Counted from the stretch's first letter, positions 1 to 57,515 are shown. The stretch: DNA of 57,515 nucleotides from Actinomycetota bacterium (GCA_013695465.1 JACDAL010000046.1:1-57515); one strand, 5' to 3'. Made by a program: numbers and translations. Notes: generated by a model from the letters alone, not told the origin.

Positions 1-2
1 TG

Positions 3-209
3 GCCGAGGACCTCAAGCTCCCGAGCGAGCGCACCAATCCCAACGGCTCCGGCATCTCGCTCGGCCATCCCATCGGGGCGACCGGTTGCATCCTCACGGT
101 CAAAGCTCTCTACGAGCTTCAGCGCACGGAGGCCCGCTACGCCCTGGTGACGATGTGCATCGGCGGTGGCCAGGGAATCGCCGCGATCTTCGAGCGCGAG
201 GCGGCTTAA
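3..209 (+). CDS. Thiolase (acetyl-CoA acetyltransferase family), C-terminal fragment cut by window edge
   Basis: The reading frame is open from the window edge and ends in TAA. The visible 68 residues are the C-terminal end of the thiolase catalytic domain. They carry the [17 protein letters not shown] segment, which holds the conserved catalytic histidine (GHP), and the CIGGGQGIA segment, which holds the cysteine that activates the incoming acyl-CoA. Thiolases condense or cleave acyl-CoA/acetyl-CoA in beta-oxidation or acetoacetyl-CoA formation; the fragment cannot say which direction or chain length. The gene converges on the molybdenum hydroxylase gene with about 59 bp between the stops. 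Family assignment is firm; the N-terminal half lies outside the window. Confidence 0.93.
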
Positions 210-268
210 GGTCGGTTTTCGGAGGTAGCCAAACGCCCAAAGTGGGGCTGTAGGTACCGGTTAGGTAC

Positions 269-2584
269 TTAGGAGCCCAACTCCGGCGATTTAGTACCGT
301 CGGCCGGGTGGCCGGTGGCCGCTTGCAGGGCCGACCACACTCGCTCCGGGGTGAGGGGCATATCGATGTGCTCGACGCCGAGGTGGGAAAGCGCGTCGAC
401 CACTGCATTCTGAGCCGCAGGGGTGGAACCGATCGTCGCCGCCTCCCCGATCCCCTTGGCCCCCAGCGGATTGATGTGCGTGGGGGTCTCGGTGTAGTGA
501 CGCTCGAAGGGGACGAGCTCGGCGGCACTGGCCATGCGATACATGGCGAGGTTGGCATTCAGGGGTTGGGCATCCTCCCCGTAGACAACCTCCTCGAAGA
601 GAGCCTGGCCGAGCCCCTGTGCGATACCCCCGTGCACCTGCCCCTCGACCAGCGTCGGGTTGAGGATCGTGCCGCAGTCGTCGACCGCGATATGGCGCAG
701 GAGCTCGACCTTCCCCGTCTCCGAGTCCACCTCGACGACGCAGACGTGCGCCCCGAAGGGATAGGTCGTGTCCTCCGGGTCGAAGAAGTGCTCCGCCCCG
801 AGCCCGGGCGTCATGTCCTCGGGGAGCGACTCCGGATCCTGCGCCGACCGGGCCAGCTCGGCCAACGACAACGACCGGTCGGGGGCGCCCACGATCGCGA
901 AGCGGCCGTCGTCGAGCTGCTCCACGTCGTCGAGGGAAACCTCCAGAATGTGGGCCGCGATGCGGCGGGCTTTGTCCACTACCTCTTCGCCGGCGCGCAT
1001 GATTGCGCTGCCCCCGAGCTGGAGGGAGCGCGAGCCCATTGTCCCGGTGCCCCTCTTGACCAGGGCGGTGTCCGAGTGGACGACATCGATCACCCCGAAT
1101 GGGACTTTCAAGAGTCCTGCGACAAGCTGAGTGAATGCGGTCTCGTGTCCCTGGCCGTGAGGCGACACCCCGGTCAGCACCTCCACGCGGCCCCCTTCAT
1201 CGATTCTTACCTCGCCGAACTCGCCCCCCTCGAGGCCCGTGACCTCCACGTAGGTGCAAAGACCGATTCCGAGCATGCCTGTATCGCCGCGCTCTCGGCG
1301 CCGGCGCTGCTCCTCTCGCAGCCCCTGATAATCCACAGCTTCCAGTGCCTTGTCGAGCACCGCTTCATAATCCCCCGAGTCGTATTTGGCCTCGGTGGCG
1401 GTGGTGAACGGAAACGCGTCTTTGGGGATGAAGTTCTTGCGCCTGATCTCGGCGGGGTCCTTGCCGAGCCGCTGGGCGAGCATATCCACGGCCCGCTCGA
1501 TCAGAGCCGCAGCCTCGGGGCGGCCGGCCCCCCGGTAAGCAGAGGTTGGGGTTGAATCAGTAACTGTGAGCGACGCCTCGTACTGAATTGAGTCGATGCG
1601 ATAAACACCGGACAGCATCTGGCGGGTGAGATCGGGAAGGTAGGCGCCGCCCTGTGGGTAGGCGCCGAGATCGGCAACGATGTGGGCTCGCAGAGACAGG
1701 ATGCGCCCATCGCGAGTGGCTCCGAGCTCGACGTCCTGCACCTGCCCCCGGCCGTGAGTCATGGCGGTCATGTTCTCGGAACGGGTCTCGACATAGCGAA
1801 CCGGGCGGCCCAAGAGGCGGGCGAGGGCCGAAATCGCGATGTGCTCGGCGTAGGTGTCGATCTTGGCGCCAAACCCACCCCCCACCGCGGGAGCGATGAC
1901 GCGGACGGCGGCTCTGTCCAGGCCGAGCGCCCGAGCGACATCCTTTCGTATCGAAAAGGGGGCCTGGCAGGGTACCCACAGGGTGAGTCCATCACCCTCG
2001 GGTATGGCCAGGGCCCCGTTGACCTCGAGAGGCAGGGCCACCAAGCGCTGGTTGACGAAGCGATGGCTGATAACCACCTCGGGCACGGCCCCGTCCGTGC
2101 TGGAAGAAAAGCTTTCGGTGGTTGCCACATTGCCGCCGTGTTCCTCGAACAGAACCGGTGCATCCGGCTGGGCGGCGGCCACAGGGTCGGTAACGGCTGG
2201 GAGCATGTCGTAGTCGACGAGAACAAGCTCGGCCGCGTCCATCGCCGTCACGCGTGTGTCTGCCACAACGACCGCGATCGGCTCTCCTACAAAACGGACC
2301 TTGTCGCGAGCGAGGATGGGACGGGAGAAGATCCTGGGCGCGTTCTGGGCCCGCATATCGGGTAGTCCCAGACCGGCCGCGTCGAATACCCCGACGACTC
2401 CCGGAACCGCGCACGCCTCGTCCATCTCGATGCCCTCGATGCGGGCATGCCCAATGATCGAACGCACGAACACGGCGTGAAGCGCACCGTCGGCAAGGAT
2501 GTCTTCCACGTAGCGGGCCTCACCGCTGAGAAAGCGCGGGTCTTCAATGCGTTTGACTGGGTGCCCCAAGATCGATCCCGCCAT
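269..2584 (-). CDS. Xanthine dehydrogenase / CoxL-family molybdopterin-binding large subunit
   Basis: 771 residues, the usual length for the large subunit of molybdenum hydroxylases. The N-terminal Ald_Xan_dh_C-type domain (about residues 15-125) is followed by the Mo-cofactor domains. Visible motifs are GGGFGAK (cofactor binding), AYRGAGR, the signature loop of the form II CoxL/xanthine dehydrogenase group rather than the AYxCSFR loop of true form I CO dehydrogenase, and GIGEAATIG near the C-terminus with the catalytic glutamate. It probably hydroxylates an aromatic heterocycle or aldehyde; the true substrate is unknown. No FAD (medium) or 2Fe-2S (small) subunit gene lies beside it: the next gene upstream is a divergent GGDEF/EAL gene. 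It should not be called coxL on this evidence. Confidence 0.9.
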   Translation of the reverse strand: MAGSILGHPVKRIEDPRFLSGEARYVEDILADGALHAVFVRSIIGHARIEGIEMDEACAVPGVVGVFDAAGLGLPDMRAQNAPRIFSRPILARDKVRFVGEPIAVVVADTRVTAMDAAELVLVDYDMLPAVTDPVAAAQPDAPVLFEEHGGNVATTESFSSSTDGAVPEVVISHRFVNQRLVALPLEVNGALAIPEGDGLTLWVPCQAPFSIRKDVARALGLDRAAVRVIAPAVGGGFGAKIDTYAEHIAISALARLLGRPVRYVETRSENMTAMTHGRGQVQDVELGATRDGRILSLRAHIVADLGAYPQGGAYLPDLTRQMLSGVYRIDSIQYEASLTVTDSTPTSAYRGAGRPEAAALIERAVDMLAQRLGKDPAEIRRKNFIPKDAFPFTTATEAKYDSGDYEAVLDKALEAVDYQGLREEQRRRRERGDTGMLGIGLCTYVEVTGLEGGEFGEVRIDEGGRVEVLTGVSPHGQGHETAFTQLVAGLLKVPFGVIDVVHSDTALVKRGTGTMGSRSLQLGGSAIMRAGEEVVDKARRIAAHILEVSLDDVEQLDDGRFAIVGAPDRSLSLAELARSAQDPESLPEDMTPGLGAEHFFDPEDTTYPFGAHVCVVEVDSETGKVELLRHIAVDDCGTILNPTLVEGQVHGGIAQGLGQALFEEVVYGEDAQPLNANLAMYRMASAAELVPFERHYTETPTHINPLGAKGIGEAATIGSTPAAQNAVVDALSHLGVEHIDMPLTPERVWSALQAATGHPADGTKSPELGS

Positions 2585-2805
2585 GGCAGAAAAGTAGCAT
2601 CACCGGCTTCTGGCTCTTCGCAACCTCTCGCTCAAGTCGGTGTCGGGTGTGCCGATGCGTACCTAATAGCCTGGTGGATTCCCGCGGGGAGGAGAAGGAG
2701 AGTGCCTGTGAAAGAGAGACTCATTACGCGCGTGCTCTGCCGCCCGCGGCCCCATAAGCACCAAGAGATAGCAGACCACTACCTCGAACACCAATACCGG
2801 ACTCA

Positions 2806-5800
2806 TTGAGTCGCAATCAGACTGGGGGCACAGCTTCGCTTCAGCGCCTCTTCGACCTCTCAGGCGACCCCATGTGTATCGTGGGGCGCGACGGCCGCCT
2901 CGAGCAAGTGAATCCCGCCCTCGAACGTTCGCTGTGTCCGCCGAGTCCAGATCTGCTTGGCAAACGCTTCATCGATTACGTCCACGACGACGATCGCGCC
3001 CGCGTCGGGGGCGTGCTTTCTTCTCTGGCAAACGACGCCAAGACTCCAGGGTCTTTCGACGCTCGGCTGTGCGGTAGAGACGGATCTCCCATCTGGATCG
3101 AGTGGCGCGCCGCAGGCGATGGCTCGCAAGGCCCGATCTGGCTCGTCGGCAAGGATGTCAGCAAGCGCAAGGCTACGGAGCGCGCACTACACCGCGAAAA
3201 GGACTTCGTTACCCTGCTGCAGATAGCGGCGGTGGCGGCCAACGAAGCTTCGTCCTTAGAGGAGGCTCTGGAGATCGTAATCGCTGCGGTATGCCTACGC
3301 AGGGAGCTGCCGCTCGGCCACGCCTACTTGATCACCGAGCCGGGTGTGCTGAAATCATCCCGCATATGGCACGTGCAGGAGACGCAGCGATTCGCCCCCC
3401 TGATCGAGGCGAGCGAGGCCCGCACATTCAGTGCAGGAGAGGGGCTCCCCGGCAATGTACTGAAGGCGGGACGCCCGTTGTGGATCGACGTGGCCACCGA
3501 CCCCGCCTTTGCCCGACGGGAAGCCGCGCAATCGTGTGGCGTCCGGGCAGCGTTCGCGTTCCCGCTGGCCCTCGGCTCCGAGGTGCTCGGAGTGCTGGAG
3601 TTCTTCTCCACCGGTCCCCTCGAACCGGATGACGAACTGTTCGAGGTAATGAAGCACGTGGGGGCGCAGCTGGGCCGGGTGGTGGAGCGGAGCCGGGCTC
3701 GGGATGCAATCAGGGACAGCGGGGAGCGGGCGCGCGGCATCGTGGAGACGGCCAACGATGCCTTTGTGGGGATGGATGGGCAAGGCTTCATCACCGATTG
3801 GAACGCCAAGGCAGAAGCACTGTTCGGATGGCCGCACGACGAGGTCGTCGGGCGCAGCCTCGCAGAGACCTTGATCCCACCGCGGCTTCGAGCGGCTCAC
3901 GCGAATGCGGTGACCCGCTACCAGGACACCGAGCACCCGACGATAATCAACCGGACCGTCGAGCTGCCCGCGCTCCATCGCGACGGGCATGAGATCCCCA
4001 TCGAGCTCACGGTGTGGCCACTCGTTCAGAACGGCGGCTTGACCTTCAACGCCTTCCTGCGGGACATGACCGAGCGCAAGAATGCTCAGGAGGAGATCGC
4101 ACGGACGCGCGACTTCGCTCAGACCGTAGCGTTCGGCACCATCGACGGCGTGTTCGCCTTCGACCCCGAAATGAAGCTCACGGAGTGGAACCCTGCCATG
4201 GAGAGGATCTCTGGTATCCCTCGTGCTCGGGCCTTGGGCCGAGACTCCTCCGACGTATTCTCCTCCCTGCAAGACTCGGGCGCGCAGGGATTGCTTTGGG
4301 CTGCGCTCGAAGGCCGAGCGGCCGGGTTCTCGGACGTGGCCCACGTCCATTCCGAAACTGGAGAGTGCTCCTTCTACGACGGCAGCTTCGCCCCCCTCTT
4401 CGGAAAAGAGGGGGTGGTGGGGGGTGTCGCCGTGCTCCACGACATCACCGGGCGCAAGCTGCTCGAGGACCAGTTGCGCGAAACCAGCGAGCGGATCAGC
4501 AACGCCTTCAGCCACACCTTCAACAACGCACTGACCGGGATGGCGACCGTAAGCCTCGACGGCCGCTTCGAACAGGTAAACCCGGCCCTGTGCTCGCTCC
4601 TGGGCCATTCAGAAGAGGAGCTTCTGGCAAAGACGACGGAAGAGGTCACCCACGAGGACCACCGGTCTGCGGAGGGTGCCCACATGGAGGGCCTCCTCTC
4701 GGGCTCCATCAGCAGCTACCAGCTGGAGAAACAGCTGCTGCACTCCTCCGGCCGGGCTGTCTGGGTCCTGGTCGTGGCATCAGCCGTCACCGATTCCTCG
4801 GGGCGCCTTCTTCACCTGATCCATCAGGTAGCCGACATCTCGCAGCGGAAACAAGCCGAAGAACAGCTCACACACCAAGCGCTGCACGACTCATTGACCG
4901 GTCTCGCCAACCGCACTCTGCTGCTCGACCGACTCGAGCACGCCCTCGCCCGTTCACAGCGCTGGACGATCGGCTCTCTCGCAGTCATGTTCGTAGACTT
5001 CGATCGCTTCAAGGTCATCAACGATGGCCTCGGGCACGAGGCCGGGGACAAGGTCTTGGTGGCCATGGCTCGCAGGCTCGAGGGCCTGGTCAGACCCAGC
5101 GATACCGTCGCCCGCTTCGGCGGCGACGAGTTCGTCATCCTGTGCGAGGAAGTCGAGTCGCTCGACCAGGCTCGGGAGATAGCGACGCGGATTACCGAAG
5201 CGGTGGCCTACCCCGTCCAGCTGGGCTCAACGGAGGCGGTGCTCTCGGCGAGCATCGGGATCGCCCTGTCGAGCTCGCCCGATGATCCTCCGGAGGCGCT
5301 GGTTCGAGGCGCCGACGCCGCCATGTACAAGGCCAAGGAAAGCGGGCGCGGACGCTACGAGGTGTTCGACGATTCGTTAGGAAACGGTGGTGTACAGCGC
5401 CTGGAGATCGAGAACGAGCTGAGATCCGCTCTCGAGAACGGCGAGCTGCGCCTCTACTATCAACCTCAGGTGCGCCTCAGCGAAGGACGCATCGTGGGGG
5501 CGGAGGCGTTGATCAGGTGGCAGCACCCGAGGCGAGGGCTGCTGGCACCGAATGAGTTCATTCCCATCGCAGAAGAGTGTGGTTTGATCGTAGACATCGA
5601 CGCCTGGGTGGTCAAGGACGCCTGTCGCACGCTCGGCCGCTGGGCGGAAAAGGGTTGGCACTGGATGTCGCTGTCGGTGAACGTGTCCGCCCAGAGCCTC
5701 TCCCGGCCCGCGTTCGGGGCCCTGGTTCGAACTGAGCTGGCCTCATCCGGTGATCCATGCTCCCTCTGCCTCGAGATTACCGAGCGTATCTTCATGGGAG

Positions 5801-6156
5801 TGGGGCGCTCGACTATGGAGACGATTTCCGGGCTTCGCGAACTGGGGGTGGGACTGGCTCTCGATGACTTCGGAACCGGATACTCGTCGTTGAGCTACCT
5901 CAAGCGCTTTCCAGTTGATGTTCTAAAGGTCGACCGCTCCTTCGTGCAGGGCATCGTTCACGACTCCAACGACTCAGCCATCGCCGCAACGGTGATCACG
6001 CTCGCACACAACATGGATCTGGCAGCGATCGCCGAGGGGGTAGAGACCGAGGACCAGCTCGATCAGCTCAAGACGCTCGGCTGCGATCTCGCCCAGGGCT
6101 TCCACCTCGGCAGGCCCCAGCCACCCGAGGACCTGGAAAAAGTTCTCACTGCCTAA
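2806..6156 (+). CDS. Multi-sensor diguanylate cyclase/phosphodiesterase (PAS-GAF-PAS3-GGDEF-EAL)
   Basis: 1116 residues with no convincing membrane segment, so probably a cytoplasmic c-di-GMP signalling protein. Rough order: PAS (12-125), GAF (135-300), PAS (310-430), PAS (440-560), PAS (570-690), GGDEF (700-850), EAL (865-1110). The GGDEF motif is intact at about residues 772-776 (RFGGDEFV) and an RPSD sequence five residues before it matches the RxxD inhibitory I-site. The EAL motif is intact at about 900-902 (GAEALIRW), with downstream QPQ, NVSAQ and DDFGTGYSS loop residues, so both cyclase and phosphodiesterase activities are possible. The start is TTG at 2806: the first PAS domain begins within a dozen residues of it, and the next in-frame ATG (2872) would delete part of that domain. 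No good Shine-Dalgarno is visible. Confidence 0.93.
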   Translation: MSRNQTGGTASLQRLFDLSGDPMCIVGRDGRLEQVNPALERSLCPPSPDLLGKRFIDYVHDDDRARVGGVLSSLANDAKTPGSFDARLCGRDGSPIWIEWRAAGDGSQGPIWLVGKDVSKRKATERALHREKDFVTLLQIAAVAANEASSLEEALEIVIAAVCLRRELPLGHAYLITEPGVLKSSRIWHVQETQRFAPLIEASEARTFSAGEGLPGNVLKAGRPLWIDVATDPAFARREAAQSCGVRAAFAFPLALGSEVLGVLEFFSTGPLEPDDELFEVMKHVGAQLGRVVERSRARDAIRDSGERARGIVETANDAFVGMDGQGFITDWNAKAEALFGWPHDEVVGRSLAETLIPPRLRAAHANAVTRYQDTEHPTIINRTVELPALHRDGHEIPIELTVWPLVQNGGLTFNAFLRDMTERKNAQEEIARTRDFAQTVAFGTIDGVFAFDPEMKLTEWNPAMERISGIPRARALGRDSSDVFSSLQDSGAQGLLWAALEGRAAGFSDVAHVHSETGECSFYDGSFAPLFGKEGVVGGVAVLHDITGRKLLEDQLRETSERISNAFSHTFNNALTGMATVSLDGRFEQVNPALCSLLGHSEEELLAKTTEEVTHEDHRSAEGAHMEGLLSGSISSYQLEKQLLHSSGRAVWVLVVASAVTDSSGRLLHLIHQVADISQRKQAEEQLTHQALHDSLTGLANRTLLLDRLEHALARSQRWTIGSLAVMFVDFDRFKVINDGLGHEAGDKVLVAMARRLEGLVRPSDTVARFGGDEFVILCEEVESLDQAREIATRITEAVAYPVQLGSTEAVLSASIGIALSSSPDDPPEALVRGADAAMYKAKESGRGRYEVFDDSLGNGGVQRLEIENELRSALENGELRLYYQPQVRLSEGRIVGAEALIRWQHPRRGLLAPNEFIPIAEECGLIVDIDAWVVKDACRTLGRWAEKGWHWMSLSVNVSAQSLSRPAFGALVRTELASSGDPCSLCLEITERIFMGVGRSTMETISGLRELGVGLALDDFGTGYSSLSYLKRFPVDVLKVDRSFVQGIVHDSNDSAIAATVITLAHNMDLAAIAEGVETEDQLDQLKTLGCDLAQGFHLGRPQPPEDLEKVLTA

Positions 6157-6401
6157 TCGGGTCCAAGCCGCGGCGAGGCGGCGTTCTCTCGTGACCACGG
6201 GCCGATACGTTCGGTGTCTGGTCGAGGCCTGGCTCTTCGGAACACCTCGTGGGTCGGCATGAACCACCCGGGGCGCAGAGGATGGGGGATTCGAAGTAGT
6301 AGGCGCTCGGCGCATCGGGTTGCAAAAGCGCGACCGACTTTGCTCATACGATCTCTCTCAGTCAAATCAGAGCAGTTTGACATTTGTCACGCTAATTAAC
6401 G

Positions 6402-7145
6402 ATTGAGAGGTTTTGCGGCATCCGCTTCGGGAGCTCGCGCAACAAACGCTTCGCCCGCGATCTGTTCGCGGGGCTACCGGCGCGCTACGACGTCCTCGGC
6501 GAGGTTCTCTCCGTGGCCCAGAACCGGCGCTGGCACAAGGCCATGGTGCAGGCGGTGGTTCGCTCGGATCCCGATACGGTGCTCGATGTTGCCAGCGGCA
6601 CCTGCGGAGTTGCCCTTGCCCTCGCACGTCACACCGACGCGTGGACGGCGGCTCTCGACATCTCAGAGGATATGTTGGAACGCGGCCGCTCACTTGTGGA
6701 AGCGCGAGGTTACCAACATCGCATCGTGTGTACTCTCGGGACCGCCGAGAGGCTCCCTTTCCCCGACGAGTGCTTCGATGCGCTGACATTCACCTACCTG
6801 CTGCGTTACGTCGAGGATCCGGAGGCCATCCTGCACGAGCTGGCGCGCGTGGTGAAAAAGAACGGGATCATGGCGAGCCTCGAGTTTGCGGTTCCAGAAC
6901 GTCTGTGGGCGCGTTGGGGGTGGTGGCTGCACACGCGTGCGCTGCTTCCGGCAATGGGATGGCTCGGTGGCGGAAAGCCGTGGTTGCGAGTGGGACGATT
7001 CCTCGGACCCAGCATCACGGATCACTATCGCGCCTATCCCATCGAGTGGACGGTGCAGGCATGGGAGCGGGCGGGCATGAGGGATGTCGCCGTGAAACAA
7101 ATGAGCTTGGGAAGCGGACTCGTGATGTGGGGATCTAAGAGATGA
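6402..7145 (+). CDS. Class I SAM-dependent methyltransferase, UbiE/MenG-like; start uncertain
   Basis: The SAM-binding motif I is LDVASGTCGVALAL, followed by an acidic loop (ALDISEDML) and the TAERLPFPDECFDALTFTYLLRYV stretch in two halves typical of UbiE/MenG-like enzymes. The first conventional start is GTG at 6513, but the frame is open back to 6396. The upstream codons encode SRNKRFARDLFAGLPARYD, which looks like the conserved N-terminus of actinobacterial relatives. No ATG, GTG or TTG lies in that stretch; ATT 6402 or ATC 6420 (GAGAGG nine bases before) are the only candidates, unless the read has a frameshift. The stop overlaps the next gene's ATG (ATGA), so the two are translationally coupled. 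The substrate may be a quinone or lipid; this is inference. Confidence 0.85.
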   Translation: MERFCGIRFGSSRNKRFARDLFAGLPARYDVLGEVLSVAQNRRWHKAMVQAVVRSDPDTVLDVASGTCGVALALARHTDAWTAALDISEDMLERGRSLVEARGYQHRIVCTLGTAERLPFPDECFDALTFTYLLRYVEDPEAILHELARVVKKNGIMASLEFAVPERLWARWGWWLHTRALLPAMGWLGGGKPWLRVGRFLGPSITDHYRAYPIEWTVQAWERAGMRDVAVKQMSLGSGLVMWGSKR

Positions 7146-7876
7146 ACCAGCGGCCACTGCCTCCCGCCTTCTATGCCGGCGGTGATGGTGGCTTCAGGCA
7201 ATGGTTGACGGTGCTCCATCCTCCCTACACGCTTTGGCATCTCTGCTATGTCGTCATCGGTGCCTGTCTTGCGCCCGAGTTGGACCTCTTCCGCTTGACA
7301 CTCAGCGTCCTTGCCTTCTTTCTTGCCGTCGGGGTCGCAGCTCACGCCCTCGACGAGCTCAACGGCCGCCCGCTCAGAACCTCCCTCTCGGACGCGAGCC
7401 TGAAGTGGGCGGCCGTCATCGCATTGATCGGTGCAGTAGGAGTTGGTATCTATGGGATTGGCCTGGCGGGCCCGGGCCTCGTGCCGTTGATCGCCGTCGG
7501 TCTGTTCCTGGTTGTGGCCTATAACCTGGAATGGTTCTCCGGCCGCTTTCACTCTGATTCATGGTTCGCCGCGGCGTGGGGGTCGTTTCCCTTGCTCGTG
7601 TCCTACTACGCGCAGGCAGAGACCTGGACAGCGGTGGCGCTCCTGGGCGCGGTTGCCGCATTCGCGCTGTCGTTCGCGCAGCGCACGCTGAGCACTCCCG
7701 CCCGCAAGCTTCGACGGCAAGTCGTGCGAGTGGAGGGCGAGCTCGAGCTCGCAACCGGAGAGGTGCGGCGCATGCAGCACAGCGAGCTGCTGGCTCCGCT
7801 CGAGCGAGCCTTGAAAGCGATGACGTGGGCGATGGTCGCGCTTGCCGCCACTTTGCTGGCCGGGCGGCTATGGTGA
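7142..7876 (+). CDS. Polytopic membrane protein coupled to the methyltransferase, UbiA-superfamily-like
   Basis: 244 residues with about seven hydrophobic segments (roughly 30-48, 52-68, 88-105, 108-126, 140-156, 160-176, 222-240). The stretch after the second segment, AAHALDELNGRPLRT, contains acidic residues in a position reminiscent of the Asp-rich motif of UbiA prenyltransferases, and YNLEWF follows the fourth segment. A basic, charged cytoplasmic stretch (about 180-220) precedes the last helix. It starts in an ATGA overlap with the methyltransferase, so the pair probably acts on the same membrane-associated substrate. I do not recognise a characterised homolog; the UbiA suggestion is weak. 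Confidence 0.7.
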   Translation: MNQRPLPPAFYAGGDGGFRQWLTVLHPPYTLWHLCYVVIGACLAPELDLFRLTLSVLAFFLAVGVAAHALDELNGRPLRTSLSDASLKWAAVIALIGAVGVGIYGIGLAGPGLVPLIAVGLFLVVAYNLEWFSGRFHSDSWFAAAWGSFPLLVSYYAQAETWTAVALLGAVAAFALSFAQRTLSTPARKLRRQVVRVEGELELATGEVRRMQHSELLAPLERALKAMTWAMVALAATLLAGRLW

Positions 7877-7934
7877 ACTGACGCTCGGGGGGCCCGGCCT
7901 GCAACAGTCGCACGTCACCACCGCGGCAACCAGG

Positions 7935-9173
7935 TCAGTTGATCTTTTGGTTCTTGCCTATCGCCACGATGCCCCCGGGAGAGACGGTAAAGCGCTCGCG
8001 ATCGAGGTCCGGGTCGACGCCTATGCGCGCGCCCTCGGGAATGTTCACGTTCTTGTCGATGATGGCATTGCGTACCACCGCATGACGTCCGACCTTGACA
8101 CCGTGCATCAGCACTGAGTGATCGACGATTGAATAGGAGTTGATCCTCACTCCCGGCGAGAGCACGGAATAGCGCACCTCTCCTCCGGAGATAACCACAC
8201 CGCTGCTGACCATCGAGTTGACCGCCCGGCCGACGCGTCCTTCGCTCTCGTGAACGAACTTGGCCGGCGGAAGCGGATCGTTCCACGTGTAGATCGGCCA
8301 TTGCGAGTTGTAGAGGCTGAATGCGGGTTGAGCAGAGACCAGATCCATGTGAGCCTCATGATAGGCGTCGAGCGTCCCTACATCTCTCCAATAGTCGCGA
8401 TCGAAGTCCGTCGAGCCGGGAACGTGGTTGCCGGTAAAGTCGTAGACTGCCGCTTCCTGTCGCTCGACCATCGTAGGGATGATGTCGCCGCCGAGGTCAT
8501 GAGCCGATTCCTCATCCGAGGCATCCATGCTCAACGCATCGATCAGCGCCTTGGTGGTGAAGATGTAGTTACCCATGGAGGCGTAGACCTGCTCGGGCGC
8601 ATCCAGCAGGCCCTTGGCATCGCGCGGTTTTTCCAGAAAGGCTTCGATCATTCGTCCGTCATCACCCGTCTCGATGACACCGAACTCAGGTGCCTGCGAT
8701 CTCGGGACGCGTATGCCCGCAACCGTAACGCCCGCCCCCGTCTCGATGTGGAACTCGAGCATCTGGCGCGGGTCCATCCTGTAAATGTGGTCGGCTCCGA
8801 AAACACAGACGTGTTCGGGTTCCTCGTCGTAGATGAGATTGAAGCTCTGGTAGACGGCGTCTGCGGACCCGGCGAACCAACGGGGGCCGCGCCGCATCTG
8901 GGCCGGCACCGGCGTCACGTAGTTGCCGAGGATCGATGACAATCTCCACGTCTGCGAGATGTGCCTGTCGAGGCTGTGGCTCTTGTACTGAGTCAACACG
9001 GCAATCCTTCGGAGGGTGCCGTTGACGAGGTTCGAGAGTGCGAAATCGACGAGCCGGTAGCTGCCGCCAAACGGCACCGCCGGCTTGGCCCTATCCGCGG
9101 TCAGGGGCATGAGCCGCTTGCCTTCTCCTCCTGCGAGGACGATCCCGAAGACCTGGGTGCGCCCCATGCCCAC
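7935..9173 (-). CDS. glgC: Glucose-1-phosphate adenylyltransferase (ADP-glucose pyrophosphorylase)
   Basis: 412 residues, the usual GlgC length. It makes ADP-glucose from ATP and glucose-1-phosphate, the committed step of bacterial glycogen synthesis. The N-terminal nucleotidyltransferase domain has [13 protein letters not shown] and [10 protein letters not shown] (ATP/glucose-1-P binding), then DHIYRMD and the FLEKP sequence contacting the sugar phosphate. The C-terminal third is a left-handed beta-helix ([17 protein letters not shown] and following hexad-like repeats). The ATG at 9173 gives [16 protein letters not shown]. No glycogen synthase lies next to it; a debranching enzyme is about 43 kb away in the window. 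Confidence 0.95.
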
Positions 9174-9568
9174 GATAGTAGCGCGTCGCGTGCGAACACC
9201 CGACGCCGGGCCGAAAGCCGGTCTCGTGGCTCGACCTCAAACCGGGACAGAACCCGGTGTGAGCATCCGAGTCTACGAGTCGCTCGCCGGCACCCGCACA
9301 TGCTCGACAACCAGCTCGGGGCCATCAGCCGAGCGGCGCAAGACCGAGGCCGACGTCTGGGTCATGGCGCTGAGGGCCACGACCGCTCAGCAGATGCTTA
9401 CGGTTCTGTCGTGCTGCTGCTGGTAGACTGTACGCCCACGTGATCGCCCGTCAATGAGCACCTCGTCCTTCTCGCCGGCTTACTTGAACGCGCACAACCG
9501 GCACCTGCGTACGGAATCCGTACTCCAGCGCGCTCTGCGCGCGTTTCATTGCGTCGTTGGCGAAGCCC
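9174..9568. other. Gene-free stretch between glgC and the Gfo/Idh/MocA gene
   Basis: About 395 bp between two divergent genes. I see no credible coding sequence on either strand and no RNA gene. Both promoters should be here. The one structured element is the perfect inverted repeat at 9509-9523, described separately. GC-rich self-complementary sequence (GCGCGC twice) also lies at about 9529-9542. Confidence 0.6.
9509..9523. promoter_or_regulatory. Perfect 7-bp inverted repeat, candidate operator
   Basis: GTACGGA-A-TCCGTAC is a 15-base perfect palindrome with a single central base. It lies about 45 bp upstream of the ATG chosen for the Gfo/Idh/MocA gene. Spacing and symmetry suit a dimeric repressor or activator; no regulator gene lies nearby, so the binding protein is unknown. 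Confidence 0.4.
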
Positions 9569-10723
9569 ATGGTGCTCTCTAGCATCAGGGCTGCGGTGGT
9601 TGGAGTTGGATTCATTGGCGTGGCCCACGTCGAGGCGTTGCGACGCCTTGGAGTAGATGTGTGCGGTGTGGTGGGCTCGACGCCCGACCGGGCCCGCCGT
9701 AAAGCTGCCGCCTCGAACCTCCCACAGGTCTACGACTCCTTCGATGACCTCCTTAAGGACGCCGGCGTAGACGTAATCCACATTGCAAGTCCGAACTACG
9801 TGCATGCTCAACAGGCGGCGGCAGCACTCGCAGCCGGCAAGCATGTCGTCTGCGAGAAACCCTTGGGATTGAACAGCACCGAGACTTCCGAGCTGGTACG
9901 ACTGGCGACTGCCTCCGGCCTGGTAAACGCCGTCTGTTTCAACATCCGCTTCTATCCCCTGTGCCATCAGATGCGCTCGATGGTCGCATCGAATGAGATC
10001 GGTGAGCCGCGCCTCATCACCGGCTCCTACTTCCAGGACTGGTTGCTGTTGCCGAGCGACTGGAATTGGCGACTTATCCCGGAGCAGGCCGGTGAGCTTC
10101 GAGCGGTGGCCGATATCGGATCGCACTGGCTCGATCTGGCTCGCTTCATAACTGGGCGGCGTGTAGTCGAGGTAATGGCCGATCTCCACACACTCGTCAA
10201 GATACGACGCCATCCCCCCGCGCCTGTTGAGACCTTCGCATCGGCCTTCGACGACGGCGATCTCATCGAGGAGGAAGTGTTCTCAGACGATGCCTGCGGC
10301 ATCCTCTTGCGCTACGAGGACGGAGTACGCGGAGCGGTGACAATCTCGCAGGTTTCGGCCGGACGCAAGAACTCGCTTGACATTGAGGTGAATGGGTCTG
10401 TGGCATCAGTAGCGTGGGGTTCGGAGGACCCGGATCGTCTCTGGATAGGTCATCGCGGGCGACCCAACGAGATCCTCCAGCGCGATCCATCTCTTGTTGC
10501 TCCGGCAGCGAGTGCACTGATCGCCTATCCCGCCGGGCATGTGGAAGGTTATCCGGACACCTTCCGCGCCCTGTTCAGTGCCGTCTACTCGGACATTGAG
10601 CGCGGCAAGCCTTCCCCGACCCCCGCCTATCCGACGTTCGCCGACGGCCACGACGCGGTTTGCGTTACGGAAGCGGTGGCCCGCAGCAGCACAGAAAAGA
10701 GCTGGTCGGCCGTAGACCGATGA
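9569..10723 (+). CDS. Gfo/Idh/MocA family NAD(P)-dependent oxidoreductase
   Basis: About 384 residues. The N-terminal Rossmann fold shows AAVVGVGFIGVAHVEAL (dinucleotide-binding glycine motif), and the family EKP motif is present (HVVCEKPLGLN; its lysine is the usual catalytic residue). The C-terminal domain contains ADIGSHWLDLARF, with the conserved aspartate and histidine of the active site. Such enzymes oxidise or reduce sugars, inositols and derivatives; the substrate cannot be read here. I chose ATG at 9569; a TTG four codons upstream (9557) would also be possible. It is a single gene, with a decayed HNH gene converging on it. Confidence 0.9.
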   Translation: MVLSSIRAAVVGVGFIGVAHVEALRRLGVDVCGVVGSTPDRARRKAAASNLPQVYDSFDDLLKDAGVDVIHIASPNYVHAQQAAAALAAGKHVVCEKPLGLNSTETSELVRLATASGLVNAVCFNIRFYPLCHQMRSMVASNEIGEPRLITGSYFQDWLLLPSDWNWRLIPEQAGELRAVADIGSHWLDLARFITGRRVVEVMADLHTLVKIRRHPPAPVETFASAFDDGDLIEEEVFSDDACGILLRYEDGVRGAVTISQVSAGRKNSLDIEVNGSVASVAWGSEDPDRLWIGHRGRPNEILQRDPSLVAPAASALIAYPAGHVEGYPDTFRALFSAVYSDIERGKPSPTPAYPTFADGHDAVCVTEAVARSSTEKSWSAVDR

Positions 10724-10781
10724 CAATCCTCGTGACTCAATTAGTGCGACTTGTGCCGCCCCGGCCCAGAAGCGGAGCATT

Positions 10782-11702
10782 CTACGAGGTGTCGGGCGCC
10801 TCCGGCTCGACATCCCACAGGAAGCGAGAGAAGATGTCGTCGCACAGAGGCTCGGGCGCAGGCTCGAACACCAGCCCGTTGGGGCGGTAGAACACCGGGG
10901 GCGGCTCGGCCTTGCCGATCTTCATCTCCCAGCCCCCTTCGTGAACGAGGTAGTGGTGATAGCCGCACAGAAGGCAGAGGTTGTCGAGATCGGTGGGCCC
11001 GCCCTTGGTCCAGTGCCAGACATGGTGTGACTGCAGATAGCGCTTGCGATTGCAGCCGGGGAAGACGCAGCCCTGGTCCCGGGCCCGCAGCTGGCGCACC
11101 AGCCACCGGCTCACCGAGCGAGACACCCGCCCCATCCCAATAGCTTCGCCGTCGTTGTCGTGGGCCACGATCTGGAGGCGACAGTCGCAGCACGAGCGCC
11201 TCAGCGCCTCGGAGGAGAGCGCAAAGCCCTCCTCGGTCAGAGCCGAGCCCTCGAGCGCCACTAGAGCCGAGGCATCGGCGTGGACCACCACTGTGGCCCG
11301 GTCCGCATCCGAGTCGGCCGCCAGCGCCTGTCCGCAACAGCTCGACCAGGGCGTCGGCGGCACGCTGTGGCAGCGGGTCCCAGGTCCCGCTGGGGTTGCG
11401 CCCGATGCCGTGGGCGCACCGCTCCAGGGCCTGTACCACCGTTGCCCCCTGGTCTGCCCTGAGGTGGCCCCACAGCCTGACGCTGTTCTTGCGCTCGTCC
11501 CAGGTCCACCGCAGCGAGCGCTGCTGGTGGGCTTTGTCGTCCTCTTCCCTGGTCACCGGCCGGTGCCTCCGCACCAGCGACTTCAGAGCATTGAGGTTGA
11601 GCGCCACCGCCTGCTCCAAGAGCTCCGACTCGTTGTCCGGGGTCGCGATCGGAAGCAGGGCGGTGAGCTTGTCGAAGCTGAGTCTTTTCTGGGCGAAAGC
11701 TA
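10782..11702 (-). pseudogene. DUF222/13E12-type HNH endonuclease, 5'-truncated and frameshifted
   Basis: Two minus-strand frames together make one protein. The upstream part (about 11702 to 11340) encodes AFAQKRLSFDKLTALL and then the ATPDNESELLEQAV region of a DUF222 domain. The downstream part (about 11350 to 10782) continues in another frame through ARDQGCVFPGCNR, SHHVWHW, GGPTDLDNLCLLC and YHHYLVH, a complete HNH nuclease motif. The frames cross near 11340-11350. A stop codon sits just before the AFAQKRLSF segment, and no start or N-terminal DUF222 sequence precedes it, so the gene is truncated as well as shifted. Intact members are about 400-500 residues and are often repeated in actinobacterial genomes. 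Confidence 0.85.
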
Positions 11703-11911
11703 GTTAGTGAAGTGGAGCCGTCATGGATGTTCGAATAGCGGTGAGCATGCCGGAGATCGGGTTTGAGTGCAAGACCTCGGACCGGCTCGATCGCCACCGC
11801 ACCGATCCCGCCGGCAGGCGATACGGGTGAGCTTGAGTCTGATCTCCGGGGTTAGAGGTGTCCGCAGCCGACCTCGAGAGGGTCTCTGGTCGGCCGTAGG
11901 CTGGGGAGTCG

Positions 11912-12487
11912 ATGGCGATCAAGAAAGAACCGGAGCGGAACAATCAGGCGACCACGCCTTGGCGGACGCGTTCGTCGCGTCTGGTCCACAGAAACCCGTG
12001 GCTCTCCCTGCGGGAGGACATCGTGGAAATGCCGAGCGGAGACACGACCAACTACGGCGTAGTGACTCTCGGCAACTGTGTCGGAGTGCTTCCGTTCCTG
12101 GACGGCGACACTGTGTTGCTTATCCGTCAGTACCGTTACGTCGCAGGTATGGCGAGGTGGGAGATGCCCACAGGGGGTGTGCATTCAGAGGAACGCTTCG
12201 AGGACGCCGCTCAGCGCGAGCTTCTGGAAGAGACCGGATACCGCGCCGGCCATCTTTCCTACATCTCTTCGTTTCACACCAGCAAGAGCGTAGTGGACGA
12301 AACCGCGCATCTCTTCGTCGCGCGCCAGCTGAGTACCGTCGGGGGCTGGGCCGGCGGAGACTCCACAGAGTTCATAGAAGTCCGGCCCACTCCCTGGCAG
12401 AGCGTTGTCGAGATGGTGCGCTCAGGCGAGATCACCGACGCTATGACCATCATCGCCGCCCTTCAGGTCGCCTCTCGGCCTGATTGA
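11912..12487 (+). CDS. Nudix hydrolase, ADP-ribose pyrophosphatase-like
   Basis: 191 residues. A full Nudix box (GX5EX7REUXEEXGU) is present: it begins GGVHSEE, ends RELLEETGY, and has all catalytic glutamates. LIRQYRYVAGMARWEMPTGG just before the box is the arrangement seen in ADP-ribose/nucleotide-sugar pyrophosphatases (NudF-like), which cleave the diphosphate of ADP-ribose. The ATG at 11912 is preceded by a weak purine stretch. It is monocistronic, with no partner that narrows the substrate. Confidence 0.88.
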   Translation: MAIKKEPERNNQATTPWRTRSSRLVHRNPWLSLREDIVEMPSGDTTNYGVVTLGNCVGVLPFLDGDTVLLIRQYRYVAGMARWEMPTGGVHSEERFEDAAQRELLEETGYRAGHLSYISSFHTSKSVVDETAHLFVARQLSTVGGWAGGDSTEFIEVRPTPWQSVVEMVRSGEITDAMTIIAALQVASRPD

Positions 12488-12579
12488 AGCTTCGCCGCTC
12501 ACGTCACGGCTTTGGGTCCCCGCTGAGGCGGCCGGGTGCTCGCGTTCGTGTACCTGCAATTCGTCTTAAACGGTGCCGC

Positions 12580-13613
12580 TCAGGCCAGGTGGCGGGCAGC
12601 CGCCTCGGCCAGCAATCGCACCGTTCGGGCATCTCGTACTCGGCCCAACAGCGTCGTGACTCCGGCCCCCGCCCAGACCTCGAGCCGCTCTCGCACGCGC
12701 TGCACCGGCCCTGCGAGCGAGAGCTCGTCCACGAGCGCATCCGGGACGGACGCCACCGCCTCGGCCCTCTTTCCATCGAGAAACAAAGCTTGGACCCGTT
12801 CGGCCGCTTCCTCGTAGCCATACCTTCGAACAAGGGAGTTGTAGAAGTTCGCTCCCCGCGTTCCCATGCCCCCGATGTAGCGGGCGATTGTGGAGCGAAG
12901 AGCGTCTCGGCACTCGTCGAGGTCTTCGCCGATCGCAACCGGCACCACCGGGGAGACGTCGAAGTTCTCTCGAGACCGCCCGCCCGACTCGAATCCCCTC
13001 TCGAGCCCGTCTTCGAAGATGTCCCGATTCTCCGGAGAGTAGAACAGCGGCAGCCATCCATCCGCAACGCTCGCTGCGAGCGATACGTTCTTCGGCCCCA
13101 TGGCGGCGAGATAAATGGGCAGGTCCGCTCGCAGCGGGACCACCTCGGCCTTGAGAGGCAATCCGAGACCGCTTCCGCCGACGGCGGGGAGCCGGTAATG
13201 GACTCCCTCGAAGCGAACGGGATCCTTGCGCTGAAGGATGGCTCTGACTATGCGGATGTACTCATCGCTTCGCTCGAGGGGCCGTTCGAACCGCTCCCCG
13301 TACCAGCCCTCCGCAACCTGGGGGCCGCTGGTACCCAGGCCGAGCCGCATCCGGCCCCCGGTCAGGTGGTCAAGGGTGATGGCCGCCATGGCAACATTCG
13401 CCGGAGTGCGGGCCGGGATCTGCAGAATGCCGGTCCCCACCGCAATGCGATGGGTGTGAGCCGCGATCCACGTGAGCAAGACGAGCCCGTCCGAGCCCCA
13501 CGCCTCCGAAGTCCACACCGAGTCGAACCCGGCTCGCTCGGCCTCTTGTGCGACCGCCGTGAGGTCGGCCGGGGCGCGTTCCCAGTGCCCGACATGGATT
13601 CCTACGCGCATTT
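12580..13613 (-). CDS. LLM-class (luciferase-like), probably F420-dependent oxidoreductase
   Basis: About 343 residues from the ATG at 13613 (MRVGIHVGHWERAP); a GTG 13 codons upstream exists, but the family normally starts close to this beta strand. The TIM-barrel landmarks are AERAGFDSVWTSEAWGSD, IAVGTGILQIPARTP, LGLGTSGPQVAEGWYG and a PIYLAAMGPKN strand. These match actinobacterial LLM proteins that bind coenzyme F420 rather than FMN and reduce or oxidise an unknown substrate. AGAA-type purines sit before the ATG as a weak ribosome site. It is a single gene facing the Nudix gene. Confidence 0.88.
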
Positions 13614-13729
13614 GCTTCTCAGCCGCCAGAATGTTTGTGAAGATTCCCACATTGGCTCCTCAATGACGAACATAACAAGTGGCACCCTTTCCCTCCGGTC
13701 GGGCCAAGCCCGCCCCGCACGACGACGTG

Positions 13730-13897
13730 ATGCGGCTAATCACCGGAGTGCTGCTAACAGCGTTACTCGCTCTCCCCGTCACCGCACACGCCGTTCTTCC
13801 ACCCGAGTCCATGACTGCTGCAAAGCCGCACATCGTTTCCGACTCCGTTCCCTACGGAGCGCTGCGCAAGCGGCAGATGGCTCGTTACTCGAGGCTC
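13730..13897 (+). pseudogene. 5' remnant of a secreted N-acetylmuramoyl-L-alanine amidase-like gene
   Basis: ATG 13730 opens a convincing signal peptide (MRLITGVLLTALLALPVTAHA) followed by KPHIVSDSVPYG and RKRQMARYSRL. From memory this resembles the linker and first conserved stretch of actinobacterial peptidoglycan amidases, where RHYG would come next. That continuation is missing: from about 13885 the sequence becomes the antisense of the neighbouring minus-strand gene. It is best read as a gene front left by a deletion or rearrangement. A short functional secreted peptide is an alternative, since the frame stays open to 14032. Confidence 0.45.
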
Positions 13898-14742
13898 CTG
13901 CTGGTCGCGAGCTCGCGAGCGTCATCCGGTTTACGCTCGACGGGAGTCTCGGTAGGCGTGAGTGAGGCTCGTCGACGACCCCGCGCGGCAGCGGTCGCAA
14001 CTCCCAATCCGCCCACGAACCAGGCAAGGTAGGCCGGCCACGGCATCGAACGTGGATCGGTGTCGAGCGATTCCAACCTCTTGCGCAACGCTGTCACTGC
14101 CTGAGCAGTCTCCGAGGCGTTCGCCTTCACACCCCCGAGCTTCCTCAGTTGCTCGGCGGCTCCGAGATAGACACGGCTGTCACTCTGGCGCAGATCTTTG
14201 CGGAGCCGGGCGAGCGCCAGGCTTGTGCGATCAGTGGCGTCCTGGAGCTTCCGAGACGTCTGAGCGGCAAGGGGATCGTCCACGACCTCAACACGGGCGG
14301 GAATGAGGTTGCCCAATGGATTTCGGCAACCTCTGTCGCACAGCATGAGGTGGTACCGACCCAGAGATAACTCCGGAATCGTGAGACGAGCAGTCGAGCG
14401 CGCGATGTCCGTGTCCCATTGGGAAAGGTCCACGTCCCCGAGAAGAGTCATTTCCGCGGGCGGTTTCCACCAGCGCTTCGGTTGGGGCCGCGACATCGCC
14501 CATCGGAGGGCTTCTCTGTCGATACCCCTGACGAGATACGCATAGTAGTCACTGTTACTTGCCTTCTGAGCATCAACCACGCCCCGAAACCAGACCTCGG
14601 AGCGAACGGTGAGGGTCTCGCCGATGCCGAGGTGCTGCCCTTCCAGATCGATGTAGGACCACCAGCCCCCTCCGCCTGCGGCGGCGACAACTAGGCTGGA
14701 TAGGATGATCACCGCAATCAAGAGCAGCATTCGTAGGCGCAT
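13885..14742 (-). CDS. Hypothetical secreted or membrane-anchored protein
   Basis: About 285 residues from ATG 14742 (MRLRMLLLIAVIILSS), which gives a clean N-terminal signal peptide or anchor; an earlier in-frame start at 14778 would bury it behind charged residues. The exported middle has many tryptophans and a CDRGCRNPLGNL segment with two cysteines that could pair. A charged helical stretch follows (about 190-245), then a second hydrophobic segment (AYLAWFVGGLGVATAA) and a basic tail, so it is probably bitopic with most of the chain outside. I do not recognise the family. Its last codons overlap the amidase remnant on the other strand. Confidence 0.7.
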   Translation of the reverse strand: MRLRMLLLIAVIILSSLVVAAAGGGGWWSYIDLEGQHLGIGETLTVRSEVWFRGVVDAQKASNSDYYAYLVRGIDREALRWAMSRPQPKRWWKPPAEMTLLGDVDLSQWDTDIARSTARLTIPELSLGRYHLMLCDRGCRNPLGNLIPARVEVVDDPLAAQTSRKLQDATDRTSLALARLRKDLRQSDSRVYLGAAEQLRKLGGVKANASETAQAVTALRKRLESLDTDPRSMPWPAYLAWFVGGLGVATAAARGRRRASLTPTETPVERKPDDARELATSRSLE

Positions 14743-14833
14743 GCTGGACTCCTCACGAGCTTGTGTAACAAACCTCACGCGTTATAGACGCTCGCGAGCC
14801 CGCCCGGGTTCTCTCGATCCGAATCGAGTCAGT

Positions 14834-16126
14834 TCAGCAGGTGCACGCCTCGGGGGCCGAAGCCGCGATCAGGCAAGAATAGAGTTCGAGTAGCTCGGCG
14901 GCCGTGCGATCCCAGCTGAAGCGACGGGCAGAAGCCGCCGCGGCTTCAGAGAACGACAGGTGCAGTCGCTCATCGGCGAGGAGCGAGAGCAACCGGTCGG
15001 CCATCTTGGAAGGGTCGGCAGAGTCCAACAGCCATCCCGACATTCCGTTGTGCACCACGTACTTCAGCCCGCCCACCGCGGTTGCGACCACCGGGACACC
15101 ACAGGCATGCGCTTCGAGCGCCGCCAGCCCGAACGATTCGGTGCGCGAGCACACCGCGAGGACGTCTGCGGCCCGGTAGAGCTCCGGTAGCTCACCGTGA
15201 GGTTGGGGGCCGAGAAACTGCACTCGGGCGCCCAGCGACAGGTCGTCTGCCAACCTCCGCAGCCGAGCGAGCTCGGCCTCGCCAGCGGGCGTGCTCGGCC
15301 CGCCGACGATGATCAGCGCGAGCTCTCGATCCAACTGCGGAGCCAGCTCGGCGGCGGCCCGTACGGCAAGGCTCAGGCCCTTGAGCGGTTGGATCCTGCC
15401 CACGCACAGGATCACGGCATGCTCGGGGGTCAGTCCGAGCCTCTCGCGAGCTTCGGCCCGCTCATTACCGCCGGCATTAGGCTTGAAGACCGCGTGGTCA
15501 ATGCCGGGATGAATGATCTTCATGCGGTCGTGCATCGCCCCATAAAGGCATGAAAGCTGTTCCCACTCGTCGTCAGTGGAGGGAATGAGCACGTCCGCTC
15601 TGTTTATGACGCGTTCCTCGCCTTCGATCCTCGCCTGCGGCTCGGCAGTGTCGCCCGGTGCCAGATAGAGATTCTTCACGCGCGCCAAAGTGTGCTGAGA
15701 GTGCACCAGCGGCGCGCCCCATCTCTCTGCCAGAGGAATCGCCGCCAGCCCAGACTGCCAGTAGTGCGAGTGAACGATGTCGTAGGACGTCCTTTGCATC
15801 GCCGCAAAGTCCTGGACGCCTGCAGCGAACTCATCGATGTATTGGGCCACGGAGTGCTTGGGGATGACTCGGGGCGGGCCCGCATCGATCGAGATCACGC
15901 GCACGCCTTCGGAGATTCGGGCGATCCTGCCCCCTTCCGATGTCGCTCGGGTGAAGATGTCGGTGTGGATCCCGGCTGCGGCATGCGCCGCAGCGACCCC
16001 GCGTACGTAGACCGTCATCCCGCCGGCGTCGCCGGAGCCGGGTTCGGTGAGGGGAGAGGAGTGGTAAGCGAGCACGGCCACACGCCTCACGGGCAACATG
16101 GCGCTCGAAACCAGCCTCGGACTCAC
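14834..16126 (-). CDS. mshA: GT4 glycosyltransferase, MshA-like (D-inositol-3-phosphate glycosyltransferase)
   Basis: About 430 residues. The N-terminal EPGSGDAGGMTVYVRG loop is the MshA-type UDP-GlcNAc/acceptor-binding segment, followed by HSHYWQSG and SQHTL. The GT4 C-terminal half has VGRIQPLKG and the E-x7-E donor site (SRTESFGLAALEAHACG). MshA transfers GlcNAc to inositol-3-phosphate, the first step of mycothiol synthesis. I chose GTG 16126 because AAAGGG lies nine bases before it; ATG 16099 (MLPVRRVAVLAYH) is the other good candidate. No other mycothiol gene is visible, and a sucrose or trehalose-type GT4 cannot be fully excluded. Confidence 0.82.
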   Translation of the reverse strand: MSPRLVSSAMLPVRRVAVLAYHSSPLTEPGSGDAGGMTVYVRGVAAAHAAAGIHTDIFTRATSEGGRIARISEGVRVISIDAGPPRVIPKHSVAQYIDEFAAGVQDFAAMQRTSYDIVHSHYWQSGLAAIPLAERWGAPLVHSQHTLARVKNLYLAPGDTAEPQARIEGEERVINRADVLIPSTDDEWEQLSCLYGAMHDRMKIIHPGIDHAVFKPNAGGNERAEARERLGLTPEHAVILCVGRIQPLKGLSLAVRAAAELAPQLDRELALIIVGGPSTPAGEAELARLRRLADDLSLGARVQFLGPQPHGELPELYRAADVLAVCSRTESFGLAALEAHACGVPVVATAVGGLKYVVHNGMSGWLLDSADPSKMADRLLSLLADERLHLSFSEAAAASARRFSWDRTAAELLELYSCLIAASAPEACTC

Positions 16127-16172
16127 GCTTGTCACCCTTTGTTGCTCCAAACCGAGCTCTTCCTCCTGGCTC

Positions 16173-16226
16173 CCGAATCGACTGGGGCTCCCGGATCGTC
16201 TGGGGCTCCCGGGTCGTCTGGGGGAG
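16173..16226. repeat. Three tandem 18-bp repeats
   Basis: Units CCGAATCGACTGGGGCTC, CCGGATCGTCTGGGGCTC and CCGGGTCGTCTGGGGGAG follow each other without gaps and differ at a few positions. They lie in the leader region of the mshA-like gene, between it and the exporter gene. No coding sequence covers them convincingly. They could be a slippage-prone tract or repeated binding sites. Confidence 0.75.
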
Positions 16227-16272
16227 GATTCTACGAGGGCGTCGCCCCTCGTCCGACCTTCTCTGCAGCCTG

Positions 16273-16291
16273 AGCCCCGCTCACCGGGGCT
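16273..16291 (-). terminator. Possible hairpin terminator after the MFS exporter
   Basis: AGCCCCG-CTCAC-CGGGGCT forms a perfect 7-bp GC stem with a 5-base loop, about 30 bp beyond the exporter stop. There is no T run after it on the minus strand, so it may only be a weak or factor-assisted terminator. Confidence 0.4.
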
Positions 16292-16320
16292 GCGGCTGCA
16301 CTAAAGGCTCGGCGTTTAGA

Positions 16321-17925
16321 TCAAGCCTCTGCTGGGGCAGGGTCCCAAACCTCTTCTGCCGTTGCGGGTTCGAGGTCTGATTGTTGCTTGGTATCGGGCC
16401 CCGCCGCCTGCAGGCGACGCAGCATGCTCGCAGCGAAGACGGCAACGAGAATCATGAGGACACATCCGATCGTGGCGGTAAGCCGCAACCCGTGGGTGAA
16501 CGCGGCGTGAGCTGCGTCGACAAGCGCACCGCCGACCGGCTCGGGGAGTTGGTCCGCCACCATAAGAGCCCCTCCGAGGGTGTCGCGTGCGGCTTCGGCT
16601 GCCTCTGGGGGGAGCCCCTCCGGCAACGCGTCCGCCAGCGCACTGCGGTACACGGCGGTGCCGATGCTGCCGAGAACAGCGATGCCGAGCGCGCCGCCAA
16701 ACTCGGCGCTGGTTTCCGAGATTCCGGAGGCAGCTCCCGCCCGCTCGGGCGGAGCGGCGCTGATGATCAGGTCGGTGCCCAGAGTGAACACCGGGCCGAG
16801 TCCCAGGGACATGATGACAGATCCGGTAACTAGGAGCGTAAGTCCCGAGGTTCCTTCGACTTGAGCGAGGATCCCCAAGCCCAGGGCTGTGAGCACCAGG
16901 CCGACGCCCATCACGGAAGCGGGACGGATCCGTCGAACGATGACCGGGGCAAGCATGGAACTAACGATGAACGCACCGGACTGCGGCAGCATCCACACGC
17001 CCGCATTCAGGGGCGACAAGCCGAGAACCAATTGCAAGTACTGCGCGACATAGAGAAAGGTGCCGAACATGGCGAAGATGGCGAGCGTGAACGTCACCAA
17101 AGAGGCGCTGAACGCAGGTCTGCGGAAGAGCCGCACGTCGATCAGCGGATCGGCCAGCCTCCGCTGTCGCCGCACGAAGGTCACGCCGACGCCGATTCCG
17201 CATGCAATCGAGAGTGCCGGCAACATCCCCGGACCGTCCTGAGCGATCTGTTTGAGCCCGAAGATTACGGACAGGACTGCGACCAGGGACAGCGCCACGC
17301 TGGCTGGATCCGGCCGCCCCGCGGTCGGGTCCCGAAACTCCGGCAGCAGCACCGGGCCCAACACCAGCAGCACCCCCATAACCGGCACCGCCAGCAGGAA
17401 GACGGAGCCCCACCAGAAGAACTCGAGCATGGCTCCGCCGAGGAGCGGGCCGATTGCCCCGCCGACCGAGAAGCTTGTAATCCACACGCCGACGGCGACC
17501 GTGCGCTGATGCGGGTCGAGAAACATGTTGCGGATCAGTGACAGTGTGGACGGCGCCAGTGTTGCACCCGCCAGACCGAGCAAAGCGCGGGTCGCGATCA
17601 GCATCTCCGCGCTGGTTGAGAACGCGGCGAGCACCGAGGCAATGCCGAACGCACTTGCACCGATCAACAGCAGCCGGCGGCGACCTATCCTGTCGCCGAG
17701 TGTGCCCATCATGATGAGCGATCCCGCAACCATGAACCCGTAGATGTCGACGATCCACAGCAGCTGTGCGCTGCTCGGCTGGAGGTCTGCGCTGAGGCGC
17801 GGCACCGCAAGGTGCAGCACTGTCAGGTCCATCGCGTAGAGCACGCACGCAAGGGCGAGCACGGCGAGCCCGATCCACTCCCGCCGTCCGGCCCGAGGTG
17901 CGACCGCAGCCTCGTTCTGCGTCAT
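16321..17925 (-). CDS. MFS drug exporter, DHA2 (EmrB/QacA) 14-TM family
   Basis: About 534 residues. It begins MTQNEAAVAPRAG and has around 14 hydrophobic segments. Motif A is GTLGDRIGRRRLLL between TM2 and TM3, MDLTVLHLAVPRL is the DHA2-type TM1 motif D region, and the TM5 motif C region reads SFSVGGAIGPLLGG. Such proteins expel drugs or lipophilic cations using the proton gradient. The start is fixed by AAAGGAGG seven bases before ATG 17925; an earlier in-frame start at 17976 lacks this. An inverted repeat sits directly upstream, and a sigma factor gene is divergent. Confidence 0.93.
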   Translation of the reverse strand: MTQNEAAVAPRAGRREWIGLAVLALACVLYAMDLTVLHLAVPRLSADLQPSSAQLLWIVDIYGFMVAGSLIMMGTLGDRIGRRRLLLIGASAFGIASVLAAFSTSAEMLIATRALLGLAGATLAPSTLSLIRNMFLDPHQRTVAVGVWITSFSVGGAIGPLLGGAMLEFFWWGSVFLLAVPVMGVLLVLGPVLLPEFRDPTAGRPDPASVALSLVAVLSVIFGLKQIAQDGPGMLPALSIACGIGVGVTFVRRQRRLADPLIDVRLFRRPAFSASLVTFTLAIFAMFGTFLYVAQYLQLVLGLSPLNAGVWMLPQSGAFIVSSMLAPVIVRRIRPASVMGVGLVLTALGLGILAQVEGTSGLTLLVTGSVIMSLGLGPVFTLGTDLIISAAPPERAGAASGISETSAEFGGALGIAVLGSIGTAVYRSALADALPEGLPPEAAEAARDTLGGALMVADQLPEPVGGALVDAAHAAFTHGLRLTATIGCVLMILVAVFAASMLRRLQAAGPDTKQQSDLEPATAEEVWDPAPAEA

Positions 17926-17948
17926 CGTCCATCCTCCTTTCGCGTGAT

Positions 17949-17963
17949 TCTCAAGAATTGAGA
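17949..17963. promoter_or_regulatory. Inverted repeat upstream of the exporter, candidate operator
   Basis: TCTCAA-GAA-TTGAGA is a perfect 6-bp inverted repeat with a 3-base centre, only about 8 bp upstream of the AAAGGAGG ribosome site of the MFS exporter. Exporter genes of this family are often repressed by TetR or MarR proteins binding such sites; no such regulator is adjacent, so this is inference from symmetry and place. Confidence 0.4.
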
Positions 17964-18009
17964 CGCCGCCGAGCACCAGAACTCATCGTTCGCCCGTGAT
18001 GTTCCCATG

Positions 18010-18025
18010 CCACCGCCGGCGGTGG
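18010..18025. promoter_or_regulatory. 16-bp perfect palindrome in the exporter/sigma intergenic region
   Basis: CCACCGCCGGCGGTGG is fully self-complementary and sits between the divergent exporter and ECF sigma genes. It could be a protein-binding site or a cruciform-prone GC element. Its GC-only composition makes chance occurrence in this genome more likely than for the repeat at 17949. Confidence 0.3.
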
Positions 18026-18100
18026 TCCGGGGGCGGCCCAGGGCGCAAGGAGAACGGCGATCATTTTCCCGTCTGCAGGCCCGTCTGTCATATTGTGTTG

Positions 18101-19138
18101 ATGAGTTTGGGAGAGAGAAAGGGGCCCGAATTGACTGAGCTTGCGGCGAGAGACCGAGCAGCCCAGAGCACTCCAACGCCCGGCGCCGAGGATCTCGAGG
18201 GCCGGCTGGAACAGCATCGGGTCGAGTTGACCGCCCACTGCTACAGGATGCTGGGCTCGGCGTTCGAGGCGCAGGACGCGGTGCAGGAGACGCTGCTACG
18301 GGCGTGGCGCAGCTTCGATCGCTTCGAGGGCCGTTCGGGGGTGCGCTCGTGGCTCTATCGCATTGCTACCAACGTTTGCCTGGACATGCTGAGCGGTAGA
18401 GAGCGGCGCGCCCGCCCCATGGACCTGGGGCCCGCCGGCACCGCCGACACCCCTCTCGGTGCTCCCCTGCCGGAGACCACCTGGATCCAGCCGGTCCCCG
18501 ACGGCAGCGTCGTTGCCTCGGACGGCGACCCGGCCGAGGTGGCCGAGCAGCGTGAGAGCGTCCGGCTTGCCTTCGTCGCCGCCCTGCAGCACCTGCCGCC
18601 CCGGCAACGTGCCGTGCTGATCCTCAGGGAAGTCCTGCGCTGGAAGGCGGGCGAGGTCGCCGAGCTGCTCGAAACCAGCGTGGCGTCGGTCAACAGCTCC
18701 CTCCAACGCGCTCGCGCCGCCCTTGCGGACTGCGAGATCCAGCCCTCCCAGCCGGTGGAGGAGGCGCAGCAGGCGCTCCTTGACCGCTACGTCGACGCCT
18801 TCGAGCGCTACGACATGGAGTCGCTCACCTCACTGCTCTACGAGGACGCCACCTGGTCGATGCCGCCTTACGACTTGTGGCTGCGGGGTCATCTCGACAT
18901 CCAGCGCTGGTGCCTGGGGCCCGGTATCGGCTGCAACGGTTCCCGCCTAGTCCCGACTGTGGCTAACGGCATGCCCGCATTCGGGCAGTACAAGCCCTCT
19001 CCGGCGGAAGGCGGCTACGAGCCATGGTCGCTCCAGGTGCTCGAGATATCAGACGATCGGATCAGCGGGATCATCTTCTTTCTCGACACCGCCACCCTGT
19101 TCCCGCTGTTCGGCTTGCCTCCGCGGCTCGCCCGCTAG
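18101..19138 (+). CDS. ECF sigma factor with SnoaL-like C-terminal domain (SigG/TIGR02960-like)
   Basis: About 345 residues from ATG 18101 ([12 protein letters not shown]). Sigma region 2 runs from [20 protein letters not shown] through [21 protein letters not shown]. Region 4 contains [15 protein letters not shown] and an HTH ([21 protein letters not shown]). A linker leads to a SnoaL/NTF2-like domain of about 120 residues beginning [17 protein letters not shown] with [15 protein letters not shown]. Proteins of this build resemble mycobacterial SigG; the SnoaL-like domain regulates some ECF sigma factors in place of an anti-sigma factor. It ends in a 4-base stop/stop overlap with the STAS gene on the other strand. 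Confidence 0.88.
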
Positions 19139-19539
19139 GGCTCGCAGAGCGGCAGCACGTCGCAGAGACCCATTAGAGCGAGCAGTTCCTGGAGCTCGCC
19201 CGAGGCGTGACGCAGCCGGATCTGCCGGCCGAGCCGTCGAGCGGTGAGCTGCAGACGCGCCAGGGCATCCACCGTGCCGGCATCCCAGCCGTCGAGTGTG
19301 CCCAGGTCGCAGACGACAGGATCACCGGGGCTGCCTTCGAGCAACAGATCAAGGCTGGCTCGAAGTCCCAGGATGCTTGAAGGAGTGAGCGGACCACCGA
19401 CGACCAGGACGATCGTGCTCGGCGCGGAGCACTCATTCACTCCACGAGCACGTTTTTCAGGCGTCTCCCCGGCAGAGTCAATCACGGGCCTCCTTATCGC
19501 ATTCTTCCTGGATAAGACCGAAAGGGAGTCGAAACTCAT
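19135..19539 (-). CDS. STAS-domain protein (anti-sigma factor antagonist-like)
   Basis: 134 residues: a variable N-terminus of about 40 residues, then a STAS fold ([49 protein letters not shown], then [21 protein letters not shown]). In classical antagonists such as SpoIIAA the loop after the central beta strand carries a phosphorylatable serine; here the equivalent loop reads DGWDAGTV, so a threonine might serve or phospho-control may be absent. Partner-switching control of a sigma factor is plausible but no RsbW-type kinase is nearby. Its TAG shares CTAG with the sigma factor's TAG. Confidence 0.75.
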
Positions 19540-19634
19540 CGCTTCGACGGGTTGCGCTTGGGTCCGCTCGGCCCGGTCTGTTGGCGAGGTTCACTCCCTC
19601 ACCTGGGTGCAGGCAGGGCTCTGGGGCTCGCTCG

Positions 19635-19838
19635 GGCAGGGGCCCCTGCGGCCACATCGAAAACGGCACCTTGCCCGAGCAACGAGTGATCGTGACCTCG
19701 CTCAAGCATTTGCCGGAAGCGGCCGCAGAGGCCGCAGTCGAATCTCCGGTCACGATAGTGATCGGCGAAGTGGTGAGCTTGACGGACAGACTCCTGAGAG
19801 CGGATCACGACGGCCAGATTGTCGCCTCAACCTCGTGA
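19635..19838 (+). pseudogene. 3' remnant of cobA-like uroporphyrinogen-III C-methyltransferase (SUMT)
   Basis: The plus strand encodes HIENGTLPEQRVIVTSL and then SPVTIVIGEVVSLTDRLL before a TGA. This matches the C-terminal end of SUMT enzymes, where ENGT-PEQR binds SAM and the IVGEVVRLRDRL strand ends the fold. Just upstream, a different frame reads ALGLARAGAPAA, the usual preceding stretch, so a frameshift lies near 19655. Nothing of the N-terminal two thirds is present. SUMT makes precorrin-2 for sirohaem or cobalamin. The remnant overlaps the 3' end of the metF-like gene by about 12 bases. Confidence 0.6.
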
Positions 19839-20681
19839 GCGCGCCTCTCTGGTGATCTGCCTGCGCCAGGCCTCGGTCTGTTCGATCTCATTGAACGTGT
19901 AGATGTGTATCCCCGGTACATCGAGTGCCGGGTCCCCGAGACGAGGGGCCAACTTCTCCAGAAGGCGGGTCGGGTCGTATCCGCCGGGAACGACCAGGCG
20001 CAGCAAGCCGCCTCGGCTCTTGGTGAGAAAGCGGGCCGATTCCCCCACGCCGATCTTCTGTGACACCCGAAGCAGCTTCGCGGTGTCGGTGATGCTCGGT
20101 AGTCCGAGGTAGATGGGCAGCTCGACCCCCCGGCGCCGCACACGCTTGACCCACCGGACGATGACCTTGGCATCGAAGCAGATGTTGCTCACGATGTAGG
20201 TGCCGAATTGACGCTTGTCCCACATCGACTGAATCGTGACGTCGTCATCGATCAGCGGATGGCTCTCGGGGTAACCGGCTATGCCGACGTCGTCGAACGA
20301 GTGACCGCGTTCGTGCATAGCCTGAAGCAGCTCGAGGGAGCCCGAGAACTCCCCCTCCGGTCGAGCCTCATCTCCCGCAACAACGAACACCTCTTTGATA
20401 CCCGCGGCGCGTACCCTCTCGACAACTTCGTCGAGGTGTCGGCCGTCGGCTACGAGGCGCGCCGAGATATGTGGCACGGCCGAATAGCCATGTCGCGCCA
20501 GCCGCTCCGCCAGCTCCAGAGTCGGGTCGAGTCCTCTTCGGGGCGATGCCGTGACCGTGACTTTGATTTCCTTACCGACCGACTGGAGGACTCGCTCCTC
20601 GGCCCCCTCTAGCGGAATCACCTCGTAGCGCGCAAGGTCGAGCCACCTCTGAATGGTGTTGCGGCCCTCGGCAGAGGTCAT
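19827..20681 (-). CDS. Methylenetetrahydrofolate reductase (MetF-like) family protein
   Basis: 284 residues. KVTVTASPRRGLDPTLELAERLARHG, YSAVPHISARLVADGRHL and VFVVAGDEARPEGEF follow the MTHFR TIM-barrel order (family Glu/Thr region, PH-x-x-AR, and GG/AGD strand), and GTYIVSNICFDA stands where MTHFR usually has Q-F. MTHFR interconverts 5,10-methylene- and 5-methyl-THF with FAD and NAD(P)H. The sequence is clearly divergent from housekeeping MetF. It is the last gene of a glycine-betaine-type ABC transporter operon, 27 bp after the binding-protein gene, hinting at a role in one-carbon units released from methylated amines rather than methionine synthesis. Confidence 0.8.
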   Translation of the reverse strand: MTSAEGRNTIQRWLDLARYEVIPLEGAEERVLQSVGKEIKVTVTASPRRGLDPTLELAERLARHGYSAVPHISARLVADGRHLDEVVERVRAAGIKEVFVVAGDEARPEGEFSGSLELLQAMHERGHSFDDVGIAGYPESHPLIDDDVTIQSMWDKRQFGTYIVSNICFDAKVIVRWVKRVRRRGVELPIYLGLPSITDTAKLLRVSQKIGVGESARFLTKSRGGLLRLVVPGGYDPTRLLEKLAPRLGDPALDVPGIHIYTFNEIEQTEAWRRQITREARSRG

Positions 20682-20708
20682 AACTGCCGAGGGCCCGGCA
20701 CCGGACCT

Positions 20709-21689
20709 CTAACTCGAGATTCCCTCCAGCCACGCATCGGCCTTGTCCTTGTTGTCGGAGATCCACTGTGCGGCGGCATCCTCGGGAGTCATCTTCTCCT
20801 CGGCGATGAGCTTCGACACCAGCTCTTGATCCGCGTTCGACCACTTGAAGTTCTCGACGAACTCAACAGCAGGCGAGCCCGACTCGGCGAACTCACTCGA
20901 GTAAAGCTTGCGAAGGTCGTAGTCGGGATAGGCGCAGTCGACGTTGTCCGGATCGGCGTCACAGCCCGGCGTCCGCTTGGGTAGCTTTACCTCTTCGAAG
21001 TCCAAAGCCGCGTTCAACCACTGCGGCTCGTACCAGTAGAAGAGCAGCGGCTCCTCTTGCGCGTAGGCCTGCTGGATCGCAGCGATCTCGGAGGCCTCGC
21101 CACCTGCGTAGATGACCTTGAAGTTGAGACCGAGTGTCTCTATCAGAGATTCGTCGTTCGTCACGTACCCGGGATCGCCCGCGAGAAACTGCCCCTGGTC
21201 ACCGGATTCGGGGGTCTGGAAGAGTTCCGAGTTCTCCGCTACGCCCTGCCACGAGGCAAGTTCGGGGTTCTCATCAACGAGGTACTTGGGCACATACCAG
21301 CCGATGTGACCCGTGACGCCTAGTGACCCCGCCTGCTTCACCTTGCCTAGGTCATCGACGTACTTCTTGTAGAGCTTGACGTGCTGCCAATCCTCCAGGA
21401 TCACGTCGACCTTCCCGTCCGCTAACGCTTCGTATACCGGGATCTCGGCGATCTTGGTTATCGAAACCGTGCACCCAAGCTCGTTCTCGAGCAGGTTCTT
21501 GGCCACGTAGACGTTAGCTGTGGAGCCGACCCAGGACTGTTCGTTGATAGTCAAGTCACCGCAGTCTCCGCCACCGCCACCACCGGCAGCACTACCGCCG
21601 CCATCGGAGCTCGGGCTTTGTTGGGCGCCGCAACCAGAAGCAACCAGCGCCAGCACGGCTCCAACCATCCACAGCCTGTTTCTCACCAC
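20709..21689 (-). CDS. Glycine betaine/proline-type ABC transporter substrate-binding lipoprotein
   Basis: 326 residues. A lipoprotein signal (MVRNRLWMVGAVLALVASGC) is followed by a Gly/Ser-rich linker. The OpuAC fold shows LTINEQSWVGSTANVYVAKNLLE, DVILEDWQH, GHIGWYVPKYL and FYWYEPQWL, with tryptophan/tyrosine residues where the aromatic cage for quaternary amines sits in ProX/OpuAC. It binds the ligand outside the membrane and passes it to the permease encoded 57 bp upstream in the same operon. The exact ligand (betaine, choline, carnitine, proline betaine) cannot be told. Confidence 0.9.
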   Translation of the reverse strand: MVRNRLWMVGAVLALVASGCGAQQSPSSDGGGSAAGGGGGGDCGDLTINEQSWVGSTANVYVAKNLLENELGCTVSITKIAEIPVYEALADGKVDVILEDWQHVKLYKKYVDDLGKVKQAGSLGVTGHIGWYVPKYLVDENPELASWQGVAENSELFQTPESGDQGQFLAGDPGYVTNDESLIETLGLNFKVIYAGGEASEIAAIQQAYAQEEPLLFYWYEPQWLNAALDFEEVKLPKRTPGCDADPDNVDCAYPDYDLRKLYSSEFAESGSPAVEFVENFKWSNADQELVSKLIAEEKMTPEDAAAQWISDNKDKADAWLEGISS

Positions 21690-21746
21690 TCCACCTCCAT
21701 CGCTTCCGAGTGCCCAGCGTTATCGCCGGGCGCCACCGCTCTGCTG

Positions 21747-23702
21747 CTAAATGCTTCGTCTCTGCAGGTTGCCTCTTGTAACCCTATCCAGAACGATCCC
21801 CAATGCAAGGATGGCGAGGCTGGCCACCGCCCCGTCTCCGAACTCGTTTCGCTGCAAGCCCACCACGACGCCGTAGCCAAGAGCACCTCCGCCCACAAGG
21901 CCCGCAACGATCACGACTGCCAGCACCATAATGATCCCCTGGTTGACCCCCAACATGATCGCCGGACGAGCGAGTGGAATCTTCACCTTGAGCAGTACCT
22001 CTGCGCGACTGGCCCCGAACGCCCTGGCAGCCTCGACCGCGGCCGGCGACACCTCCTTGATCCCGACCACGACCAGGCGGATGACCACCGGCGTCGCATA
22101 GAGGACAGAGGCGATCACTCCCGGGACCCGCCCGACACTGAACAGGGCCACGATTGGTATCAGATAGACGATCTGCGGGAGCGTCTGAAGAGCGTCTTGA
22201 ATGGGCCTGATGGTCTGCTCGAAACGAGGCGTCTCCGCCGCCACAATTCCCAGTGCCACCCCAAAGAAGAGAGTAAGCACGGTCGACACGAGTACCTGAG
22301 AGGCCGTGTCCATCCCCGGCCCCCATACGCCCATGACGCCGATTGCGGTCAGCAGCACGCCGGCGATGATCATCTGACGAACGCCGGAGACGATCAAAGC
22401 TATCGCAACGGCGGATCCGATCACCGCCCACCAGGGAGAGTCGCTCAGGAACACGCGCAGAGGCTCGAGACCCCACAAGACAAGATGATCCCCCAGCCAC
22501 GAAGTGACCGGATACACCGGCTTTGTTGGATCCTGCACCCAGGTGATGACGTCGTTGATGATGCCCGCAATGAAGTCACCGACGCCTACAGTGTCCGGAA
22601 AGGAGGCAATGCCGAAAGCCCTCGCTGCAAGCGCGAACGCCGCAATCGCGACGAACACGGCCGCTGTTAACGTCCTCGCCGAGAAACGAGGAGTGCGCAA
22701 GCCGCCCTCGGGATGGCGACTGGCGTCCATACGCGCGGCGGCGGCCTCGGTTGCACGGTCCAGAGCGATCGCCATAATGACTATGGCCGAGCTGGCCACG
22801 ATCGCCAGTCCCACATCAAGGAAACTCAGCGCCGAGATGACTGTGTCGCCGAGCCCACCTCCGCCGATGAGCGAGGCAATGATCACGATGGAAAGCGCCA
22901 TCATGATCGTTTGGTTCACTCCCAGCATGATGGATCTCAGCGCCAGAGGGAGCTGCACCCCGAATAGCACCTGCCGCCTGGTGGCGCCCAAAGACTCGGC
23001 CATCTCCACGGATTCTCGAGCAACACCTCGCACGCCGAGGGCGGTGATGCGAACGGCCGGCGGAACCGCATAGACGACGGTCGCGATGACGGCGGCAGGG
23101 TTTCCAACGGAAAAGAAGATCACCACCGGCATGAGGTAGGCGAAGGCAGGAACGATCTGCATAACATCGAGCACCGGAGTGATCGCCTTGTCGAAGCGGT
23201 CGCTGCGTCCGGCGAGCACCCCGGCCGGAATGCCAATGGCAAGGGACACCAACACTGCGGAAAGCATGAGCGCGAGCGTTTCCATGCTTTCCTCCCAGAC
23301 TCCCAGCACGCCGAAGGAGAGGAAGGAGCCGCATACGAGCAGAGCTACACGCCGGCCGCTCCAACGCAACGTGATGAGCGTGGCCGCGGCCGTGACGCCG
23401 ACCCAGGATAGCCACACCAGCACGCCATTGAGGTAGGCAACCAGTTGGTCGAGGAAGTTCGCGATGTGGTTGAAGAAATAGAGAAACAGCCAGTGAGAGT
23501 TCTGATTGTCGACAATCCACTCGTAGAGAGCGTCGAAGCGCTTGTTGAGTGGATAAATGAGACCCGAGGGCCAAGGGAACTTATTCTCGAGCAGGACGAA
23601 AAGGACGAGCAGAATCGCCAAGACGACGCCGACCTGCGCCGAGCGCCCGAGGTGTGGGAGGCGCGCTCTGATGGCGGGGCGGGCCGTCGTGACTGCAGAC
23701 AT
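21747..23702 (-). CDS. Tandem (fused) ProW/OpuAB-type ABC transporter permease
   Basis: 651 residues containing two complete binding-protein-dependent permease domains. The EAA-like loop appears twice: ESVEMAESLGATRRQVLFGVQLPLA with QTIMMALSIVIIASLIGGGGLG in the first half, and AAVEAARAFGASRAEVLLKVKIPLA with QGIIMVLAVVIVAGLVGGGALG in the second. Single-domain permeases of this family are about 280 residues, so this is an internal duplication and fusion. It starts 2 bp after the ATPase stop and probably forms the whole membrane channel as one chain. Confidence 0.93.
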   Translation of the reverse strand: MSAVTTARPAIRARLPHLGRSAQVGVVLAILLVLFVLLENKFPWPSGLIYPLNKRFDALYEWIVDNQNSHWLFLYFFNHIANFLDQLVAYLNGVLVWLSWVGVTAAATLITLRWSGRRVALLVCGSFLSFGVLGVWEESMETLALMLSAVLVSLAIGIPAGVLAGRSDRFDKAITPVLDVMQIVPAFAYLMPVVIFFSVGNPAAVIATVVYAVPPAVRITALGVRGVARESVEMAESLGATRRQVLFGVQLPLALRSIMLGVNQTIMMALSIVIIASLIGGGGLGDTVISALSFLDVGLAIVASSAIVIMAIALDRATEAAAARMDASRHPEGGLRTPRFSARTLTAAVFVAIAAFALAARAFGIASFPDTVGVGDFIAGIINDVITWVQDPTKPVYPVTSWLGDHLVLWGLEPLRVFLSDSPWWAVIGSAVAIALIVSGVRQMIIAGVLLTAIGVMGVWGPGMDTASQVLVSTVLTLFFGVALGIVAAETPRFEQTIRPIQDALQTLPQIVYLIPIVALFSVGRVPGVIASVLYATPVVIRLVVVGIKEVSPAAVEAARAFGASRAEVLLKVKIPLARPAIMLGVNQGIIMVLAVVIVAGLVGGGALGYGVVVGLQRNEFGDGAVASLAILALGIVLDRVTRGNLQRRSI

Positions 23703-23704
23703 GC

Positions 23705-24814
23705 CTAGGATCGGCCCCCGTCGGCGCGCAGCACAGCTACACGGTCGACCACACCGACCATGCGGTCGCCGTCCATGACCCGCACCGGCTTCGGGTTATC
23801 CGCAACCAGCGAGACGACATCGCGCACGACTTCGTCTACAGGCGCCGTCGGCCCCGAGAGGTCATCGCTGGCGGTGGCATCCCGCATGATCCAGCGAAGA
23901 GTTAGGACCTGGCTGCGAGGTACGTCCTGCACGAAATTACGGACGTAGTCATCGGCAGGCGAGCCGACGAGGTCCTCGGGGCTCCCCTGCTGCACGACCT
24001 CCCCGTCGCGCATGATCATGATGCGGTCGCCGAGCCGGAGTGCCTCGGACAGGTCGTGGGTGATGAACAACATGGTCTTGCCGGTCTCCTTCTGGAGCCG
24101 GATAACCTCGTTCTGCATGTCGCGGCGGATGAGTGGATCGAGAGCACTAAACGGCTCGTCGAAGATCATCACCTCGGGATCCACGGCAAACGCGCGGGCC
24201 AGACCCACTCGCTGCTGCATGCCTCCCGAGAGCTGATCGGGAAAATGGTTCTCGAACCCGTCGAGTCCCACGAGCTCGACCATCTTGCGAGCTCGATCCA
24301 AGCGCTGCTCCTTGGGCTTCTGCTGGATCTCGAGACCGAACCCGATGTTGTCGACCACCCTGCGGTGTGCCAACAAACCGAAGTGCTGAAAAACCATTGC
24401 CACGGTCCCGCGGCGCAACTGGCGAAGCCCGGCCGTGTCGGCGGCCATCACATCGTGCCCTGCGATGCGGATCTCGCCGGCGGTGGGCTCGATCAACCGG
24501 ATCAAGACGCGCGCCAGGGTGGACTTGCCGGAGCCCGACAGTCCCATGACCACGAAGACCTCGCCGGGCCACACCTCGAAGTCGACGTCCCGCACCGCGG
24601 CGATGCAGCCTGTGCGCTCGCGCAGCTCCGCTCGCGGAAGCGTGGCGGCCTCGGTCCCGATGATCTTTTCGGCCTCGGCCTGGGGACCGAAGATCTTCCA
24701 CACGCCTCGCGCCGAGATGACTGGGTCGCTTGCGCGCTCGGTGGGGGCCGCGCGGCGACCCTCATCCTGAACGACGCCGGCCTCGCTCACTCCCGGCCCT
24801 CCCCCGATAGCCAT
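23705..24814 (-). CDS. Glycine betaine/proline-type ABC transporter ATPase (ProV/OpuAA) with CBS domain
   Basis: About 369 residues from ATG 24814; a TTG two codons earlier is the only alternative. Walker A is GLSGSGKST, the signature [15 protein letters not shown], Walker [13 protein letters not shown] and the switch histidine [11 protein letters not shown]. The C-terminal 80 residues ([13 protein letters not shown] to [10 protein letters not shown]) look like a CBS domain, which in OpuA senses ionic strength. It is the first gene of the four-gene operon ATPase, permease, binding protein, MetF-like. Confidence 0.93.
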
Positions 24815-24871
24815 TCTCAATAACCGTAACCTGCGCCCGTCGCCGCCCCTGCCAACAAGGGCCGGAGGGGC

Positions 24872-25828
24872 TCACAGCAGGCTGTGCAGCTTGCGCGCCT
24901 TCAGCCGGTGCACGAGCATTAGAAAGAGCTCGGCCGTCGCCATGGCGTCGGACATCGCATGATGGCTGCGATGGGGAGGCAGCCCGAAGTGAGCCCGAGC
25001 CCCGGCCAACGCCACCGGTGGCCTCGGCTCGGAACCGGGCCGGCGCGCCAGGCGAGCCAAGAGCCTCATCGTGTCCACGACCTGAGGACGGGGCCACGGA
25101 AGCCCCTCGCCGGCGCAGGCCCGCCGCAGGAACGGCACATCAACCATGGCGCAGTGAACGAGCAGAACCCCTTCGCTCAAGCGGCCACAGATGAGGGGGA
25201 GGACATCCTGGAGGCGCGGCGCTGCCTCGAGGTCTCTTGGATTGAGATGGTGGATCGTCATGCTCTCTGCAGTCATCTCCTGGGCCGGATTGACGAGGGA
25301 GTAGAAGGACTCCCCCACTCGAATGCGCCCGGAGCGAATGGGCACCATCCCCACCGAGACGACACCGTGCCGGCGGGGGTCCAGTCCGCCGGTCTCCAGA
25401 TCGAGTGCCCAATACACCGGGTCGTCCCACCGCGATATGCGTCTCTTGATCCGCTTGCGTGAAGTGAGGCTCGTCGAAAGCTTGCCTACCTCCCCGCTGC
25501 CAGTTTTTGGACCCTTCGAAGAAGCACTCGGTTTAGCCTGGGGGCCGAGCACGTGCACCAGGGTGTCTTGTGCAACCAGGCAGGCGCCGGCTCTGTCCGA
25601 GAACCGCAGTACCTCCCCCGCTGCCCATGTTCGCAGCCCCGGTTGCTCCACCACGCCTGTGCGAATCAGGTAAAGGCGCCCATCGGCGCCCGGCTCGTGC
25701 AGCCAGGTTCCACGAGGCCAGTACCAAGTCTCAAGCGAGTCCTCGACCGCGGCAAGCTCCTCCAGGGTCAAACGGTCGAATGGCGGACGGCGCCGCAAGA
25801 ACTCGATGGGTTCCAGACCGGAGATCAC
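24872..25828 (-). CDS. DnaQ-type 3'-5' exonuclease with N-terminal cNMP-binding-like domain
   Basis: 318 residues in two parts. Residues 1-90 (FLRRRPPFDRLTLEELAAVED, then LYLIRTGVVEQPG and AAGEVLRF) resemble a shortened cyclic-nucleotide-binding beta-barrel. After a low-complexity linker, residues 135-310 are a DEDDh exonuclease: WALDLETGG (Exo I, D and E), LLVHCAMVDVPFL (Exo II) and SHHAMSDAMATAELFL (Exo III, H and D). In other bacteria such exonucleases sit next to DUF294 nucleotidyltransferases and solute symporters; here the DUF294 gene is on the far side of the divergent permease and shares the same type of N-terminal domain. The start is GTG 25828. Confidence 0.85.
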   Translation of the reverse strand: MISGLEPIEFLRRRPPFDRLTLEELAAVEDSLETWYWPRGTWLHEPGADGRLYLIRTGVVEQPGLRTWAAGEVLRFSDRAGACLVAQDTLVHVLGPQAKPSASSKGPKTGSGEVGKLSTSLTSRKRIKRRISRWDDPVYWALDLETGGLDPRRHGVVSVGMVPIRSGRIRVGESFYSLVNPAQEMTAESMTIHHLNPRDLEAAPRLQDVLPLICGRLSEGVLLVHCAMVDVPFLRRACAGEGLPWPRPQVVDTMRLLARLARRPGSEPRPPVALAGARAHFGLPPHRSHHAMSDAMATAELFLMLVHRLKARKLHSLL

Positions 25829-25918
25829 GCAGCATTAAGTCTATGCGGGACCGCCTTCGTTCGGCGATTTGAACCTTGCCCGGCCTGGTCCATTTGTGGT
25901 TTCCTACTCTGGCATGTC

Positions 25919-25943
25919 GTCGCTCCGATCAAAAGGGAGCGAC
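25919..25943 (+). promoter_or_regulatory. Leader hairpin just ahead of the APC permease ribosome site
   Basis: GTCGCTCC-gatcaaaag-GGAGCGAC is a perfect 8-bp stem with a 9-base loop, ending a few bases before the AGGAGG of the permease. It may control translation or mRNA stability, or be an operator in the divergent promoter region. Confidence 0.45.
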
Positions 25944-25959
25944 AGGGGGAGGAGGACAT

Positions 25960-27468
25960 ATGAGCATTGAGGGTCAAGAGCTCGACTACGCGGGGGGTGG
26001 GCTCGCCCGGGAAACAAACTGGTGGGGCGCCTTCGTCATCGGCCTGGCAGGAACAATCCTCGTCACGGGAATCGCTCCCGTAATGGTCACGGCATTGGGT
26101 GCGGCCTCGATCCCGATCATAGTCCTGGTTACGTTGAGCGGATGGCTCCTGTGCCTGCTGCTGGCCGAGCTTTCTGCGATGATGCCCGAGCGCACCGGAG
26201 GCTCACCCTCCTACGCCTACCCGGCTTACAAAGAGCGCTGGCCGGGCCTGGCGAAGCACATCAACGGCTTCACCGCGTGGGCCTACTGGCTGGGTTGGTT
26301 CCCAGTGGCTCCGCTGAACATGATCTTGGCGTCGTTCTATCTCGGTGATCGTTTCGGTCTGAACCTCGAGAGCGGGTTCACCCCCATCAACACGTTCATC
26401 TCGTGGTGGACGCTCGGTATTGCCCTCGTCGGCATACTTCTGTTCTTCATTCCCGCCTATCTCGGGATCCGCTTCGGGACCGTTTTTGCAACCGTTCTTG
26501 CCATACTCTCGATGATCCCGCTTACCTTCCTAGCGATAGCGTGGATTTTCAACCCCAGCACGGTGGACTTCGGCGAGCTGTCGGGATTCACCCAGCTCGA
26601 CGGCTCGAGCTTCTTTTCCGGAGTCGGCGGATACGGCTGGCTCACCATCTACCTCGCCTACTCCTTCCTTCTGACCTGGAACGTCATTGCCATGGAAGCG
26701 GCCGCCTGCTACATCGGCGAATGCAAGGACCCGGACCGGGACGCCAAGATCGCTCTGAACCTGGAAGGCGGGTACGGCCTCTTCGTCTACACGCTGATCC
26801 CCCTGGCGTTCGTAGTCGTGCTGGGCGCAGACGCGCTTTCGAATCCGGATCTCGTCGACCCCGCCACCATGTTCGTCACCTTCGCGGGGCAGGTGTTCGA
26901 GGGTGTGGGCGGCGAGTTTCTCAACTGGCTCATCGCATCCATGCTCATAATCGCACTGGCCCTCTCCGCGCTCAACGCGATCATGGGTTGCGCCCGATCA
27001 CTCCATCAGATGTCCATCGACGGCCAGTTCCCGCGCTTCTTCCAGAAGGTCAACCGCCATGGTGTTCCAGACCGAGCCATGCTCTTCAACGTCCTCGCCT
27101 CGCTCGTAGTGGTCTTCGCCGGAGGGGCGGTGGAGATCTATTCCTTCTCGAACGTGGGCTACACGATCTCAATGGTTCCGGTCCTCGTTGGTTACTACCT
27201 CCTGCGCACTCACCGGCCCGATGCCCGGCGGCCGTTCCGCCTCCCCGAGTACTTCAAGTACGTGGCTCTCGCACTCGCCGTCTTCTATTTCATCATCTGG
27301 CTTGTCGGAGGAATCTATTTCTCGATCATCGGAGGCACCCAGATCTACTACTTCCTGGGCTGGATAACGCTGCTCGCCTACTTGCCGCTCTATTACTACA
27401 GGACACGCGTCGAGGACGCCAAACTGGAGCCGGCGGCCTCTCCAGACGCGGCTCCTGCAACCGGTTGA
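25960..27468 (+). CDS. APC-superfamily amino acid/amine permease
   Basis: 502 residues from ATG 25960, which follows AGGAGGACAT; upstream in-frame codons are ignored because they lack both hydrophobic sequence and a ribosome site. There are about 12 membrane segments, starting WWGAFVIGLAGTILVTGIAP, with the TM1-type break GTILVTG and MPERTGGSPSYAYPAYKERWP after TM2, as in APC/APA transporters. WNVIAMEAAACYIGECKDPDRD is the TM6/loop region. It probably imports an amino acid or amine with protons or sodium. It is followed by a hairpin, then a Usp gene and a DUF294 gene on the same strand. Confidence 0.9.
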   Translation: MSIEGQELDYAGGGLARETNWWGAFVIGLAGTILVTGIAPVMVTALGAASIPIIVLVTLSGWLLCLLLAELSAMMPERTGGSPSYAYPAYKERWPGLAKHINGFTAWAYWLGWFPVAPLNMILASFYLGDRFGLNLESGFTPINTFISWWTLGIALVGILLFFIPAYLGIRFGTVFATVLAILSMIPLTFLAIAWIFNPSTVDFGELSGFTQLDGSSFFSGVGGYGWLTIYLAYSFLLTWNVIAMEAAACYIGECKDPDRDAKIALNLEGGYGLFVYTLIPLAFVVVLGADALSNPDLVDPATMFVTFAGQVFEGVGGEFLNWLIASMLIIALALSALNAIMGCARSLHQMSIDGQFPRFFQKVNRHGVPDRAMLFNVLASLVVVFAGGAVEIYSFSNVGYTISMVPVLVGYYLLRTHRPDARRPFRLPEYFKYVALALAVFYFIIWLVGGIYFSIIGGTQIYYFLGWITLLAYLPLYYYRTRVEDAKLEPAASPDAAPATG

Positions 27469-27473
27469 GCTTG

Positions 27474-27502
27474 GGCCCCGGCGGGACTTCCTCGCCGGGG
27501 CC
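27474..27502 (+). terminator. Strong GC hairpin between permease and usp
   Basis: GGCCCCGGCG and CGCCGGGGCC pair over 10 bp with a 9-base loop, starting 5 bases after the permease TGA. Only TTATC follows, not a T run, and the usp ATG is 9 bases beyond the stem. It could be a partial terminator that lowers usp/DUF294 expression relative to the permease, or it could stabilise the permease mRNA 3' end. Confidence 0.6.
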
Positions 27503-27510
27503 TTATCAAA

Positions 27511-28002
27511 ATGCCCCCGGAAGGCAATCTGCCCGATCCCTCGACTCTAAAGCTGCGCCGCCTACTACTGGCCTCCGAAGGCCGCCCCCTGACCAAGAGC
27601 GCCATTGATCTGGCCGCGCGCATCGCCAAGCCTCAGCGCGCATCCGTCCACGTCTTCTCGATAGCCCGAGTATGGGGAACGGGCCTGGGACTGCCGATGC
27701 CCGCGCTGTTGCCCACCAAGGCAGAGTGGGACGAGCAGCGCGAGATCGTCGAGCGCGCCGTCAAGGCGCTCCGCAAGCACGGCATCGATGCCTCCGGACA
27801 GGTTCTTGCCACGCGCAAGGCCACCAAACGGATCTTGAACGAGGCGCAGAGGACCAGATGCGAGGCGATCGTCATGGCGGCGGACCCTCCCCGGCCCCGT
27901 CTGCTCGCCGATCTGATGTGGTCTCAAGAGCCGTATCGGGTACGGCGAAGGTCGAAGCTTCCCGTCTACCTCGTCGATCGAGCGAAAAATGAACGTGGAT
28001 GA
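27511..28002 (+). CDS. Universal stress protein (UspA)-family protein
   Basis: 163 residues. LRRLLLASEGRPLTKSAIDLAARIA forms the first strand and helix of the Usp fold and CEAIVMAADPPRPRLLADLMW takes the place of the usual ATP loop (G-x2-G-x9-G-S). The canonical glycines are missing, so it may be a non-ATP-binding member. The C-terminal SKLPVYLVD strand is typical. The ATG is squeezed 9 bases behind the hairpin with no visible Shine-Dalgarno. Its last 14 bases overlap the DUF294 gene. Usp domains often accompany APC permeases and may regulate them. Confidence 0.8.
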   Translation: MPPEGNLPDPSTLKLRRLLLASEGRPLTKSAIDLAARIAKPQRASVHVFSIARVWGTGLGLPMPALLPTKAEWDEQREIVERAVKALRKHGIDASGQVLATRKATKRILNEAQRTRCEAIVMAADPPRPRLLADLMWSQEPYRVRRRSKLPVYLVDRAKNERG

Positions 28003-29803
28003 GATCGCGCGCTTTCTCGCTAGGTACCCGCCGTTCACCAGCCTGTCCAGAGACGAGCTCGAAGATGTCGCTTCAGTAGCCGCAATCCGTCCCTACGAGG
28101 ACGGTCAGGACGCTCTCGTCGAGGACGGCCGCCTCGCCACTCACTTCTTCGTTGTTCGAAGCGGCGCCATGGAGCTGGTTCACGTCGACGAGGTCATCGA
28201 TATTCTGGAGCCGGGAGAGGCGTTTGGTCATCCCTCTCTGCTCACCGGTATGGCTCCGGCCTTCACCGTTCGAGCCCACGGCGACGCGGTCTGCTATGCG
28301 ATCCCCAAGGAGCGAGCGCTGCGTTTGCTGGGAAATCCGGCCGGCACCACGTTCGTCGCCCGAACCCTGAGGGATCGCCTCGTTCGAACCGGACATACCG
28401 TCCACGCCCTGCCCGAGGTCCGGACGCTGCGCGTGGCATCCCTATTAAACCGCCCTCCCGTTTTCCTAGATGCCGAGGCAACCATTCGCGAAGCCGTGCA
28501 GGCCATGCGAGCCAGGGCTTCTCCGGCCGTCTTGATCCGAACGCGTGCGGGCCTGGGGATCGTCACGGATGCGGACTTGAGGGACAAGGTGTTGGGAGAG
28601 GAAGTCTCGCTGGACCGCCCCGTGGACTCGGTCATGACCACTCCGGTGGTCACCATCGACTCCGATCGCCTGGCGGTGGAGAGCGCAATCGAGATGCTTC
28701 AAGCCGGGATCCAGCATCTTCCGGTCCTCGCCCTCAGCGGAGAGATCCTTGGAGTGCTTTCTGCAGCCGACCTGATGAATCTCGAGAACCTCAGCCCGTT
28801 CGCGCTGCGCCGCTCGATCGCAAGCGCTTCGGATGAAGAGGGTCTCGTGGACGCCGCCTCACACTTGCCGCGAGTCTTCGTTGCCCTTCTCGATGCCGGG
28901 CTTCCCGCCACCGACGTCGGCCGAGTTCTCTCGCTGCAAAGTGACTCCGTTACCGAACGCCTTATCGACCTGACGATCGAGCGTCGCGGCCCCCCACCAG
29001 TGCAGTGGGCGTGGTTGGCGCTGGGCAGCGTAGCCCGGCGAGAGTTGACGCTGGCGTCCGATCAGGACAACGCGCTCGCTTACGAGGACTCGCAAGATCG
29101 TTCTGAGGTCGACTCGTACTTCAAGCAGTTCGCGGAGGACGTCACCTCGGGACTTGCTCGCTGCGGGTTTGGGGCGGACAAAGCCGAGGTCCTGGCACGC
29201 AACCACGAGTGGCGCATGTCGCGGTCGGAATGGCTCGCGGTCTTCGCTTCCTGCCTCGAGACGCCCGACCGTTCCCATCTGGTACGCGCGGCCGTGTCCT
29301 TCGATTTCCGTCATGTGACCGGCGGGCTGGACATAGTTCCGCCGCTCGTGGCTTCCATTCGCCGAGCGCCCGAGCACCCCGACTTCCTCGGGAGAGTGGC
29401 GCGCACCGCCACCGACATTCGGCCCCCTCTCGGTTTCCGGCGCCGGCTCATGGGCGAGTTCGACGTGAAAAAGGGGGGCGTGGTCCCGCTCGTCAACCTC
29501 GCTCGTTTCCATGCTCTCTCGCATGGAGTGACGATCTCGCCCACGCTGGACCGGCTGATCGCGGTCGAGGAGCTGGGGGCGCTCGGCACCGATACCGCGC
29601 GCGGGTTGAGAGAGGCTTTCGCGATCCTGTGCAAGGTTCGGCTGGAGCATCACGCGGCTCAGATAGAGGCAGGTCGCGCCCCCGACAACCTCATCGATCC
29701 CCTGGAGCTTCCACCTCTTGCGCGCATCGACGTACAGGAAGCTTTGAGAGCAATTATCGTTGCCCAGAAGATGCTCGGGCACTTCATGCGCCCAGGCATG
29801 TAA
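27989..29803 (+). CDS. cNMP-binding-like / CBS / DUF294 nucleotidyltransferase-like protein
   Basis: 604 residues. Order: cNMP-binding-like barrel (1-125: FLARYPPFTSLSRDELEDV, FFVVRSGAMELVHV, LEPGEAFGHPSLL), a CBS pair (about 145-275: ASPAVLIRTRAGLGIVTDADL, DSVMTTPVVTID, IQHLPVLALSGEILGVLSAADLM), then DUF294/DUF294_C. The nucleotidyltransferase motif is GSVARRELTLASDQDNAL with the aspartate pair, as in the GlnD-like fold, so it could uridylylate or adenylylate a partner. Such proteins are usually beside solute transporters. It overlaps usp and shares its N-terminal design with the divergent exonuclease. Confidence 0.9.
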   Translation: MNVDEIARFLARYPPFTSLSRDELEDVASVAAIRPYEDGQDALVEDGRLATHFFVVRSGAMELVHVDEVIDILEPGEAFGHPSLLTGMAPAFTVRAHGDAVCYAIPKERALRLLGNPAGTTFVARTLRDRLVRTGHTVHALPEVRTLRVASLLNRPPVFLDAEATIREAVQAMRARASPAVLIRTRAGLGIVTDADLRDKVLGEEVSLDRPVDSVMTTPVVTIDSDRLAVESAIEMLQAGIQHLPVLALSGEILGVLSAADLMNLENLSPFALRRSIASASDEEGLVDAASHLPRVFVALLDAGLPATDVGRVLSLQSDSVTERLIDLTIERRGPPPVQWAWLALGSVARRELTLASDQDNALAYEDSQDRSEVDSYFKQFAEDVTSGLARCGFGADKAEVLARNHEWRMSRSEWLAVFASCLETPDRSHLVRAAVSFDFRHVTGGLDIVPPLVASIRRAPEHPDFLGRVARTATDIRPPLGFRRRLMGEFDVKKGGVVPLVNLARFHALSHGVTISPTLDRLIAVEELGALGTDTARGLREAFAILCKVRLEHHAAQIEAGRAPDNLIDPLELPPLARIDVQEALRAIIVAQKMLGHFMRPGM

Positions 29804-29813
29804 AGCAGCGCAC

Positions 29814-30818
29814 TCACACCCGCGCTGACGACCCTCCCGGCGCGGAGTTAATCCTGACTCGCGGATCGATGCCGCAGTAAAGAAGATCTACCGCCAGGTT
29901 GGTAACGATGATCATCAGCGAGAAGAGCAGGACGACTCCCGCCATTACCGGAAAGTCGTAGAAGTCGCGCGCGTCGAGCAGCAGGCTGCCCAAACCTGGA
30001 ATGCGGAAGATGCGCTCGATGATTATGCTCCCGCCGGCCAGCAGACTCAGATCGAGCCCGTACATCGTCACGATTGGAGTCAGGCTGCCACGTAGCTCGT
30101 GTCTGATTACTGCCGAGCTCGACAGGCCCTTGGCTACCGATGTCCTGATGTAGTCCTCCGCCTTGACCTCCAGCACCTTGCTTCGAATCATGCGCGCGTA
30201 CACGGCGACCAACGGCAACGCAAGGCAGATCCACGGCAGCCACATCGCCTCCAGCCATTCCCAGGGGCTCTGGGAGAGGGACACGTAGCGGTTGCCCGCG
30301 TAGATCCCGGTTGTGTTGAGAATCGCAGCCAGAGTCATCAGTGCCACGAAGAAGACCGGCAGTGACAGCGCCGCTAGTGACAGCCCCATTAGGACGCGGT
30401 CGGTGGTGCTGCCGCGGCGGCTGGCCGAGACCGTACCGACCACAGCTCCTGCCAGGACCCACAGCACCGACGCTCCGAGCGCGATCGACAACGACGGCAC
30501 GAGGGCGGGAAGGACGACGCTGGACACCGGTGCGTTGGAGGCGAACGAGTAGCCCAGGTCGCCTCGCGCCAGGCTCGAGACGTAATGGAGGTATTGGACC
30601 AAGACCGGTCTATCGAGCTTTAGGCGCTGCTCGATGGCCCGCATCTCCGGTACCCGGGCCCCGCGACCTGCGAGCAGAACAGCGACCGGGCTGATCCCTC
30701 GAGGCTCCCGGCGCCCGCCTCCACCGGGAAGGACGAAGAAGATCACGAACACCACCGTGACCACGAGCACAAGCGTGATCGCCGCCCACAGCAACCTGGC
30801 GATGACGTAGGAAAGCAC
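29814..30818 (-). CDS. DppB/OppB-type ABC transporter permease, solitary
   Basis: 334 residues. The N-terminal MLSYVIARLLWAAITLVLVVTVVFVIFFVLPG helix is typical of DppB-type permeases, and the EAA loop reads EDYIRTSVAKGLSSSAVIRHELRGSLTPI, followed by GGSIIIERIFRIPGLGSLLLDA. About six membrane helices are present. No DppC, ATPase or binding protein is adjacent. It lies 33 bp downstream of the glutamine synthetase-like gene on the same strand, converging on DUF294. It may be assembled with subunits encoded elsewhere, or be an operon remnant. Confidence 0.88.
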   Translation of the reverse strand: MLSYVIARLLWAAITLVLVVTVVFVIFFVLPGGGGRREPRGISPVAVLLAGRGARVPEMRAIEQRLKLDRPVLVQYLHYVSSLARGDLGYSFASNAPVSSVVLPALVPSLSIALGASVLWVLAGAVVGTVSASRRGSTTDRVLMGLSLAALSLPVFFVALMTLAAILNTTGIYAGNRYVSLSQSPWEWLEAMWLPWICLALPLVAVYARMIRSKVLEVKAEDYIRTSVAKGLSSSAVIRHELRGSLTPIVTMYGLDLSLLAGGSIIIERIFRIPGLGSLLLDARDFYDFPVMAGVVLLFSLMIIVTNLAVDLLYCGIDPRVRINSAPGGSSARV

Positions 30819-30851
30819 CCACCCGACGCTACTACAGAAGTAGTAGCTCCG

Positions 30852-32243
30852 TCAGAACCGGGTGAGGTACTCCCTCACCTCCCAGGGGGTGACCTGCTCG
30901 TGGTAGCGCCTCCATTCGCCTCGCTTGACGTCGGCGAAGTAGTCCACGTAGTCCTGGCGCAGGCCGTCGGTGTTGGCCACTGTGCCCAGCGACTCTCTCA
31001 GGGCCTCGTCCTTCTCGAGCTCACTCACCGCTTCGAGCAGGTTCGCCGGCAGCATCTCGACGCCGGCGCTTCTGAGATCCGCCTCCGAAGCCTCGTAGAG
31101 GTTGTCGGAGTTCGGATCCCCCGCATCCAGCTTGTTGTCGATCCCGTCCAGCCCGGCCCCCAGCACCGCAGTCGCGGCCAGGTAGGGGTTGCAGGAGCCG
31201 TCGATGGTCCTGTCTTCGATCCGGCCAGGGCCGGGTATTCTCAGCATCTGCGTCCGGTTGTTGTATCCGTAGGTGATGTAGACGGGAGACCAGGTCGCAC
31301 CGGATTGAGTCCACGACGATTCCTTGAGTCTCTTGTAAGAGTTGACCGTGGGCGCAGTCACTCCGATGTAGGCCTTGGCGTGCCTCTTTAGTCCGCCGAT
31401 GAACTGATAGGCGAGCTCCGAAAGCCCCAGTCCCTTCGGATCATCCTCGTCCAGAAACAGGTTCTGGTCCGTCTCGACGTCCCACAGGCTCATGTGGAAG
31501 TGGCAGCCGCTGCCGGTCAGATGCCCAAAGGGCTTGGGCATAAAGGTGGCAATCAAGTCTCGCTGCTGTGCCAAAGTCCCCACCATGTAGCGGAAGAAAA
31601 TGGCCCGATCGCAGCTCGTGAGCGCGTCGTCGTAGGTGAAGTTTTGCTCGAACTGAGAGTTGGCGTCCTCATGATCGTTGGCGTAGTTGCCCCATCCGAG
31701 CTCGTTGACGTAGCGCGAGACCGTGGACAGGAAGTCGTAGTTGCGAGTCAAGCCTTTGAGGTCGTAGCAGGGCTTCTCCAGAGTGTCCAGAGGATCGGCG
31801 ATCACGATCGATCCGTCACGCTTCTGGCGCACGAGGAAATACTCGAGCTCCAAGCCGATCTTGAAGACGTATCCCTTCGCAGCGGCGCGCTCCAGTTGGC
31901 GGCGGAGAATCGTGCGGGGATCGTAGGGCCACTCTTCCCCTTCGACGAAGATGTTGCAGGCAAAGCGCCCGAGGTCCTGCTGCCAGGGGACCGGAGTGAA
32001 GCTGTTCAGATCGGGACGGGCCATGAGGTCGGGCTGATGGGGGCCTTGGCCCATCTCCCCGGCGGCGAATCCGGCGAAACCGACTCCCTCCTCGACGAGC
32101 TCGTCCAGGTAGGTGGCGGGAACGAGCTTGGCGCTGGGACGAGCGTACATGTCGACGAACTGAGCGAAGTAGAAGTCGATGCCGCGCTTCTGAGACTCTG
32201 CGCGCACGTCGTCAACAGTCGGAGCAGGTGACCCCCCGGCCAT
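30852..32243 (-). CDS. Glutamine synthetase-family ligase, type III GlnT-like
   Basis: 463 residues from ATG 32243, preceded by GAGGGAGGG; the upstream in-frame start at 32294 lacks this. The catalytic domain has IGLELEYFLVRQ (metal glutamates), HEDANSQFEQNF, GSGCHFHMSLWD (metal-binding His), and NRTQMLRIPGPGRIEDR (phosphate and metal-binding Arg/Glu). The N-terminal half, with QGPHQPDLMARPD, resembles enzymes labelled type III glutamate-ammonia ligase or gamma-glutamylmethylamide/gamma-glutamylpolyamine synthetases rather than housekeeping GlnA. It ligates glutamate to ammonia or an amine; the acceptor is unknown. Confidence 0.88.
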   Translation of the reverse strand: MAGGSPAPTVDDVRAESQKRGIDFYFAQFVDMYARPSAKLVPATYLDELVEEGVGFAGFAAGEMGQGPHQPDLMARPDLNSFTPVPWQQDLGRFACNIFVEGEEWPYDPRTILRRQLERAAAKGYVFKIGLELEYFLVRQKRDGSIVIADPLDTLEKPCYDLKGLTRNYDFLSTVSRYVNELGWGNYANDHEDANSQFEQNFTYDDALTSCDRAIFFRYMVGTLAQQRDLIATFMPKPFGHLTGSGCHFHMSLWDVETDQNLFLDEDDPKGLGLSELAYQFIGGLKRHAKAYIGVTAPTVNSYKRLKESSWTQSGATWSPVYITYGYNNRTQMLRIPGPGRIEDRTIDGSCNPYLAATAVLGAGLDGIDNKLDAGDPNSDNLYEASEADLRSAGVEMLPANLLEAVSELEKDEALRESLGTVANTDGLRQDYVDYFADVKRGEWRRYHEQVTPWEVREYLTRF

Positions 32244-32287
32244 GAGACCCTCCCTCTCATCTGAGTTACTCGGACACCGGGACGATA

Positions 32288-32317
32288 ACCGCACGCCCGT
32301 TCGTTTTCCCGTGCGGT
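32288..32317. promoter_or_regulatory. Inverted repeat in the glnT-like/secreted-protein divergent region
   Basis: ACCGCACG and CGTGCGGT are a perfect 8-bp inverted repeat with a 14-bp spacer, centred about two helical turns apart, in the 140-bp gap between two divergent genes. The spacing suits a dimeric regulator on one DNA face. Which gene it controls is open. Confidence 0.45.
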
Positions 32318-32382
32318 GTGAACTTTCCTTACGATTTCGCGCTATTCGCGCCTAAAGATCCGGAGAGCCCCACAATGGCTTG

Positions 32383-33495
32383 ATGAAAAGCCAAGCAGCG
32401 CAGCTAGGCGGGACACGGGCTCACCGCTGGACGATGGTTGTGGCCGTGGCTGCGGCGGCGGCGCTGATCCCCAGCGCGCTCGGCCTCGTGCCGGTGAGCA
32501 AGGCGGCCGTCTCCGCCCCCTCCCTCCTCCGGCGCGTGCTCGCCTCGGCCGGCGTTTCTTACTCGGGGCTGGCGGAAAGCTTTGCCGGCCTCAGCCTGCC
32601 CGACGTCGAGGGGGCCGGTCGACTCGCAGCGATGTTCGGCGAGCAAACCCGGATGCGGGTGTGGTACGAGGGCCCGACGCTCTGGCGAGTGGACGAGCTC
32701 ACCCCGATCGGGGAGCGAGACCTCTATCGCGATCCCTACGGCACCTGGTACTGGGACTCGGGACGACGGCACGCCACACGGACCGAAGGGGAGGGAACAG
32801 TGCGCTTCGCGCGCCCTGCCGACCTGCTTCCCCCGGAGCTCGGCCGCCGCCTGGCCGCCCCCGCGTCGCCCGCCGAGCTCTCACTCTTGCCGACGGAGAG
32901 GATCGCCGGTATCGATGCGGCCGGCCTTCGAATAACACCCGCCGGCGACGGCACCACTCTTGACCATGCCGATCTGTGGGCCGATCCCGCGTCCGGGCTC
33001 GTGGTCCGGGTCGCGATCACCGCTCGCGGGATGAAGGAGCCGATCATCTCGAGCTCTTTCCTGGACCTCGAGCAACGCAGGCCCGCGTCTAGCATCACGA
33101 GCTTTGAATTGCCGGAGGACGCAGACGCCCACTTCTCCGAAGCTCCCGACTTTGCGCGCGCAGTCGACCGCTATTCGCCCTACGTGCTCCCCGAGACGAT
33201 CGCGGGGGCAACGAAGCGCGCGGGAGCCGGGGCCGCCGGTACCTACGGACGGCGCTTCTCGCTGATCGCCGTCCTGGTCCTGCCGGACCGCTTCTTCCCC
33301 GAGGACCGGCTGAGCGCATTGCCCGAAGTGGGTGGACCTTGGGACTCGGCCCGGCTAGCCGCGTCTCCGCTTCTGAACGCGCTGACTGTGGTGGACGGCG
33401 GGGCCGCCTACGTCCTGGGCGGAACGGTGACACCTGACAGGCTCGTCGCCGTCGCTTCCAAGCTGCTCGATCAGGGCGTGGCAGTGCAGCGATGA
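32383..33495 (+). CDS. Secreted RseB/LolA-fold-like protein partnered with an ABC exporter
   Basis: 370 residues. An N-terminal basic stretch and hydrophobic helix (WTMVVAVAAAAALIPSALGLV) give a signal peptide or anchor. The exported part (MRVWYEGPTLWRVDEL, YGTWYWDSGRRHATRTEG, DHADLWADPASGLVVRVAI) resembles the MucB/RseB-LolA half-barrel that handles lipids or senses envelope stress. The start is ATG 32383; a TTG one codon earlier is equivalent. It overlaps the ABC ATPase gene by ATGA, so the three-gene unit probably exports or loads a lipid-like molecule and this protein acts outside. The family call is moderate. Confidence 0.7.
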   Translation: MKSQAAQLGGTRAHRWTMVVAVAAAAALIPSALGLVPVSKAAVSAPSLLRRVLASAGVSYSGLAESFAGLSLPDVEGAGRLAAMFGEQTRMRVWYEGPTLWRVDELTPIGERDLYRDPYGTWYWDSGRRHATRTEGEGTVRFARPADLLPPELGRRLAAPASPAELSLLPTERIAGIDAAGLRITPAGDGTTLDHADLWADPASGLVVRVAITARGMKEPIISSSFLDLEQRRPASSITSFELPEDADAHFSEAPDFARAVDRYSPYVLPETIAGATKRAGAGAAGTYGRRFSLIAVLVLPDRFFPEDRLSALPEVGGPWDSARLAASPLLNALTVVDGGAAYVLGGTVTPDRLVAVASKLLDQGVAVQR

Positions 33496-34397
33496 CCAGT
33501 GTTGTTTCGACACGTGCACTGACCAAGCGCTACGGCTCGGTGGCGGCCGTCGATGGAGTCGATCTCGACATCCAGGAAGGGGATCTCTTCGCGCTGCTCG
33601 GTCCCAACGGCTCGGGAAAGTCGACCACTTTCCGCATGCTGCTCGGCCTCGTCTACGCGACCTCGGGTGAGATCCAGCTCTTGGGCCACAGCATGCCGTC
33701 TGCGGCTTCCCGCACGTTGCCTCACGTGGGGTCCTTGATCGAAGGGCCGGCTTTCTACCCCCACCACTCAGGCCGGGCCAACCTCACGCTCCTCGACGCT
33801 TCGAGTGGGAACGGTCGAAGAACGCGCCGTGCTCGCGTCCGTGAAGCTCTAGAGCGCGTGCGACTCGACGCAGGTCGCCTGCCCTACAGGGCTTATTCAA
33901 CCGGGATGAAACAGCGGCTGGGGCTCGCCGCTGCGCTGTTGCGGCCACGCCGCCTCCTGATACTCGACGAACCGACGAACGGCCTCGATCCCTCGGGAAC
34001 CCGCGAGATGAGGGATCTACTACTCCAGCTCCAGCGTTCGGGGACGACCATTCTGGTGTCGAGCCACCTCCTCACCGAGATCGAGCTCATCTGTACGCGA
34101 GCCGCTATCCTAAGCGAGGGTCGGCTGGTGGCCCAGTCGAAGGTGCAGGACCTCCTCTCCACTTCGCAGAGCGTGATCGTCGTCACCCACGACATTGCCG
34201 ACGCTATCAACGCAGTGGGGTCGATCCCCGGAGTCTCAGTACTCGAGCAGACACCGGACGGTCTGGTGTTGGATCTCAACGGCGCCGAGGCAAGCGAGGT
34301 GAACGCATCTTTGGTCTCTGCGGGAGTAGGCGTGCGCGAGTTCAGCCTGAAGCGAGAACGACTCGAGGACGTCTTCTTGCGACTCACAGGCGCTTAG
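33492..34397 (+). CDS. ABC exporter ATP-binding subunit (ABC-2 type)
   Basis: 301 residues. Walker A is GPNGSGKST, the signature YSTGMKQRLGLAAALL, Walker B LLILDEPTNGLDPSG, and the switch histidine VSSHLL. The C-terminal 70 residues (SVIVVTHDIADAINAV to RLEDVFLRLTGA) are the extension seen in CcmA/NatA-type exporters. It starts in an ATGA overlap with the secreted protein gene. The permease follows after an unusual 163-bp spacer. Confidence 0.93.
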   Translation: MTSVVSTRALTKRYGSVAAVDGVDLDIQEGDLFALLGPNGSGKSTTFRMLLGLVYATSGEIQLLGHSMPSAASRTLPHVGSLIEGPAFYPHHSGRANLTLLDASSGNGRRTRRARVREALERVRLDAGRLPYRAYSTGMKQRLGLAAALLRPRRLLILDEPTNGLDPSGTREMRDLLLQLQRSGTTILVSSHLLTEIELICTRAAILSEGRLVAQSKVQDLLSTSQSVIVVTHDIADAINAVGSIPGVSVLEQTPDGLVLDLNGAEASEVNASLVSAGVGVREFSLKRERLEDVFLRLTGA

Positions 34398-34469
34398 TGC
34401 ACCTCCCCGTCAATCCGGTCGCATTCGAACGCCCCTGCATCCCCGCTCGCGTCGTTCCTTGTCGCTCAC

Positions 34470-34484
34470 GTACCTTCCAGGTAC
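34470..34484. repeat. Inverted repeat in the spacer between exporter ATPase and permease
   Basis: GTACCT-TCC-AGGTAC is a perfect 6-bp inverted repeat with a 3-base centre in the 163-bp non-coding spacer (34398-34560). The rest of the spacer shows no coding sequence. The spacer is odd because the genes around it overlap. It may hold an internal promoter or a dispersed intergenic repeat. Confidence 0.45.
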
Positions 34485-34560
34485 CTCACTCCCCGCGCCT
34501 AGCGAGCAGGGCGCAGTGACGCTCTCGATGCTGGCCGTATTTCCGGTGCGGAGCACTTAG

Positions 34561-35364
34561 ATGTTTGCCGTTGAGCTCAAGAAGATGCTGCTTCGCCCTC
34601 GAACGTGGGTGATCATCGCTCTGCTTGCGGGGCTTCCGGTACTCGTCGCGGTCTTGCTGAGGGTCACAGGGATCGGCCCCCGGCCCGGCGAAGGCCCGGC
34701 TTTCTTGGCCCAGGTTCTCGGCAACGGAGCGCTCTTTCCCGCCGCTGCGCTCGCCCTCATACTTCCGATATTTCTTCCAATCGCCGTGAGCGTCGTTGCG
34801 GGCGAATCCATCGCCGGCGAAAACAGCCTGGGAACGCTCCGCTACCTGCTCGTCCTACCCGTGGGTAGAACCAAACTCTTGATCGCCAAGTTGATGACGG
34901 TGACGGTCTTTGTCTTCATGGCAGTGTTCATCGTTGCAGTCGTTGCCTATGTAGTCGGTGCAAGCTTGTTCGGGATCAAGCCACTGCCGGGAGTATCGGG
35001 GGCTGCGATCGCCGCCGAAGACGCAACCTGGCGCACGGTCGTAACGGTGATCTACGTCGCGGTATCCATGCTGGGCGTCGCGGCCGCAGCGTTGCTGTTC
35101 TCGACCTTCACCGACTCACCTCTTGCCGCCGTCTTCGGCGCTCTTGCGGTGCTGGTTACGTCACAGGTCCTCGATCTCCTGGAAGCGGGCCGTGCTGTGC
35201 ATCCTTACCTGTTGACACATTACTGGCTCGCCTTCATCGACCTCTTCCGCTTCCCTGTGCTGTGGCGCGACGTGGTGAGAGGATTCCTGCTCCAGGGGGT
35301 TTACATTGCGCTCTTGTTGGGGGCCGCCTGGGCCAACTTCACGACCAAGGACATCACGAGTTGA
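34561..35364 (+). CDS. ABC-2 type exporter permease
   Basis: 267 residues with about six membrane segments: one near 15-32, then a long pair around 55-80 (PAAALALILPIFLPIAVSVVAG), GRTKLLIAKLMTVTVFVFMAVFIVAVVAYVVG, a TM5 re-entrant region (AVSMLGVAAAALLFSTFT), AAVFGALAVLVTSQVLDLL and a last helix. SIAGENSLGTLRYLLVLPVGR between TM2 and TM3 is a classic ABC2 permease motif. The ATG is preceded by GGAG at about 10 bases. It completes the exporter with the ATPase upstream. Confidence 0.9.
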   Translation: MFAVELKKMLLRPRTWVIIALLAGLPVLVAVLLRVTGIGPRPGEGPAFLAQVLGNGALFPAAALALILPIFLPIAVSVVAGESIAGENSLGTLRYLLVLPVGRTKLLIAKLMTVTVFVFMAVFIVAVVAYVVGASLFGIKPLPGVSGAAIAAEDATWRTVVTVIYVAVSMLGVAAAALLFSTFTDSPLAAVFGALAVLVTSQVLDLLEAGRAVHPYLLTHYWLAFIDLFRFPVLWRDVVRGFLLQGVYIALLLGAAWANFTTKDITS

Positions 35365-35454
35365 TCTTCGGTTTTGGAGAGACGGCGAGCTCGGGCTTAG
35401 GTCGGTGGGGTCCATAGAGGGCCGTGGCCACGAGCGGGCCGTATCTCGATCTGG

Positions 35455-36216
35455 CTAGCGTGCGCAGCCGCCCGCGTCCGGCGCTGAAGTCGGCTCGCCT
35501 CGCAGTGCTTCTCTCACGATTCCCAGCGCGAGCGGGTCCGTGACCAACTCGCCGTGGGCAGTGCGAGCATTTCGACATATATCCTGCACGCGAATGTTGA
35601 TCGCTCCCTCGAGCTCTGCCGACTGCGGCGGGGTAACCGTCAAATCGAAGGCGGTCCAGATCGAGTAGTAGGAAGCTCCTTCCGGAGTTTCGTCTCCCGA
35701 ATTCAAGTCCTGCAGGAAGGACGAGCGGGGGCCGAGTTGGGCGCATGCGCCCTTGCACACGCTGGGGTCGAACGAAGTTGCGAGCTCCGCAATCTCGGTG
35801 CCGTGATTGGGCGTCCCCAGCAGGACGACACGACGCGCCGGCTCCGCGCCGCCCAGCGCCTTGACATAGTGGCGCACGACAATCCCCCCTGCCGAGAAGC
35901 CGACCAGATCGACGGTGGAAGCATTCAGCCCCGATACCGCATCGGCAAGCGCGCGTGCAGAGCGGTCGATATCCCCAGTCCCGTTGAGCGGGAGCGTTAC
36001 CGGCTCCACGGCGCGACCTTTTCTTCGTAGGAAGCTAGTCAGCGGCTGGAGTGACGAGGCATTGCCACCGTAACCCGGCACGAGCACGACCGGCACCGTC
36101 CCCGCGAGCGGTGCGCTCGAGCGGCCGGCTAATAGCGCCACTACAGCCATCACGACAATAAGCCCGGCGATTGCTGAAAAGAACACCAGGCGGCGGGGAC
36201 TCGAAGGACGAAGCAT
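35455..36216 (-). CDS. Anchored or secreted triacylglycerol lipase/esterase (alpha/beta hydrolase)
   Basis: About 253 residues from ATG 36216 (MLRPSSPRRLVFFSAI), which gives a basic N-terminus and a hydrophobic helix; a TTG 13 codons upstream is less likely. VPVVLVPGYGGNASSLQPL provides the oxyanion strand, DLVGFSAGGIVVRHYV the nucleophile elbow (GFSAGG), and VVLLGTPNHGTEIAEL follows as in LipA/EstA-type lipases. The acid could be the Asp in TAFDLTVTP; the His is probably in TAHGELVTDPL. It probably acts outside the cell on lipids. An IS110 element lies directly upstream. Confidence 0.85.
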   Translation of the reverse strand: MLRPSSPRRLVFFSAIAGLIVVMAVVALLAGRSSAPLAGTVPVVLVPGYGGNASSLQPLTSFLRRKGRAVEPVTLPLNGTGDIDRSARALADAVSGLNASTVDLVGFSAGGIVVRHYVKALGGAEPARRVVLLGTPNHGTEIAELATSFDPSVCKGACAQLGPRSSFLQDLNSGDETPEGASYYSIWTAFDLTVTPPQSAELEGAINIRVQDICRNARTAHGELVTDPLALGIVREALRGEPTSAPDAGGCAR

Positions 36217-36289
36217 GAGCCGCGAGCCTACGTCTCGGCCGCAGCCACGGGACAAGTGGTCACTGGGCTACCCTCCCACTAATCGGTGA

Positions 36290-36470
36290 GGGCCGGGATG
36301 AAGGCCACGAGTGGTTGCCCCTAGAGGGCCATGACGACACTGCTTCACCCGGCTCTTCCGAGGGCTCCAAAGACCGGCAACAGAGGGACGCGCCGTAGAG
36401 CGCCAGTCAGTGACCGCCCGGGACGGAGTCCTCCTCGCCGATGCAAGGTCGTATTCGCGAGGAAGGGGGG
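36290..36470 (+). ncRNA. Candidate IS110 bridge RNA region
   Basis: In IS110-group elements the non-coding left end is transcribed into a bridge RNA with two loops, pairing one with target and one with donor DNA. The roughly 180 bp before this transposase are non-coding and rich in short stems: GGCC-gggatgaa-GGCC (about 36293-36310), GCCC-ctaga-GGGC (about 36317-36330) and GCGC-cgtaga-GCGC (about 36390-36405). Length, position and structure fit; I could not fold it or match loops to flanks. Confidence 0.45.
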
Positions 36471-36475
36471 CATGT

Positions 36476-37702
36476 GTGTTCGTAGGCATTGACTGGGCCT
36501 CAGAGGAGCACGAGGTGTTCGTGTCCAAGGACGACGGTGGAAGAGCAGATGGATTCCGCTTCGCCCACACCCAGCAGGGCTTCGATGAGCTGGTGCGGCG
36601 CCTTGGTCGCCATGGGGAGCCCGCTGATGTGCCGGTCGCCATCGAGCGCCCAGATGGGCGCCTGGTCGACCGACTGCTCGAGGCGGGCCATCCGGTGTTC
36701 CCCGTAAAGACCAACGCCATCAAGGCGTGGCGGGAGTCAGAGGTGGTCTCCGGAGCCAAGAGCGACGCCGGCGATGCCGAGGTAATTGCCGACTATCTGC
36801 GGATCCGCAGGCACCGTTTGCGCGCTCTCGACCCCTTCAGCGACGCCACCAAGGCGCTACGGGCGGTAGTGCGTGCTCGCACCGATCTGGTCGAGCAACG
36901 GGTCGCGGCTGCAAACCAACTCACGGCCACCCTCGATGCCTTCTGGCCCGGAGCCAAGGCGATGTTCTCGGATATCACCTGCAACATCGCGCTTACGTTC
37001 TTGGAGACCTATCCCACGCCGGCAGCGGCCGCGCCACTGGGGGAGGGGCGGATGGCCGCATTTCTCAAGAAGCACGGCTACACGGGCCAACGCAGCGCAA
37101 CCGAGCTCGTGGAACGCTTGCGGGCTGCTCCCGCCGGTGTCATCGCCGGGAACACGGCCTCGGCCCAAGGCGACGTGGTGCTCGCAATGGTGCGAGTGAT
37201 CCGGGCCCTCAACCAATCGATCAAGGACCTCGATCGCTCCCTTAATGCCCGCCTCGACGAACACCCGGACGCCGCCATCTTCACTTCCCTGCCACGGTCG
37301 GGTCGGATCAACGCAGCCCAGATGCTCGCCGAGTGGGGTGATTCCCGGCAAGCCTATGACTCTCCCGGCGCCATCGCCGCGCTCTCAGGAGCAGCGCCGG
37401 TCACAAAGAGATCTGGAAAGCACCACGTGGTTAGCTTCCGTTGGGCGTGCAACAAGCGCCTCAGAAACGCGTTCGCGACCTTCGCCGACAACTCCCGCCA
37501 TGCGAGCCCGTGGGCCGCCGACGTCTACGCCCGGGCCCGAGCCCGTGGCCACGACCATCCCCACGCGATCCGAATCCTCGCCCGCGCCTGGATCCGGATC
37601 ATCTGGCGCTGCTGGATCGATCAGGTTCCTTACGACCCGACTCGGCACGGCGCAGCCCGTGCTTTCGCCGAGCGCGACCTGGCAACCGGGGCTGCCGCTT
37701 GA
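36476..37702 (+). CDS. IS110-family transposase (RuvC-like DEDD N-terminus, Tnp20 C-terminus)
   Basis: 408 residues from GTG 36476, which follows GGAAGGGGGG; an earlier in-frame start (36410) lacks a site and would add non-conserved residues. The N-terminal DEDD domain shows FVGIDWASEEHEV (first D), VAIERPDG (E) and GAKSDAGDAEVIADYLR (last two D). A helical middle leads to the Tnp20 domain with IFTSLPRSGRINAAQMLAEWG, LSGAAPVTKRSGKHHVVSFRWACNK and ARAWIRIIWRCW. The serine expected for catalysis in Tnp20 would be in the SGK or FRWACN region. The gene is full length and undamaged, so the element may be active. Confidence 0.93.
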   Translation: MFVGIDWASEEHEVFVSKDDGGRADGFRFAHTQQGFDELVRRLGRHGEPADVPVAIERPDGRLVDRLLEAGHPVFPVKTNAIKAWRESEVVSGAKSDAGDAEVIADYLRIRRHRLRALDPFSDATKALRAVVRARTDLVEQRVAAANQLTATLDAFWPGAKAMFSDITCNIALTFLETYPTPAAAAPLGEGRMAAFLKKHGYTGQRSATELVERLRAAPAGVIAGNTASAQGDVVLAMVRVIRALNQSIKDLDRSLNARLDEHPDAAIFTSLPRSGRINAAQMLAEWGDSRQAYDSPGAIAALSGAAPVTKRSGKHHVVSFRWACNKRLRNAFATFADNSRHASPWAADVYARARARGHDHPHAIRILARAWIRIIWRCWIDQVPYDPTRHGAARAFAERDLATGAAA

Positions 37703-37773
37703 GGAGGGAGGTTGCACAGAGGGTGTCGTCAGATGAGCGTCATTTATCCACCACTCGGCGCGAAGAAGCCCCC

Positions 37774-38832
37774 TCACAGCTCCAGCGAATGGTTGCTCAG
37801 GATCGTGCAACCACCTTCTGTTACAACCACAACCTGCTCGAGTCGAACTCCTCCGTCGCCGTCGTAGACGCCCGGCTCCAGAGCCAGCGCCATGCCCGGC
37901 TCGAGCCGCGTTCGGCCCCCGGGAACAACACGCGGCTCCTCGTGCCACGACGTTCCGAGACCGTGCCCGGTGTGGTGGGGGTAGTCGAGACCGGCGCGCA
38001 CGAGCTGGTCGAGGTCGCCCGCGACGACTCCGGGCCGCACGGCCTCGATCCCCCGTTCGAGCGCATCCGCGACGAGACGGTGCTTGGAGCGAGCGCTCGC
38101 CGCCGGCTCACCCACTTCTAGAGTCGCGCACGAGTCACCCCAATATCCCTGCAGTCGCGGGACGAGGTCGCAGATGACGAGGTCTCCGTCCGTCAGGACG
38201 CGCAGCCCCGGCGCTCCGCCCGTCTCGGCCGTGCGGGGTCCGCTCGCGAGGTCGGCGAGCACAGGAATTCGGCCGCCGGCGGCCTGCTCCATGGCGCCCC
38301 GGACCCGCGCCCACAACTCGATCTCGGAGATACCGGGCAGCACGTGCGCTCGCGCCTCCGCTTGTCCGACGTCACATAGCTCTACAGCCGCCTGCAACAA
38401 ATCGATCTCGTCCGGGTCCTTGACCGCTCGGACCAAGCGAAGCTCTGCGGTTGCATCGACGATTCGGAGCACGGATGCCAGCGTCGTGCTCAGAAATGAC
38501 GGCTCGCTTGCGAGCATGCGCCCATCGGTTGCAAGCTCGAGCGCCCGGATAGCACCTCCCACAGGATCAAGCTCTTCGACCGTGCCACCCGCATACAGGC
38601 AGGCCCGACAATCGTCAGGGATTCTGGGAGCGTCGTCTTCTGACACCACGAGTAACGGTGGCCCATCCGGAGTTACGACCGCCAGAGGAGGCAGTGCGAA
38701 CGGGCTCGGCCCCGATTCGATATCAGTCTCGAAACCCGTAAGCCACGCCACGGTGCTGACATCCGCCGCGAGCACACCGTCCGCGCCGAGTCTTTGGGCC
38801 ACTGCGAGTGCCCGCTCTCGGCGTGCCCTCAT
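37774..38832 (-). CDS. M24-family metallopeptidase (Xaa-Pro aminopeptidase/creatinase fold)
   Basis: 352 residues. The N-terminal creatinase-type domain (1-130) is followed by the pita-bread domain with all five metal ligands: VICDLVP and YWGDSC (Asp, 11 apart), TGHGLGTSWHEEP (His), ALEPGVY (Glu) and GVRLEQVV (Glu). Members cleave Xaa-Pro bonds or other C-N bonds such as creatine. It is the last gene of the ten-gene operon, overlapping the dehydrogenase by ATGA, which suggests that it works on the imported compound or a conjugate of it rather than on general peptides. Confidence 0.9.
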   Translation of the reverse strand: MRARRERALAVAQRLGADGVLAADVSTVAWLTGFETDIESGPSPFALPPLAVVTPDGPPLLVVSEDDAPRIPDDCRACLYAGGTVEELDPVGGAIRALELATDGRMLASEPSFLSTTLASVLRIVDATAELRLVRAVKDPDEIDLLQAAVELCDVGQAEARAHVLPGISEIELWARVRGAMEQAAGGRIPVLADLASGPRTAETGGAPGLRVLTDGDLVICDLVPRLQGYWGDSCATLEVGEPAASARSKHRLVADALERGIEAVRPGVVAGDLDQLVRAGLDYPHHTGHGLGTSWHEEPRVVPGGRTRLEPGMALALEPGVYDGDGGVRLEQVVVVTEGGCTILSNHSLEL

Positions 38833-39788
38833 CGAGTCGCTAGAAGGACCTTCGTTACGGAATTCGGCTCTTCGACGAGGCGGCGGAAACCCTCGGCCCC
38901 CTCCGACAACCCCATGACCGTCAACCAGTCGAGCGGTGGAGGGGTTTCGGCCAGGAACCCGAGCGCCTCCTCGAAATCCGCCCGAGTGTAGGCATAGTGG
39001 CCCCTCACAGTGACGCCCCGGCGCACGAGGTCGGCGGCCGGCATGACTCCCTCCGCCTGGCCCAGACCCACAAGCGCCACCGTCCCCCCGGGCCGCACCC
39101 CGCCGATTGCCGCCCGCCAGGTTTGCTCCACCCCCACGGCGTCGATCGCGAAGTCGGCCTGCTCAGGCCTAACCGCGCTGGTTTCCGCGAGCACTTCGGA
39201 GGCACCAAAACGCTCGGCCAGGACCCGGCGCTCGGCAACCGGTTCGGCACACACCACCCGCGCGCCGCGCTGAGCACAGAGATAGACCGCCAGGAGCCCG
39301 ATGGGACCGCCCCCCACCACCAGCACCGAGTCCCCCGCCGCAATCCCATCGACTCGCCACGCCGACAAGGAGGCGGCAAGCGGCTCCACGAGAACCGCTA
39401 TCCGAGAGTCGAGTCCGTCCGGGATCGGGAGCAAAGCATCCTCTCTCACGGCCACCTGCGTGGCGAAGACACCCGGCAGATCGAGGCCGAGAAGGTGCCG
39501 CCGTTCGCACAGATTTTCCTCTTCCGCCAAGCATCGGCGACAGCGTCCGCAGGTCACTAGTGGAAACACGGTGAAGCGACCCGGGCGATCCGCCACCGAC
39601 CCCACGACTTCATGTCCGAGGATGAGCGGAGGATGCCGGGGGCCCGGGTGTCCGCGATAGGGGTGCATGTCGGACCCACAGATCCCGGCAAGCTCGACCT
39701 CGAGGACGACCTCCCCCGTGGCGAGAGGGGGAGCGGGCAGATCCTCCAAATCAATCCTGGTGTCCCCGTGCCACACCAGCGCCCGCAC
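38829..39788 (-). CDS. Zinc-dependent MDR dehydrogenase (sorbitol/threonine dehydrogenase-like)
   Basis: 319 residues, slightly short for the family. The catalytic zinc site is GICGSDMHPYRGH and GHEVVGSV; the four structural-zinc cysteines lie in CGRCRRCLAEEENLC. The cofactor motif is VLVVGGGPIGLLAVYL. It probably oxidises a hydroxyl on a polyol, sugar acid or amino alcohol with NAD(P). It starts 41 bp after the enolase-superfamily gene, the only real gap in the operon, and ends in an overlap with the M24 gene. Confidence 0.9.
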   Translation of the reverse strand: MRALVWHGDTRIDLEDLPAPPLATGEVVLEVELAGICGSDMHPYRGHPGPRHPPLILGHEVVGSVADRPGRFTVFPLVTCGRCRRCLAEEENLCERRHLLGLDLPGVFATQVAVREDALLPIPDGLDSRIAVLVEPLAASLSAWRVDGIAAGDSVLVVGGGPIGLLAVYLCAQRGARVVCAEPVAERRVLAERFGASEVLAETSAVRPEQADFAIDAVGVEQTWRAAIGGVRPGGTVALVGLGQAEGVMPAADLVRRGVTVRGHYAYTRADFEEALGFLAETPPPLDWLTVMGLSEGAEGFRRLVEEPNSVTKVLLATR

Positions 39789-39829
39789 CTAAGTGCATCC
39801 CTGTTCGCACGGGCACCGTCGCCATCCAC

Positions 39830-40990
39830 TCATGTTGGTACTCGATAGGTTCTCACAGCTTCCTCGACCAGCTCGATGCCGAGACCCGGCGCCGTCGGAA
39901 GGGCCATGGTGCCGTCTTCGACCTCGGGCTCCGGTTGAGTCAGCTCGGCCCGAAGCGGCGACGAGAAAACCGCCGGCGACAGCATCTCGATGAAGGGCGC
40001 ATTGGGACTCGCAGCCTGCCAGTGAAGTGAGGCGGCGGCCGTTATTCCCGTTTTCCAGAAGTGCGGAACGACAAGGGCTCCATAGAGCTCTGCGAGCTGG
40101 GCGATCCGTCGCAGCTCCGTTAGCCCCCCACAGCGCCCGATATCCGGTTGTAGCACGTCGACACTTCCGCGCTCGAGCCATTCTTTGCATTCATGGACCG
40201 TGGCGGCCATCTCGGCACCACCCACACGCGTTTCACAGCGCGACGCTAACTTCGCATGTCCTACGAGATCGTCGTGCTGGAGCGTCGCCTCGGCAAAGTA
40301 GAGGTTGCAGTCCTCGAGCCGATTGAGCACCCACAGCGCGGCGCGCCAGTCTCGCCATCTGTAACCGAAGTCGACCATCATGGTCGTGTCGTCGCCGAGG
40401 AGCCGCCGCCCCTCTCTGATGCAGCCGACCAGCTCATTGTCGCCAATCAGATCTCCGAAAAACACCTCCATCTTGACCGCCCGAAACCCGGCCTTGAGCG
40501 CCCTTTGCGCCAATATCGAGATCACATCCATCATCTGATCGATCGTGCGCCCTGCGACGGCTCCCGGCCATAGGGTTGCGTAAGGCGTCAGGCGCTCTCT
40601 GCGTTTGCCTCCCAAGAGCTGATACACGGGGCGCTCGAGCTGCTTGCCGGCGAGATCGTGTAGCGCCACGTCGACGGCCGAGAGCACGTGAATGCCCAGC
40701 CCCCGCCGTCCGTGCCACAGGGTCCCCTCGTAGAGTTCGTGCCACAGCGCCTCGCGCTCGAAGGGATCGCGCCCCACCAGCATCGCTCGCAGTCCCCGGC
40801 TCCAAGCATGGACATCGTTCATGAGCACGAGCCTGCTCGCGGCCTCGGCGGGAGCATCGGCTTCCCCTACTCCAGTGCGCCCTTGCTCGTCTGTCACTCG
40901 GACCACGAGAGTCTCACTCGAGCTATCGAAATCCTTAGCATCCACCCTAGCCCGCAGCGCTATGGTCTCGACATCCGTGATCGTGCTCAT
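39830..40990 (-). CDS. Enolase-superfamily enzyme (mandelate racemase/muconate lactonizing group)
   Basis: 386 residues. The N-terminal capping domain is followed by a barrel with RAVKMEVFFG (position of the KxK lysines; the second lysine is replaced), MVDFGYRW (first metal Asp), YFAEATL (Glu), GGAEM (Glu) and VVPHFWKTG (candidate catalytic His). This set points to abstraction of a proton alpha to a carboxylate, as in sugar-acid dehydratases of the MR subgroup. Its position in an importer operon with dehydrogenases supports sugar-acid or related acid catabolism. The altered KxK motif argues against naming a specific enzyme. Confidence 0.88.
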   Translation of the reverse strand: MSTITDVETIALRARVDAKDFDSSSETLVVRVTDEQGRTGVGEADAPAEAASRLVLMNDVHAWSRGLRAMLVGRDPFEREALWHELYEGTLWHGRRGLGIHVLSAVDVALHDLAGKQLERPVYQLLGGKRRERLTPYATLWPGAVAGRTIDQMMDVISILAQRALKAGFRAVKMEVFFGDLIGDNELVGCIREGRRLLGDDTTMMVDFGYRWRDWRAALWVLNRLEDCNLYFAEATLQHDDLVGHAKLASRCETRVGGAEMAATVHECKEWLERGSVDVLQPDIGRCGGLTELRRIAQLAELYGALVVPHFWKTGITAAASLHWQAASPNAPFIEMLSPAVFSSPLRAELTQPEPEVEDGTMALPTAPGLGIELVEEAVRTYRVPT

Positions 40991-42006
40991 GGCGGAGGCG
41001 CTGTCGAGCTGCGGACGACGACCTGAGGCTTCTCTGCAACTGTGACGTCGCGTGGTTCATCCCCGGCCAGTTGAGAGACCAGCGCCTCGACCGCGGCCGC
41101 TCCCAGCTCTGCAAGCGGCATACGGATGGTAGTCAACGGGGGCCTCAGATAATCGGCAAGCGGCATGTCGTCATAAGCAATTACCGATAAGTCTGAGGGA
41201 ACCTTCCTTCGTAGCTCCCAACCGGCATGAAAGACTCCGACCGCCTGGCTCAATGTGCTTGCGTAAAGTGCTGTTAGGCCGGGATGATCCAGCAACAGCG
41301 TGCGCGCCGCAGTAGCTCCTCCCTTCTCGCCAAAATCTCCCTCGGCCACCTCCGCCTGCACTGAAAGCTCTGAAGCATGCTTTCTGAATCCGACGGTTCT
41401 CCTGCGGGCTGTGTCAAGCTCGCGCGGTCCCGCCACGTGGCCGATCCGCCGGTGACCGAGCGCGACGAGATGATCGAGAGCTGTTGCGCTCGCGCTCATC
41501 TCATCCATCACGACGTTCCGACCGCTCCCAGCCACCGCTCGGTTCACAAACACGTGCGGCAGGCGCTGCAGGGAAGGAGAGTCCAGCAATGGATGATCGG
41601 GCTGTGCAGACGCGATCATCAGCCCATCGATCCTTCCGGCCTGGATCAGCCGGCTGGCGCTCTGCTCCGCTTGACCGGGCTCGACGTCCTCAACCAGGAG
41701 CACAACGAAGTCAAGCTCCAGAGCCTGCTCGAAAGCGCCGCGAATGATGCGCACGTAGACGGGGTTGGTTAGAGGTGGTACAAGAAGCCCCAGCGCGCCG
41801 GTCTTCGCCCGCTTGAGACCTCGGGCCGCAGCATGCGGCCGGTAGTTGAGCTCGCGGGCGGCCTCGATGACACGTGCCCGAGTCTCGGGCCGGACGAGAA
41901 GTGCTGGATCACCGTTCAACACACGCGATGCAATCGACTTCGAAACGCCCGCGTTGCGAGCTACGTCCTGAAGCCGGTGCCGCAACGCTGCGCCAGATCC
42001 GCTCAT
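40987..42006 (-). CDS. LacI-family transcriptional regulator of the operon
   Basis: 339 residues. The N-terminal helix-turn-helix and hinge read LQDVARNAGVSKSIASRVLNGDP and TRARVIEAARELNYRPHAAARGLK, classical LacI/GalR. The remainder is a periplasmic-binding-protein-like effector domain (LGLLVPPLTNPVYVRIIRGAFE, LIQAGRIDGLMIA, LSVIAYDDMPLADYL). It overlaps its neighbours on both sides by 4 bases, so it is made from the operon it probably controls. The near-palindrome with an AACCGGTT core at 48878-48890 is the likely operator. Confidence 0.93.
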   Translation of the reverse strand: MSGSGAALRHRLQDVARNAGVSKSIASRVLNGDPALLVRPETRARVIEAARELNYRPHAAARGLKRAKTGALGLLVPPLTNPVYVRIIRGAFEQALELDFVVLLVEDVEPGQAEQSASRLIQAGRIDGLMIASAQPDHPLLDSPSLQRLPHVFVNRAVAGSGRNVVMDEMSASATALDHLVALGHRRIGHVAGPRELDTARRRTVGFRKHASELSVQAEVAEGDFGEKGGATAARTLLLDHPGLTALYASTLSQAVGVFHAGWELRRKVPSDLSVIAYDDMPLADYLRPPLTTIRMPLAELGAAAVEALVSQLAGDEPRDVTVAEKPQVVVRSSTAPPP

Positions 42007-42794
42007 ACGCGCCTCTCTGCAATATCCGGATGGGGCGGATAGGCAAAACAGCGCGCGGTGGCGCCTCCGTCCACGTTAACGAACGTGCCGGTCACGAAAC
42101 GAGCGTCTTCCGAGAGAAGGAAGGCGATTACTGCGCCAACCTCCTCGGGCTGCCCAATACGGCCGAGAACGCTAAGGTCCCTCCACGACTGCAGCAGCAT
42201 GTCGCGGTCATCTGGGTAGCCTTCGAGGAAATGTTCCGCCATCGGAGTCGAGATCGCTCCGGGGCGCACCCCGTTACAGCGGATGCCGGCGGGACCGTAG
42301 TCAACGGCAACCTGCCTGGTGAGCGCATCGATCCCGCCTTTGGAGACCTCGTATCCCAGAGCATCGGGGAAGGCAACTATGGCCTCTATCGACGACACGT
42401 TCACGATCGCCCCCGGGTAGCCGGCGGAGAGAAAACGCACACACGCCACCGAACAGCCGAGAATCGATCCCTTTAGGTTCACGGCAAGCACTCGGTCGAG
42501 AGTCGAATCGTTCAAGTCATGAGCGCGGGTTTGGGCCCAGATCCCGGCGGCATTGACCCATCCCGCGAGCGTTCCCTGCTCTGCGGCAGCATCCGCAGCG
42601 CGCTCATGAGTGGATCTGTCCACGATGTCTCCGGCCACCTTCACAAAGTTCTGCGACAGCGTTTGTCCCACGGCTTGGAGGCCAGACGCGTCCTGATCCA
42701 CTCCCACCACAACAAGGTCTTCCCGAGCCAAACGCTCGGCCGTGGCTCGGCCGATACCCGATGCCGCCCCTGTGACAACCACCACAGAGCTCAT
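42003..42794 (-). CDS. Short-chain dehydrogenase/reductase
   Basis: 263 residues. The cofactor motif VVVTGAASGIGRATAERLA, the NAG-equivalent VNAAG, and the catalytic Ser...Tyr-x3-Lys (VNVSSIEAIVAF then GYEVSKGG) are all present, and the end DGGATARCF is typical. The Asp at the end of beta-2 (VVGVDQDASG) favours NAD(H). It overlaps the ABC ATPase upstream and the LacI gene downstream. It is one of two SDRs in the operon, so the pathway probably contains successive alcohol oxidations. Confidence 0.92.
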   Translation of the reverse strand: MSSVVVVTGAASGIGRATAERLAREDLVVVGVDQDASGLQAVGQTLSQNFVKVAGDIVDRSTHERAADAAAEQGTLAGWVNAAGIWAQTRAHDLNDSTLDRVLAVNLKGSILGCSVACVRFLSAGYPGAIVNVSSIEAIVAFPDALGYEVSKGGIDALTRQVAVDYGPAGIRCNGVRPGAISTPMAEHFLEGYPDDRDMLLQSWRDLSVLGRIGQPEEVGAVIAFLLSEDARFVTGTFVNVDGGATARCFAYPPHPDIAERRV

Positions 42795-44596
42795 TCAACC
42801 TCCGACAGGTGAGGGAGGGCGGGCGAGGTCATCAGCCGGGGTGCGGCGGCAACGAGCCGGCGTGTGTAGTCGTCTTGCGGATCGGAGAGAACCGCAGCGA
42901 CGCCTCCTTGCTCTCTTATCGCTCCGCTTTCGAGTACCAGCATGCGATCGGCGATTGACGCAACCACTCCCAGATCGTGAGTAATGAACACGAGAGCCAG
43001 CCCCAGCTCGGCGCGCAGCTCGGAGAGGAGCTCGAGCACGGCCGCCTGGACCGAGACGTCCAGAGCCGATGTGATCTCGTCGCAGATGATCAGGTCCGGC
43101 TTGGCGGAGAGGGCGCGCGCTATTGCCACTCGCTGGCGCTCGCCTCCTGAAAGCTCTCCCGGGAACCTGTCTCTGAGGCCGAGCGAGAGGCGCACCATTC
43201 CCAGAAGACGGGCCGCCTCCTCGTCGGCATCCTGCGCCGATAGCTTCCTCAAGATGCTTGCCGGCCTTGCGATCGCATTTCCGACTCGATGGCGCGGGTT
43301 CAGGGACTCATTGGGATTCTGAAACACAATCTGAATTCTTCGCCTCGCCTCTCGAGTCCTCCTTGCAGCTCCAGGAGCCAACACCGCGCCTTCGAGCAAG
43401 ACGCGACCAGCTCTCTGTGGATGCAGCCCCACGATGCAGCGTGCCAGGGTCGATTTCCCGCTCCCGGACTCCCCAACGATCGCCAGGCATTCTCCAGGCG
43501 CAACAGAAAAGGACACATTGCGAACCGCTTCCAATGGGGCGAGACGACTTCCATATCCTGCAGTCAGCGAATCCACCTCCAGCAGGTCGACACCGGGCGC
43601 CGAAGACTTCGTTATGAGAGGTGCCTCCCACTCAAGTGACGGCGTTCGGTGCCACTCGAAGCAGCGAACCCTATGATGGGTATCGATCTGCTCGAAAGGC
43701 GGCGCTTCCATCAGTGCCCGTGGCTCGGTCCTCTGCAAGCAGCGCGGTGCAAACGCACATCCCGGGGGCCGGTCGCCTACGCCCACACTCACACCCGGGA
43801 TGCTTTGGATACGGCGCGGCCGAACCGGGTCGGGCACGGACGACAGCAACCCCCGCGTGTAGGGGTGACGAGGCCGTGCCACCAGCTCGGCCGTCGGTCC
43901 CTCTTCGACAATGCGGCCCGCATACATGACCGCAACTCGATCTGCAATGGACGACACCACCGCAAGATCGTGCGACACATAGACGATGGCGACATTCTGC
44001 TCGGAGCGAAGCCGCTGGATCTCGTTCAAGATTCGGGCCTGGGTGACCACATCGAGACCCGTCGTGGGCTCGTCCAATACGACGAGCTTCGCCCCACACA
44101 CAAGCGCCGTCGCTATGGCAACTCGTTGTTGCTGGCCCCCCGACAGCTGATGCGGAAAGCGCCGCAGGAATTCCTGTTCGGCAGGAAGGTTGACTCCTCT
44201 CAATGCGGCCATGACTTTGCCCTCGGCTTTCCCGCCGGCGTCGTGAGCCCGCAACATGTCACCCACCAAGTCCCCCACGCGCAGAGATGGATTCAGCGCG
44301 GCACCGGGATCCTGTGCAACGTAGGACACAAGGCGGCCACGCAGGGAGCGCACCGATCTCTCGCCTCCTTCCGTCAAGGCAGATCCTTCGACCTCTACCG
44401 TCCCGGAACGAATGGCCACTCCTCTTCGGGTGAATCCCAGGAGCGCCAGCGCCATGGTCGTCTTGCCACTTCCGGACTCCCCAACGATCCCCACCACCTC
44501 TCCCCCTCGGAGATCGAGGTCGAGGTCCTCTACGATGGGGAGGCCCGAGTCAAGCTCCACTCGCAGGGCTCGGACAAGAAGGACGGGCTTGGTCAC
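42791..44596 (-). CDS. Fused DppD-DppF-type ABC transporter ATPase
   Basis: 601 residues from GTG 44596, in a GTGA overlap with the permease stop; earlier in-frame codons run through the permease gene. Two full ATPase domains are present. First: GESGSGKTT, LSGGQQQRVAIATAL, LVVLDEPTTGLD and the C-terminal peptide-transporter extension GCAFAPRC. Second: [36 protein letters not shown]. Peptide/opine importers usually encode these as two genes; fusion gives one chain powering the two permeases. Confidence 0.95.
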   Translation of the reverse strand: MTKPVLLVRALRVELDSGLPIVEDLDLDLRGGEVVGIVGESGSGKTTMALALLGFTRRGVAIRSGTVEVEGSALTEGGERSVRSLRGRLVSYVAQDPGAALNPSLRVGDLVGDMLRAHDAGGKAEGKVMAALRGVNLPAEQEFLRRFPHQLSGGQQQRVAIATALVCGAKLVVLDEPTTGLDVVTQARILNEIQRLRSEQNVAIVYVSHDLAVVSSIADRVAVMYAGRIVEEGPTAELVARPRHPYTRGLLSSVPDPVRPRRIQSIPGVSVGVGDRPPGCAFAPRCLQRTEPRALMEAPPFEQIDTHHRVRCFEWHRTPSLEWEAPLITKSSAPGVDLLEVDSLTAGYGSRLAPLEAVRNVSFSVAPGECLAIVGESGSGKSTLARCIVGLHPQRAGRVLLEGAVLAPGAARRTREARRRIQIVFQNPNESLNPRHRVGNAIARPASILRKLSAQDADEEAARLLGMVRLSLGLRDRFPGELSGGERQRVAIARALSAKPDLIICDEITSALDVSVQAAVLELLSELRAELGLALVFITHDLGVVASIADRMLVLESGAIREQGGVAAVLSDPQDDYTRRLVAAAPRLMTSPALPHLSEVE

Positions 44597-45429
44597 CGGA
44601 CGAGCCTCCGGCGAGCCGTGGAGATCCCGAGATTGCGCGCTACAGCGTCGCCCACCACATTGACAGAGATGGTGAACATGGCAATCAGCGCGGCAGGGAC
44701 GAGGATCACGTAAGGATTCAGAGTCAGTCCGGCGCGATTCTCGCTGATGATCAGCGCCCAATCCGCATCGGGAGGCTGCAGCCCGAGGCCGAGGAAATTA
44801 ACCGAGGCAACCAGAATGATCGAGTAGGTGAACCGCAACCCGATGTCTGCCGTCACCGACCCCAGGATATTGGGGACAATTTCGCGACGAACAACCGCTG
44901 TAGCCCGTTCGCCGCGAGCGACTGCTGCCTCCACGAAGCCCCTGACCGATTGTTCGAGCGTCGCAGCGCGCACAATCCGCGCCACCAGGGGCATCTGCAC
45001 CAACGCAACTCCGATCACGAGTACCGTCTTGCTTGATCCGGCGCCCGTCACGAGCACCAGGAGAAAGAGCAGGGCGGGGAACGAAAGCATCACATCGCTT
45101 ACACGCATCAACAGCGGATCCAGCAGCGAGCGACTGTAGCCCGCGGCGAGTCCCACCGCCATCCCACCCGCGTAGGCGAGAACTGTGGCAATTCCCGCCA
45201 GACCGAGGACGCTGCGGCCGCCCCACAGCGTTCGAGACAGCACGTCGCGGCCCAGAAAGTCAGTTCCAAACGGCGCTCCCTCGGTGGGACGGGTAAGCGG
45301 TACACCTATCGGCTCGTCCAGAGGATGAGGCGCGAGCAGGGGGCCGAAAACCGCAACTGCGACGATAGCCACGAGGATCACGAAGCCGATCCAGGCACTC
45401 GGCGTGAGATTTCCAAAAAAGCGCCTCAC
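44593..45429 (-). CDS. DppC/OppC-type ABC transporter permease
   Basis: 278 residues from GTG 45429 (MRRFFGNLTPSAWIGFV), in a GTGA overlap with the DppB gene; the longer frame upstream is antisense-like, non-hydrophobic sequence. GTDFLGRDVLSRTLWGGR is the DppC signature before TM2, and the EAA loop reads GFVEAAVARGERATAVVRREIVPNI. It forms the channel with the DppB-type subunit. Confidence 0.93.
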   Translation of the reverse strand: MRRFFGNLTPSAWIGFVILVAIVAVAVFGPLLAPHPLDEPIGVPLTRPTEGAPFGTDFLGRDVLSRTLWGGRSVLGLAGIATVLAYAGGMAVGLAAGYSRSLLDPLLMRVSDVMLSFPALLFLLVLVTGAGSSKTVLVIGVALVQMPLVARIVRAATLEQSVRGFVEAAVARGERATAVVRREIVPNILGSVTADIGLRFTYSIILVASVNFLGLGLQPPDADWALIISENRAGLTLNPYVILVPAALIAMFTISVNVVGDAVARNLGISTARRRLVR

Positions 45430-46454
45430 CGCTGCGTCCTCAGCCTGGGTACCAACAGCACCACGAGGAGGTCTGCGGCGATGTTGAGCCCGACATAGAA
45501 CGCCGCGATGAGCAGTGCCACAGACTGTACCTCGCGTACGTCCCGGATAGCCACCGCATCCACGAGCTCTTTGCCGAGGCCCGGATAATTGAAGAGATAC
45601 TCGGTAACAACGATCCCCCCCACCAAGTACTGGATGTTCTGAGCCAGCACCTGAACGCTGGGAGCTAGCGCATTGCGCAGCGCGTAACGAGTTACGACCA
45701 TGCGTTCGCGAAAGCCGTTCAGCCTTGCCATGGTCACGTACTCGGCATTGAGAGCTTCGACCATCCCTGCCCGCACCATTCGGATCGAGGCAGCCAGGGA
45801 GGCACCGAGCAGCGTCAACACCGGCAGCACAAGCACATCCGGCTGAGTCAGAGGGTTTGTGTCGGGAGCGATGAGGGACACGGGGGGAAGAAGGTCCAGC
45901 CACGAGAAGAAGACCAAGATGAGCAGCGACCCGATGATGAACTCCGGCAAGGAGATGATCGCAAGAGAACTGATGGAAATCGCGTGATCGAGGGCACGCC
46001 CGGCTCGTACTGCGGCGACGATTCCGAGCAGGAGGGACAGGGGAATCATGAGAGCGGCAGTGATCCCGGCCAGTGCGAAGGAGTTGGCAATCTTGCCCGA
46101 GATCTCTTCCCAGATCGGGGAAACGCCTCCGGCTGCGAACCCCGCGGCAGAATTCCCCAGGTCCCCAGTCAGAACCCCGCCCAGCCAGTCCAGATAGCGT
46201 TCTGGAGCGGGGCGATCGAGACCCATGAGCGCGCGCATCTCCTCAACCTGTGCCGGAGTTGCGTTGCGGCCCAGCACCGCTCCGGCAGCGTCGCCCGGCA
46301 GCACTTCCGTTCCCACGAAGACCAGAATCGAGACGATCAGTAGAGTGGCGATGGCCGCCGCAAGCCTTCGAGCTACGAACAAGAGCACCGGGTGCTCGCG
46401 GCGTTCCCTTAGCAAGTGGAGACCGGGCGTGGCGAGGTCACTCGTGCTGCTCAT
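45426..46454 (-). CDS. DppB/OppB-type ABC transporter permease
   Basis: 342 residues from ATG 46454, which overlaps the SDR stop (ATGA). The first helix is VARRLAAAIATLLIVSILVFVG, the DppB-type extracellular loop contains GDLGNSAAGF, and the EAA loop reads NAEYVTMARLNGFRERMVVTRYALRNALAPS followed by YLFNYPGLGKELVDAV. It partners with DppC and the fused ATPase. Confidence 0.93.
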   Translation of the reverse strand: MSSTSDLATPGLHLLRERREHPVLLFVARRLAAAIATLLIVSILVFVGTEVLPGDAAGAVLGRNATPAQVEEMRALMGLDRPAPERYLDWLGGVLTGDLGNSAAGFAAGGVSPIWEEISGKIANSFALAGITAALMIPLSLLLGIVAAVRAGRALDHAISISSLAIISLPEFIIGSLLILVFFSWLDLLPPVSLIAPDTNPLTQPDVLVLPVLTLLGASLAASIRMVRAGMVEALNAEYVTMARLNGFRERMVVTRYALRNALAPSVQVLAQNIQYLVGGIVVTEYLFNYPGLGKELVDAVAIRDVREVQSVALLIAAFYVGLNIAADLLVVLLVPRLRTQR

Positions 46455-47224
46455 CGTGCCAGCCACCCGCCATCAACCGCCAGCACGTGTCCGTGAACAT
46501 AGGCGGCGCCCGGAGATGCCAACCACGCTACGGCAGCGGCTATTTCCTCGTTCGCAGCCCAGCGACCCGCTGGGACTCGGGCCGTTATATCCACGTAGCG
46601 CTGAGGATCGTCGCGCAAGGGCTTGGTGAGCTCGTTCGCGACATAGCCTGGGGCTACCGCGTTCACTCGGATTCCTAAAGGCGCCCACTCGTTTGCCAAC
46701 GCACGGGTGAGTTGCGCGACCCCGCCCTTGCTGGCCGCATAGGCACAAACGTTGATACCACCCTGAAAGGAAAGCACTGAAGCGATATGCACAATGCGGC
46801 CCCCGGAATCGCCTGCGACAAAACGACGCGCCGCGGCCTGCGATACGGCAAAGACTCCGGTCAAATTGACATCGATGGTTCGTTTGAAGTCATCGATTCG
46901 CAGCTCGAGGGCAGGTCCTCGCACCGTCATTCCTGCGTTCGCCACCGCGATATCGAGACGACCCAGCGCTTCGTCGACCTCGTACACGGCCTTCATTGCG
47001 GCGTCACAGTCGCCCATGTCGGCCCGCACCACGTGTGCGCGCCGGCTCAACCCTTCGATCTCCGCTTGTGTGTCCTCTGCGTCCCCTCGCTGCACGAGCC
47101 CAACATCCGCGCCCAACCTCGCTAGCTCGATCGCCACAGCAGCCCCGATCCCGCGACTGGCTCCGGTAACCACGGCGACCTCTCCCAGCAAAGGCTCGTC
47201 GGCCGTGGGCGCGGCCTTTGTCAC
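46451..47224 (-). CDS. Short-chain dehydrogenase/reductase, KduD/FabG-like
   Basis: 257 residues from GTG 47224, in a GTGA overlap with the binding-protein stop. VAVVTGASRGIGAAVAIELA binds the cofactor, VANAGMT is the NAG motif, and IASVLSF with YAASKGGVAQLTRALA holds the Ser, Tyr and Lys. RVNAVAPGYVANELT and the end AVDGGWLAR are typical of 2-deoxy-gluconate/3-oxoacyl-type SDRs. Being placed between transporter genes suggests that it handles the imported compound directly. Confidence 0.92.
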   Translation of the reverse strand: MTKAAPTADEPLLGEVAVVTGASRGIGAAVAIELARLGADVGLVQRGDAEDTQAEIEGLSRRAHVVRADMGDCDAAMKAVYEVDEALGRLDIAVANAGMTVRGPALELRIDDFKRTIDVNLTGVFAVSQAAARRFVAGDSGGRIVHIASVLSFQGGINVCAYAASKGGVAQLTRALANEWAPLGIRVNAVAPGYVANELTKPLRDDPQRYVDITARVPAGRWAANEEIAAAVAWLASPGAAYVHGHVLAVDGGWLAR

Positions 47225-48861
47225 CCGAGCTGCACGTCGCGGTAGTTCCAGCCGCCGAGGTTGAAGAAGGAGCTCGGCTTGAGGCCCTTTACCTGCGTCG
47301 AGGCGCCGTCCACGAGCTGCTGGTTCGACCACACTATGTAGCCGCCCTCATCGTACTGAATTTGCTGGATACGTCTCCACAGCTCGGTGGCGGTGCTCTC
47401 GTCGGGAGAACCCTGGGCTTCTCGAATGAGCTTATCGAAGGATGGCTCGCGCCAGTGAGTCTCATTCCAGACGGCATCAGAGAGCAGGGATTGCTCGTAC
47501 CAGATCGGAAGTGATGAAAACGTCCAGAAGGACTGCGCGAAGTCCAGTTTGGTGTAGAGCAGCGAGGTGTCGAAGTAGGCGCTGGCGGACTCTTTCTTCA
47601 CATCAATGGTTACGCCCGCTTCCTTTGCCTGCTGAGCAAAGAGCGTCGCGGCTTCGACGAAGCCGGGGACGATGTCAGATGTATGAAGGGTGACCTCGAG
47701 GTTCTCGGCCCCCGCTTGCTTCAATAGAGAACGAGCCTGTTCGAGGTCCTGCTCGCGCACGGGCAAATCCTCCGCGAAGAAGGGCAACCCCTTTCCGGCG
47801 AGATCGTTGCCGGCCGTGCCGAAGCCGAAAAGAGCGCCGTCAATAAGGGCTTGGCGATCGGGAATGAGGCGAAAGGCTTGCCGAACGCGCTCGTCGTCGA
47901 AGGGGGCGATATCGACCGCCATGATGAAGACCTGAATGGCCGGGCTGTCCGCCGCCAGCACTTGAATCTCGCCGCGTTGCTGCTGGTCCTTGGCTTGAGC
48001 GAAGGGGAGCTGGCTCATCATGTCGATCTCCCCAGACAGCAGCGCGTTCAGTCGGGCGGCATTGTCGTCGATCGAGATGTCCTCCCATTCGTCGACGTAG
48101 GGCTTGCCCTCCTCCCAGTAGTTGGGATTGCGCTTGCACAGACTCCGTTCTCCGGTGGAGAAGGACTCGAAAACGAAAGGTCCGGTTCCGACGGGCTTGG
48201 AGAAGTCCTTTGCCCCGTCCTGGACGATTACCGTGTTCTGCTGAACGAAGGAGTCGAACAAACGCGCGTTCGGAGCCTTGAGCGGGATCCTAAGAGTCAG
48301 GTCGTTGAGCTTCTTGACATCTCCCAACTTGACGTTGGTAACGCTCGAATGTGAGATGTGTTTGGCGTCGTTCATCTCCTGCAGGGTGTAGATGACGTCA
48401 TCCGCGGTGAACGGCTTGCCATCGTGCCATGTGACATCGGGACGCAGCTTTACTTCCCAAACAGTTGAGTCGTTATTCGGGTTCCATTCCAGGGCCAGGC
48501 CGGGTTCGATCTCGAGTGTGGGCGACACCCTGCTCAAGGGATCGAACAGGTTGTAATAGCGCGAAGCATCGATAAACGATGAGCCTCGGGCCGGGTTGAA
48601 CGACTCGCCCTTCCCGGCGCCGACGTGTCCCACTCGCAGGCGACCCCCCCGGCTGCTTCCGCCTCCTGACTGGGAGTCGCCCCCAGCCGAACCGCCGTCA
48701 CTCCCACCGTCCCCTCCGCAAGCTGCCAGAAGGCCCGAAGAACCAAACGCCAGACCGGCTGCAGCCATGCCCTGGAGTAACCGCCTTCTGGAGAGATGCG
48801 TGTCCGAAAGATCGCCGCTCGCGTGCTCTCGTCTGCCCCCGTCGGGGTCGCTCGACGCCAT
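47221..48861 (-). CDS. Oligopeptide-type ABC substrate-binding lipoprotein, probably Tat-exported
   Basis: 546 residues. The N-terminus has a twin-arginine sequence (SRRRLLQGMAAAGLAFG) and a lipobox LLAAC, so it is probably folded before export through Tat and then lipidated; a Gly/Ser linker follows. The SBP_bac_5 fold shows LALEWNPNNDSTVWEVKLRPDVTWHDGKPFTADDVIYTL and later GTGPFVFESF and the hinge ANLL equivalents. This family (DppA/OppA/NikA-like) binds peptides, opines, oligosaccharides or metals. It is the first gene of the operon, directly behind the promoter and operator at 48878-48925. Confidence 0.93.
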   Translation of the reverse strand: MASSDPDGGRREHASGDLSDTHLSRRRLLQGMAAAGLAFGSSGLLAACGGDGGSDGGSAGGDSQSGGGSSRGGRLRVGHVGAGKGESFNPARGSSFIDASRYYNLFDPLSRVSPTLEIEPGLALEWNPNNDSTVWEVKLRPDVTWHDGKPFTADDVIYTLQEMNDAKHISHSSVTNVKLGDVKKLNDLTLRIPLKAPNARLFDSFVQQNTVIVQDGAKDFSKPVGTGPFVFESFSTGERSLCKRNPNYWEEGKPYVDEWEDISIDDNAARLNALLSGEIDMMSQLPFAQAKDQQQRGEIQVLAADSPAIQVFIMAVDIAPFDDERVRQAFRLIPDRQALIDGALFGFGTAGNDLAGKGLPFFAEDLPVREQDLEQARSLLKQAGAENLEVTLHTSDIVPGFVEAATLFAQQAKEAGVTIDVKKESASAYFDTSLLYTKLDFAQSFWTFSSLPIWYEQSLLSDAVWNETHWREPSFDKLIREAQGSPDESTATELWRRIQQIQYDEGGYIVWSNQQLVDGASTQVKGLKPSSFFNLGGWNYRDVQLG

Positions 48862-48877
48862 ATCTACCCCCTGATTA

Positions 48878-48890
48878 GGAAACCGGTTCC
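48878..48890. promoter_or_regulatory. LacI-family operator candidate
   Basis: GGAAACCGGTTCC holds the perfect octamer AACCGGTT with the central CG dyad typical of LacI/GalR-family operators; the flanks are symmetric except for one base pair. It sits about 17 bp upstream of the binding-protein ATG, covering the predicted transcription start, so repressor binding would block initiation. The operon encodes its own LacI regulator. Confidence 0.7.
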
Positions 48891-48896
48891 ATGGCG

Positions 48897-48925
48897 GTTA
48901 TCCCACCCCCCGCCCGAGATGTCAA
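48897..48925 (-). promoter_or_regulatory. Sigma-70-type promoter of the ten-gene operon
   Basis: On the minus strand TTGACA (48925-48920) and GATAAC (48902-48897) are separated by exactly 17 bp. The -35 is a perfect consensus. The predicted start near 48890 falls at the edge of the AACCGGTT element. A GGGGG tract before ATG 48861 could serve as the ribosome site. Confidence 0.65.
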
Positions 48926-48938
48926 GATCAGCAGCTCC

Positions 48939-50105
48939 ATGCCAATCGAAACCACGGCGGCTGTGCTGCGCGCGTTCGGCCGGCCTCTAGCGATCGAACC
49001 CGTCACGCTGCGAGATCCCGGCCCGGGTGAGGTGCTCGTGCGCATGGTGGCGGCGGGTGTCTGCCACAGCGACGTGGGCCAGGCCGACGGGGAATGGGAG
49101 TTCCCCCTGCCGGCCGTTCTAGGGCATGAGGGGGCCGCTCTGATCGAGGCCCTGGGTCCGGGCGTCGCAGGCCTCGAGGCCGGACAAGCCGTTGTTCTGA
49201 GCTTGGCCCCCGGGTGTGGCGCCTGTGCCCACTGTGTGACGGGGCGGCCCATTCGCTGCCAGAGGGCTCTGCGGGCGATGACAAACGGGGAGCTCGTCAC
49301 AGGCGCCTCGCCTCTGCGAGGCGCAGGAGGACCGATCGCCGCCTACTCGCTGCTCGCCTGCTTCGCCGGCCACGCCGTGGTCGCGGCGCAGAGTGCGGTC
49401 CCGCTGCCGCCGGGCGTTCCCGCGGAGATCGCCGCCCTTATTGGATGTGCGGTTCTCACCGGCTTCGGCGCAGCGGTGGAAACCCTCCACGTCGCCGCAG
49501 GGACTCGCGGCGCGGTAATCGGCTTGGGGGGAGTCGGCATGAGCGCGCTCCAAGCGGCCCTTGTTTGTGGAGCAGAGGTGGCCGGCTTCGACCCTCAATC
49601 GGAGCGTCGCAGCCGGGCGGAGGCCTTGGGGGCAGGCACCGCCATTGATCCGGACTCAGAGGGGGTCGAGGACCTCATCAAAAAGGCGCCGGAGGAGGGC
49701 TTCGACTGGAGCATAGTGACCGTGGGGAACGCCCCTGCAATGCGAATGGGTATCGATCTCACTCGCCCCGGAGGCAAGATCGCCATTGTCGGTCTCATGC
49801 CCGAGAACGTGCCCGTGCCTGTCGACTTCCTAGATCTCGTCACCTACGAGAAGGTCATCCTCGGCTCGGCATACGGCTCGGTCTCTCCAGAGGTCCTGAT
49901 CCCGCGCATCGTCAGCCTCTATCTAAGTGGAGCGTTGCCTCTCGGCGAGCTCGTATCGGCTCGCTTCAAACTCGATCAGATCAACGAGGCCTTTGCCGCT
50001 TCACGAGAAGCCCGCGGTATTCGAGCTGTGCTCGACATCTCGAGCGCCGGCCCTTCTAATCTCGCCATTACTTCTGACTTACCGGCGTACCACCCGGGTC
50101 CCTGA
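48939..50105 (+). CDS. Zinc-dependent MDR alcohol dehydrogenase (class III-like)
   Basis: 388 residues from ATG 48939 (MPIETTAAVLRAFGRPL), chosen because the earlier in-frame ATG at 48891 would place coding sequence over the divergent operon promoter. Catalytic zinc residues are in GVCHSDVGQ and GHEGAALI; structural cysteines in CGACAHCVTGRPIRC; cofactor motif GAVIGLGGVGMSALQAAL. The order resembles NDMA- or glutathione-type class III alcohol dehydrogenases. It is divergent from the LacI-controlled operon and shares its promoter region, so it may be co-regulated. Its 3' end overlaps the DUF4239 gene by 27 bp. Confidence 0.88.
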   Translation: MPIETTAAVLRAFGRPLAIEPVTLRDPGPGEVLVRMVAAGVCHSDVGQADGEWEFPLPAVLGHEGAALIEALGPGVAGLEAGQAVVLSLAPGCGACAHCVTGRPIRCQRALRAMTNGELVTGASPLRGAGGPIAAYSLLACFAGHAVVAAQSAVPLPPGVPAEIAALIGCAVLTGFGAAVETLHVAAGTRGAVIGLGGVGMSALQAALVCGAEVAGFDPQSERRSRAEALGAGTAIDPDSEGVEDLIKKAPEEGFDWSIVTVGNAPAMRMGIDLTRPGGKIAIVGLMPENVPVPVDFLDLVTYEKVILGSAYGSVSPEVLIPRIVSLYLSGALPLGELVSARFKLDQINEAFAASREARGIRAVLDISSAGPSNLAITSDLPAYHPGP

Positions 50106-50911
50106 CTCATCACACGGAATCGATCCCTGTGGCCCCAGTCGCTCACTCTCACTTTCCATCACGGTCAGAGTGGAGCGCATCGCACTGGGCTTTATGCCTC
50201 CCGACGCAGTCTCGTACGGACGGTCCAGGTATCGAACCAGGAGTAAACCCGAGACCACCATTACCGTGACTGCGGCCATCATCAACGCCTGTACTAGCCA
50301 TCGTTCCCCACGATCGGCGAAGAAGCAGACGTAGATGAGGAGCAGCAAACCACCCAGAATCAGAGCGGCCCAGACGATCGCCGGGACGTAGGGAAAGGCT
50401 TCCGCAAGTCGGCCCCGGCGGCCCTCACGGCGCTCGGCCGCCCGGTCGAACCATTGCTCGTAAGCAATCCCTTGCTTGTCGTTGCGAATCTCGATTCCCT
50501 CGATCGTGCGCTCCAGCCAGACTACCCAATCCTGCACGATCGGACTCTCCCGTTGCTCTTGCATGGCTGTCCACTCGTGATAATCACGGATCGCGCGTAG
50601 CAGACGAGTTGACCGTGCAGTTGAACGCGCGGCCTATCGGGAAACAGTTGCACGACTCGGAAGAGCTCGGTCGTGGCGACGGCTTCGATCGAGGCGCTCT
50701 CGCGCGCTCTGTCGTAGCTCTCGAACGAAAGGAAGATCACGAAGGCCAGGAAGACGGCGAAGCCCGTTCCCGTCACGCCAAAGATGCCGGCAGCTCGATC
50801 CGAGTCCGTGAAGAAACCCCCCACCGGCGCACGCCGCCGCACCAGAAGCATCGCAGCCACGGTCGTCGCAACGGACACGATGACAATGAGGAACATGGCT
50901 ATGAGGGTCAC
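50079..50911 (-). pseudogene. DUF4239 (bestrophin-like) membrane protein, frameshifted
   Basis: The first frame (from ATG 50911) has an N-terminal helix, GIFGVTGTGFAVFLAFVIFLSFESYD and ends shortly after LVCYARSVI; the second frame picks up with YHEWTAMQEQRES and continues through a two-helix hairpin (VWAALILGGLLLLIYVCFF and ALMMAAVTVMVVSGLLLVRYLD) to RPYE. DUF4239 proteins have CYARAV and EWPAM in one reading frame, so a single-base shift lies near 50580. Without it the protein would be about 277 residues with four helices. It may be a real mutation or a sequencing error. Confidence 0.8.
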
Positions 50912-50959
50912 GTCACAGGTTGCCGCACACGGGTTCGGGTCGGATCGGGTAACGTGCGA

Positions 50960-51541
50960 TCAACGGTAGATCTTCTCCCCGCGGTTGAGCATCGCCACGA
51001 ACTTCTCGATCCGCCGGAGCCTCGTTTCGGGCCTCTTTGCGTCCTGAATCCGGTGCAGGATAGCGTACCTGTTCGTGGCGTCGAGACCCTCGAAGAACCT
51101 ACGGGCCCTGTCGTTCTTCTCGAGCTCAACCCTCAAGTCGTCGGGAACCGTCGCCTGGCTCGGGGGGTCGTAGGCAGCTTCCCAGCGCCCGTCCGCCCTT
51201 GCTCGTTCGACTTCACTCATCCCGGATGCCTTCATCGCGCCACTCTCGATAAGCCTTTCGGCCTTGTCACGATTGATCTTTGACCACTTGCTGCGTGCCC
51301 GGCGGGGAGTGAACCGCTGAAGGTAATAGTCGTCGTCGAACCTCCTGGCCTGGCCGTCGATCCATCCGTAACACAAAGCAACCTCGACCGCCTCTGCATA
51401 GGTCACGGAATCGATACCCGATCCTTTCTTGGCCAACTTCACCCACAACCCCTCTGAGACCATGCCCTGTTGCGAGAGCCACGCCTCCCACGCCTCTTGC
51501 GAAGGGAACAGGACGACCGGAAGGTCTTCGTGGCCGCTCAT
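50960..51541 (-). CDS. YdeI/OmdA-family protein (bacteriocin-protection type)
   Basis: 193 residues from ATG 51541, in an ATGA overlap with the PPOX gene. LWVKLAKKGSGIDSVTYAEAVEVALCYGWIDGQ and then YYLQRFTPRRARSKWSKINRDKAERLIESG are the hallmark stretches of the YdeI/OmpD-associated family, and VPDDLRVELEKNDRARRFFEGL follows as usual. The molecular function is not known; one member was linked to peptide-antibiotic resistance. It is coupled to a flavin-binding-fold protein. Confidence 0.9.
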   Translation of the reverse strand: MSGHEDLPVVLFPSQEAWEAWLSQQGMVSEGLWVKLAKKGSGIDSVTYAEAVEVALCYGWIDGQARRFDDDYYLQRFTPRRARSKWSKINRDKAERLIESGAMKASGMSEVERARADGRWEAAYDPPSQATVPDDLRVELEKNDRARRFFEGLDATNRYAILHRIQDAKRPETRLRRIEKFVAMLNRGEKIYR

Positions 51542-52074
51542 GGCTCCGCCCGCCCCTGCTCGCGGTCGTGGTCCACTCTGGAGAGGTCCCACCGCGTCGG
51601 TGAATTAGCAAACTCCTTCTCGTTCAGGGCGAAGGCGCAGCGAGACCGAACTCGAAAAGTGGCGTTCACGGCTGGGTCCAAGAAATCCATCACCATGCCG
51701 GCGTCGTACTTCTCGTTCATGAGCTCGAGGAAGGCCGATAGACTCTGCGTGTCCGTGACGAGCGAGGCGCTGCCCTCGACCACGACGGGTTCAACGGCAT
51801 TGTCTGTGGTGATCACGCAACGAGGATCCGATCTTAGGTTGCGGGACTTGCGCGAGGCCCCGCCGCTGCTGAACCATAGAGCCCACGCCTCCCAGATTCC
51901 CCAGACAGGCATTGCGTGCGGGCGGCCGTCCGGCCACACCGTGGAAACCCAGTAGTTGTGCGACGACATCAGTCGTTCCTCCGCCCACTTCCAGGAAAGA
52001 AGACCGGTCCCCTCATCGGATCGTGCAATGCCGTATCCGGGCATGTATGGGCGACGAGCGCGTGGTTCTGTCAT
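51538..52074 (-). CDS. Pyridoxamine 5'-phosphate oxidase-fold (PPOX/FDOR) protein
   Basis: 178 residues from ATG 52074 (MTEPRARRPYMPGYG); an upstream start would overlap the debranching-enzyme gene. NYWVSTVWPDGRPHAMPVWGIWE, LWFSSGGASRKSRNLRSDPRCVIT and VVVEGSASLVTD follow the split-barrel fold used to bind FMN or F420. TFRVRSRCAFALNEKEFANSPTRWDL is typical of actinobacterial members. It may be an F420-dependent reductase; the cofactor cannot be decided. It is translationally coupled to the YdeI gene. Confidence 0.88.
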   Translation of the reverse strand: MTEPRARRPYMPGYGIARSDEGTGLLSWKWAEERLMSSHNYWVSTVWPDGRPHAMPVWGIWEAWALWFSSGGASRKSRNLRSDPRCVITTDNAVEPVVVEGSASLVTDTQSLSAFLELMNEKYDAGMVMDFLDPAVNATFRVRSRCAFALNEKEFANSPTRWDLSRVDHDREQGRAEP

Positions 52075-52093
52075 TGCCCTATACTGACCACTA

Positions 52094-54220
52094 TCATTCG
52101 ATAGACACCCGAATATGCTCCGGCTGCTCCAAAAGAGTGCAGGCCGTTGTCGAATCCGTCTTCGCAAAGTCAAGGCTAACGTGTGAGTCGCCAACTCGCA
52201 TGTCGTCTAGGCGCAGATGGTCCGTGACGTCAGGCAAGGCCGGCTCTTGGACCGTGAGGAGCTCGGCAGGTGCTTCTGCTGAGATACCCAACAGGGCCTG
52301 CAAGATCAGGAAAGGCGCTGCCGCCGCCCATGCCTGGGGACTGCATGCAACAGGATATTGGACATAGGCTCTGCCCTCCTCCCTGTCGAAGCCGCAGAAT
52401 AGCTCCGGCAAACGTGAGTCGGGGGACTCGAGAGCTGCTTCGAAGAGCGCCGTGGCGACTGTCTGGGTCTCCTTAGGCAGCCCGCAACGCTTGAAACCTG
52501 CGGCAATGATGGCGTTGTCGTGCGGCCAGACCGAGCCGTTGTGGTAACTCATGGGGTTGTAGGCCGGAGACCGGCTCGACAGGGTCCGTACTCCCCACCC
52601 CGAGAACATTTCCCGGTCCAAGAGCCGGTGCGCCACGCTCTGGACTCTATCTGCATCCACTATTCCGCAGTAGAGGCAATGCCCGGGATTCGAGGTTATG
52701 CTCCGGACCTGACGCTTTCTTCCGTCGAGCGCCAGTGCAAAGGTGTCCTCTTCCGGCATCCAGAAGACCTCATTGAAGGCCTCTCTAAGCTCTCCGGCTT
52801 CGGCCTCCAAGGAAGCAGCGCGTCCTGGGCGGCCCAGCGCCCGGTAGAGGTCGGCCATGCCGCGCTTGGCCATGTACACATAGCCTTGAACCTCCACCAA
52901 GGCGATCGACCCTTCGGCTGGGGAGCCGTCAGCATGCATGATCGATTGCTGCGAATCCTTCCAGCCGTGATTTTGGAGGCCCGAAGGCGACCGGCTCAGG
53001 TACTCGACAAATCCGTCGCCGTCTCGATCCCCGTAAACGTCTATCCACTGAAGCGCGGCGTCGAGCGCCGGCTCGAGCTCCTTCATCGTGTCGCGATCAG
53101 CGGTCCAGCGCCAATATGCAGAAGCAAGCATCAGGAAAAGGGGCGTCGCATCCACCGTTCCGTAGTAGGGGGAATGAGGAATGGTCCCACTATGCGCCAA
53201 CTCACCGTGGCGAAGCTCGTGCAGGATCTTGCCCGGCTCGGCGTCTCTGTAAGGGTCATCGGTCTGCGCCTGCATTCGAGCGAGATGAACAAGGCTCTGG
53301 CGGGCCGGCTCAGGAGTTAAAACGAGCATCTCCAAACTGGTCAGGAGCGCATCGCGGCCGAACGAGGCCACGTACCAGGGAATCCCCGCAGCGATTATCT
53401 CGCCGTCCCCGATCGGAGTAATGAGAGCTCCCACATCGTTCACTCCCGTAGCCAGGATGCTCTGGAGTCCAGCCGAACCACGATCTATCCTCGTGCACGA
53501 GCTCAACCACTCTCTTGACTTCGAGGCAACGACCTCTCGAGCGCTCTGATACGAGTGATGCTGTGCGCGTTCCCCCTCGAGCGACGGCTCCACCGTGAAC
53601 TCTGCTTCGATGCTCTGGAGAGGCTCGAGCTCAACCGCCCACCTCAATCGAGCCCCATCGACCGAATCCTTCCCGGCCCTCCCCGGGGGGATGACCTCAA
53701 CGATCGTCTCACGCCGAATCTTATCTTCGCCGAAGTAGATAAAGCTGATCTCGTTCGCGCTGCTGTTGTAAGCGTGTGTTGGTGCCCGCAAGCCACGCTC
53801 GTATGCTCCCCGAACTTCGAACATGTCGGCGAAATCCGCCTCGAGCTTGATCTCCATCTCTGTGATCACCCGCGTGCCGCTGTGATTCTTGATCAGAATT
53901 CGCTGGTACAGACGGTCTCCTAGAAGAATCATTCGGCGGATGGAAAGGACCATCGGAAGGGGCGAGCCGCCGTCCTCATTGACTGCGGCGTTGGCCAGAT
54001 TCACAACGGCCTCGTAGGGAGACTGGGTCATCGTCGACAGCAACGCCGGCGAGCAGCCGCCGATGGTGAGACTCAGCTCCGATAGATAGCGAGTATCGCT
54101 CGAATAGAAGCCTTCTCCCGACCCTGGGGATGCTCGAATGTCGCCGTCTCGCCGCGCACAAATGAACAGTCCCCCCTCCTTCAATACAAGGAGATCCCCG
54201 ATACCAGCCCCAACCGACAT
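52094..54220 (-). CDS. Glycogen debranching-like enzyme (amylo-alpha-1,6-glucosidase family)
   Basis: About 708 residues from ATG 54220 (MSVGAGIGDLLVLKEGG). The N-terminal domain (LFICARRDGDI, GFYSSDTRYLSELSLTIGG) is the GDE_N_bis type. The (alpha/alpha)6 barrel has ITPIGDGEIIAAGIPWYVASFGRDALLTSL with the conserved FGRD, NHGWKDSQQSIMHADG and NPMSYHNGSVWPHDNAII, the catalytic-region motifs of the family. It would trim alpha-1,6 branches or process related polysaccharides in the cytoplasm. The start is uncertain because earlier in-frame codons exist, but these overlap the divergent gene. Confidence 0.88.
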   Translation of the reverse strand: MSVGAGIGDLLVLKEGGLFICARRDGDIRASPGSGEGFYSSDTRYLSELSLTIGGCSPALLSTMTQSPYEAVVNLANAAVNEDGGSPLPMVLSIRRMILLGDRLYQRILIKNHSGTRVITEMEIKLEADFADMFEVRGAYERGLRAPTHAYNSSANEISFIYFGEDKIRRETIVEVIPPGRAGKDSVDGARLRWAVELEPLQSIEAEFTVEPSLEGERAQHHSYQSAREVVASKSREWLSSCTRIDRGSAGLQSILATGVNDVGALITPIGDGEIIAAGIPWYVASFGRDALLTSLEMLVLTPEPARQSLVHLARMQAQTDDPYRDAEPGKILHELRHGELAHSGTIPHSPYYGTVDATPLFLMLASAYWRWTADRDTMKELEPALDAALQWIDVYGDRDGDGFVEYLSRSPSGLQNHGWKDSQQSIMHADGSPAEGSIALVEVQGYVYMAKRGMADLYRALGRPGRAASLEAEAGELREAFNEVFWMPEEDTFALALDGRKRQVRSITSNPGHCLYCGIVDADRVQSVAHRLLDREMFSGWGVRTLSSRSPAYNPMSYHNGSVWPHDNAIIAAGFKRCGLPKETQTVATALFEAALESPDSRLPELFCGFDREEGRAYVQYPVACSPQAWAAAAPFLILQALLGISAEAPAELLTVQEPALPDVTDHLRLDDMRVGDSHVSLDFAKTDSTTACTLLEQPEHIRVSIE

Positions 54221-54290
54221 AATCGGGCATTGTATGGTTAGCCGGGCTCGCAGCAAGCGACCCCGAGGCACCCACGTACCGGGGGGGGAG

Positions 54291-54923
54291 GTGAGGACGA
54301 TACCGGATCTGTTGGTTTCTGACAGGTTGATCGTGAACCAGAAGGCCAAGATAGTTGAGGTCACCAACCAGTACCTCATACGCGACGATCAGGGAGAAGA
54401 GCTCGGCTACATGCAGCAGGAAGGCCAGAGCACCTTCCGTAAGGTCCTCCGCTTCGCCACCGATGTGGACCAGTTCCTCACTCACCGCCTGGCGCTCTAC
54501 GACACGAGTGGCAGCAAGCTTCTGCAGATCGTCCGGCCTGCCAAGATCTTCAAATCCAAGTTCAGCGTCGAGGATGGCAACGGAAACAAGTTGGGGGCCA
54601 TCGCCCAGCGAAACGTCTTCGGCAAGATCGGCTTCGACCTACTCGACACCGGCGGGCGAGAGCTGGGGAGGATTCAGGCCGAGAACTGGCGAGCCTGGGA
54701 TTTGCGATCGTCGATGCAGCTTGGTAATGAAATCGGGCGGATCGACAAGAAGTTCGTCGGAGTTCTCAAGGCCGTGTTTACTCCGGCAGACAACTACATT
54801 GTCGACATCGATCCCGGACTCACCGGGGAGCTTCGCTTGCTGACGATCGCAGCGGCGATCGCCGTGGACACAGCCCTGAAACAAGACGCGCGCGGCTTCA
54901 GCGTTACTGACGTCTTCGAGTGA
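54291..54923 (+). CDS. LURP-one-related / phospholipid scramblase-like protein
   Basis: 210 residues from GTG 54291. LLVSDRLIVNQKAKIVEVTNQYLIRDDQGEELGYMQQEG in two halves, LYDTSGSKLLQIVRPAKIFKSKFSVED, FDLLDTGGRELGRI and NYIVDIDPGL form the 12-strand Tubby-like barrel of scramblase-related/LURP-one proteins. The C-terminal ELRLLTIAAAIAVDTALKQ is a hydrophobic helix. GGGGGGAG directly precedes the start. The role in bacteria is unknown; it is divergent from the debranching enzyme. Confidence 0.85.
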   Translation: MRTIPDLLVSDRLIVNQKAKIVEVTNQYLIRDDQGEELGYMQQEGQSTFRKVLRFATDVDQFLTHRLALYDTSGSKLLQIVRPAKIFKSKFSVEDGNGNKLGAIAQRNVFGKIGFDLLDTGGRELGRIQAENWRAWDLRSSMQLGNEIGRIDKKFVGVLKAVFTPADNYIVDIDPGLTGELRLLTIAAAIAVDTALKQDARGFSVTDVFE

Positions 54924-54961
54924 GGAGCTCGACCAGCCGAAGGTGTTCTTGTGATGTTGAC

Positions 54962-56080
54962 CTACGTTGTGGCATGACGCTGCAGCCAGAGCTCGAGCAG
55001 CGGATCAGTTAGCACAAACCTGTCGTCGCGTCTGATCACATCCGCGCGGTCGCTTAGGGATTGCAGCGCGTACCTCACGCTGGACTTCTTGATCCCGACC
55101 CCCGCCTGAGCCGCCCGGCTGTAGGGCCCGCCCGGAGAAGTCGCCAGGGCGAGCGCGACTCGGCGCTCGTTCGTAGGCCATGCCCGCCAGGTGGCACCCA
55201 GGTAGCCGGCGGCGTGACCAAGGGCGACGTCCCGCGCCTCTACCCATTGGACTTCGTCCGCAATGGTGCCGGGGGCAGTCTCATCCCACAGGAAGTGGGC
55301 CAGCATCATGCAGCGCTGGGGATGGCCGCGCGAGAACTCCAGCATCGCCGCCAGGGCGTCTCCGGGATCGCGATCGCTGCGCCGAAACCGCTCCGCCACG
55401 TAGTCGCCGACCTCCGACAACGGAAGCGGCTCAAGAGATCTGGGGACGGCCTGCTCGAGGAGTGGACGGCGGGGGTCGGAGAACAGCCGTTCCATCGTCG
55501 CGGGCGCGGAGCCGGCGAAAGCATAGGACGCAGCCTCCCCGTGATGCTGGATCACGCTTCGAATTTGGCCATCCGCCCCGTCTACGGCCAGGATGTCCTG
55601 GATCTCGTCGAAGACGACCAGACTGCGCGTTCCGGTGCGTTGATGCAACTCCCGGGGGAGATCGAGCAGACGTAATAGCACTGCTTCCACATTCGCGTTG
55701 GAACTGCGCTGCAGTGTGGCGCTGAACCCAGGCCCTCCCAGCGAGAGCCCGATGTTCCAGGCACTGAAGAGCCGGTCCACGCGCGTCCTGAGCGATCCCT
55801 TGAGCCGCCGTGCGTAGGCACGCTCGATCCGGACCACGATCCCACCAAGGCTCAACACGTCCTCGAGATCCACCAGCGCAGTTGCCATCCCCGCGGCCTC
55901 GGCATCGTCCAGCACCCGTCGTAGCAGAGTGGTCTTTCCATAGCGGCGAGGGCCCACGAGCCGCACCCGGTGCCCTGCCCGGGCCAGGGTCAGGAGGTCA
56001 TCGGCCTCGGCCCGTCGGCCGATCATCTCCTCCGGCGGCAGGGGGCCGGAGAAGTGGAAGGGATTCGGGTGAGTAGGCAT
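54962..56080 (-). CDS. AAA ATPase with C-terminal winged helix (archaeal-ATPase-like)
   Basis: 372 residues. FHFSGPLPPEEMIGRRAEADDLLTLA, Walker A LVGPRRYGKTTLL, Walker B SLVVFDEIQDIL, sensor AFAGSAPATMERLF and the C-terminal winged-helix VGIKKSSVRYALQSLSDRADVIRRDDRFVLTDPLLELWL are all in the usual order of STAND/archaeal-type ATPases (PF01637-like). The role is not known; such proteins regulate or remodel partners using ATP. No partner is evident nearby. Confidence 0.85.
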   Translation of the reverse strand: MPTHPNPFHFSGPLPPEEMIGRRAEADDLLTLARAGHRVRLVGPRRYGKTTLLRRVLDDAEAAGMATALVDLEDVLSLGGIVVRIERAYARRLKGSLRTRVDRLFSAWNIGLSLGGPGFSATLQRSSNANVEAVLLRLLDLPRELHQRTGTRSLVVFDEIQDILAVDGADGQIRSVIQHHGEAASYAFAGSAPATMERLFSDPRRPLLEQAVPRSLEPLPLSEVGDYVAERFRRSDRDPGDALAAMLEFSRGHPQRCMMLAHFLWDETAPGTIADEVQWVEARDVALGHAAGYLGATWRAWPTNERRVALALATSPGGPYSRAAQAGVGIKKSSVRYALQSLSDRADVIRRDDRFVLTDPLLELWLQRHATT

Positions 56081-56110
56081 AGGCGAACTATACCCTTAGG
56101 GGGTGTCAGA

Positions 56111-56470
56111 CTAGCCCGAAGGCCCGGGCTCCCAGGAGACCTCCACTACGTAACCGTCCGGATCGAGGCACTTGACGCTGACATAGTCGGGCTCGTCCCA
56201 CTCCTCGACGATAGCAATACCATCCGCCATAACTCGATCCCGGAAGCTGCGGACATCCTCAGGAGTGGGCAATCCCATCCCGAAGTGAAAGAACCGCGGC
56301 ATCCGGACCGGCTCGTCACTCGGCCCCAGAGCAAGAGCAAAACCCTCGGAGTTGTAGAGCATGAGGACTCCGTCCGAATACTCCCTTGGAGGAGCATCGA
56401 AACCCAAGTAAGTCGCATAGAACCGCTGCGACCGTCCCTGATCGCTTACCGCAAGGGCAAGATGGTCCAC
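56111..56470 (-). CDS. VOC-family protein (glyoxalase/bleomycin-resistance fold)
   Basis: 119 residues from GTG 56470 (MDHLALAVSD). Two beta-alpha-beta-beta-beta modules are visible: DHLALAVSDQGRSQRFYATYLGFD and FFHFGMGLPTPEDVRSFRDRVM, ending with CLDPDGYVVEVSWEP. The His in DHLA, the His in FHFG and the Glu in VVEVSW are the usual metal ligands. It may be an isomerase, dioxygenase or binding protein; the substrate is unknown. It lies about 30 bp from the AAA gene on the same strand. Confidence 0.85.
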   Translation of the reverse strand: MDHLALAVSDQGRSQRFYATYLGFDAPPREYSDGVLMLYNSEGFALALGPSDEPVRMPRFFHFGMGLPTPEDVRSFRDRVMADGIAIVEEWDEPDYVSVKCLDPDGYVVEVSWEPGPSG

Positions 56471-56560
56471 GCACTCACTCTAGCGATCTTTTCGCCAGAA
56501 CCCGCGCTGACCACGGGTTACGGCGAAAAAGTCGGCTCGGCCCTCCCTAGTTGCCAGGTT

Positions 56561-57111
56561 TCAGCCCGCCACTCGTTGTTGGGCCTCCCACGCCGCCCGG
56601 GCCTCGTCGGTCGTCGGGTCGAAGTCGGCTTTGATCCGGGAGAGTAGCTCCTGGAGATCGTTTCATAGCTGATGGGGTGATGGACGCCCCCCGAACCAGT
56701 AGCCGACGTAACCTTGTCCATCAGGAGACCCGGGGCCACCACGAGCGGATGCGGCACGGTCGCGTCGTGATGCGTGTCTGTGTACTCATTGATGTCGAGA
56801 GCGCGCTGCACCTCGAGGTTCTCGTCCGCGAGAAAGGTCCAGTGTGCGCCTGTGGAGATGCGCAGCTTGTTCGTGTCGTGCAGGTTGTTCGGCACGACTG
56901 TAACCAACTGCGTGAACGCGACCGCGCACAACTCGTGGAACTCCAACATTGCTCTCTGGTGCATTCGCTCGCGCGGGCATGCTCTCCCCTGCCCAGCATG
57001 AGCACCATCACGTCATCGCCCTGAAGTTCCGATAGCCTGTGCATGGTGCCCGCCGTCGTCGCGGAGTGCAAAGTCGGGCAGCGTAGCGCCCGGAATTAGG
57101 CCCTTGCTCAT
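56561..57111 (-). pseudogene. Redoxin/peroxiredoxin-like gene with several frameshifts and a stop
   Basis: Pieces of one redoxin-domain protein lie in successive frames. MSKGLIPGATLPDFALRDD (from ATG 57111) shifts near 57050 to HRLSELQGDDVMVLMLGRGEHA, shifts near 56960 to FHELCAVAFTQLVTVVPNNL, HWTFLADENLEVQRALDINEY and PHPLVVAPGLLMDK, then shifts near 56715 to GYVGYWFGGRPSPHQL. A TGA at 56663-56665 follows, after which ELLSRIKADFDPTTDEARAAWEAQ continues to 56561. Intact members (about 180 residues) share this order. Three shifts plus a stop make decay more likely than a sequencing error. Confidence 0.78.
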
Positions 57112-57125
57112 GATCTTCCCTTTCC

Positions 57126-57515
57126 TCAGGCCGGGCGGATGCCCGGGATACCAAGCCGGATGCGGTAGATGCTCGTGAGAGCCGCGATGTAGAGCGTGCG
57201 TCCATCCTCGTCGCCCCAAGCGAGGTTGTGCGGGGCCTCGGGAAGGCGCAACGTCCCGAGATGGCTGCCTTCCGCCGACAGGATCCAGATGCCGCCGGGA
57301 CCACAAACGTAGAGATTACCTTCCTGGTCTACCTTGATCCCGTCGATCGCATCCTCGCCCGGCGCGCCCGTCATGTCGAAGAACACCGCGCCGTTCGAGA
57401 GTGCGCCTTGGGCCAAGATGTCGTATCGCATCACGATCTTGCGCTCTGGGTCCCAATTGCCCACGTACAGGTAGCGCTCGTCCGGCGAAAGGGCGATCCC
57501 GTTGGGCCCGGAGAG
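57126..57515 (-). CDS. SMP-30/gluconolactonase-type beta-propeller, C-terminal part cut by window edge
   Basis: The frame is open to the window edge. The 129 visible residues read GPNGIALSPDERYLYVGNW, RKIVMRYDIL, DGIKVDQEGNLYVCGPGGIWIL and PHNLAWGDEDGRTLYIAALTSIYRIRL. These are the last blades of the SMP-30 propeller with metal-binding Asn (GPNG) and Asp (DGIKVD) and the N-lacking C-terminal strand. The family hydrolyses lactones of sugars or other acids. The start lies outside the window. It is immediately upstream of the decayed redoxin gene on the same strand, suggesting a former operon. Confidence 0.9.
   Translation of the reverse strand, partial: LSGPNGIALSPDERYLYVGNWDPERKIVMRYDILAQGALSNGAVFFDMTGAPGEDAIDGIKVDQEGNLYVCGPGGIWILSAEGSHLGTLRLPEAPHNLAWGDEDGRTLYIAALTSIYRIRLGIPGIRPA

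Follow-up and report, generated by a model that had tools for sequence, protein, structure and literature searches.

The window analysed here, a 57,515-nucleotide stretch of DNA from an Actinomycetota bacterium, carries a locus that we read as a variant DUF294-exonuclease control module placed on a methylated-amine uptake operon, in which a reduced cNMP-binding-like domain (cNBD) on the exonuclease would act in docking or regulation, and the nuclease would tune the transport genes. We put the probability of this reading, taken as a whole, at about one half.

Organization of the locus

The gene at 24872..25828 (minus strand, GTG start) encodes a DEDDh 3'-5' exonuclease of 318 residues, identified from its RNase_T match, its place in a tree and structure models. 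The protein has three parts, which are a reduced cNMP-binding-like domain (residues 1-95; codons 1-95 at 25544..25828, minus strand, recognized by a DUF294 profile match and a model), a linker (residues 96-133) and the catalytic domain (residues 134-318). Across a divergent intergenic region of 131 bp (25829..25959), in which no sigma-70-like promoter was found, the plus strand encodes an APC permease (25960..27468; Pfam AA_permease_2, 1.8e-42), a universal stress protein (Usp) subtype (27511..28002; PF00582, 2.4e-8, and synteny), and a putative nucleotidyltransferase with the Pfam architecture cNBD-CBS-CBS-DUF294-DUF294_C (27989..29803). The DUF294 gene overlaps the Usp gene by 14 bp, and the permease, Usp and DUF294 genes probably form one operon. 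The positions of all four genes agree with those in the preliminary description.

The neighboring genes on the minus strand include a type III GlnA, probably a gamma-glutamylmethylamide synthetase (GmaS; 30852..32294), and a glycine betaine/TMAO-type ABC transporter (20709..24820) recognized by PDB matches and gene order, with its binding protein at 20709-21689, permease at 21747-23702 and ATPase at 23705-24820. A methylenetetrahydrofolate reductase-like protein (19827..20681, minus strand; TIGR00676 1e-18, under that model's cut-off) is possibly part of a C1 island. Between the DUF294 and GmaS genes lies a lone DppB-type ABC permease gene (29814-30818; BPD_transp_1) without adjoining partner subunits. 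By inspection, the gene at 36410-37702 resembles an IS110-family transposase gene, and 10741-11619 is probably a degenerate 13E12/HNH-type gene that is seemingly frameshifted.

The exonuclease N-terminus is related to DUF294 cNBDs

The preliminary description proposed that the exonuclease and the DUF294 protein begin with the same kind of domain, on the basis of short motifs. These motifs (FLxRxPPF, EL and IRxGxxE) do align, but after the GE turn the exonuclease is deleted by approximately 10 residues. The Pfam cNMP_binding model (PF00027) matches the locus DUF294 protein (3e-12) but not the exonuclease N-terminus up to E 1; the NCBIfam models also fail to see the exonuclease domain. Profiles of DUF294 N-termini, built from other genomes with the locus's own DUF294 left out, are more sensitive to it. 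A profile of all 45 N-termini matches exonuclease residues 9-61 with an E-value of 2.8e-9, and that of a more distant DUF294 group gives 1.7e-10, while the profile of the group closest to the locus DUF294 reaches only 4.4e-5; in a shuffle control, the best of 2,000 shuffled sequences scored E 0.2 to 4. In pairwise comparisons, the exonuclease N-terminus scores 49 (local score; z 5) against the locus DUF294, as compared with 94-100 (z 14-17) against its four best partners, all of which are DUF294 proteins of family f9 genomes. Judged by these profile and pairwise scores, which lie far above the shuffles, the exonuclease N-terminus is truly homologous to the DUF294 cNBD, and the shared domain of the preliminary description is therefore upheld, yet the likeness does not stem from a recent copy of the neighbor. 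A recent duplication of the neighbor's cNBD is ruled out because other DUF294 cNBDs are much closer. The most likely origin of the domain is a deletion within an ancestral operon of cNBD-CBS-DUF294 and exonuclease, which would explain why the domain is closest to the exonuclease-associated DUF294 group.

A structure model from exonuclease rows alone has pLDDT values mostly >90 over the catalytic domain and ~50 over the N-terminus, whose predicted elements are two helices followed by six strands. When 11 DUF294 N-termini are added, the first 100 residues are modeled with pLDDT values of about 70-93, and the N-terminus then matches cNBD structures (E 3.4e-7, TM about 0.55-0.6), a match that presupposes the homology. 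The model of the whole exonuclease resembles DnaQ, DinG and RNase T exonucleases. In the N-terminal region the helices that follow the beta-roll are missing, and the linker is disordered. No solved DUF294 domain was present among the PDB sequence matches.

We found no second cNBD-exonuclease fusion in several hundred genomes searched with the full-length exonuclease, which comprised class-level and family-level relatives, genomes related to G223 or to G446, those carrying 20 related loci, and 397 of the phylum; the sole match over the N-terminal residues was a DUF294 protein of G043. In a plasmid collection, the matches listed for the full-length exonuclease cover the catalytic domain only, and the N-terminus gave no match.

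The ligand pocket

The phosphate-binding cassette of the locus DUF294 protein is GEAFGHPSLLTGMAPAFTVRA, in which a His occupies the position of the ribose-binding Glu (after FG), and Ala/Pro that of the phosphate-binding Arg. The exonuclease counterpart, GEVLRFSDRAGACLVAQDTLVHVL, is ~10 residues short, and most of the cassette is gone. Among the sampled DUF294 cassettes, the Glu is present in 2 of 41 and an Arg lies near the right place in 6 of 41, five of these being in acetate-type loci. The cNBDs of family f38 DUF294 proteins share the gap of the exonuclease copy; more broadly, the N-terminal cNBDs of f38 and f44 DUF294 proteins (L087, L088, L089, L062, L067) also have no phosphate-binding cassette. 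Because pocket residues are missing from both proteins of the locus, canonical cyclic-nucleotide binding appears unlikely for either N-terminus, although a ligand other than a canonical cyclic nucleotide might still be accommodated. The term "nucleotide-responsive", which the preliminary description used for the locus, is thus not supported by domains that have not kept the canonical cassette.

The catalytic domain belongs to a clade of DUF294 partners

Pfam places RNase_T at exonuclease residues 141-302 (4.7e-20). The active site is intact (D143, E145, D230, H289 and D294), and its alignment columns are either invariant or D/E. Of 26 aligned exonucleases (the locus's own row included), 17 have Glu in place of the ExoII Asp (residue 230), which is kept here; Glu is unusual at this position for DEDDh enzymes.

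In a tree of 78 catalytic-domain rows, the domain falls inside a clade of DUF294-adjacent exonucleases with support 99/94 (inner node 100/98), which consists of 31 paired exonucleases, five unpaired ones, and the locus's own row. Its sister is an f11 row, from ActP-like symporter loci, but the exact sister is uncertain because some members are unpaired and the f11 branch is long. This clade membership means that the exonuclease and the DUF294 enzyme, which had been described as otherwise unrelated, are not so. Outside the permease-linked subtype, an exonuclease lies directly beside DUF294 on the same strand in approximately 33 of 41 DUF294 loci (counted from the locus list, with duplicates from one genome dropped), at a spacing of mostly 20-150 bp. 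The exonuclease studied here is instead divergent, beyond the permease and Usp, rather than directly downstream of DUF294. The usual partner exonuclease has ~15-60 residues ahead of its catalytic domain, whereas this one has 133, of which ~95 are cNBD-like. A gammaproteobacterial locus (L125:10341-12503) encodes exonuclease-CBS-DUF294 as one protein, adjoining the same permease and Usp, and in several genomes, genes for DUF294-type exonucleases lie apart from DUF294.

The permease-Usp-DUF294 set in other genomes

Related permeases occur in 70 loci, with orthologues up to 79% identical, and in the closest loci Usp is mostly the next gene after the permease. The same DUF294 subtype stands beside the same permease in 18 other loci (L072 and L148 among them), often divergently, and these orthologues are 45-58% identical to the locus DUF294. 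Several of the permease-DUF294 loci carry N-methylglutamate synthase/dehydrogenase genes (named from their sequences by inspection), and other permease loci have the order permease-Usp-GmaS. The set therefore recurs beyond this genome, and such conserved neighborhoods support the regulatory grouping around a transporter that the preliminary description envisaged. In none of the 18 other loci is an exonuclease of this type directly beside the permease-linked DUF294, so the exonuclease is dispensable for the permease operon. All of the parts do come together elsewhere, however: at L157/L218 (G461), a DUF294-exonuclease pair shares one locus with GmaS, permease and Usp, and L148 combines the permease and GmaS with two DUF294 genes, of which one has an exonuclease, so that their association is not unique to this genome. 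In a separate locus (L074:8030-11511), an APC permease gene and a DUF294-exonuclease pair are divergent, near PuuD-like, GlnA-like and aldehyde dehydrogenase genes, which suggests polyamine use.

A methylated-amine context

The nearest named model for the permease is that of a TMAO permease (NF053774; 2.4e-48, 165 bits, under the cut-off of 690). The GlnA-type gene passes TIGR03105 (588.7 bits as compared with a cut-off of 469.6), and the best PDB matches of this GmaS candidate are 7cql and 9qur ("glutamate--methylamine ligase"). The ABC binding protein has its best solved relatives in 4xz6, which we take to be the TMAO-binding TmoX, and 7yle. MgsC-like and Mgd-like genes are present on other contigs of the same genome. 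The proximity of GmaS and a TmoX-like ABC transporter points to TMAO/methylamine uptake; TMAO or a methylated amine is the most likely permease substrate, and the locus as a whole would serve the use of such compounds, a role that the preliminary description did not see.

The permease and the DUF294 protein are absent from all 23 class relatives searched. In tetranucleotide profile, the window comes closer to the genome's other contigs (0.93-0.94) than to related loci from elsewhere (at most 0.89). Bin contamination is less likely, since the composition fits its own genome, and, in view of the absence from class relatives, horizontal gain of the locus is the likely origin.

Proposed mechanism and alternatives

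In the module that we favor, the DUF294 protein would use its CBS and cNBD-like domains to sense the metabolic state, and would probably modify a partner by its putative nucleotidyl transfer. The divergent exonuclease would be the usual DUF294 partner enzyme, with its own reduced cNBD, which is probably a docking or regulatory module rather than a cyclic-nucleotide receptor, and would tune transport-gene expression by degrading RNA (or ssDNA), of which RNA is our presumption. A more specific form of this scheme treats the cNBD-exonuclease as a new architecture, in which a degenerate partner sensor docks onto, or competes with, the DUF294 protein, and controlled decay of RNA determines how strongly the transporter is expressed; we regard it as doubtful. 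What stands against the module is that the searches brought up no orthologue of the fused exonuclease that would show selection on the fusion, that the 18 permease-linked DUF294 relatives have no such exonuclease next to them, and that the N-terminal fold is modeled with low confidence (pLDDT ~50) unless DUF294 rows are included. For this reading, the main rival is that the N-terminus is a functionless, decaying remnant of the start of a DUF294 gene, fused by deletion to an exonuclease that is an ordinary partner or itself declining. The single occurrence, the lost pocket, the missing helices and disordered linker, and the same gap in the f38 cNBDs all agree with a remnant; even so we consider it somewhat unlikely, given that the signature residues of the beta-roll are well kept to residue 61 and that codon-position GC over the N-terminal codons (0.74/0.49/0.75) still follows the pattern seen in the catalytic part (0.74/0.49/0.80).

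The remaining alternatives concern how the exonuclease relates to its neighbors. A single nucleotide (cAMP, c-di-AMP or AMP) might be the ligand of both N-termini and would jointly control the exonuclease, the nucleotidyltransferase and thereby the transporter. Homology of both to cNBDs is in line with this, as are the CBS domains of the DUF294 proteins, since CBS domains in other families often bind adenine nucleotides, but the substituted Glu and Arg positions of the DUF294 cassette and the loss of most of the exonuclease cassette make it very unlikely. Equally far from our preference, and if anything still harder to credit, is an exonuclease that is adjacent to the permease operon by chance and is a general DNA/RNA repair or decay enzyme: the 18 permease-linked loci without an adjoining exonuclease and the exonucleases encoded away from DUF294 would fit, but membership in the DUF294-partner clade and the second locus that holds permease, Usp, DUF294 and exonuclease together argue against it.

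Comparison with known systems

DUF294-exonuclease pairs adjoin symporters or permeases in many bacteria, and a genetic study in Pseudomonas gives the exonuclease a nutrient phenotype. The PP_0354/PP_0353 pair of Pseudomonas putida is an operon under MxtR/ErdR (CrbS/R) control, and in Pseudomonas the pair shares its control with actP and acs. Growth on pyruvate was slower once the exonuclease PP_0353 had been deleted, as it was after deletion of actP-I, and mRNA decay is one route that the authors consider possible (PMC9927547). For the DUF294 protein of such a pair, nucleotidylation is the predicted mode of action (PMC5715377). Compared by description, the pair belongs to the same two families (a cAMP-binding/CBS/nucleotidyltransferase and an RNase_T exonuclease) and is likewise tied to carbon-source use and to a transporter, which in P. 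aeruginosa is actP (PMC9927547, PMC5715377). It differs in being one operon with an SSS acetate symporter and an exonuclease described without a sensor domain, whereas here the arrangement is divergent, with an APC permease and Usp, and the exonuclease has its own cNBD.

Closer at hand are same-phylum pairs beside ActP-like SSS symporters (families f11 and f20; L216, L219, L085, L086, L090). The f11 exonuclease domains are the nearest relatives of the locus exonuclease (44-49% identical), but the f11/f20 exonucleases have no cNBD, and SSS symporter and AMP-binding (acs-like) ligase genes stand in place of the amine set. The Thermoleophilia and alphaproteobacterial permease-Usp-DUF294 sets beside N-methylglutamate pathway genes (L122, L123, L126, L146, L147, L153) resemble the other half of the locus, with permeases 64-79% and DUF294 proteins 45-58% identical and a conserved Usp; in these, DUF294 is often the divergent gene and there is no exonuclease, while here the exonuclease takes the divergent place. 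A DUF294/dnaQ operon of Bacilli linked to nitrogen-metabolism genes (PMC3412718, footnote) has, by its description, the same two genes and a nitrogen-related gene. With an APC permease and Usp connecting one DUF294 subtype to the use of methylated amines, the module would serve a broader range of transporters and nutrients. That a natural fusion has joined a sensor domain to the nuclease suggests joint action of the exonuclease and the DUF294 protein, and offers a handle for testing it. The kind of module is already known, and the exonuclease with its own reduced cNBD is a real but modest variation on it.
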